Shown piece after piece: positions 1 to 64,000 of a DNA stretch of 64,000 nucleotides. Origin of the DNA: Daphnia pulex (lineage: Eukaryota; Arthropoda; Branchiopoda; Diplostraca; Daphniidae); NCBI RefSeq assembly GCF_021134715.1, contig NC_060026.1, positions 11,275,001-11,339,000 on the forward strand. The letters are read 5' to 3'. Each line of letters opens with the position of its first letter. Position 1 is the first letter of the stretch. The position numbers and the translations under genes were made by a program. The notes under the pieces are model-generated. The model was not told where the DNA came from. It did no database searches and saw nothing but the letters and a program-made list of their open reading frames with translations.

Positions 1-46
1 GTTAGTACAACTGGAATATTACGATGGCTGTTGTTCTCGTCTCTAT

Positions 47-14235
<14,189 letters not shown>

Positions 14236-14339
14236 CTTTGACTGACACACGCACACTGCCGTTCGACTCGACTCGAACACACACTGAGAGCAACTGTCCC
14301 GCACTGTCCGCCGCTCCCTCCTAGACTAAGGCTCTCTCA

Positions 14340-17300
14340 TTGCCTTTTGGCGCTTCAGGCGGTCTTAGCACCTAGTTCTTTAGTTGACCGCTAGGTGGCC
14401 GCGATGCAGACGTCACCTCAGCCAGCCAGCAGCCAGCTCAACATTAGGTAATTCCTTTTTTCTTGTAGACTCCCGACAAAAATGACTGCACGACGTTTCA
14501 ATTTTCGACGGTGAGCTTTATCGATCTCGGCGCCACCTGTTTCAGAAGATCAGTCTAATAATAATAATAAAGCTCGTAAGATATCGGGGAGTCTAACAGT
14601 CGTCGTGTCTTCGGTGGCAGATCATCTGGCGAGAATAATGATTTCCATGACACGTCACGTGGATCGTTATCAGTCCCATCGTTTGATTTCTTCACTTTTT
14701 GTTTTGTTTTGTCGTTGTCGTACTTCCGAGAAATTGATTCACTTGTTAAAAATCCACGTCGTCCCTGTCTCACACGTAATGCCAAAGTTACGGCACGGCG
14801 GCCATCATTTGAAACGGGATCCGCCCTGTTACGCAAATCAAGTTCTGATGTTTTGAAAGAAAAAATAATCGAAAATTTATAGCATTTAGATCGATGCCCG
14901 TTGCGTCATTTTTGAATTAATGATGGGTTAATTCGAGACTCTAGGATTAGTCGACGTTCCGGGTTTCAGCGGGACTTTTGAATTTTTAAATACTCAACAC
15001 CTTTTAGATCATCGTTACGTGTCCGAAGGAAACACGCTGTAATTTGAGGGTCTATAGTCGCCCATCAATTTACGCCCGATGTCATAAAAACAAGATTCTT
15101 CCATGGCGATAACTACCGTAATGACGGAGCCACTCTAATCTTTTGACATAATGATAACCTGTCGTGTGTGTGTGTGTGTGTGTGTTTGTCTATACGGTAC
15201 AGTACAACACGCAGGTAGCTTAAGCTACACTCTACTTCACTCTATACCTCCTATGCACAATAAATCTGTTATCTTCGTGGTTATAAAATGTGCGACTGAC
15301 ATTTGATTTACGAGCCCAGGAGCTCCATTGATTTTTAAAAATATCTTTTGACAGACAAAAACAAAAAGTGAAAAGTGAAATTGTTTTATTTTTATTCTTC
15401 GATTGGATTTATAAACTGCAAGTTTGTGTTGTGTTGCTTCTTCTTTTCTCTTAGACTGGACAGCAGCACTAAAACAGTGGCATTATAAGTCTTTTGGTTA
15501 AAAGTCGAGCTGCACTTAGCAGGACTCTCGGGCCGGAATAGTTGCGCTCGACTGCCCCAGCGCGTTGTCGGAGTCGCGCGAAGCCGGAGAAAGATCAGCC
15601 AGGGGATCCACAGGAGCACCACCAGGAGTCGACAACAACAAGCGAAAACGTCCTTCACAGCCCGTAAAATACTGACTAGAGCTCTCTCGCTATGGATGAC
15701 GCGAATATGTACTGTGCTCTACTGTCTAGCTCTTTTATTATTATATCTCTCCATCGTTTTTCTCCTGGACGGTTGCTATGCTGCCCACATCAGCTGAGGG
15801 ATTTGCTGCATGATGAAACTGTGTATTGGCGATGTTGGATTCCAGTTCGTCTGGACCTCATCAGTCTCAAAGGACTATATACCCGACGAAAACGACACAT
15901 ACCGTAGTTTTAGATGTCCATTGTTTCGACTGCTTCATAATTTAATTTATTTCTCTCTCTCTCTCTCCCTTTAGAAATGCGATATTGGATTAGATGTAGA
16001 CTGCTGGAGTACTTCCTAACATCAATTGGTGTAGGTATATATACGAAGAATGCAATGAACAAATCGTTATAGCATTATTCTGTAACAGTAATACTCGAGG
16101 TTATGATATTCTTGAGCATCGTCCATCTTTTTTAAAAGATTTCCGCCCCCGACTATCTCCGTGATGGCACTACTACATCAACTGTTGAAAAAGAAGAAGA
16201 AGAAAAGGATCCCTTTCACTTCTCCTTTCTATGATGATCAATATTACGTGGGCTCGTCCCTCCTTGAATATTCTAGTCCATGAGTATATAAATATCCCGG
16301 CTAGAAAAAAGAAAAGAAGTCGGGCTTTTTTTATTATTCGGCTGTTGATATGCTAGGCGTCCGCGTGAAGATGTGCGACACAGGAGACGGGGGAAAAAAT
16401 AAGAGAGGATATACTCTAGTCTCTATTACGTATATACTACATACACTAGTGAAACCTATATATACTATACAGTCGAAACTGCAGCAGCACAAAAAATCAC
16501 TCGGATTTCTATCTGTCGAGTGTGTGTGTGTGTAACCCCCCGGTGGTATGATACATAATTCAAGGAGAAACCAACCCGAGTTGATCCTCTGCTGTGTGTA
16601 CTCTAGGATCGCTAGGATCGTATATATGAGGCTTTTTTGGAAGACTCTTGTATTATATTGAACTTTTGAATAAATAGTGTACTAAAGGCTCACGAGAGAA
16701 ATGAACACATCAAACTTGGCCATATTTGAACTAGCTCCTTTATCGGCATTTTATTTATCATTATAGTAAATAACGTTACGTAGTACGTTTTCTTCTTTCC
16801 TATATGCGGCGCGGGCCTTTGAAGTTATTCAGACACAAAAACGTATTGCACAAAAGGGAATAGAGAAGCAGAAGGGGAGGGTGAATAAAATTTTCAACTT
16901 TTATTCTTGGAGATTAGCCAAATGGTGGCTTGTGTCTAAGACGTACTGACTATACTACACACAATAGATATATATACTTTAGACATCTATTTATCGACCG
17001 GTCTATGTGTTATTCGGCGGTAGTATATTTCTTTTATATTCTTCCTTGTGTATTATATATATTCACATAGGACAGACAGACTCTCCAGTCCAGCCAGGGC
17101 AGCCAAACGCGGACAATGTTAAAGGCTTGGTGGCTGGAACCCAGTCAAGTTTTATCGATCAGCAGCTTTTCCACGGGAGGAGGAGGAAACACACAACATA
17201 GAGAGAGAGAGAGAGAGAAGAAAAAGTACCTATATGTGTAAGAACAAGAAGCGAATTCAAAGCTGAAAACAGTATACACACACGCTCAGCACATCGCTCG

Positions 17301-19530
17301 TCTGTGTAGAAAATACATTCATTTCCAAAGGCTTCTTCTTCCGTGTAATATAGGACTCTGTAAACCAGACATTATAAAGGCTGCCCTATGCTGCTGTGTT
17401 CTTCTACCACCCGGTAGAATATTTGAAAATTATGCAGCCAGACGTTCTGTGTGTATACAACCGGTCGTTAATCAAAGGAAAATTATTCACAGATTTGAAT
17501 AAATTGTATACCTTTCGAGCAAGGAGGAGGTGGTGGGAGTGGCCGCAATGGTATATAATCCAATTGTTGCAAACTGAAAGAGGCGCAGCCGCTAGAAAAA
17601 AAAATTTATATTTCCAACTTGACATCGGGGAAAAAAGCAATTTGACCTTTTTAACGAAGCGCATCCGCAGGATTTATTTTTATTTTTTTGCATTTATCGA
17701 CCGACCTGTTGACTGGAAGGGGATGGATACAAGAAAAAACATCCAGCGATGGAAGGAGGGAATATAAGCGTGTATGTGTAGTTTGTTTCTCCGTTCAAAA
17801 TGAATCAAGTCGTATATGAACCCATTTTCTTCTTGTTTATTGCGATCCCTTTAGTGCCGTCAAGTTATTCCAGCAGCAGCGCCCGATCGATTTTTTCTTC
17901 TACCCACCCGGATTCTATGACTATAGTGGTGTGTGTGGCGGGTAATCAAATATTTGTTGGAGATTCCCTTGATGTTGTTCGCTTGTCGCTTTGCACTTTG
18001 TTTTGTGATGCCCAGCAGCTCGCACCTCCGACGGAAAGAGATGGGAGGCCATAAACGAGTGAAAAAACGTAACAAAAATAATAACGTCAGCCGCCGCCGC
18101 CATTGTTAACAGTTAAATTTGGGGCTCATTTCTTCGGCGAATGCAGTTTAAATCTTTTCTGATGCCCTGAAATAATCCGGACGGCAAACGTGAATAACAG
18201 TTCAAATGAGTTTTTAATGGACTTGACATCAACTGATTTGCATATTTTGAATACTCGTGGAAATAATAAGCTTAATATACACGGCGCCGAGCGGCGCATC
18301 AGCGACGGACGAAAATAAGGGCGAAAATTTCATGCCCCAAATACGATTTTGTTTTGTTTTTGTATTCAAACGTCCCTGATTACCAATTTTCTTTTCTTTT
18401 TCCAGGCGCGTGAGCTCCGTCCTAACGTTTCATATCTCTCGCCAATGCCACGAAATTGGAAGTTACAGTCTAATTGAGTAAACATGACCAAGAAACTTTC
18501 ATTTGGTATTTTTTTCTTCTGGAAAAAGAGAAAGTTGGACACATAATTTTCTTATAGGCAAATGTGGGTTTTACTAGAAATTCATCAAGGCCTACCGACA
18601 CCGATCTGTTTTTCATTTTTCTTCTTCCCAAATTTGTGTGTTCCCAAAAAGTGTCGTTCACTTAACAAAAGAAAAGAAGAAATTATTAAGTCATTTACCT
18701 CAAAACTTTCTAAGCTGCCAACCAGAGAGCGGGTCCATTTTCTTCTGCCCAGCCACCACCTCATCACGACAATAAATAAATTTGATAAGTTCAAAACTTC
18801 CGTTCGAAATGAAGGTACTGGAAAAAAAAAAAATTTTAAACCAGGACAATCAAATTCCAACTCAAACCAACACCACGTGTCGGCAAGTGTGTATTTCACG
18901 GAGGTAAATCTTTCGACAAAACTCGTGTTCCACAAACTCAAAACGACAGAATGACAAAAAAAAAGTATGAACAATGTTCAGTGAAGAAGATTTTGTTTGT
19001 TTGTTTTTCTTGAAAGGAATAGTTAAAAAATACGCAAGTGTTGATGCAGCAAAAGAAAACTATGGATGGAGAATTGAAACACGAGCGTCCCCCCATTAAT
19101 TTTTCATTTTTGTTTTATCGAAGTGACTTGTTTCAGATTCTAGGTAGGAAAACCCAGACGTCACTCGACGAGGAACGATGAAAGACGATCCCCGCTTGTG
19201 TTTGTGTGTGAATAAACCAGCAAACATAAATTCATTTCATATAAAGTTCTTGAAATTGCGGTAGTCAATTCATATTTCCCTACCGAGAAAAAAAAATTTC
19301 AAAAAAAATATGACAATCGCATAATTTCACCTAAGATTTCCCCTCCAGTCCAATGTAAAAATAGAAAAGAAAAAAAATAGAAGAGGAATTGATGCACTCT
19401 TGATGATTTCTTCCACATTTTTTCCCGCTCCGATTGAACAGGAAAAACAAGTTCGTTGCAGCGTTCAAGTTGGAAAGAAAAAAGTAACAGCTGAACGCAA
19501 TCGACGGGTGTCATATGCAGGGAAAAAAAC
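14340..19530. other. Gene-poor interval upstream of PKC
   Basis: This 5.2-kb stretch separates the PKC start from the eRF1 3' end. No open frame has protein-like composition or a recognisable domain. It holds a (TG)n run at 15164-15185, a GA run near 17200-17218, many TATA-like ATATATA strings and short poly-A/T tracts. The PKC promoter must lie at its left edge, just above 14235, but no single core element stands out. Confidence 0.6.
15164..15185. repeat. (TG)n microsatellite
   Basis: Dinucleotide TG tract of about 11 units with one interruption at its right end, in the interval upstream of PKC. Confidence 0.85.
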
Positions 19531-19536
19531 TTTATT
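19531..19536 (-). terminator. eRF1 poly(A) signal AATAAA
   Basis: An AATAAA hexamer on the minus strand about 60 nt past the eRF1 stop codon. Its position fits a cleavage/polyadenylation signal for a short 3'UTR. Confidence 0.6.
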
Positions 19537-19596
19537 TTATCCGTTGGATGCGTGATAAATGGTCCGAAACCGTTGATGATAATCCTAGAGGGTGTC

Positions 19597-21572
<1,976 letters not shown>

Positions 21573-22283
21573 GACACTGGTTTAGGGGCTATAGGAAAGC
21601 AGCAAATAGATGAAACCTGAGTAAACCAATTACAGTTTAAATGAAAAGGTATAGTTTGTTAAAGTGGTCTTTATAGACGGTCGGCATGACAGAAAAATAG
21701 GAATTTGTCTATGACAGACGTGGTCACATCGAAAAACATGGCGACGACAGCTTTCTCTCAATATGAAATTCTTCATTTGCTCTTAAACAAGAAAGACAAA
21801 TAGATAATTACCTCACTATAAAAAACAAGTGGGAATCTTTGTCGTGGACGAAAAAAAGGGTTTATAAAAATTACACGAGTTGCTCACGTAAAACACTTTC
21901 TCAGAACACCGCTTCACACCAGCACATGGGTCGTGGATTCCGTGATTTCGATATCGAAATAATTACAAGTAGGCTACGAAATCGATTTGATATTGGTCCA
22001 CCAATTTGTCAAAATTTACCCAATTTTAAGTTTCCTATAAATTATTTGTCAATAAGAAACTATGAAAAGTATTATTATCGGCAGCATTTTTTAGTTTTTT
22101 ATTATAAATGTCAAGGTTTCAGTTTACAAGTTGATGCTACGAGCTATTGGCAACGTCTAAATCCAGACGACGCGAAAGTCAAGAGCTAGGCAAAAAAATC
22201 GACGAGCTTGAAAACCACACGTGCTCATACTACCGTAGCTACTGCATTTAAGTTAACAGTTTAAATTTAAAACAAAAAGAAAA
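21573..22283. promoter_or_regulatory. Shared divergent upstream region of eRF1 and NHP2
   Basis: The 711 bp between the two start codons must hold both promoters. No TATA box sits at a convincing distance from either start, as expected for housekeeping genes. A CACGTG E-box lies at 22218-22223, about 60 bp before the NHP2 ATG. The open frame inside (about 21839-22189) has no protein-like features and was not called. Confidence 0.5.
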
Positions 22284-22896
22284 ATGGCCAAGAAATCAAA
22301 GCAGGTTATCAAGGAAGAAGAAACCGATGCCATGGAAACATCACAGGTCGAGGGAAAATCAGACAAGAGTAGCTATGATGAGTTGATGAATCATGTCAGC
22401 ATCATTGCTAAACCAATGGCTAGCAGGAAGCTCACTAAACGGATCTATAAACTTCTTAAGAAAGGTTAGTTAATTTTTTGGTTATATTTTCATTCAGTAA
22501 GTTCAAATATGTTTCTTGCTTCTAGCTGCCCCACACAAGGGATATGTGAGAAACGGCCTCAAGGATGTACAGAGAAGAATTCGACTAGGTGAAAAAGGGT
22601 AAATACAAAAAACAAAATCTTGTGATATTCTTAATGTGTTAACAAATTATTTTTCTTTTTTCAGGTTGGTCATTTTTGCTGGTGATGTTACTCCTGTAGA
22701 TATTATGTGCCACATGCCTGCAGTGTGTGAAGAAAAGAATATTCCTTACATCTACACTCCATCAAGACTTGAACTTGGTCATTCTCTGGGACTGAAGCGA
22801 ACATCTTTGATGGTGCTTATCAAAGAACATCCTGACTATCAAACTTCTTTTGATGAACTTGCTGCTGAACTTAAAACCATCCCTCCTCAATGTTAA
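22284..22896 (+). CDS. NHP2: H/ACA ribonucleoprotein complex subunit NHP2
   Basis: NHP2 is an L7Ae-family RNA-binding protein. With dyskerin, NOP10 and GAR1 it forms H/ACA RNPs that guide rRNA pseudouridylation in the nucleolus and stabilise telomerase RNA. Exons are 22284-22464, 22526-22598 and 22665-22896, with phases that join cleanly to 161 aa plus stop. The N-terminus is Lys/Glu-rich and acidic. The L7Ae fold follows, with KRIYKLLKK, then RNGLKDVQRRIRLGEKG, then the core LVIFAGDVTPVD and the C-terminal LGHSLGLKRTSLMVLIK segment. Length matches the family (about 150-160 aa). The ATG follows an A-rich leader (AAAAATGG). It is convergent with exportin-7 downstream. Confidence 0.95.
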
Positions 22897-23237
22897 TGAA
22901 TTCCTCTTTCATCCAAGCTCCTTCATCAGTCATACTAATTTGACATTGAAAATGATTACACTTTTTCAGAATTTGGATGCTTTTTTTTCAGAATTCACAT
23001 TTTTACTCCATACATCACTGTCGACTCATTTCCTCATCTTGGTTACACAGAAAGTAAAGCAAAAAAAAAGTGACTTGGGTGGATGTGATACAAAATTAGC
23101 CTTGTTGCAAGCAAAAAACAACAAAAAGGTGGAGCATACGAAAGTGGGTTCAATACTTTCATGCAACACTGATACGCCTGTGAAACATTCCATGATGATA
23201 ACTTGGTGTGGACTCTTCACTAATTGATGAAAAAGAT

Positions 23238-23243
23238 AATAAA
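23238..23243 (+). terminator. NHP2 poly(A) signal AATAAA
   Basis: An AATAAA hexamer about 340 nt past the NHP2 stop and only about 50 bp before the exportin-7 stop codon on the other strand. The two transcripts probably overlap at their 3' ends. Confidence 0.55.
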
Positions 23244-23290
23244 CGAACGTCATCCGCGAAGGAACAAGAAGTTCGATTGAATGAGGTTTG

Positions 23291-26200
23291 CTAAGTCATC
23301 ATGTCGTTGTTGGATATCAATGGGTTATTCACTGGTCCTTTCAACGATTCGTTAACATCTCGCCGGAAGAGTGATAGGTTTTGCGTAAATCTGAAATTTG
23401 TTGAATGAAGAAATATAGAATAATAACTTTTAAAAGGAAACAAAATTTACAAGTTTACCTGTCTCGGTTTTTGGCGGTGACATTCCTCTCGATTCCGTCC
23501 ATCAAGTTGTCGAACCACTGAGCCATAAGGCTCTGCTTGTCGACTGGCTGACTGCGAATGATGGATTGACGCAATTGGCCAAAATAGTCTTCGTTCAACA
23601 AAATGAGGCCAAGCAAAGGACGGGACATGGAATACTGATTTCGGCATTCTTCAAACATAACGATGTTCAAGATACAACTCAGCATCTGTTGCAGTAGTTC
23701 TGGTCGGATTTCCATCAAACGAATGAGTTGCGCACCCTGCTGCTGTTCTACAACCTTTCGAGCCTTTTTGCCTTTAGCCGTCAACTGGCGAAAGACGTAG
23801 GTTACGATATGATCTAGCGTATTGCAGCAGCCCGTGCAGATCATGGTATCTATTGGTGGAATTTTCTCGTTACATTGAGTTCGATTACCATTCATTAAAA
23901 TATTTACTGTTCAAATATACCTAGTGCAGTGAGGCCTTCTTGGACAGTCGAGAGAATGTATAGGAAAACATGCGGCTCTAACGAGCTGAGAAACACCATG
24001 TGATCTTGAGCAAGACACTCCAACAACACATAGTAGGTCTGACTCAACTTTGGATAAGCCTATTTACAGAAGTAATATTTAGATACTGTAATGTTAAACC
24101 AATAGGGACTTTACTTACTAAGAGATCACTTTGTGGTATAGACATGAGCATTTTGACGAAAGTGCCAAGAGCGTCGTCTAGGGCAGTATCGCCATAGAGA
24201 CGGAAGACTCCGAAGTTAACATATCCGCCACACAAAGCTGCCTGTAATGCAGGTTTACATACGTTAGAAAAAAAAAGTTTCTTTTGAGAGACAGAATAAA
24301 TTATTGTTCACCTTAAGCAGAGAAAAACACACTGAGATGCCTTTAAATTTTGCAGCGTAAATTTGTTCTTTGGGCACTTCAACACTCAAAATTCGACCAC
24401 CTAAATGAAGGAATGAAACCGCAATTAATTTAGCTCGATCATAATCCCCCCCCCCCAAAAAAAAAAAAAATGTTATACCGTATGAGCAGAGAACTTTTGA
24501 GGCCTCACGGAATAGTAGGACACCGTTCGGGGAAGTGGAATCAAATTGCAACCGTTGACTCCGATTTTGCACCAACTCGGCAAAAAGCTTCAGCAATGGA
24601 CTTGTCACCTGTTCGGATTTGCAAAATTTACAGAATTAGATAATGAATCAAAAAGCAACTTTGCAATTTTCTACCTGTGGCTGATGGTACCACAGCTGCA
24701 ATGCTCTGAGATACACAGCCGCATAATCAGGATATAACCAATCAAAGAGCATCATGTAAGATTGCTTGGTATTAAAGGCGAATGCCAGGCCTCGCAGATC
24801 TCTAGCCAATCCAATAACACATTTTTGCGCCTCCTCGACTTGACTAAACATGGGGGAGTCCGCCTGTGTCAATAGAGCTCCTAGGGAATCAAATGCACCT
24901 ATAGGAAAACGAGTTAAATTTAAAGAAAATGCACAGATTGTATATTAATGAATAAATATTACTGGCTAACGGTAACATGAACTGCTCAAAACGATCTTCG
25001 TCTTCACCCAAATCCACCAATAATAAGCGGCCCATCGATGTATAAAATGTTGTTCGACACTTCATTTCGCTAACGTCAACGTTTGGACCCAGGAATGGAA
25101 AATGTTCACTCTGCAAAAAGAAGAGCAATAGTAAGCGAAAGAAGTTAACCGGAAAGGATAACTTGTACTACCGTGTGGTTTTGTAAAATGAACTGGATCT
25201 CTTCAAGTTTAACCAGCTTACGTACACTGCTGTAACCAACGCATAGTTCATTAAGAAGCAAGAGAGTTTTGGCTACTATAGGTTCCCGATGACTCCAATA
25301 TTTCAAATTCGTAATAATCTTTCGCACAAACACACTCAAGACCATAGACTCGTCGCGAAGACCTAATACATCGGAAAGCCCTCTATAGACTTTTGACGTC
25401 ATCTGTACCTAGGACAAAGTAATTAAAAATAAAATTTTATGCTCATTATTTTTTGTTTTTCTTCCGACAGCAGGATTACTTGATCGCCAACGTAAATCTT
25501 GCGGAACTGTTCAAAGAAGGAAAGCATAGCTAATTCCAATTTTTCACATCCACCAGTAACTTGCAATCGACTATCGGTCAAGTTCATCAACTGTAAAACG
25601 CTGCAATACAAAATTTGATGTAAATCAAGACAAAAGTCTTAAGTCTGAAAACAAAATCAACAAACCGGCAAACTAATTCTCCATCCATCGAATCATGTTC
25701 ATCACTCGAAGTGAAGGACACGCGACCGCCAATGGCAGCACCGATTATGTAAACTAGCCACGTTAATCGACCTACACAAAAAAGCGTGTGTTATTCAGAC
25801 AATATCTCAATTAAACTGAAAATTCTTGAATCCTAACAAACCTTCCTGTATGGCCAAATCCACAGTAGTCGCAATAGGGGACCTGACAAGTTCTTGGAAT
25901 GACTGCGCGGATTGTTCGAAGAGGCTAATGAGCAAAGAGCATGTCTTGGCATAATCCATTCGCATAATGACACTTATTTGTTCAAGCTGCTGTTGCACGA
26001 GACCCATATCATCGAGTGGATCTTCTAGACCTTCCCTCATAACCATGGCAACTGCTTCAAGTCGCGACTGAACATACGCTGAGGTCACTTCAGGCGTGTA
26101 GGTCTCAAGGTAATGCGGTTCGGTTGCTATTCAAGGGAAAACGTCCATCAATTTATTCAAATTTCAATTCAAATTTAATGTTACCTTTTACGTATGGTAC

Positions 26201-28117
26201 TGAAGCAACCATTCGTTGCCAAAGTGACAGCAAATAATGTACTGAATTGGGTGCAAATTGCCACATCTAGATCAGAGAGAAATCGTCGCTTAAAATTTAC
26301 GTGTAATAAATTTAAAGAAACACACGAACCTGTAAACTTTCCACCGTGAATTTTGCTATTAGCTGAATTACATCCCTATAGTGATCAACCATGACTAATT
26401 CTCCAAGTTGATAGTTAGTCTTAAGTCGGGCTAACAGACGACAGAATTCATGATAATTATTAGGTTCGCTCAGGCTCTAAATAACATACAAGACTCAATT
26501 AAATTGTTAATGACAATTAAACAATGAAAAATTCCTTGCCTGTGCATTTTGCTGCAAAATTCGTTTAACTCCCGTCACAACATGGTTCAAGAATTTGGCT
26601 CTTTCGGCATTATCAAATAAAGATCGACGGACGGCAGCCATTTGTACGAGACACGATAAAGCCTAGAAAACCAAAATAATGGTTCTAGCTTCAGAATGAA
26701 TAAATTGGTTTAAGATGAATACCATTGGTGAAAGAGATGAAGGCAGAGCATCGTACAAATCAAAAAAGAGCTGAAGTGTTGCTGGATCAAGTAGAGCGGG
26801 CCGCCATTGAGTGGGCATTTGAACAGTGGTCAAATCGTCCGACGATTCGTCAGTGGAAGTGCCAATGAAATCGTAGGTGAGGCAATTATGGGCCAAGCGC
26901 AGCAATTGGTTTAACAAATTATGCTAAGTTAAGTTAAAAAGAAAAAAAAATTATTAAAGATGATATAGGGTGTACATGTGAAAAAAGAACTCACTTGTCC
27001 TTGATCCTCAAAATTCATGTTTCGGAAATTTTCTAATGTGTTTCGCAAAAGAGTACAGCTGAGTTGAAAGATTTCATATAAATGAACATCGCGAAAACTA
27101 GATGCGATTTTCCGGTGCTTGGTTAATGTCAGTGTAGCATCAGATTCACTCAGTTGGTTCATTTCTGATACCAACTGCCATAGCAATTGAACCCCAATCC
27201 CAGCATGTTCCACTACAGAGCTCTGAAAGAAAAAAAAATTAAAATGGAATAATTTTTAAGATTGAATTATGTTTACCTGTAAAAATTGGGAAACATCACC
27301 AATGACATTCCGAAACACATAATCATTTTCCTTGTCAGGGGAAAACTCAAACCAGCCAAGTTTAGTAATGCGAGCATAGAGGGTAATGAGTGCTTGTGTG
27401 ACGAAAGGAGCTAGCTTTGGTCTGGCCATCAAGTAACTCAAAATGTAATTCCTTATATCCAACCGTTGTTGTAAAGTTAAAACAGGTGATGGTCTGGAAC
27501 ATAGCCTTGTGAGTGTTGTTGCAGCTAGCAATTGGCTGTAGGAGGAGTCTCCTCGTTCAAGAAGTAACTGACATTTATTGAGGCTAGTTGGTGAATTCTA
27601 ATTTTGTTAAAGAGGGAAAGATTAGCACATTTCATTTATAAAGTGAAAGAAAACCTTAGTTGAAGCATGGTTGCTACAGACCTGAAATCCAACCAAAGCC
27701 TTCTCAGCATCTGCTCTTTCAGAAGCATTAGTAGATTCATAAAGATTCTTGCAAAGAATTTCAAGCTGGCGGACTTCCTAAATTGTAGAAAAAAAAATTT
27801 AAAGACACCCATTAAAACAGAATTATTTGTCATCTATAAGAGAGAATAAGATCAAAATATGTTGCTAAGAATATTTAATGTAGATATATCCCTACAATAT
27901 CCCCTTTGATAAATAATAGAAAATCAACAATAGACTGTGTAGTGGAAGTTGTCTTGTGAAATACAAGCAAATTGGTGGAGGGATACAATTGTGAGTCCAA
28001 ATGAAAGAAGAAATAATGAAGTGCAAAACATAGAAGGAATTTTTTAATAAAATGGATTTTCTAAGCTAATCTAATTCATTCAAAACAGTTTGTTTATACC
28101 AGTGCCTCTTCGGCCAT
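23291..28117 (-). CDS. XPO7: Exportin-7 (RanBP16), about 20 exons
   Basis: This is a karyopherin-beta nuclear export receptor that binds RanGTP and carries folded cargo through the nuclear pore. The first exon (28100-28117) encodes only MAEEAL. Well-resolved exons include 27682-27777, 27277-27597, 26995-27222, 26723-26923, 26540-26662, 26330-26476, 26185-26266, 25842-26126, 23459-23849 and 23291-23390, with further exons between about 23920 and 25775. The protein is all-helical HEAT-like. The N-terminal block with [22 protein letters not shown] and [15 protein letters not shown] is the importin-beta N-terminal region, followed by [16 protein letters not shown], typical of XPO7. The C-terminus carries RRDVNESL and ends in DMMT. 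One intron, after exon 26540-26662, appears to use a GC donor (CACAG|GCAAGG). No frame breaks were seen. A short copy of part of this gene lies near 55.0 kb. Confidence 0.93.
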
Positions 28118-28754
28118 GATGCTTCGAAAATTTTACACTTTTCGTTCTCTACTGGTTGGATGGTTGATACTACGCCGGTAGATGGCTTACTTTAACAAAA
28201 AATAACGATGAAATTGGTAATTTCATGTTATGAACAAAAGAAAAAAAAATAGGTAGAATAAATTATTTTTGTCAGTCTAATAGCTAATAACTGAATTCTA
28301 ATTTATTTTCATTGGATATTCCATCAATCTTCTTAACGTGTTATGAGACAATGCTGTTGGCGCAAATAATATGAAATTTTAAAATTCCTAGATCTGCTCA
28401 ATTCAAGTAAAAATTTATCAAAAGTGTAGCTGTAGGCTGTAGCCTACTTAAAAAATACTACGAGCTTAATTAAAAAATTAGAGGTAACGTGATTTTATGA
28501 CATCATGTTTCGAAAATGTCAAATTTTAATCTTAAATACTCTTTTTCCATGGAATTGATTTTTATCTACACTGTCTTCATTAGTTTTGTTCTGTGAGGAA
28601 TTTTTATTCTCAAATGTTTATGTTAATTTAATTTACAACGCAATTCATAGCTGAAATAACCTACAATTCCGACACTTTATATTCGTGAAACATTGAGAAC
28701 CATATTTTTTCCTATGTAACAATTTTTTGCGGGATGAATTCCGAACGAACATTT
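28118..28754. other. Interval between exportin-7 and TAF6-like gene
   Basis: AT-rich spacer of about 640 bp. It must hold the exportin-7 promoter and the TAF6-like 3'UTR. No open frame, repeat or core promoter motif stands out. Confidence 0.6.
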
Positions 28755-29816
28755 TTACAAAATTAAATCAACCGGATTGTAGAAAAACAACGTTGAGTTG
28801 GCGAGAAAACACTTTGACAAACATTTGAACTTTGAATTAGATAAAATGGCAAAGTTGGAAGGTGATCCCTTAACGCAGGGCGATACCTTTTTCTTCAACA
28901 ATTGCACAGGTCGTTGTTTCCAGTTTCTGACACGGAGATTTATGTTAGCCATTCGAAGAGGGTTCCTGTCAGAATAATCAAAGACATCAAAGAGATCGAT
29001 AGGTACTGGCGGATCGTGAGGTTTTCCGTTGAGGTTGTATCGCCATCTGGACTGAGGTACAGGCTTATGCAGTGTCTTTAAAGTCCAGTAGAGTTCATCA
29101 CAGGAATCACCAACTTTCTCGGCACGATCTCTCTGAACTTGCTGGCAAAGTGATAATGGAAAATGACCGATGCGAAGTACCGATGAGCCCATCAGTTCAC
29201 TGGTTAGTCGATAAATTTCCCATCCCTTATTCCATAACTGCTCTGGCATCAAACTGCTTTTATCTGCGTCTGCGGTTTCCTCCAATATTCTCATCTTGTA
29301 GCGCAGGACATCAATGACAGCACTCTAAATTTTTTAAGAGTGGAAAAGAAACATAAATAAACATTGTAAAATGATATGCACACTAAAAATAACAATACAA
29401 TTAAAGCATCTTCCAGGTAGAGGACATCCTTGTCACTTTCGGCCATTCCATAAAGTTTATTTAATAAGGCATTCCAATGTTCCGCAGTGGCAATATCCAG
29501 ATAATTACTGCTTAGGCACCTTAAGGCCATCAATGCCCTACATTGCACACTGATGTGACGATCAGCGTCAGCAATGACACGTTTCAAGTTTTGAACAACG
29601 TCTTGGACTGAGCCATCGATTGACAACTGAATAATCACAAAGAATTTTAAGCATTCAGAACTTTTGTTAAAGGTATTAAAATAAATACTTTGGCTAGAAT
29701 GTGTAAAATGCTAGAGATCAGCTGGAAGATGCTGTCGTCTAATTTCTCTCCTCCATGATTCAAAATAAGATCTTGTATCAACTGAAGGAAACATTCCTGC
29801 TGAATAAGTAAAAAAG

Positions 29817-29847
<31 letters not shown>

Positions 29848-30729
29848 TCCAACAGTATAGATATTTTAATGGATTGTGTGTTGTGACTACCTCTGATCCA
29901 ATGTGAAGATGAGGATTGTTCAACAGTGCATTGAAAATTCTGGGAATCCTTCTGACAACATGAGAATTTTCACTGGTGAACCCAACTAAATTTCTTAAAA
30001 ACCCAGAAAGGGTAGGCATCAAGGGCTGCAGTTTGGGATTCTCACGCAAGTTGGCCAAAGCCACCTACAGTTTGATACAAATTTCAGTTGATAAAGCATA
30101 CCATTAAGTAAACCTGTAAGAACACAATCTGCTGTTCACCTTAACAACATATTCTGAAGTGCTAAGTAAAGACTGAGAAATTTTCTCAAAGTATTGAAAA
30201 TAAATCTCTGGTTGTAGTTTGTCTTCAGAATCTAAAGCAAGATACTGGATTGTCAATTTCATAGGAGAGTAAACTTCTACATCTGTTTCAATGGGATATT
30301 CCTGTGTGAGTTCCACTACTCTGTCTAAAGAACTGTAAATATCAAACTCTGGTAAATACAAAAAATCCTCTGGAGTAGAATTGGGTCCATGAACTTGTGG
30401 AACATCACTCCAACGAAGGGCAAGGTTAACATCATCCTTGGTTAGTTTAGATCGTTTGCTGTGACGTAAAATCTGACTGCAGCTCTAAGAAGCATTCAAT
30501 CAATTGAAATTGATAAGTTATGATAAAAGAAGAAAAATATCTATACCTGTATTAATTCCCTCAATCTATACGAAGTATCTTCAGCAAGACTTTTTGAAAG
30601 AATTGATGGTACATTTGGATACCCAGCTGAATCAGCAATGAGCTGAATGGACTCAGGAGAAATTTGGATGAACTTCTTTTCAGACCCTGCTTTGTCAGAA
30701 TTCTTCTCATTATTCACATCATTGTTCAT
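28755..30729 (-). CDS. TAF6-like SAGA subunit (TAF6L / SAF6)
   Basis: This is a TAF6 paralogue expected to pair with TAF9 in the SAGA histone-acetyltransferase coactivator. The first exon, from ATG 30729, carries a low-complexity leader and then the histone-fold start (PESIQLIADSAGYPNVPSIL). The next exons complete it with YRLRELIQ, then a basic RHSKRSKLTKDDV and NLALRW. The HEAT-repeat TAF6 C-terminal domain follows (LMPTLSGFLRNLVGF, NALLNNPHL, ISVQCRALMALRCLSSNYLD). Coding blocks lie at about 30547-30729, 30142-30486, 29893-30064, 29690-29803, 29401-29626 and 28755-29325. The last ~150 residues, containing LDDSIF-to-RWRYNLNGKP and then a basic end, are less conserved in kind. The histone fold plus HEAT layout fits TAF6L better than TAF6 because the N-terminus is divergent; this is a judgement. 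An ATG 64 nt upstream opens a 24-codon uORF overlapping the start. Confidence 0.82.
29817..29842. repeat. Poly-T run in a TAF6-like intron
   Basis: About 26 consecutive T on the plus strand (poly-A on the coding strand) inside an intron. Slippage-prone; no function implied. Confidence 0.9.
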
Positions 30730-30793
30730 CTTTCTTGTCACACAAAGAGATGGTTTCTCTTGTATTGAAAAGCAGTGCAATTGATACAAACAT
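30719..30793 (-). other. Overlapping upstream ORF before TAF6-like gene
   Basis: An ATG at 30793 opens a 24-codon frame. Its TGA at 30719-30721 lies just inside the main coding sequence, in another frame. If the transcript starts upstream, ribosomes using it would bypass the main ATG at 30729. The transcription start is unknown, so a regulatory role is inference. Confidence 0.4.
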
Positions 30794-31135
30794 TAAACAG
30801 ATAATCTCATGAGGCAAACTAGTAAACTGGGAGACTTCACGCCGGAGATTTCAAACTGAGCCGTCTGCAAACAACCTCCATTCCACCGCCAATATTTAGT
30901 TATTTTGTTAACAGTAGATGGCTCTGAGTGCTTGTATGACTATGTGCCCGCCAAAAATGCTTATTCGATTATTCAAACTTCTTGCGGGGCAAAATTTTTT
31001 CCACAATCACTACCTCAAAAGCTCAAATCAGACTAAAAACTCTTGGAGCTGCAAGTATACAAAAGAATTGAAATTCATGTTGATTTTAAAATTTTATTCT
31101 TTGCATGACAAATCAAACAGAAAAGATTAATTTGA

Positions 31136-33036
31136 TCAATCTTCCAAGGAAATAAGGAAATTAATCATTTCTCGTTTCCTGATGACTGATATTTTAATTT
31201 GACTTTCATTTTCTTCAAGATTTTTGTAAATATCCTGAGAATTTATCGTAGGTTTATCGTTTATCGACACAACGACATCACCTGGCTGAAGTCCTCCCCT
31301 ATATTAAAATCTTTATATCAATCCATCTTTGAAAAAAAAACAATACAATTTTAGCGTAGTCTTACCAATGTGCCGGACTTCCAAGAACAACTTTCCATAC
31401 CAACACACCATGTTTTACATTAGGTGGAAGTTCAGTACCCCTCAATTGTAGTTCGGTTATCAGTTCGGTAGTAAGAGTCAACAATGTAACACCCATATAA
31501 CGACGTTTAAACTCCTTCTCAGTATTTTCTAACAGCAACAACAAAAATATATGGAAAAACATAATCACATACAACACTGAGGATCTTGGATATAAATATC
31601 TTTGTAACACATAAAATTAATAAAGAATAATACCTTTTTCTACTCCTTTATTTGAAGAACAATTCTTGAGAATGGAGAGAAAATCTTTTACATGATCGAT
31701 GGGAATTGCGAAAGAAATGCCTGCAGTAACTTTCATAGCGTTGACACCAACTACTTCTCCGTCGAGATTAATGAGTGGGCCCCCCGAATTACCAAACTGA
31801 AAATAAGACCATATGTTATTGTGTTTTTAAAAATACAAGAACAATGACTATTGCTAAATTTACAGTGATTGATGCATCAGTCTGAATATATTCCATTTCT
31901 TTTCCTTTATTTAATCCAAGCTCTGAGCTTCCCCTAGAAAGAGATTTACAGAATTATAGGCTATACCTTTTAGCTTTTTAAACATAGGCTACACTATTTT
32001 ATTTACCTATTAATAGAGGATACCACTCCAGCAGTGATGGTGTTTGTTAGAGATAAAGGACTGCCAACTGCAACTACCCATTCTCCTGGTCTGACAGTAG
32101 ATGAGGAACCAAGCTTCAGAGTTGGTAATCCTTTCTACAGGAACCAATAAGATGTTATTTTTGTGAGATAATCATCTTTAACAGATGCTGCTGTTTTTCT
32201 TACACATTGAATTCTCACAGTAGCAAGATCAGTTACTGTGTCAATATTTTCAATAATCCCTTGGAACATTCTTCCATCATGAAGCTTAACCTAAAGATAC
32301 AAATTTCCATATTATTGAGGGCATAATTTTTTCCTTGCCTACTCATTGTGTTTAATACTTCACCATCAATTTTATACAGTATTTACTCTATCATTTCATC
32401 CATAATGATTTACCTGTACCGAACTATTTGGTTGTCCAAGGACAACATGTGCATTTGTTACAATTAATCCATCACCTTCAATAATAAAACCTGACCCATG
32501 AGACACAGTCTGCTGTGGAGCACTAAAATTGTAAAAAGAATTCCTGCAAAACATAATGTGAAATTTAAATTTTGTTTAATGTGAGTATTAAGTTGGTTGA
32601 ATGTGATTCAAAAGAAAATTAGATTTTAATAACTGCATGAAACCTTAAATTTGATTTGATTTCAATAAAAACAACTCCAGGAGCCACTTTTTCAACAACA
32701 TCAGCAATGAAATTACACTTTTTTCTTGGACTTTCATCATTAAGTTCACCACCTTAAAATCCAATAATCAAATGAAAATGGATAATGACCCAAATAATAA
32801 AATAAGTTATTATGAAATGAATCCAAACTTTTAGAAGTGGCAAACAACTTATTATTGTGTAAATGGAACTCGAACAGGAAAGCTCCTAAGGCAACTCCTG
32901 CTAACTTCCACGATATATTACACCAACAGTATTTCTGCAAAAATTCATTTCGACTTTTAAGGGAATTATAACGAAGGACGGCAAACTTTCGGTTTATAAA
33001 AGTAAGTTTTTTTATCATACGATAAATCGAAGACAT
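31136..33036 (-). CDS. HTRA2: Serine protease HtrA2/Omi, mitochondrial
   Basis: HtrA-family protease of the mitochondrial intermembrane space, with roles in protein quality control and, when released, apoptosis. The N-terminus is basic and followed by a hydrophobic anchor ([15 protein letters not shown]), the usual targeting-plus-membrane layout. The protease domain follows in about seven exons. The triad is visible: His in TNAHVV, Asp in TDLATVRI, Ser in FGNSGGPL. The linker and a C-terminal PDZ domain ([24 protein letters not shown] with a carboxylate loop; ending FLISLED) finish the protein. Exon 1 is 33036 down to roughly 32850-32755; its donor is not settled. I could not find a clear AVPS-like IAP-binding tetrapeptide after the anchor. 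A fold-back repeat begins about 80 bp upstream of the start codon. Orthology is judged from the anchor and single PDZ. Confidence 0.93.
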
Positions 33037-33114
33037 TTGTACTGTTTATGAATTGTAGCTACTGTTATGGTTCAAGGCAGGGTTGCCACTCTTAATTTTG
33101 TTCATCCCAAAATA

Positions 33115-33600
33115 CGGTCAGAGCAGAGCCATAGACAAAGACCACTGGTTGATGCTGTCCATAAGAAAATTAACATGGCCAACTGTCGCCAGAATTCTTG
33201 CTACCCTTCCTCCGATTTTCCCGATTCTGTTTTGCTTGTCCTGCCCTCTAGTGTACGTTTTGTTCTCTACACTCTGCTTACATCTATTCCATTGCAATCA
33301 TTCAATTGATTTCTCTACTTTTGCAATTGGCAAACGTCAAAATTTAATACAAAATGACTTTTAAGTAAAAATTTGTATGAAAAAATTACCTAGAACTTTT
33401 AAACGCCAGCAAAGAATTTTACCAAGACAGAAGGAAAACAACTTTCGTCTGCAACACCCTTGGTAGCCACGGTGCAGTACAGCAGTTTATCCGCTAGGGG
33501 CAGGACAAGCAAAACAGAAACTCGGGGTCAGTAGGGATAGGGCTAAAAGGATAGGACATGCGAAACCAGTCTTCTTTATCTATGGCAGAGCTCTGGTCAG
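33115..33600. repeat. Fold-back (inverted-repeat) element upstream of HtrA2
   Basis: Two pairs of complementary arms nest around one centre. The outer arms are 33115-33148 and 33566-33600, sharing a core like ATCTATGGC and GCTCTG. The inner arms are 33221-33251 and 33494-33526, sharing CAGGACAAGCAAAACAGA. Matching is imperfect, with gaps between arms, which fits an old MITE or a decayed palindrome. No coding capacity. Confidence 0.7.
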
Positions 33601-33604
33601 AGCT

Positions 33605-34605
33605 ATAGAATACTGGTAACTAGCGCCACTGCCATGTTAACTCCTCTCGGAAATTTTCTCTGGGGTTGAAGCAGAGTTATAGATGTATAACCATAGTGGA
33701 GTAAAGTTATATTTTAACCTAGAACAAACTGCAAGAATTGATTTTTTTAATGAACTTTATTACTATCAAGGTAATAAATACTTGTTCAAAACCCTCCGAA
33801 GAAATAATTATATTTACTATTAAAAATATTGAATTTAAATAAAAAATTTCATTTAACTATAAATTAAATACAGAATTTAAAATATTAAAAATAAAAGAAA
33901 GTCATGAAATGATACCTTGTGATAGGCTACATCATATCACCAAATATGAATGTTTTCTGTCGAACGGCATTCTAGTTGTATAATTTAGAAGTTGTTACAT
34001 TTTTAAAAATTTACAGTGCCGCCAAAAAGGTTTAACACGGGCTCTTATGCCCGATAGTCCCTAAGTAAAGTGACGATAACTTATAAACTATAGGACCTAA
34101 GTTTTTTCTATTTTTATTAAAAAATAAAGAACATCCTAGCGTATAAGAATTGATCGTTGAATTATGGTGTTAATAGGACTTTTTATTTAGTTATTCATAC
34201 TTAAACTTAGTCTATGATTTTGTCTTATTAAATACAACAATTCCCACCACGAGTGTTGTCATCGTTTTCCTGTCAAGCAAGCAAAAAATTAACAAAGTTT
34301 CAGTAGATGGCCGCTGTTGGCGCTGACAATTAGGTCTAAATCGATACTTGAGCTCATTTTCCCACTTTCGATTCGCGATATTGGCTGCAACTTTAGGAAA
34401 AATTTCCGAGAGGAAAATTTTACAGGCAGTGGTTCTACCATCATCATAGCTCTGGGTTGAAGCCAATTTTAGCAATCGATAGTGAAAATCGGAGCTAAGA
34501 TATCGATCTCGACTCTTACTACTCCTCCACTTTTCCCTCCATTCCTATACTATTCCTATACCCTATTTCCCCACACACCCGCCGTGGCGCTTACAGCTAC
34601 GGGAC
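33605..34605. other. AT-rich interval without recognisable gene
   Basis: About 1 kb of AT-rich sequence between two inverted-repeat elements. No open frame or repeat could be supported. Confidence 0.5.
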
Positions 34606-34609
34606 AGGG

Positions 34610-35196
34610 CAGGCCATGGACTACTTAAGCTAGAGGACGGGACACTCGTCCTATCCCGCCATGTTATAGCTTGTCGGGTGGATTTTTAATCATATTTTTT
34701 TAAGAAGGGTCAATCGATAGAGATTTAAAAAGCTATTCTAAGTCTCCAAAGCACCTTTCTTGTGAAGATATTAAAAAAAAAGATATTTGCGCTTAAATTT
34801 TGAGGGGAACGGGAGAGGTGCTCGTTGGTTGTCTCCACCTAGCGCTCAGAATTCTAAACTCTTCCATGGTTTTTAGAAAGAAAACAAACAGAATCCAGAG
34901 AATCACCAGAGAATCACAGATAGCAGACGCACCTAATCAAACTAAACCAAAACAAAACCAGAGAATCATAGAGTGGTAAACCAACAATCACCGCTAGGCG
35001 GCGACAACTAACGAGCACCTACGTCAATTTCTAATTAAAATATCACCGAAATTAAATAATTCCCGCATAGGGATAATTTAATAGACTATAGCTCATTTCT
35101 AAAGCTCTATTGATTACTGTAACAAAAAAAAAATGGTAGGCGACATAGGAATTGACGAAGTGTCCCGTCCTCTAGCTTTAGTAGTCCATGGGCAGG
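34610..35196. mobile_element. MITE-like element with ~37-bp terminal inverted repeats
   Basis: The left arm 34610-34646 and right arm 35159-35196 are near-perfect reverse complements over CCATGGACTACT, a one-base difference, then AAGCTAGAGGACGGGACACT. The ~590-bp body has no open frame. A second inverted pair (34816-34846 with 34991-35020, core GGTGCTCGTT) lies inside, so a smaller fold-back may have inserted in it. No clear target duplication was found. Confidence 0.75.
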
Positions 35197-35301
35197 CAAG
35201 CAGCAGGCTTCACTTCCAGAGAAAAAAAGCAATGGAAGGGCTCGCCATATGAGTGGCGGTACCAGTATTCTATAGCTCTAATACGGTGTACCGGAGCAGG
35301 G

Positions 35302-35920
35302 CCCAGGGCTGTGTCCGGGCCCCGGACACAGCCCGGACTCCGGGGCCATGAAAACCCGGGCCACAGCCCGGGGTAAAGAAAAAAAAAACCCAAAATATAT
35401 CAACCCACCCAGGCATTTTTGTACGGGGCGGACGGGTTGAACCACCGGTTCCACGGGCCAACCCGAGGGGTGGCGCCATCTAGTACTCACATAGGGAATC
35501 TCGTTATTCAATATGCCTGCGGCCCCAAGAAAGACTAAAAATATTGCCGCAACTCCGCGAGAATTTCGTAGCATGAAAATTAGGATAAATGGTAGAAAAG
35601 GGCGTTCAGGGGTGTTCAGAAGACAGCGTTGACGTGTCGCTGTTGGAAAAAGAAGATAATTTAGAAATTTAGGGAATTTTTTAAAATTTGTAAAAAAAAA
35701 GTCTTTTTACACGATTTTTACCCGGGCCGTGACCCAGACGGTAAATTGTTTGTGACCCGTTGGGCGACACGGGGCGGACCCATTTACGCCATTGACCCAA
35801 CCAAGGGTGGACCCATTTACGCTATTGACCCAACCCGCTCAAACCCGTGTTAAAAAAAAACCCATCTGGGCAACCCATGAAATAAAAAACACGCCCAAAT
35901 ACCTCCGGGCCACAGCCCTA
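35302..35920. mobile_element. GC-rich non-autonomous element, possibly hAT-like
   Basis: The ends share AGGGCTGTG as an inverted repeat (left CCAGGGCTGTGTCCGGG; right, reverse complement, TAGGGCTGTGGCCCGG). The flanks repeat AGCAGGG (35295-35301 and 35921-35927), a possible 7-8-bp target duplication. A CAGGG-type end and 8-bp duplication suggest the hAT superfamily. The inside is rich in CCCGGGCC-type palindromes and holds a tandem GGACCCATTTACGC-CATTGACCCAACC repeat near 35774-35840. No transposase is present. Confidence 0.55.
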
Positions 35921-35970
35921 AGCAGGGGTATGAAGAGATGGTTGCCAATGACAATGTGTCATTCATGATG

Positions 35971-36111
35971 GCACTCTTTCCAAATTCGCCATGTTGCACC
36001 CAGTTAACATGGAAAATCGGCCCGAGGGAAGAAAAGGGATAGTAGAATTCTTCCCTCGGTGCGAATCTCCATGGTTACTGGGTGCCAACATGGAGGATTT
36101 TGAAAGAGTGC
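35971..36111. repeat. Short hairpin element (63-bp arms)
   Basis: Arms 35971-36033 and 36048-36111 are imperfect reverse complements (GCACTCTTTC at the outside, CCGAGGGAAGAA at the inside) with a 14-bp loop. It resembles a miniature fold-back transposon. Four to five mismatches and small indels show age. Confidence 0.75.
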
Positions 36112-36289
36112 GTTCACAAAACAGGGGGGGGGGTAGCGTCAGTCACTTCCTCTATTTCTCATTCTAATAAATTGATCAAAAAAGAAAAATTAATTCGATA
36201 TACAGTACGCCAGGTACTGGATCACCCCGGTCCAAAGTAGTGTTTTACCTGCGTGAGATAGGCCTAACGATGTTTCGCGTGGGAATTTT

Positions 36290-38640
36290 TTTAGTAGACA
36301 AATTGGAGCTACAAGTTTCATTTTTTTTCATGACAAGAATACTAACCAATCCAGGTTTTCCACCAATTTCTGCAAGAAAGGTGCCTTTAAAGGGTTGCTG
36401 AGAGCCTGCAAAACATTCTCCCAGTTCTGTAGGCAGTTTGGACAGTCCCGCTCCTTGTTGTGTAATACCTTACATTTAAATGCTACTGCACCCTTGCGCA
36501 GAACATATTCATCTGAAATGTGAACTGCATTTTTGTCTAATTGTGGCTTGACACGTACTGACTACCTTGCCACCAATCTCTTTCTCCGTTCTATAAGCAG
36601 TAGCGGTAGAAAGAGAAAAAGGGAAAAAATGTGCATCAAACCGTTATGCATTTATCACTGGAGAAAGATAGCGTAGTTTCACCTACAGTGTCGACACACA
36701 ATCTACAGATTTCGTTGAATTAGACTTGTCTTTGTACGTGCTATCAATTTGTGATTCGGACTACACGCATCAAAAACATTTTGACGCTTAACGGCATTGC
36801 TAGTGGAATACCTTCCAGTCTAAGGTTGGACAATAAACAACATTAGAATGATTGCCGATTACAGTGCTTTTGTATTCCCTAATCGACGTCTCATGATTTT
36901 TTTCAGTTTTATTTTAGTCGGTTTCGGTTTTGGAGTGTTTTCAGCGAGTTTCCCTGGCGTGCTCACGTTTGGGTACTGGTTGGCATCACTCACATTGGCT
37001 TTTTAAATGACTGAGCCCCACTTAACCAAAGGAGGACACTCTGCCGACGCGACGCTGGGTTGAGCGACGACACAATCGTTCGATGATTCCACCAGAATTC
37101 CGGCAGCCACGTTTTCTGCCAATTTTGTAGCTTCGTCGTATTGCTTGAGGTTGTTGAATGATCTGATGTCGACAGCGGGATCGGAGAACTTCATTAGGTG
37201 CGCCTGTAATTTTGGTTTTGTGCGCTCTATGTTACCGTTCTTCCTGAAACGAAGAAATTTACACAAATTACATACACATTATAGGAAAGCATACGAAAAA
37301 TGATTTTTTATAATAAAATTTTGTTTCGACGGATCGCATGGATCAAATGCATCCAAAGTTCATTAACGTTTGGTTGATATTGGAGACAAACAATAACCCA
37401 GTTTCATGAAATCTAGCATTGGATTTTGGATGCAGTGGATTCACTGCAATTTTGCAATCACGATGAATTTGCTTTGTTTTCCGGCAGGTAGAGTGTTCCA
37501 GTTTTTGGTTGCTTCTCGCATCATTTTTTGTGTGTCTTCCCTCAAATTGTTTTTAGGATCCTTTTCGCTTGTTTCACTGCGCACGGATATGGCATGCCTG
37601 TAAATCACAGAGTCCATCCACGCAAGCATTAGATGCCAACTTTCCATCAAAAACGTGAAGCAGACAATTAGTCTTACTTGTCAAAATATGGGGTTCATGG
37701 CCTTTTTTTCCATTGGCCCCTTTTTTTCCTGGCAATTCAGCCTCGATCGGATAACCGTGGTAGGTCCTATCACCTGTTCGAAGCTCTATAATCATTTCGT
37801 CGAATTCCTGGCAAACCTTGTCTCTGTCCTCATTTTCCATTTCACATATCTCTATGTACTCATTTCTTTCCGCATCAGAAAGGTCCTGTGTTGGGGTAGT
37901 CAAATGTTGAATTACGTATTATTGGAATATACATGATAATAATTGTAATGATGATTTTCTCCTGACAACTTTGAAGTACCCTCTTCCCTATATTTTTGTT
38001 CCCCGCCCTTTATACTTCTTGGTAAAATTGTCATCCCTTTTTTCTTCATGAAATCCATGATCGTGTAATTCTTACAAACAATTCGGTTTTATAGTAAGCA
38101 GTAAATAATACCAACGTAATGCAATTTTCAAAATAAAAATCACAAGATCGTTACTCTTAAGCAATCGATTTTTTTCTTCTCTTCTCCCGAACACAATACG
38201 AAATTAATTCATTATCATCATCATCACACAATAAAAAAAACGAAGAACACGACAAAAAAATTAATACAAGAAAAAAAACCCGGATGAATCTCGGATCCTC
38301 ATCGGAGTGGTTGATGAACTGATTCTTACAACGGCCATTGAACTACGTACTTACCGTCCACATTTTTTGGACTAAGGGGATCATTTAGTTTTTAAATTTG
38401 TTCCTACATTCCACCTTGAAGTCGGAGGATATGTATTTTAGGTAGACGCCAAATGGTGTGATTATGTCAATTTCCTCTCGTTTCAAGAACCGTTCTGTTT
38501 CGTTCAATTCTTTAGGGTTACGCCATGCCATTTTCACTGATGCTATGACACGTAGAAAATGTGTGTCTCGCGGTGGAATTTTTTTTACTAGACTAAAATT
38601 GAAGCTACTAGTTTCATTTTTTTCCCTCGTAAAGACCAAT
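36290..38640 (-). pseudogene. Unrecognised spliced coding remnant(s)
   Basis: Several protein-like open stretches on the minus strand have plausible splice sites but no family I recognise. About 37680-37886 encodes an acidic block (DAERNEYIEICEMENEDRD) ending at a GTAAGA donor. About 37441-37650 carries an open frame (EDTQKMMREATKNWNTL). About 37003-37243 follows a CAG acceptor and ends in a stop. About 36352-36518 has a TTTCAG acceptor, an open frame containing FKCKVLHNKERDCPNCLQNW and a GTTAGT donor. The frames do not join cleanly between 37680 and 37600. A module with KNETSS and KKIPPRDT near 38560-38640 recurs in diverged form near 36280-36340. It may be a decayed gene or transposon protein; function unknown. 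Confidence 0.4.
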
Positions 38641-38644
38641 GAAT

Positions 38645-40680
38645 ACTCTATATCAATGATGTTTTATTTAAAAAAAGGTAAAAGGGATCTGTATTTTATT
38701 GTATCGTTTTTAAATATTGTATTACCCCCAAAATGTGCCGCATGGCCTGTCCCTACCCACGGCATGGCCTATGGATATGGGGGTGACAAAACGGGAGGAA
38801 ATCCTTTGTCTTCGAATACTCCCCTGTGCCACTCTTTTAGGGGTGTACAAATACACCAGTGAATACTAAACTTTTTGGCTAGGACGAGTTTCAAATTATC
38901 TAAGAAGTAAGTCATTTTTATTTTCACTTGTTGATTTTATTTTAAAAACTTCAAATTTCTTAAAATGTTATATGGATGTTGCAAATTTGTTTCGAGAATT
39001 TGAAGTAATGGTCAAATGTGGCAATGATATACCCAAACGTGATCAAATTATGGAATTTGTAAACAAATGCATAAAAACCAATTCATATAATGAATGATGG
39101 CGATGACGATGACGGATTTAGCGACTGCGACGCTAATTAAATTACTGCGTGATGTACGGAAAACATACATCATGTTCCCAAACCAAATGCTCTATAAGTA
39201 CATGAGTATTATTACCGTAAAACTATTTTTAACTATTTTATTATAACATATTCAAACATCGTCAATTGTCTTTTGTTGACATGTTGGAATTACTTAATTT
39301 CTTTAATTATTGTCAACATATTTATCAATGTGTCATATTCTAATGTATTCCAACTTTCATGAAGTATTCAACACAACTATATATATTTGATTTTCATTTA
39401 ATTACAAAGCAGGTTTTGACATGGAGGCTACGCGTCAGTTGCCATCTTCTCGGAAGAGATCTTATGGAGAAATTATTGATAAACTTAGTGTTCCGAAAAC
39501 TGACCTTGCATTATTTTTTGAAACAAAAGAACAAAAAAGCAAGAATTTGTAGATACATGGAATAAACATAGGTTTACGGTAAAAAATCTGATAAACACTG
39601 ACCGGATCACCATTTGGTCAATCAAAACTTAACATTCGGGGTACATTTGTGACACAAAATAAAGGAGGAGACTGGATTTATAGAACACCAGAAAACTACT
39701 ATAATATGGGGAACAGAAATTGTAGAAAACATCTTGTTGAATATTAGAACAACAGCACTGACTTTATAAATGGACCCAAAATGTGTTGAAAGTCTTTATG
39801 CTAATAGTTCTTGGTATCTGTTATTGCAACTCAAGCTACAGTAAATGGAGTAGTTCAAACATTTGGTAAAGTGTTTGTTAGATAGTTAATATAGCTGGAG
39901 GTCTAAGTGAAAAATGAGAAAGATTTATCGGGAAAATAGATATTCCTGGGACAGGACGTTGCATGGATACCACATTTGACCCACCTTTTTCGTATAACCC
40001 ACACGCATCTGGAGAAACAGTAACTTATCATCCTGATCTTGGTCATGTTTACTATAAAATTAATTTGGAAAATAATGGTGGGTATCAAGATGCACAAAGC
40101 AATGAGAATAGAGAAAGTAGGCTTCTGGGAAAAGTATTGCGAATCAAGGTTGCTAAAATGGAAGATAATCTCACAGCTTTTAAAAAATGGTTGAAATATT
40201 TAAAAAAACAACAAACAATTACACATGTATAATTATGTAATATATGGTAATACGTAACGATACTGGAGAATACGACTTTTCCTTCGGATTTCCCAGAAGA
40301 AAAATTTAAACGCCATATGCAAAATATAAAAGACATTTTGTTTTCTAGAACATATTATGGTATCCGCCAGTTTCGGCACTTTTTTTTTGGCCCAGCAGTT
40401 TCGTCGGGTTCAGCACCCTATATAAATACACATCCTTTCCATATTAATTAAAGCGTCAGTTTCGGCACAAACTTTATCCCTGTTCGGCACCAATAAAAAA
40501 TTCTTTTTTTATTGTTTTTTTTTATCTTGTGCAATTTAATTTCTTTTATATTTTTTATCACTATATTTGCTGTATAACTTGGAAAAAAATGTTTAACGTT
40601 TATATATTTCGGTTTAAGTCATTATGTTCAAATAGACAATGCAATCAATCCCGGCGAAAAGTGTTATAGGCTCCTAGGTC
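38645..40680. other. Interval without recognisable gene
   Basis: AT-rich sequence. A plus-strand open frame at 39963-40232 (89 codons) has ordinary protein composition but no recognisable motif. The phrase CAGTTTCGGCAC occurs twice, at 40369-40380 and 40456-40467, flanking a TATATAAAT string; it may be a terminal motif of an old element. Confidence 0.4.
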
Positions 40681-40689
40681 CCTTTTTTC

Positions 40690-41520
40690 GTTTCCAAAAC
40701 ATGGTAGAACGATGTCTCTTTGAGCGTTGGCCCTTTTCAGGCCTTGGTTCACATCATTCTCCCACCTCGTTTCCATCTTCAAAATCCGCATGATTCGTCA
40801 TCAAATGGCATGTTTAAATCTATAGCAATGTTGTGTAGGAAATAGCATGCTTAGGTTAATCATATATAAAACATATTTTAGTTGGATGATCGGCAATACT
40901 TTTGTTACCTGTAGTTACGCAACAAGACGCTTTAACTGGCATCATACGAATTTCCGAATCCAAAACAATTATTCTTTTCTTTCAAATGCCAAAAGTTCGT
41001 TGAATTACACAGCGTGTAGTTTTATGAGCTGCATTGAATCTAGTCTAGAGAAGTTATTTACAGTAAATTTAGTCGAAACATTTCAACGTGTTAATTAATA
41101 GGACTACCTTGTATGCTTCAGTTCATTTTAAGGAATAATTAGGTAGGAAGTGTTGGGATGGCCACTATCACCCAACATTATAATAGTTCCAAAATCTCTT
41201 GCCTCCAATTTGTTTATATGGTGCTACACTTAAAAATTGATGAATCATGGCAAAATCCGAGTTTTTTGCACAAAAACTATTAAGAATTTATGATTTGCAT
41301 CACAAATACCCTTTTGATATGGAAATGTCCTGAATGAATTTTCATTATATTACTTGTAGTATACGTACTTAGACGTTAATGGAATAATAATTTTTACGAT
41401 TTACGTATGCCTTCTCGTGCATTGTTGGTCGCTGCAGCCTAATATTTATTCCATCGATACAACTAATTATATTCTGGGAATGCGAGCTATCTCAGCAAAC
41501 TGGGTCTTAAGCTTGTTTAA
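40690..41520 (-). pseudogene. Decayed HARBI1-type (PIF/Harbinger) transposase
   Basis: Reading the minus strand gives broken pieces of a DDE transposase: an IISCIDGINIRLQRP segment (catalytic Asp, from about 41490), then EKAYVNRKNYYSINV, then LGDSGHPNTSYL (second Asp region, near 41150-41180), then degenerate C-terminal fragments to about 40700. Stops and frameshifts interrupt every frame, so it is dead. Its sequence differs clearly from the intact transposase at 53.5-54.7 kb, so it is a separate, older family. Confidence 0.7.
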
Positions 41521-41922
41521 ATTTTTATAGATTATGACAAAGGGATATATTTACTCAGGTTTAGATGAACAACTCGTCGCCATCGAAATGCGAAAAGGGA
41601 ACATAACACCGCCAGACCAGGCTGCCGTTGAATCCCTGAGGATTTTAACTAATAGCATTTGGCCTAGGATTTTCCTTACCACCCCGACCCCATTAAATGC
41701 TATTTTCACGTCAGGCTGATGCTGAAATAGCGACGACCTAATCATTTTCGCCAGTGCTGTGCTGTACTTTGTAGTCTGTGGCAGTAATATACTATGAAAA
41801 TTTTTAAAAACTAATTTTGTTTGGAAAACATCTAGTGATCTTCCATCAATTCCTGAAAAGTTGGCAAAAGTTGGCGAGTTGAACAAAATGGGACAAAAAA
41901 ATTGAAAACCTGGAAAACACAT

Positions 41923-42682
41923 CGTCAGTTGGAATATGTGCAGGAAAGTCTAAGCGGAAAATTGTCTTTTTTCCCCAAGCAACAAATCCAGACAAGAGCT
42001 ACGAAGTATCTGAACATGGGCTATTTCAACGTTTACTAAAGGAAACAACAGCAAAAGAGATCGGAAATGCACAAGCCAATGAAACGTCAACAATCCTCAA
42101 AGAAATGGACCTGAAGTCTAAGATTACAAAAATTGAAACAACAAATGGTTTCCTGTTAGTTCGATTGAAAAGGACTACATTTTCGTCGTATTAGAAAAAA
42201 ATTATAATACAAGATGATTGTCATCGTTAATGTATTTTTTCCATAAATATGACTATCATTATGTATGTTACTATTAGTTAAGTACAACACTTTGTTCGAC
42301 GAAATAAATGAAAAAGTCACTCCCAATTTTGTCTAATGTATCATTTAAAAAATGGAAAAATTGATCAAAATATTAAACAAAATTTTGACGAAAACTACAA
42401 TACAGACAATACAGAATGTCAAAAGTGGAGGAAGTTACAGGAACTAGTGAATCAAATTAAATGATTAAATATTATATTATATATTATTAAATATTATTGA
42501 TTAAATATATTGTGTGCACATTATAATAATAAACAGCTGGAAGTTAGCAACATACAAAGTCATTTGATTACGAAATAACATGAAAAAGCGGGAATTATTC
42601 AAGTTATTATGCTGGAATATTGGGACGGAGACGATGCACGTATTTTCAACGGTTCAATACAGTGAACTGTATGTAGTTAGTA
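41923..42682. other. Interval left of the LINE insertion
   Basis: A plus-strand open stretch ending with a stop near 42194 is lysine- and threonine-rich (LKEMDLKSKITKIETTNGF) and looks like the tail of an unidentified protein, perhaps transposon-derived. The remainder is AT-rich and empty. Confidence 0.35.
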
Positions 42683-42696
42683 GTTATTAGTTATGT

Positions 42697-44956
42697 CTCT
42701 GACGTAATTAGTGATCATCGTGCTGTCCAGTGGTATGCTAGTGTTAATCAACCTCTCCGGCCAAAGAAGACAGTGGAGTTTAGGAAGACTAAGTCAATCG
42801 ACTTTAATTCATTCATCTCTGACTTGTCCTCTCTTCCAATTGTAACAGGCCATTCTGTCGACTGTGAGAGTGCTGTGCTACAGTATAACGATGGTCTATC
42901 TGATGTGTTAAATCGCCATGCCCCATTGATTAAAAGAACTTTTATTGTCCGCCCGGACAACCCGTGGGACAATGAGATGATTCATTCTGCAAGGAGGAGA
43001 GCTAGAAGAGCTGAGCGACGTTGGAGAGTGACCGGTCTCACAGTTGACAAGGAGATAATGAATCAGACTTTACTGAACCTCCATACAATGATTAATGAAG
43101 CGAAAGCTTCCTTTCTGGAATCAAAAATCCTGGAGTCAACAGGAAAGAAGTCCCTCTTCCGTATTGTCGATTCGTTTCTCCTCGTCAAACCCGGTCTCCG
43201 TTTGCCTTCACATGACTGCCTCTCTGCGCTGGTTGAGCAATTCAGCAGCTTCTTTCTTCGTAAGATCCAGGATATACGAACGAGCCTTGATGCTGTTGCT
43301 GATGGTTGGGTTCCTGAGATAAGGAAATCAGTCATTCCATTCTCATCATTCCTACCTGTATCTGTTGAAGAGGTTTCTGCTCTGTTACTAGCCTCCCCAT
43401 CAAAGTCGTCTCCACTTGATCCGTTGCCTACTTCAATCCTGAAAGAATGTGTGACTATACTGGCTCCACCCATCACTGATATTGTAAATCAATCTTTTTC
43501 CTCTGGTGTATTCCCACACACAATGAAACTTGCTTTAATCACTCCTCTGTTAAAGAAAAATGATCTTGACCCTGATGTTTTTTCTAACTATAGACCTGTA
43601 TCAAACCTCTCATTTCTATCCAAACTTCTTGAGAGACTGGCTGCTAAACAACTGTTAAATCATCTTGAACTGCGATCTCTATTTGTCCCTGTGCAATCTG
43701 CCTACAGAGCTGCACACTCTACTGAAACTGCTCTTCTCAAAGTCTTGAATGACCTACTATTGGCAGTGGATAGAGGTGATGCCGTAATTCTTGCTTTACT
43801 TGATCAAAGTGCTGCTTTTGATACGATTGATCATGACATTCTACTTGATCGTCTATCAGCTCGATTTGGTATTTCTGGCACTGCTTTGTCCTGGTTCACC
43901 TCCTACCTTTCTGATAGGAGGCAATCTGTCAGTGTTAGCGGTTTTTCTTCCTCCCCATGTCCCCTTCTCTATGGAGTTCCACAAGGTTCTGTGCTTGGCC
44001 CCATTTTGTATGTCCTTTACATATCGCCAATGCATGATATAATTGCGTCAACTGGAATCTTGGATCACTACTACGCGGATGATACCCAAGAATATCAGTC
44101 ATTTCATCTCAAACCAGGTGCAATTGACCAGCAACTAGCCTTCTCTTGTCTCTCGGCGTCCATCACGGAACAAAAGAAGTGGCTATCAAACAACCGGTTG
44201 AAACTGAATTCAGAAAAGACCGATGCTCTCCTCGTTTCATCACCATCCAATGTAAAGTCCTTAGTATCCTGTCCTCTTGAGCTGGGTGATGCCCTTATCA
44301 TCCCATCACCTGTCGTTCAAAACCTTGGAGTACTGCTCGACTCTCATCTCACAATGGATCATCAGATACGCTCCACCTGTAGGAAGGCGTATTTTCACCT
44401 TCGACGGATTGCCAGAATAAAGAGATTCCTATCGCGTCCCGCAATTTGTCAGCTGGTGCGTGAGTTTGTCATCTCCCAGCTTGACTATGGAAACTCCTTA
44501 CTCGTTGGTCTTCCTAACTCACAACTAGAGAGACTTCAGCGTGTGCAAAACTCAGCAGCTCGCTTAATTTCTGGTGCTCGTCGCTTTGATCACATCACTC
44601 CGATACTTCGTACTCTTCACTGGCTCCCCATTAAACAGCGGATTATATTCAAGATAGCTGTACTTGTCTTTCGTTGTTTGATTGGTGTTGCCCCCCAGTA
44701 CCTCATTGATGCAATTGCAATTCGTCGTCCCTGTCGAGAACTCCGCTCTTCATCCCAACTTCTTCTTCATTCTCCTCCCTCACGCACCAAAACGTATGGC
44801 GACCGATCTTTCTCTGTTGCTTCCTCTCGTATTTGGAACTCGCTTCCAATTGACCTGCGTTTACTGGCAATCTACCCCTACTCTACTTCTTTTTCTCTGA
44901 TACAGTTCCGTTGTAAATTAAAAACACATCTCTTTCAAATTTCCTTTTGTAATTGA
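42697..44956 (+). CDS. LINE ORF2: endonuclease end plus reverse transcriptase
   Basis: About 750 codons open from the truncation point; the first ATG is not the original start. The frame begins with the last catalytic piece of an AP-type endonuclease (SDHRAV). The reverse transcriptase domain follows: PVSNLSFLSKLLERL, LDQSAAFDTIDH with the first metal-binding Asp, PQGSVLGP, and the catalytic YYADD. The C-terminal region with LERLQRVQNSAARLI and LHWLPIKQRI is shared by the CR1/L2 clades. It would copy element RNA into a nicked chromosomal target. Lacking most of the nuclease, this copy should not move itself. Confidence 0.9.
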
Positions 44957-44980
44957 ATTCTCCTGTTTCTGTCGGAGCTC

Positions 44981-45016
44981 ATAGCGCCTTTGATCATATA
45001 ATGGAAAAGGCGCTAT
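44981..45016 (+). other. LINE 3'UTR hairpin
   Basis: ATAGCGCCTTT (44981-44991) pairs perfectly over 11 bp with AAAGGCGCTAT (45006-45016), leaving a 14-nt loop, about 20 nt before the (ATT)n tail. Some LINE reverse transcriptases recognise a 3' stem-loop to prime on their own RNA; that role here is inferred from position and pairing. Confidence 0.7.
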
Positions 45017-45033
45017 TGAATATAAATGCAATA

Positions 45034-45034
<1 letters not shown>

Positions 45035-45068
<34 letters not shown>
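45035..45068 (+). repeat. (ATT)n tail of the LINE
   Basis: About 11 ATT units instead of a poly-A tail, as is common for L2/CR1-type elements. Confidence 0.9.
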
Positions 45069-45073
45069 GTTAA

Positions 45074-47369
45074 TGAATCATTAGTACCTGTAATAGGAAC
45101 TGGATGTGTAAATCTTGATGATTAATATCAATACAAAGGAGATTACATAGGCTTCTCAGTAATGAATTCTGTTTTGGAAGAAAACCAGGAAGATTTTCAC
45201 GAGGAAATACATATATTGCGAAAGAAAATCAATTCAGATTGAAATGAATTGGCCTCAAGGAAAAATGGGATATTTGGGGCTGTATGTACTAGGTGAATAA
45301 TTAAAACAAATAGATGGACGAGTATGAAAAATACCGTTGAGTGGCCGTTGACAGACAATGCAAGATACAATACAGGTGATTGAAATTAAAATAACTATAA
45401 AAATAATTGCTTAAGAGTTAAAATTGGAGACTGAAGTCTATGTAATATCATCTTTTTCTAATTGGATGAATTGAAAAAAATCAGAATTTTGAACTGAATG
45501 CACAGTTATGGTAGCAATGGTAAATCTTGTTTCACCTGGAAATTATGATTTAACTTTTTCAGAAGCTTGTAAACCGTTCACTGAAAAATTAAAGGCCTAG
45601 TAAGCAAAGCAAGCCAACACATTAAATATATGTATAACAGTAACTTTTTCCTGTGCAATCACACGTGTAGATCACACTATGTAACTTTTGCAAATTTCGC
45701 TTAAACTTTGTGCATTTTATACTTAAAATTTGCATATTTAAGTAAAAATTTGCTAAAATTAACCTCTTTCTGGCAAAATCTTTTCGTTGGTGAACCCTTC
45801 GGCTTTCTCTTCCGACCTTTTGGAGGATCACAATTACCGAGAACTGGGATATACTTCTTGACCACAAACAGAAGAATTCTATTGCCAGTTGAAACAATTT
45901 TTTTTCAGTTTTTAACCTTTAAATCTCATTTCTTCCAGTGTCTGTGCTTCGCCTGTTGTTTGGAAACAACACACTTTCCACCTTTAGAGAGGCGTTATCC
46001 ATTTAGACAGCCTTAATTACCTTGGGTGAAATAAAAAGGTGTTTGAAAAAACTGAAGTGGTTCACCATCCCATTTAATTTAATATTCTTTATATGCATTT
46101 GTCTAGATAGGTACATTCCACGAAGCATCACCTCCATCCCCATCATCTCCTTTGAATGAAGTCCATCTTTCTCAACAGTGTGATGGAAATCTTTGTATTC
46201 TGGGGATTTTCCGAATAAGTAAATGTCTCTATTTGGGGTAACAAGATTTAACAATTATACCTGTGAAAGGCTTTCTCATACCGCAAAGTCCTAAACTTGA
46301 CATTAACGAACGCCATGTTTCGAGGTTCGCAAACTCCAGTTTCTGACATGTAGATTACTCTTGTGAACGGCAAATTCTTTTGTCACTCCAAAACTGTAAC
46401 ATGGACTTTCCTCCCACTGTGAACGAGACGACTTGTGTGATGACACAAAATATAATTACGGCATCTTCATCTGCACCACAACATTCAAGTAATGCTCTAG
46501 TTGTGTTAAGGTTTTCTCGTTTACGGGGATCTCTAAAGCTAAAGTTGAGTTAACGTGAAACCATTTTCCATAGAGTTACTGACATCAGCAGAAAAGAGAT
46601 TGATTTACTTTAAGTTGAAGATGGTAATCTGATTGTCGGCTACTTTTCGCAAATCCCTTTCTGCGTCGTATTGGAGATCGCTAACAGCCTTCTTACAGCC
46701 ATGCAAGTGGTTAATTTAGATTTTCCAGCCGCAGTTCATCTCCGGCCAGCTTCATCTCCAACAAGTTATTCTCCTTTGGAAACATCTGGTGTCTTTTGCT
46801 CGTGCCTCTGACATATTTGACATACACGGCTTTCAATGGTGACTTCAGGAAGATCTAGTTGATACTCTAGTTGATATCTTGAAGATCTACTTGATTTACT
46901 TGATACTTGGGACGGAAACGATGCCGAGAACGAGTAATTAATTTGACAAGAGGCTTGTATACGTTCACCTTCCATGGTCGTTGTTTGAAGTCGTTTTAAA
47001 AACTGTTCCTCCCCATCTAACTTGATTAATGGTCACACTGTCACAAGGAGTGCCTATCTATTCAACACATAATAGACGTTTTTGCAACTATTACAAAATT
47101 TATTAAAAATATTAGTTAGTTTTCTAGGATAAAAAGCTGGTATAGGCTGTTCATTTCACCTTACTCATTCCTTTTGCATAAACATCAAGGTAATGGGACT
47201 TGACCTTTCGTAAAGAAGGGAAAGCCAGACGCACAAAGGCTGTCGGGAGTTTCTTAGTCTATACCTGCTGCATGATGCAGAGGAAATTCGGAAGAATCCA
47301 GAGCAATGCCACTAGGCTACTATTATGCTTATGTGCATAGATCGAAAATAAGTACAAAAACAGCACTGT
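45074..47369. other. Interval with only short unrecognised frames
   Basis: Short minus-strand open stretches (46003-46254, 46766-46975) show protein-like composition, the latter with a CQICQRHEQK cysteine pair. No family could be assigned. Probably decayed transposon sequence. Confidence 0.35.
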
Positions 47370-47500
47370 TTGGCCCCCTTCCTATCGGTCCATGTTTATG
47401 CAGAACGTTCGTACAACAACGTAGACAGAACACCCGATCACCTCAAAGCTGCTGCTGGTAAGCTTAATCAACTTTCTTATCTACCTTATTATAATTTGTT

Positions 47501-48003
47501 TTGGTGGATAATAATTCTCATGTCGATGAGTGGGAGGACTATGATAGATTTAGTGACTTTTTACCACTCCCTAGTGATTCAGAGGAAATTAGCGAAGATG
47601 AGATGGAAAATGAATACGCAGAAAATGGCGGGTCAAGTGACAGCGACAGTGATATTGACGGTGGTGCTGATGAGTTTAAATTTCGAAATTTTTCGCCCTA
47701 TGGGCTTTAACTTGGGGAATCAAACAAAATGCCGTCGATGCTTTGCTCAAAATATTTCGTCTTTTTGAGTGGGGATTATCTCTACCGAAGACGGCCCAAA
47801 CTTTATTAAAAACACCTCGAAAGGTCACTGGGATCAAATCGGTTCCTCCAGGGAAATATTTTCATTTTGGTATCTTAAGTAGTCTTTTGAGAGTCATTGG
47901 TTCGATGCGAGAAAGAGACATTCCCTCATCTGTTGAAATATTAATAAACGTCGATGGGATTCCCATATCGAAGAGTGAGTGATCAATTCTGGCCGTTTCT
48001 TGG
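47501..48003 (+). pseudogene. Decayed transposon-associated protein (IDGxP type)
   Basis: An acidic leader (SDFLPLPSDSEEISEDEME) is followed, after a frame change near 47705, by a segment with NAVDALLKIFRL, SLPKTAQTLLKTPRKV, GKYFHFGI and ILINVDGIPISKS. A continuation, DQFWPFLGCI, lies in yet another frame at the right end. This order of motifs is one I associate with proteins repeatedly found beside DNA transposons in invertebrates; I cannot name the superfamily. Three frames are needed to read it, so it is broken. Confidence 0.5.
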
Positions 48004-48310
48004 ATGCATACTCATCTAACTGGAATCGGAGGCAAAGATGGAAGAAACATCGTGCGCTCTATTGCGAAGCGCTTAATTTCGAATGAACTGTATAAAAAAA
48101 TTTCCTGGTTCGGCCAAAAGGGCAACCGTAATCTCTCTGTGACCAACATCGGGAAGGCGATCATGAGTAAATTTTTATTTGTTATAATTCTTAAAAGTTG
48201 TAACTCAATTTGAAAATTAACTTTGATTAGGAGCAGCAAAGCGTGAAAAGCCTGCCATCAGTGAAAGGGATGTGGTCGATGTTATGATAGACTTTCTAAG
48301 ACAAGGATAA
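48004..48310 (+). pseudogene. DUF4806-like domain fragment, two exons
   Basis: Exons 48004-48166 and 48231-48310 join across a GT-AG intron into 80 codons plus stop. The content HLTGIGGKDGRNIVRSI, then KRLISNEL, then SWFGQKG, resembles the DUF4806 domain of transposon-linked proteins. The N-terminal portion is missing: the domain abuts the decayed IDGxP protein directly, which suggests a deletion fused two parts. Whether the short frame is expressed is unknown. Confidence 0.5.
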
Positions 48311-48585
48311 ACCAAGGAGAGTTGTGCAACAGCAAAATGATTAAATTCTATGATTTATGAACATCTCGTTTATATTTTCAGTCCTCCTTTTATTTGTGTT
48401 TTCAGCTCTTTGTTTTGCAATGCTTAATTTTGTTGTTTCCATTCATCCGCTAAATTTTTTGTTCCGTGCATTCGCTTGATGTTACCAAGACTGACGCATT
48501 CATCGTTTCAATAAAAAAGTTTTGCAACGTGAACGATGGAGTTTTTTTTAAATTTATTATGTGTTTTTTGATAATTAAACAACAA

Positions 48586-48843
48586 TGAGTAGATGCAGAT
48601 CTAAACGCGAAATCAAAGCCCAGGAACGTCATATTAATATCCGGAGTAATGAATCTGGGATGGCCGTCGGCACCAATTTGGGTAGCTCATATAACGTTTT
48701 TCAAATCTCCGAACTCCCTCCTGTGCGGATGTCTGGCGGTCCAGTGGTCCAAAGTCTCTGATCGGCTAAAATTCGATCTTCTTGGCTATCCAGAATGGCA
48801 AAATAAGTCCTGGCCAGGATGCTGGAGAGTCCTATGCTCAAAC
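48586..48843 (+). pseudogene. Left part of an unknown coding sequence split by the LTR element
   Basis: From ATG 48586 an open frame with protein-like composition (KREIKAQERHINIRSNE) runs to about 48775. After a frame slip it runs up to the LTR border with GESYAQ. Removing one copy of the CAAAC duplication joins this in frame to TVTPAPSTPTHSVDF on the far side of the element. A further piece with SSSRRRLDFSPVV lies near 51500-51580. The host sequence looks like another decayed transposon or retroelement protein; identity unknown. Confidence 0.4.
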
Positions 48844-49462
48844 TGTTGGAGTTTGAACAAAATAGACAGAATCAGTTTTATAGAGGCTTCTGTATTTCTC
48901 TCGAGAACAGGATACGACATTCCATTTTGTATGGAGCTTCTGTGTAAACAGGATAACTTAATGTTTATGTGTGGATTGGAAAAACATGTATGATACGGGA
49001 AACGATAAGGTTCTGCACACATAGATGATTGATAACATAAGAACACAAATGATAAGCTTCATGTGCACTCAACGATAACGTTCTGCACTTCAAGCAATTA
49101 CATCTTCTCACAAGTGACGACATAATTAAACAACATAATGATAAGCTTCTTGTGCACTCAACGATAACGTTCTGCACTTCAAGCAATTACATCTTCTCAC
49201 AAGTACAGAATTTAGAGTTTGATTCACATATATAGTTACCAGATAAACGTGAAGCACAAAAGAACGGAAAAGAGAAACCAGAGCGTGGTCTAGAGAGAAC
49301 CTTTCTCTAGCGTGGTCGGGAAAAGAAGAAAGAGTAGACAGGGAGAGAAAGATACTAAACAGCAACTTGATGTGTAGAAAAGGAGGCCGACTATATGGGA
49401 TGGTCAACCTGCGCCATCTATTAATCGTTCCTCTCACTCTGAAGTAACGTATGATTCCAACA
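48844..49462 (-). repeat. LTR (3' LTR of the gag-only element)
   Basis: 619 bp with TG...CA ends. It holds an internal direct repeat: 49049-49115 and 49138-49204 are almost identical (core AACGATAACGTTCTGCACTT), 89 bp apart. The short open frames in it are duplicated in both LTRs and are not genes. Confidence 0.92.
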
Positions 49463-49537
49463 CTCCCTCTCATACATTAGGAAAAGAGAGAGAGAGAAAA
49501 TGTATGCTCCAACACCCCCTCTCATACATTAGGAGGA
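49463..49537 (-). repeat. Duplicated polypurine tract region
   Basis: CCAACAC-then-CCTCTCATACATTAGGA occurs at 49457-49482 and, with one difference, at 49509-49534, 52 bp apart. The duplicate contains the LTR end plus purine tract, so the element carries two candidate plus-strand priming sites. Confidence 0.8.
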
Positions 49538-49719
49538 TAAAAGAAAATAAATAATGGATGATTGTTCGTGATAATTTGTTGCAGTGGCCCCGCAACATCG
49601 ATCATTCTCCCTCTGAAACAAGATGAAAAAACGGTTTGAGGCAACTAAATCAAAAAAAAGAAAAAAAAGGGCAATCATTGTCGTTCTTTCTGCTTGGATT
49701 CCTGGATAGAAAGAAGATA

Positions 49720-50663
49720 TTATTGGGAAAGTGTTGATGCAGCAAGTCTGTCTGAAAATCGCTTTGCTGCCGCTTCATCTCGAAGTCGCATACGACACAC
49801 TTCTTCTTTGTGATTAGGCTTGTCGCAATATTCGCATTTTGGATATGGATGATGTTTTGATGATTCGCCTTGTTTGACTCCACGACCTCCTCGTCCACGT
49901 GTGGATGGGCGGAATTCCGGGGAAGCTGGAGAACGTTGTGTAGCAAAAAAAGCGGCATCAATCGAGTCTTGCTGCCCTCCGTTGAAGCGTGTTGCCATGG
50001 TCTCTTCTTTCAGTAACCGAGATGTGAGCAAAGCAATTGTCTTCTGGTTAGCTGGTACACTGTCCCAGGCTGTGGTGAAGCTGCGATAACTCGGAGGTAA
50101 AGTACAAATGATTTTCGTCATGATCTGGAGAGGAGTGACAGGTGCACCAACATCGTGAAGTTGAATGGCCATCGTCTCGATTTCAGTTATGTGGGACATA
50201 ATGTCATGATCAGGTTGTAACTGGTACTCGAAAAATCGCTGTTGCAGGATGTGCTGGTTCTCGCCGGCATTTTGGAGATGCTGAGCTGACAGGCGGATCC
50301 ACATTTCGCGTGCGTTAGTGCAGTTTACTAGCGATCGTTGTTGCTGCGTTTCAATTGTTGCAACAAGATAATTTCGGGCCAGAATGTCGCGCCTGATCCA
50401 ATCCTCCATTTGTTGTTCGTTAACAATCTCTCCTTCAGGATTAATGTTCTAACATAATTAGGAGGAAAAAGGAATTAACATCTGCTGGTAATCTTGTGTT
50501 GGATAAAGATAAATACTTCAGCAGGATAGAGTTCATCTCCATTTACAATCCCTACAAGATTGTGTTGTTCAAGCAATAGCCAACATCCGAATTTCCAAAG
50601 TGAGAAATTGTTTCCATTAAATTTGGCTATGTGGCTTACTTCTCTGAAACTGGAATTCGCCAT
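49720..50663 (-). CDS. Copia-type Gag (UBN2-like) with CCHC zinc knuckle and a small intron
   Basis: Exon 1 is 50517-50663 (49 codons from ATG) and exon 2 is 49720-50448 (243 codons with stop). They are joined across a 68-nt intron with GTATTT donor and TTATGTTAG acceptor; the joined product is 291 aa. The N-terminus has the Copia Gag pattern FNGNNFSLWKFGCWLLLEQ. The central region holds LARNYLVATIE, then LSAQHLQ and LQPDHDIMSHITE. A basic Arg/Gly stretch precedes the knuckle CEYCDKPNHKEEVC (CX2CX4HX4C). It would form the particle that packages element RNA. The frame is intact. Without splicing, exon 1 runs into a stop 14 codons further on. Confidence 0.85.
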
Positions 50664-50688
50664 TTTTTGTTCGTCGTAAGGCGTAAGG

Positions 50689-50702
50689 CTGGGCCCATAA
50701 CC
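50689..50702 (-). other. Primer-binding site, initiator tRNA-Met anticodon stem-loop
   Basis: The plus strand reads CTGGGCCCATAACC, the sequence of the anticodon arm of eukaryotic initiator tRNA-Met. The minus-strand RNA is therefore complementary to the tRNA's internal region rather than its 3' end. Copia of Drosophila is known to prime from an internally cleaved initiator tRNA in this way. Confidence 0.85.
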
Positions 50703-51321
50703 TGTTGGAGTTTGAACAAAATAGACAGAATCAGTTTTATAGAGGCTTCTGTATTTCTCTCGAGAACAGGATACGACATTCCATTTTGTATGGAGCTTCT
50801 GTGTAAACAGGATAACTTAATGTTTATGTGTGGATTGGAAAAACATGTATGATACGGGAAACGATAAGGTTCTGCACACATAGATGATTGATAACATAAG
50901 AACACAAATGATAAGCTTCATGTGCACTCAACGATAACGTTCTGCACTTCAAGCAATTACATCTTCTCACAAGTGACGACATAATTAAACAACATAATGA
51001 TAAGCTTCTTGTGCACTCAACGATAACGTTCTGCACTTCAAGCAATTACATCTTCTCACAAGTACAGAATTTAGAGTTTGATTCACATATATAGTTACCA
51101 GATAAACGTGAAGCACAAAAGAACGGAAAAGAGAAACCAGAGCGTGGTCTAGAGAGAACCTTTCTCTAGCGTGGTCGGGAAAAGAAGAAAGAGTAGACAG
51201 GGAGAGAAAGATACTAAACAGCAACTTGATGTGTAGAAAAGGAGGCCGACTATATGGGATGGTCAACCTGCGCCATCTATTAATCGTTCCTCTCACTCTG
51301 AAGTAACGTATGATTCCAACA
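50703..51321 (-). repeat. LTR (5' LTR of the gag-only element)
   Basis: 619 bp, identical by eye to the other LTR, including the internal 67-bp repeat. It should drive minus-strand transcription of gag. Confidence 0.92.
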
Positions 51322-51326
51322 CAAAC

Positions 51327-51770
51327 AGTTACCCCTGCCCCGTCAACCCCTACTCATTCAGTTGACTTTACTACCCCTACCCTGTAAAACACAACATTTA
51401 CAGTTGATTTTTCTGCCATCCTCTTTACTAGCCGCTCTCTCAATCCCATCAATCGAAGGACTTTAATACAGACATCATTCAGGAGTTTATCTAATTCAAA
51501 TTCGTCATCTCGTCGTCGTCTTGACTTTTCTCCAGTGGTGATTCAATCCCCTGATAGATTTGGTAATCGTCGTTGGTAAGCTTCATACGACGACCGAATA
51601 GTATTAGACTCTTTAAAGGGGTGAATTTGAGATAAAGCACGAAAAGATTCTCCTAGAATGATCGATATAACGCCTCTAAAACGGATTGCTGCCACATTTA
51701 CTGGTTCCTGATAAATTATTTTGCATTCCTAAAAGCGAATGCGCGTTAAAGATTTTTTTCTTAAACTGGA
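51327..51770 (+). pseudogene. Right part of the interrupted coding sequence
   Basis: Open stretches with TPTHSVDFTTPT and then SRRRLDFSPVVIQSPDRF, ending in a stop near 51580, continue the sequence left of the LTR element. In-frame stops show decay. The remaining 190 bp up to the Harbinger element has no visible feature. Confidence 0.35.
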
Positions 51771-51773
51771 CAG

Positions 51774-51799
51774 GGGTTCGTTAAGTGACCACTTTTTTT
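51774..51799 (+). repeat. Harbinger left terminal inverted repeat
   Basis: 26 bp, starting GGGTTCG; exact reverse complement of 54866-54891. Confidence 0.93.
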
Positions 51800-52027
51800 G
51801 TAAGCCAATCGGTGTTGCCGAACCTCACGTGACTTTGCCCTATCACCAATAAAAAGCCTGTTTTTCCTCTGGAAAATGACAAGCTTTTTAGCTTCGTCGA
51901 ATTTTTATGAAAAGATATTAAAGCGAATTGAAAATCTTAAAGCTATTGTGGCAATGTTGCATTTAAAAATTGACTATATATTTGGCAACCACTTGACGTT
52001 TTGTCGTATCTTTACGGTTGACAAAAA

Positions 52028-53006
52028 ATGGCGAATCTTTACACCCAAGCACAAAATTTAAATTGTTTCCTTTTTGATGTAGAATATTGTGGCCGACTTT
52101 TTCGTGTTCCAATTAACAGCAAAGAATTCGAAACTCGCATCAAACAAGGTAAATTTAGTCTTTTGTAACATCGTTTTATTTCAAAAATTGTAAAGTACAC
52201 GTTATGCATGAATTTGTTGCAGATGCCACGTTAAGGTTGGAATTTGTTAAAAAGGAATGGAAAGAACAGCCACTTTGTGGGAAAAGGTGACATACTTCAA
52301 AAATATTGCTCTCTCTTCCTAAACTTTCATATTTCTTCCTTACTTCAGTCTTTCCTTCCTCCCTACTCCCTCTTTCCTTCCTTCCTTTTCTTATGGACAT
52401 TGTTATTAGTTTTCTGTCAATTGAAATATGAATTTGGTTAAACTAAATTTAACACCATTTTTCAATGCCGTTTAGGTCAATAAAGAAATGGAAAAGAGAG
52501 GAGTGAAGACTACAGCTGAAAGATGCAGTGTTAAATTTGCAGCCATGAAGAAGAGATTCAACGAGCTAAATGATCAGAATGTCGACGGTGAAAAGGGCCG
52601 AAGGGTTCAGTGGCCGTTTTTCTCTAAGATGAATGAACTTCTAGGATTGTCGGATGCCTCAACGCTCAAACACGTGCATGGCGTAGGCGCTGACTCCTCC
52701 AAAATGCGGGATGATGACTCCAATCCGTCTACTCCTCCGCCACCCAAGAAGTCCAGAGCCAGGAACGCTAGGATTACCCATCCGGAATCAATATCCCGTT
52801 TAATTGAAATTGAAATGGACCGTTCATCGATGGACCAGGAATTCTTAAAGGAAATAAGAGCCAGTAATGCTGCTAGTTTAACGAAAACTGAGGCTATCGT
52901 ATCAGCGTCGAAGGCCTTCGAGAAACTAGCTAATGGGATGTTAAACAAATTCCAAAATATGCAAGGCGTTGTTTCTACAGAAGTAAGAGAGAAAATTGGT
53001 CTCTAA
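52028..53006 (+). CDS. Harbinger Myb/SANT-like DNA-binding partner protein
   Basis: The firm part is 52460-53006. After an acceptor (GCCGTTTAG) a frame with KEMEKRGVKTTAERCSVKF and MKKRFNELND carries the last helix of a Myb/SANT (trihelix-like) domain. A Ser/Pro linker with a basic PPPKKSRARNAR and a helical C-terminus follow. Upstream, an ATG at 52028 opens an exon ending at a GTAAAT donor, then a second exon from about 52223 (ATLRLEFVKKEWKEQ) to a GTGACA donor. That exon's phase does not fit the next one, so either a frameshift has broken the gene or I have missed a splice site. In this superfamily the Myb-like partner brings the transposase to the nucleus and to the element ends. Confidence 0.7.
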
Positions 53007-53465
53007 TTATATTTAACTCTTTTTATCTTTAATATTTTTCTTTAGATGAGCGTAATACATCAGTCAGAAGAGGTCGACTAATGGCAGAACACATTGAAGA
53101 AGATAAATTGTGAACGAATGAACCTCAAAACTTGTCAGAGTGCACTACCACCCCGTTTCCTTTTGTAATCCACATTTCCAAAGAATTGACCATTGTTTTA
53201 TTTCGGTTATATCCTCAATTTGTACCTGATCTCATTGTGCAGCAGTAAATAAATCTTTTTTTTGTTATCATGGGATCTAACGGTTTATGTTTCTGTGTGT
53301 CAAGCACAATGTTGTTTATGTCCATGTTTTAAACCATAAAAATTCGTGTGTTGAAACCAAACAAAATGAAATGAATAGGCAAATACGAAAGCTCTTTCAA
53401 ATATTATTTGAAATTGTATTTGTTGTTCGAGGTGTTGCGTCATATTTTCAACAATCTAAAGGAAA

Positions 53466-54746
53466 TTAAACGATGAATTGCTCTGCAATAAACTGTCTTT
53501 TTTGTACACCCTCTTCGGTCTCTCTCTCTTCGTCAAACTCGTAATCAGGATCATCTTCGTCGTCCAATTCAACGTCTGGGGCATCGTCAAGCCAGTTGTC
53601 ATGGCGCAAACCGAAATTATGGAAACAACAACAAACCAATAACGTACGGTGTGCATACCGCATTCGGAAGTAATCCAGGAACTTTACTCTTCGCCACTTC
53701 ATTTTTAATAGGCCAAATGCTCTTTCCACAACCTGTCGGTCTCTCTTAAGAGCTCGATTGAAGGCCATTTCATGATCTTCTAGTTCGTGGTTATTGCGAA
53801 AAGGAACGAGCAGATGTTGCCGAAGTGGATAAGCTGTATCTCCGAGAATATGATAGTTGGATCGTACAAGTTTAGCACCTAATGCTCTAGAGAGGGGACT
53901 GAGACGCAAAACTCTTGCATCGCCTATACTTCCCGGAAATCCAACCGCAGCGTCAATTATTTCCAAATCATGAGTAGATACTATTTGAAGCTTAATAGTT
54001 GTTTTGCATTTTCTGCTAGTATAAGATGGCAGCTGGTTTAGTGGTTGTCGTATTTCAAATTCTGTGGCATCGATAGCCCCTAAACAAAAAATGCTATTCA
54101 GTGACAAACAAAAATGATTTCTATCGTTAAAAAAACTACCTAGACTGTCTACAATTTGAAAATTTTCTGAGAGCTCTAAATATCTTTCTTCTCTCGGCCA
54201 TACTATGAAGCGGTCAGCCATATTATAAATAACCTTCATGGTTTTCATAACCACATAGTGTACCGTCCCTTGATTCATCCCAAACCGCCTTGACAAAACA
54301 CGGTAGGCTTCACGGTTTGCTAAACACCAGATCAAAATCATTAGCTTATCCGTTACAGGCAGGCCAGTATACACATAGTCAGTTAATATTTGCGGACTGA
54401 CAATCTCCACTAGAAGCTACAAAACAAAGAAATATAATATACACAGAAAATTGTGTTGACATATATTTCATACCTGAAACGTTCTTTTTGTAAAGCGAAA
54501 ATCTCGTTTGAATTGAATTTCTGGGTACGTTGCAAACCACGTCCCTACATATGCGGTGTAATAAATAGTTCTGTTTGCGTGAATTCGATGTAAGATCAAA
54601 CGCTGGCGCTGTAATAACTGCCTAAGAATGTCTTGTCTTCTTCTCAAAATCACAGTTTCAATAATATTATTCTCATCCTCGTCAGCAACTTGGACAAATA
54701 ACATAAATTGATTAAATAGAACTGCAACTTCTTGAATAAAATCCAT
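53466..54746 (-). CDS. HARBI1-type Harbinger transposase (DDE nuclease)
   Basis: Three exons (54474-54746, 54140-54416, 53466-54079) join at GT-AG sites to 387 codons plus stop with correct phase; the 60-nt intron 2 happens to be open. The N-terminal helices lead to a helix-turn-helix (YRVLSRRFGMNQGTVHYVV). The DDE nuclease follows: Asp in AIDATEF, Asp in LGDTAYPLRQ, Glu in VVERAFGLLK. The tail is very acidic (DVELDDEDDPDYEFDEE). It should cut the element out at its terminal repeats and insert it at 3-bp targets. Length is near the usual 350-400 aa. All catalytic residues are present. Confidence 0.92.
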
Positions 54747-54865
54747 TTGACTTGAATTCACGTTTAAAAACAAACTTTATTCATGTATTAGTTACCGTCT
54801 GCAACACAGAGCTACATTTTTATTTTATGTAATCTGGCAACATCATAAAACTATAAAAATAATGA

Positions 54866-54891
54866 AAAAAAAGTGGTCACTTAACGAACCC
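54866..54891 (-). repeat. Harbinger right terminal inverted repeat
   Basis: 26 bp, exact reverse complement of the left repeat, followed by the CAG duplication. Confidence 0.93.
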
Positions 54892-54966
54892 CAGTGCACA
54901 ACTAAAGAATCCGAATTGGGTTAACGTCTGAAGACCCTAACGTTCTATGTTGGCCAATCTTCATTC

Positions 54967-55050
54967 ACAGATTGTAAATCAATGAATGAATATTAAGCAT
55001 ACTGACTAACGGTAAAATATGAACTGCTCAAAAGTCAAAACGATCTTCGT
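54967..55050 (-). pseudogene. Duplicated fragment of exportin-7 (intron plus exon edge)
   Basis: This stretch closely matches 24931-25012 of exportin-7, including intron sequence (CACAGATTGTA) and exon sequence (GACTAACGGTAA versus GGCTAACGGTAA; ATGAACTGCTCAAAA; CGATCTTCGTCT), with small insertions. Because intron is included it is a DNA-level copy, not retroposed. It is far too short to function. It lies 73 bp outside the right end of the Harbinger element. Confidence 0.75.
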
Positions 55051-55384
55051 CTGTTGTATAATTGTAGAAATGAAAATGGGTATAAGGCTTATTAAACTTC
55101 AAAGGTATCCGCAGAGCAAATAGTCGTGCGGCTTGTCGACTAGTACGCACCGTATAGTGGTGGTTAGTGGGACTGCTGCTGCAAGTTTTTCTTGATTCAC
55201 AGTTTGATTGGTTTTTTATTGTCGAGTTAAAATTTTTTTAATGGTCGGCTAGTTACCTGTTATGGCAGACCCTTTAAATGAAATCATCCCGATTGTAAGA
55301 AGCCCAAATACCAGAAATTGCATGCTGTTAACACTCTGCATTTAGACTTTATTTTTTTCAAAATTATTAAGCTAACCAGCGCAG

Positions 55385-55625
55385 CAGCCTTGAGGTGATT
55401 GCAAAAGGACTGAATCAGGTGGAATGGAAATCAGCCAACCTGCTTGACTGCCAGGAATACTTCTTTGCACGCCTAAAACAGAATTAAAAATTACTGTACG
55501 ATATACTTGTTAAATTTGTGGTAAATAAACACAACATACCTGCCACATGGCCGCTTCACAATCCATCAGAAATTCCTTTAACTTCGGAAAATTGTTAGCC
55601 TATCACCGTCCGGATAAGGAAGCTA
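55385..55625 (-). pseudogene. MULE transposase domain fragment
   Basis: On the minus strand two exons are joined at a CAG|GTATGT donor (near 55541) and a TTTTAG acceptor (near 55473). They read FPKLKEFLMDCEAAMWQACK, then EVFLAVKQVG, a stop where Cys is expected, then a remnant resembling FHW-x-Q. The pattern (Asp, ...ACKEVFP, GC-FHW-Q) is that of the MULE transposase domain found in Mutator-like elements and FLYWCH proteins. The stop and short length show it is dead. Confidence 0.55.
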
Positions 55626-55629
55626 AATT

Positions 55630-56690
55630 GAAGGTTGTTTTTTTTAGGGGGGAGAATTGCTACCTTAGGATTACTGTAAATTATCCGGGTTAGTTTTAAG
55701 ACTCGATAATCTCGGTTAGTTGTTGTTCTTCGAGATTGGCTAACCCAAGCTATACTTGTTTAAAGAATGCTTCGATATTGATTTGTCAATGTTACACAAG
55801 TTGATTTTAGCCTTAAAATTGAGACAATCTAAATGTCATTATTTCAATAGTGCTCCATCCTAGAAAACTATAAAAAGTTGCAAAAATGGTATTATGTGTT
55901 GAATAGATAAGCACTCCCTGTGACAGTTTTACTAATAATCATGTTAATTAGAATTAGATGGGGAAGACCAGTAGGGGACTTAGGAATGAAAAATGTTGAT
56001 CTTCAAATCAAAAGTCAAATGATTTTTCAAATGGCATGGGGGCGAAAATTATGCATGAGATTACAAGGCTAACGATGCTCTTTTTTAAGCCCAAATAGAC
56101 CCACCTAGCTCTATTTTCCCTTCCCGTAAAAAAAAGCCAAAGTATTACGAATAACTTTTGGCCCTCTCGACTGTGCGAAAACTTTTACTCCCAAATTAAA
56201 AGGGTCCTGGCCCGTGAACAAAAAATATCCCCCTAAAATATACAGTACCTACCAGCAGAAGATTGGAAACGCCCGAGAGAAGCTTGTGTAAAAAGCCGAT
56301 TTTCGCGGCGTTCCTCCAAATCGGGTGTTTGACGGAGGGCATTGAAATTGTTTTTGGAAGTAGCCATAATAGTTGGCTTCTTCCTGAATTTTTCAAATAT
56401 TTTCATATTTAAGGGGGGGGGCAGCTAAAATGGATGTTCAATTTTGGAAACACGCTGTAGGGGTTTATTAAAAATGGGCTACTTTGCCCAATCTCTAAAT
56501 AGGGAAAAAATATAACCCTACAGAGACGCAAAAAAATGCAAAGTAAAGAACTGTGTTAGATCTTTAACAAGTGCTATTTTCAATATTTTCGATAAACATT
56601 TAATATAATGAATTTCGATTTGAAAATGAGATTTTTTATTTTGGACCATTTTCCCCCTTCTATCCCTCCCCGCGGTGTTGTCGTGATTTC
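55630..56690. other. Interval without recognisable gene
   Basis: AT-rich, with a G run at 56414-56421. No supported gene or repeat. Confidence 0.5.
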
Positions 56691-56698
56691 TCTGTTGT

Positions 56699-57260
56699 TT
56701 AATTTTCGTAGGAAGGGTAAATGTCGCCTACTAGATGAGCAAAGGCGAAATTGTCCCACCTCCGAAAATTAAACAATGGGCTTGATTTTTTGGTTTTAGG
56801 GAAAGTGTTGAAATTGGGCACCCCAAATATATTTTCTAATAAGGGTGGTTTTGTAAACCCACTTGGTTGCCAAACCGAAGAATGCCGTTGAGCAACACCC
56901 TTCTTAATGCTTTCTCTCTCTCTCGCCTTTCTTTTCAGCCTCCTTGCTGTCAGGAGGTGTTTTTTCTCACTCACTGAACTTTTATCTTTTATACTTAATT
57001 CTATATCATTTAAGAGTTGTTGGGAATTTGTGACTTTACTGGTGGCCACGTTGAGTTCTCTGATGAATCGATTCCAAATCGACGTCTTTGGCAAAACATC
57101 GGTCCTCCAGAAAGCTAAAGCGAACGAAAACGATGACCTGTTTCTGTTAGACATCCACTTCTTTACCTTGGCCGATTTATGGACGCTACTATTGGGTACA
57201 ATAGCTTTCCTTCCTGGAGAACCAAAGGGCGCAGTGCGTTCAAATGCTTTTCAGCATTCA
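56699..57260 (-). CDS. Unrecognised open frame, about 150-185 codons
   Basis: A minus-strand frame runs from about 57260 to a stop at 56699. It contains RKAIVPNSSVHKSAKVKKW and a SFALAFWRTDVLPK segment, then a Ser/Leu-rich helix and a very basic ARRLKRKARERESIKKG stretch. I do not recognise it. No start codon or splice site is decisive. It could be a fragment of a transposon structural protein or a lineage-specific gene. Confidence 0.3.
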
Positions 57261-57489
57261 AGAAACCATTTAGATGGCAAATAGCCTTTGGCCAGTTAAT
57301 ACAAATATTCGTCAGTTTCCTAGCAAGACAGGTTTTGGGACTACTATCGACAGAGTTAGTCCTAGTTGTACCATCAATATTGACTTACCTCATCCTACAC
57401 TTTTTGATTCATTACAATAAAAAATAAAATAGACGAATGCTTGAAATTTGAACAAAGGGCTGTAGCTTTCTTGAATGTTAAAGAGCTGT

Positions 57490-59830
57490 TGATGAGTAGA
57501 GACGAAGTATAAACGTGAGTAGAGACAATAAGATTACATACAAGAAGGCAATAGGCGCATTAAGAAACTAGATATAAGTGAAGCATTTTCGATGATAATG
57601 GCAAGAAATAAATTGGAAAAAAGTATTTGGAATAGAGAGAAAAAAATGATGTTGATGCTTCGGGTAATACGTTTTTAGCAAAACTTCGTCGTGTTTTTCG
57701 GGAACAATTGCCTTTCCAATTGAGCTTGTGTATATGGCGATACATATATGTGTATGTATGTGTATCTCCTTTAGATAATATTGGAAGAGTAAGCCGATTT
57801 GTCAGGAATAGCTTCATTAGCAAATAGTAGGTAATCGCGTTAGAGGATACACTTTGTGTTTTGCAATAAGATAAGCCGTGGATATCGTGCTGCCAAACTT
57901 AAAATTTACTGCTCTTATTGCATTTATCAGCTCGTCTCCCTTCGATTCTAGAGTTTTTTTTGTGTCACCGAACATTTTTTGTTTTTTGGCTTAATCCATA
58001 AATTCTCCAAGTTTCTTTTGTAATTTGGAATTGGCTTCTTCAGTGCCTACGACGTTTCTAGCTGCTACTTTATCTTTAAATGGTACACTAATATTTATAT
58101 AGTCATGGCAATTACTAATTTATAAAAAGGTTTAATTTCAATTTGATAAAAGAGCTTTTGATGAGTAGAGAAAAAGTATAAACGTGAGTAGAGACAATAA
58201 GATTACATACAAGAAGGCAATAGACACATTAAGAAACTAGATATAAGTGAAGCATTTTCGATGATAACGGCAAGAAATAAATTGGAAAAAATTATTTGGA
58301 ATGCAGATAAAAAAAATGATGGAGATGCTTCGGGTAATACGTAATTAGCAAAACTTCGTTTGGTTTTTCGCGAACAATTGCCTTACCAATTGAGCTTGTG
58401 AACATGGCGATATATGTATATCTTCTTTTGATAATATTTAAAGACTCAGCCGATTTGTCAGGAATAGCTTTATTAGCAAATAGTAGTTAATCGCGTTAGA
58501 GGATACATTTTGTGTTTTGCAATAAGACAAGCCGCGGATATCTTGCTGCCACACTTAACATTTACTGCTCTTATTGCATTTATTAGCTCGTCTCCCTTCG
58601 ATTCTACAGATTTTTTTGTGACACCGAACATTCCTTGTTTTTCGGCTAAATCCATAAATACTTCAAGTTCCTTTTGTAATTTGCAATTGGCTTCTTCAGT
58701 GCCTACGACGTTTCTAGCTGCTACTTCATCTTTAAATGATACGCCAATATTTATATAGTCATGGCAATTACTAATTTAGCAAAATTTTTAATTTCAATTT
58801 TATTTTTCGAAAACTTATCTAAATAATTTGCTGTAATGGTTTGGAACAGGGATTTCTATGGTTTGGAACAGAGATTTCTATAATTCAAGCAAATGAGGTT
58901 CATAGAAAAGCATTCTTTTTTTGCCATTAGTTAAAGGGTAAAAAATGATCTTGACTCCACTTGTCCTATCCTATTGGTTAGACCGAAAGGGAAAAAAATA
59001 CTAGTGATTGTTTTTGTAAAATCAATCTGAAAAGATTCCATGGCTTACAATTTTATTGAGAAATAGCAAAGAAAATCCATAGTGTGTTAATTCTTGATTT
59101 CAATTCAGTTAAAGCTCCCGTTTTGTCCCAACTAGTTTTCCGTCCGGAAAATGCCATTGGTAAAACCAAAAATATTTTGAAAAAAGCTCCAGTGTAGCCC
59201 AGGCTGTTCGTGGAAATGCAGTAGTCTTTGAATGGACGGCTTGCAATCTATTTAATAGCACAAAGTAGCTGTGCTTTCCGGATATTTGGATATTTGTAGG
59301 GTAAAAAAATTCGAAACATTCTTTTGATAATATTTAAAGAGTCAGCCGATTTTTCAGGAATAGCTTTATTAGCAAATAGTAGTTAATCGCGTTAGAGGAT
59401 ACACTTTGTGTTCTGCAATAAGACAATTCGCGAATATCTTGCTGCCAATCTTAACTTTTACTGCTCTTATTGCATTTATCAGCTCGTCTCCCTTCAATTC
59501 TACAGCTTTTTTTGTGACACCAAACATTCCTTGTTTTTCGGCTAAATCCATAAATACTTCAAGTTCCTTTTGTAATTTGTAATTGGCTTCTTCAGTGCCT
59601 ACGAAGTTTCTAGCTGCTACTTCATCTTTAAATGATACACCAATAATACACCACCACCACCAATAATGATAAACACAAATATTTTGAAAAAAGCTTAAGT
59701 GTAGCCCAGGCTTTTCGTGGAAATGCAGCAGTCTTTGAATGGGCGGCTTGCAATCTATTTAATTGCACAAAGTAGCTGTGCTTTCCGGATATTTTGATAT
59801 TTGTAGGGTAAAAAAATTCGAAAAAAGAAA
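57490..59830. repeat. Imperfect tandem repeats carrying a minus-strand frame
   Basis: The block at about 57490-58125 recurs at about 58160-58770 (spacing ~0.67 kb), and its right half recurs at about 59330-59645. A second block (59172-59318) recurs at 59680-59822, spacing 508 bp. Each first-type unit encodes on the minus strand a segment with VVGTEEAN, then KLQKELEVFMDLAEKQGMFG, then KGDELINAIRAV. It is open over 60 codons in the second and third copies and interrupted in the first. No family recognised. Confidence 0.7.
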
Positions 59831-59839
59831 AGGTGGGAG

Positions 59840-60430
59840 AAGGTTCAAAGAAAGAATTCGCTTATAGATTTTTACGAGTCTAATTTTCTTGAGGTTCGAC
59901 GGCTGGCACCATTGAAATGCAAAGCAGAACATCCAAACATTCAAACATTACAATGTTTTTCAAAAAATTCCCGGTATTCTTTCTTTGTACTTCCCAACAT
60001 TAAAACCGGGCAAAGTGGATCCTGTTTTAAGTTTCAATTTTTCTTAGATAAACCACGAATGGAAAATTGTTGAGTCAAAGGTTTGCCTGTAATTTTTAAA
60101 GTCCACCCACATGTATCCAACTGTACTTTTCAAACACTTCATTTATTCATCTGTCATGAAACTTGTAAGTAACGAAAACGAAAGACCAGCTTTCCTCGTT
60201 AACATCCCGATCGATTTTATGGAATCTTGTCATCCTCAACAACAATTAAAAAAAGGTTTTAGGTTGCGAAGCATTCTAACAATTTTTACCTTAGCAACAT
60301 ACCGGGATCTTCTGGATTCCATGCAGGCCCCCTAAGATTTTTTAAAGGAAATTTCAATTGAGCACAATTACACGAGAAAATATTTCCCTAGCAACTTCCC
60401 TAACAAACACACTACTCGATACCAGAAATA
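59840..60430. other. Interval without recognisable gene
   Basis: Short open frames only; none has supporting motif or splice context. Confidence 0.5.
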
Positions 60431-60433
60431 CGA

Positions 60434-60823
60434 TACCAGATATTAGCCAATGGATTTTCCAAGCATAGGTCGAACACTTTTGGTTCAATTTCAAAGGATA
60501 CCTTTTGAAGGGAATATCTTCTGCTCTAACTATTCTAAATCAACAGCCCTATCTTTTTTGACACCGGAAAAGGAATATTATACCTTTTACATGAGATTAG
60601 CCGTTGGTGAACTTCCAAAAAGGTTCTCAGCCAGATTTTAACCAGTGTGTTTTCCAAGCATAGTTCTAACACTTTTTGTTGAATTTAAAAGGATACTTTT
60701 TGAAGGGAATTTCTTCTGCTCTTTCTATTCTAAATCTACAGCCCTATCTTTCTTTGACATCGGATATGGAATGTTTTATCTATTACATGAGATTAGCTGC
60801 TGCCAGCAGCTCCACCAGCAGCC
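60434..60823 (+). repeat. Two tandem 195-bp units
   Basis: 60434-60628 and 60629-60823 are diverged copies. They share TTTTCCAAGCATAG, GAAGGGAAT-TCTTCTGCTCT and ACAGCCCTATCTTT. The second copy ends in a GCTGCTGG-type palindromic stretch near 60800-60835. Confidence 0.75.
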
Positions 60824-60865
60824 TGCTGGTGGACTTTACAAAAAGGATCTCTTCTTTAATTGAAC

Positions 60866-61003
60866 TATATAAACATTCACAAGTGAAATTTTTCTTTTCC
60901 TTTGTGTGTGCAACACATAACACAGAATTCTAAACTTGTTTACTTAGTAAACACCGTGAGTATCGTACGAAAGTGACAATATTTGTGCTGACCTGTTCCG
61001 ACC
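60866..61003 (+). promoter_or_regulatory. Possible promoter and orphan first exon
   Basis: TATATAAA at 60866-60873 is followed about 140 bp later by CGAAGATG|GTAAGT, a start codon sitting directly on a perfect splice donor. Arthropod cuticle and ribosomal genes often have such tiny first exons. No second exon with a signal peptide or other coding content was found before 62.2 kb, so this may be the relic of a lost gene. Confidence 0.3.
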
Positions 61004-61009
61004 GAAGAT

Positions 61010-61850
61010 GGTAAGTTCATTCATGCTGATAAGCATCTATTAATACGAATTTTCCGCTTAATCAACAGGGGTTTCTAGCTTTAATAGGTCAAGTTTGAAT
61101 TTATCATCAGCGTTGAAATAGTTGTTTAGGTGAGCGATCCCTAAAAAGAGAGAAAAATAGCAGACGAGTCAACAAAGAATCTCGTAATTCTGTGAAATAT
61201 TTTGAGAAATTGCTGAATCGTCGGCTATTTTCCACTTTTTTTAGGGGTCGCCCAATAAAACATTTTGGTGGGGAGAGGGGCTTTTACAATTCATGGAGCT
61301 AATATAAACTGTAATAATTAATGACTCATATAGATATGATAACTTAAACAATTAAAACAAATGTACCACTGAAATCAGCGTGAAAATATCTATTGAATGG
61401 TTTTAATTTAACACTGAGTCCACCACTCAATGAGGCCAAAATTGGGGGTTTTGGGGGTTTACAATTTTCGGAAAAGGGTGACGGAGGCATCGAGTCAGTC
61501 CCCGTATAAACCATATTGTGCAGAATTTTACGGAAAACACAATGGTTAAATCCGTAATGTTCTAGCTAGCATAGTTTATAAGTGATTAAATGAAAACTAA
61601 GGGACCCCCCTGAAATTGTAGCGTTTTTACTGATTTTTGACATCAGTTTTCGGGCAAACGAGACCTTAAATTAAAAATCTAATTTTTTAGAATGAAAGAT
61701 TTTGCCCCCCTCAAGATACATCTCGCCCCGTTTTTATTTTAAACGGTTGTTAGCAGAGATATTGGCAAAATCTTGAAAATTTAAAATCATTTTCTGAAGA
61801 TTTTCGCCATTGACAGACGTCATTTCGCCATGCCATCTAGCGGCCGATTT
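61010..61850. other. Interval without recognisable gene
   Basis: AT-rich sequence with a GGGGGTTTTGGGGG motif near 61445-61458. No coding or repeat structure could be supported. Confidence 0.5.
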
Positions 61851-61852
61851 TC

Positions 61853-62030
61853 AAAAAAGCAAGGGAGATCTATTCTTCTGGCCATTAATTTTTGATTGAT
61901 TGAATGATTGAATTATTGAGAAAAGAATGGAATCGATGTAAAAAGCTGGGCTTGGTTGGCTATCGATAGTTGGAGTTCGAAAAAAAAAATTAATGGCCAG
62001 AAGAATAGTAGATCTCCCTTGCTTTTTTTT
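61853..62030. repeat. Hairpin element with ~40-bp arms
   Basis: 61853-61893 and 61986-62030 are reverse complements over GCAAGGGAGATCTA and TTCTTCTGGCCATTAATTTT, with a 3-bp insertion in one arm and a ~90-bp loop. Probably a small MITE. Confidence 0.8.
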
Positions 62031-62213
62031 ACAATTTTACAAGTCAAAAGTGTTAAAAAATTGTTTTTCCCGTTTTCATCCTACCACCGTACTTCAGTTC
62101 GAATTTTGTTCGCAAAAGATAAGCGAATAAACAACCAAGCAGGTGGGAAAAAAAGAATATTGGTTTTTTAAATTAGATATATTATTAAAGTGTATTTCAA
62201 TTTCAGGGTGGTT

Positions 62214-62258
62214 CATACAAAAATTTTTGAATTACGCAACACACAAACATTAAATTTT
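62214..62258 (-). repeat. Conserved 3' flank of the cuticle gene, copy 1
   Basis: Contains GCAACACACAAACATT-AAATT, matched by 63955-64000. It lies just past the cuticle stop codon, in the 3'UTR. Confidence 0.75.
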
Positions 62259-62264
62259 ATAATT

Positions 62265-62801
62265 TTAATAAGCGCTGGATTTGTTGCCATTGCCATTTGG
62301 CTTTGCTACATTTCCACTGCCATATCCACTGTTTCCATTTCCGCTGCTGCCGTAGTTGTTTCCACCGTTTCCAGCTCCAGCTGAAGCTCCAGCTCCGTAG
62401 TTGTTGCCACCGTTTCCAGCTCCAGCTGAAGCTCCAGCTCCGTAGTTGTTGCCACCGTTTCCAGCTCCAGCTGATGCTCCAGCCCCGTAGTTGTTGCCAC
62501 CGTTTCCAGCTGCAGATGAAGCTCCAGCTCCGTAATTGTTGCCGCCATTTCCAGCTGATGCTCCAGCTCCGTAGTTGCCATTGCCTCCGGATGGTGCGGG
62601 GAATTGAGCTTCACCTTCGTACTTGACGTCAGCGACGTAGCCGTTTTCGTCAGCGCGATAGGAAACGATCTGAGTGCGGCTATCGGGGAGAAGAACGCGG
62701 TAAGATCCGATCACAACTTTGCCGTCACTTTTGGCTTCATGGGCGTAGTCGTTCTTGGTTGGCTCGTCCTTAACTTCCCAGGCGAATTCGTAGGGCATCA
62801 T
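62265..62801 (-). CDS. Cuticle protein with Rebers-Riddiford chitin-binding domain, no signal peptide
   Basis: The product has 178 residues. Residues 3-65 form the extended R&R chitin-binding domain (YEFAWEVKDEPTKNDY; then VVIGSYRVLLPDSRTQIVSY; then GYVADVKYEGEAQ). The rest is Gly/Ala/Asn-rich with five to six GNGGNNYGAGASAGA-type repeats, as in elastic or structural cuticle proteins. Such proteins are secreted, yet the frame starts two residues before the domain and no hydrophobic leader is seen. Just upstream, ATGAGCAAA|GTAAGT has the form of the usual tiny first exon and donor, but the domain follows 6 bp later in place of an intron and leader exon. A TATA box lies at the expected distance. 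It is either a deletion-damaged copy or an assembly collapse. Confidence 0.85.
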   Translation of the reverse strand: MMPYEFAWEVKDEPTKNDYAHEAKSDGKVVIGSYRVLLPDSRTQIVSYRADENGYVADVKYEGEAQFPAPSGGNGNYGAGASAGNGGNNYGAGASSAAGNGGNNYGAGASAGAGNGGNNYGAGASAGAGNGGNNYGAGASAGAGNGGNNYGSSGNGNSGYGSGNVAKPNGNGNKSSAY

Positions 62802-62855
62802 AACTTACTTTGCTCATTTTGTTGAGAGAAGATTATTTGAACACTTCAGAGAAGG

Positions 62856-62896
62856 AACTGATGATTTCATGTGAACGTAAGCCATTCTTTATATAC
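62856..62896 (-). promoter_or_regulatory. Cuticle gene core promoter
   Basis: On the minus strand TATATAAAG (about 62887-62895) is followed about 25-30 bp downstream by ATCAGTTCC, close to the arthropod TCAGT initiator. The leader then runs about 50 nt to ATGAGCAAA. TATA plus initiator is typical of inducible cuticle genes. Confidence 0.65.
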
Positions 62897-62899
62897 TGA

Positions 62900-63950
62900 A
62901 TTCGAAGCTCACCAACAGGCAACAACGACACCCTGAGCCGGTTTCTAATAGATGGCAGCAATCAAGTAGTTCGTGCGCGCACAGAAAAGGAGTCGACTTT
63001 TGCCTTTCCCTTTATGTCCCTCCCTTGTAGGATGGTCGATTTTTGCGTAACCATAACCAACTTGATGATCAGGACTTTTCTTCCTTACTTCATAATTCAA
63101 CCATATCAACTCTCCTCCTTTCACTTTCAAAAGCTGAAATTATCTAAACGAAACAAATTTAAAAAATGACTTTGTGGCAAACAACAAAAAATCGGATGAA
63201 AGGGAAATTATTCATGTAAACACTATTATACGGTAGGGTTAATTCACATTTGGTAAAGTAAACGTTATATGCTTTTAGTAACTTGGAATAAATTTTCATC
63301 CTATTTTGACGAATTTCAAATAAAATTGTTTTATATGAAATTTAATATTCTTTCAAAACTTAGGTCTATAGTATCAGATAGAAGCCAATAGTTCCACAAG
63401 AAAATAGAATGCAGTAAATGCAGGATATAATTATTCGACCACTGAGCTTTATTTTCGTACAAAATTAAGCCACTAGAATTCAAAATCTCACAATGTTATT
63501 ACGATTCGTTACCTAATGCTGAAACAAAACTAAAGACATTAAGCATATTCTTTAATTTCCGCTGAATAAGCTTAATTTTAATCCAGAAGATGAATCTAAA
63601 CATCTATTAATGGTTACCGAATGTTACGATACTAATCACAGATAATTTCAGAACAGAACAGTTTATCAAAAACAAAATTAATTAAGGTGAATGATTTTCC
63701 GTTTGAAAGTATGAATCGCAAATTGCAACACCAATTTTTTTTTCTGTTACTAAAATAAAATTCACAAATTACAAATGATCTGAACATGGCATAAGTAATA
63801 TTTACAATCGTAGTATTCAGATAGATATCGTTCATGTAAAAGCAGCATTTCACTGATACGTGAGTTTTACTAATTTAATAGGAAATACTCTAGAAGTCTC
63901 AAGACGGAATGAAAATATTTTTGACAAAATTAAGTAGATTTAAAATTTAT
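62900..63950. other. Spacer between tandem cuticle genes
   Basis: AT-rich, no gene seen. A short minus-strand frame at 62945-63130 lacks support. Confidence 0.5.
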
Positions 63951-63954
63951 TTAA

Positions 63955-64000
63955 TATACAAATATTTTGAATTGCGCAACACACAAACATTTAATTTCGT
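63955..64000 (-). repeat. Conserved 3' flank, copy 2 at window edge
   Basis: ATACAAATATTTTGAATTGC followed by GCAACACACAAACATTTAA matches the 3' flank of the cuticle gene at 62214-62258 with few changes. It implies that another minus-strand cuticle gene of the same family starts just beyond the window. Confidence 0.65.

Follow-up and report, generated by a model that had tools for sequence, protein, structure and literature searches.

The window analysed here is a stretch of 64,000 nucleotides from the Daphnia pulex genome, and on its minus strand lies a complete LTR retrotransposon of the Copia type that carries a gag gene and no pol. Its features, in window coordinates and with 5′ and 3′ given in the element's sense, are these:

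48839-48843: target site duplication CAAAC, left
48844-51321, minus strand: complete LTR retrotransposon of 2478 bp, Copia type, without pol
48844-49462, minus strand: 3′ LTR, 619 bp, from the comparison of the LTRs
49463-49473, minus strand: purine tract ATGAGAGGGAG
49463-49719, minus strand: 3′ non-coding stretch, 257 bp, confined to the window family and to relatives with these LTRs
49720-50448, minus strand: gag exon 2, 242 codons and stop, with PF14223 at E 1.1e-25, open in all three intact copies
49795-49836, minus strand: zinc knuckle CX2CX4HX4C, its C, C, H and C columns invariant in an alignment of eight Gags
50449-50516, minus strand: gag intron of 68 nt, GT...AG, phase 0, relatives having GT and AG at this site too
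50517-50663, minus strand: gag exon 1, 49 codons, with a homologous exon in relatives
50688-50702, minus strand: primer site GGTTATGGGCCCAGC, complementary to the anticodon-arm side of tRNA-iMet
50703-51321, minus strand: 5′ LTR, 619 bp, identical to the other LTR and with matches elsewhere in the genome
51322-51326: target site duplication CAAAC, right

The 619-bp LTRs show no differences from one another, have termini of the TG...CA type (TGTTGG...CCAACA), and are abutted directly on their inner sides by the primer site and the purine tract. Each of these marks of a recent integration, the CAAAC duplication included, had been claimed in a preliminary description of the locus made from its letters alone, and each was confirmed, as was the statement that the 1240-bp interior encodes only Gag: the Copia Gag domain is the sole protein domain detected there, with no pol. 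We searched the genome in 13 contigs totalling 133,188,837 bases (numbered with the prefix C, C10 being the contig of the window element), and the 3′ non-coding stretch gave six matches, all six within LTR-bearing copies. The smallest contig matter of note is C13, 15,333 bases long, which encodes mitochondrial proteins of arthropod type, as read over 9,000 of its bases. As in Copia, priming would be by a half-tRNA, here of tRNA-iMet. A genome search for the complement of the primer site gave 140 places, against none for a reversed control pattern; many of these places fall in two arrays, and the stretches sampled there hold tRNA-Met(cat) genes. Within the arrays (C2:8746000-8786000 and C7:4300000-4356600, sampled as L035 and L036) tRNA-Met(cat) genes alternate with mostly tRNA-Gly genes at a spacing of about 415-480 bp, the tRNA that matches the primer site being tRNA-Met(cat). 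A separate observation concerns positions 49500-49540 of the window: in the element's sense, 52 bp upstream of the genuine tract, an extra purine tract leads into TGTTGGAGCATAC, which nearly repeats the beginning of the 3′ LTR.

By the type of its Gag the element belongs to the Copia superfamily: PF14223 is found in exon 2, and a profile made from eight Gags, the window Gag among them, matches Copia VLP protein chains in the PDB (E 6.9e-15). The presence of a Gag frame sets it apart from TRIM and LARD elements, which are defined by having no coding capacity. The intact Gag of the preliminary description is indeed present, and open in all three intact copies, but it does not form a single frame, being split into two exons by the 68-nt intron, which lies in phase 0 at the same site as in pol-bearing relatives. 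Among ten elements compared, GT and AG stand at this common phase-0 site in nine, namely the window element, L012, L019-L023, L028 and a second gag-only family (family 2, described below), the exception being L024, whose splice donor is changed. Gag exon 1 was also sought in L025-L027 and not located, and L040 and L041, which have both exons, and L042, which has a broken exon 1, stand outside the ten-element comparison.

The genome search with the LTR, in which 15 of 15 candidates were scored, produced 17 matches, among them three intact gag-only elements and older fragments. Besides the window copy on C10 (duplication CAAAC, no LTR differences), intact copies lie at C12:5872868-5875349 (GATAG, one difference) and C3:5781625-5784109 (TATTT, none). 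The three have a common layout and different target site duplications, and four pol pieces of the relative L019 found no pol inside any of them. The circumstance that would have told against a gag-only element, pol in every other copy, did not arise. We thus reject the reading of the window element as an isolated deletion product or an artefact of assembly, which is the simplest default for any short LTR element and draws some credit from pol loss by deletion being the likely origin; the presence of one copy on each of three contigs, with different duplications, the same structure and no pol, together with a second family of 21 copies, makes it barely credible for this assembly.

Pooled over the three intact copies, the paired LTRs differ at 1 of 1860 sites (upper 95% bound 0.003). 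At substitution rates assumed to lie between 1e-8 and 2e-9 per site, the values used for dating, this puts the mean age at about 27,000 to 134,000 generations; the element is young, as first described. When the LTRs are compared across copies, 39 of the 47 variable columns fall within positions 425-585 (element's sense) and do so in blocks, while the interior holds one difference in the leader and then none up to position 737; these block-wise differences look like the exchange of LTR segments, not simple decay. Full-length Copia relatives with the same LTR, a search for which had been suggested, did not turn up: searches with LTR DNA, interior DNA, the 3′ non-coding stretch and the gag protein (for gag, 150 of 290 candidates scored) found no full-length pol-bearing element of this kind. 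Among the LTR-bearing fragments L011-L018, pol matches occur in L012 and L017 only, that of L017 being 62 aa long. At a further locus, L009, a pol piece with 31-36% identity to L019 lies past the element's 3′ LTR and is taken as a neighbour, outside the element.

The second gag-only family was met as 21 equal-scoring gag matches with short frames (150 of 290 candidates scored). It is a 2161-bp element with 199-bp LTRs, a primer site and a Gag domain as in the window element. Its interior is found in 20 full-length copies at 100% (rounded), in one copy with a 511-bp gap, and at 91% in a sister element, L041; its LTRs match at 100% at all 40 scored places (the best 40 of 51 candidates). The loci examined were L037 (C1), L038 (C8), L039 (C5), L044 (C8) and L045 (C12), and the target site duplications read in five copies are all different (CCTAT, CTGCT, ATATG, GTCAC and CAAAC). 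None of the 21 young copies has pol. The original proposal of a gag-only Copia element in an animal host, supported already by the lack of pol in three of three intact copies, is strengthened by this second family; its further part, an own Gag combined with borrowed enzymes, is something we infer.

In family 2 the gag intron is predicted at positions 456-966, and one copy, L044 (C8:3685583-3687233), is without exactly this segment: the end of exon 1, GAA, is joined to AGACGC of exon 2, and no alternative placement of the junction is possible. This copy has identical LTRs and the duplication GTCAC, both pieces flanking the missing intron match at 100%, and its 1651 bases are one more than the comparison copy minus its intron. 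L044 is a retrocopy of spliced RNA. Because exactly the intron is missing, splicing occurs in family 2; because it was spliced RNA that was reverse transcribed, the packaging of spliced RNA is possible; and because 20 of the 21 copies retain the intron, unspliced RNA is the usual template. The splicing in vivo to which L044 attests is that of the homologous intron in family 2 alone, and the window element's own intron is presumably spliced as well. A gag intron is thereby a natural record of the type of RNA, spliced or unspliced, that was packaged, and through this record the packaging and the helper dependence of defective elements become measurable by counts of insertions.

Two decayed lineages bear on how the gag-only form came about. 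L012 (C8:3568888-3571294) has the leader, intron and gag of the window family (89% over 782 bp), with the gag interrupted by stops and LTR ends that are 93% identical over 154 bp. Between its gag and the shared 3′ stretch lie about 500 bp that include a 99-aa RNase H match (50.5% identity, E 3e-32), and a 38-aa pol-related piece is found on the other strand. Since L012 keeps both gag and an RNase H remnant, the window family or a sister once had a remnant of pol, and internal deletion in steps is the most economical reading of this locus. For family 2 the corresponding relative is L040, similar at 75% over 865 aligned gag positions and with three stops within its RVT_2 match, in which about 3.4 kb separate two points that are neighbours in family 2, one in gag just before the protease and the other in the last part of RNase H; the family-2 interior is the L040 interior minus these 3.4 kb. 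A second pol-bearing relative, L042, is more broken than L040. Family 2 points to a gag-only form created by internal pol deletion, and most likely the form did arise in this way and then multiplied. The simple internal deletion that the preliminary description had set against its own proposal is therefore half right: the window element is not one broken copy, yet L012 and family 2 both point to pol deletion as the origin.

The family-2 deletion was also considered as a splice product of a pol-bearing RNA, a reading on which its junction, too diverged from L040, gives no verdict. The gag-only sister L041 (C3:5698900-5701700), whose LTR pair is without substitutions and has indels only, has a junction unlike that of family 2, containing about 80 bp with matches at 10 further sites, and for both of these reasons its deletion is probably a separate one, though a partial deletion may be shared. 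L041 was also considered as the direct ancestor of family 2, which the difference in junctions disfavours.

Elements that could supply the lost enzymes are present in the same genome. In each of the five pol-bearing relatives L019-L023 the two LTRs are 99.6-100% identical, the 14-nt core GGTTATGGGCCCAG of the primer site is present, and TGTTG is preceded by a similar purine tract. Gag and RVT_2 are read through without a stop in L019-L022, in frames 1371-1404 aa long, and L023 has them in two frames, gag (337 aa) in one and RVT_2 (1103 aa) in the other; RVT_2 (PF07727) is present in gag-bearing frames of the relatives. Genome-wide, of the 100 RVT_2 matches listed (150 of 280 candidates scored), 14 fall in frames that run for at least 1200 aa without a stop. 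In the exon-2 alignment L019, L021, L022 and L023 are 58-62% identical to the window Gag, and the best pol-bearing match to it in the genome search, L019, reaches only 69% (150 of 290 candidates scored). L019-L023, which share the primer-site core with the window element and have a similar purine tract, are candidate helpers.

Judging from these sequence features, we think it likely that the window element is a non-autonomous Copia element that makes its own Gag and takes its enzymes in trans. An internal deletion would have removed pol, after which the gag-only element would have multiplied. Its spliced RNA, with the 68-nt intron out, would give the complete Gag with its zinc knuckle, while the unspliced RNA would be packaged and, with tRNA-iMet as the primer, copied into DNA that would then integrate. 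Having lost the copying enzymes, the element probably borrows them from relatives, so that pol-bearing Copia elements would give protease, integrase and reverse transcriptase in trans. The helper Gag-Pol could co-assemble with the window Gag through its own related Gag.

The same relatedness could work in the opposite direction. In yeast Ty1 a truncated Gag, p22, acts as a dominant brake. By analogy, the gag-only product might act mainly as a dominant brake on autonomous relatives and be tolerated by the host for that reason, and a pol-less Gag with 58-62% exon-2 identity to four relatives could co-assemble with helper Gag. However, the element has multiplied, something that depends on functional helper particles, and there is no sign of a domesticated single-copy gene; we regard an interfering role as highly improbable.

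A more serious question for the likely reading, in which the element uses its own Gag, is whether that Gag matters to its movement at all. The element might be a passive hitchhiker, carried by helper particles by virtue of its LTR, primer site, leader and purine tract, with gag intact through youth alone. In its favour is L046 (C4:8582900-8584700), a relative of family 2 (mostly 82-86%) of 1335 bp with an identical pair of 198-bp LTRs, which retains the LTRs, primer site, leader, exon-1 stretches and intron repeats and is without gag exon 2. L046 moved recently without a Gag of its own, from which it follows that an own Gag is not obligatory in the family-2 lineage. The window family too gives this reading some room, since its three copies differ at seven codons, four synonymously and three in the amino acid (binomial p 0.046 against 0.78). 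However, L046 was found once in the genome search, as against 21 gag-bearing copies, gag is open in all three window-family copies and in all 22 of family 2 plus L041, and between family 2 and L041 there are 11 synonymous and 12 amino-acid changes, a dN/dS of 0.28 (p 0.003). The 21 family-2 copies, being nearly identical, do not count as 21 independent tests, and because the junctions of family 2 and L041 differ, part of the constraint between them may predate the gag-only state and belong to a pol-bearing ancestor. On this evidence we hold the passive reading to be unlikely.

Selection for the intact Gag, as suggested at first, accordingly stands in part. Pairwise dN/dS values within the window family are 0.07, 0.84 and 0.19, so this family is not conclusive by itself. 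Polarising the changes with two relatives over 217 codons, where 39 of 63 changes (16 synonymous, 23 amino-acid) could not be assigned to a branch, placed four synonymous and two amino-acid changes on the window-family branch, the corresponding numbers for the L012 branch being four and 14, a difference without significance (Fisher p 0.13). Overall, selection on Gag is moderately supported, through the comparison of family 2 with L041, and weakly so within the window family alone. The non-repeat part of the family-2 intron differs from that of L041 at 7 of 328 sites, where synonymous sites differ at 11 of 181 (p 0.026) and the 5′ LTR at 21 of 198; the low divergence of the intron hints at signals within it.

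The likely reading, with Gag made from spliced RNA and enzymes taken from relatives, can be carried further. Daphnia Copia elements as a whole might be a split system, with a Gag messenger on one side and an unspliced genome on the other, in which gag-only families add surplus shell to members with a fused Gag-Pol, as their partners. We offer this as a speculation, with the chances rather against it. If it were true, the packaged RNA would never itself be able to make a whole Gag, and gag-only families would be partners more than parasites. A surplus-shell role would account for the occurrence of gag-only forms in at least two families and for their outnumbering of the nearest pol-bearing kin; family 2 has 21 young gag-only copies against two decayed pol-bearing relatives.

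Gag-only LTR elements are known from plants, where TR-GAG elements were reportedly described by Chaparro et al. in 2015. These resemble the window element in having LTRs, a primer site, a purine tract, gag without pol, and several copies; on the same points the window element has an LTR pair with TG...CA ends and a target site duplication, both priming signals, Gag without pol, and three copies. It is unlike them in its animal host and its intron-split gag. Among wheats, RLG_Quinta of einkorn is described as keeping Gag without reverse transcriptase and integrase, as having the primer site and LTR ends in common with its autonomous helper RLG_Cereba, and as a proposed Gag donor (PMC11302176). 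It is likewise a short Gag-keeping element, and it differs, on the same account, in being a centromeric Gypsy element of a plant with an extra domain and a single named partner (PMC11302176), whereas the window element has several possible partners, none of them close. RLG_Sabrina and RLG_WHAM, which occur with RLG_Wilma in wheat, are called semi-autonomous; they too keep Gag and miss reverse transcriptase and integrase, and they differ as Gypsy elements of plants with very high copy number and a retained protease (PMC9744471).

For Daphnia itself, a 2010 survey of D. pulex included an element only if it encoded domains such as gag and pol, and the shortest Copia element in it measured 4064 bp; by reason of that domain criterion and that minimum it could not list elements of 2.1-2.5 kb (PMC2996953). 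Daphnia Copia elements have been named the CoDpu clade (PMC3587641). They share host and superfamily with the window element, and L019-L023 are elements of this sort, with putative membership of CoDpu. Another animal case, HeT-A of Drosophila, relies on another element's reverse transcriptase. The parts listed for it are a 5′ UTR, Gag and a 3′ UTR, so that it too is an animal retroelement with Gag as its coding part (PMC3357415); it differs in being non-LTR and telomeric. Among the literature matches listed, none described an LTR element with gag alone from Daphnia or from any other animal. The window element is an animal counterpart of the plant TR-GAG elements and the wheat Gag donors, its new trait being a spliced gag. 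The D. pulex genome carries at least two gag-only families with fresh copies, one of them with 21, and surveys that require pol overlook such recently moving short elements.

A third short element was seen at L043 (C11:984000-987200). It is about 2.75 kb long with an identical direct terminal repeat of 253 bp (the stretch begins inside the repeat), and in it gag and a protease-side piece are fused to an RNase H-side piece, the integrase core and reverse transcriptase apparently missing. Gag matches like that of L043 lie at C11:6594888, C9:8866272 and C4:715498.
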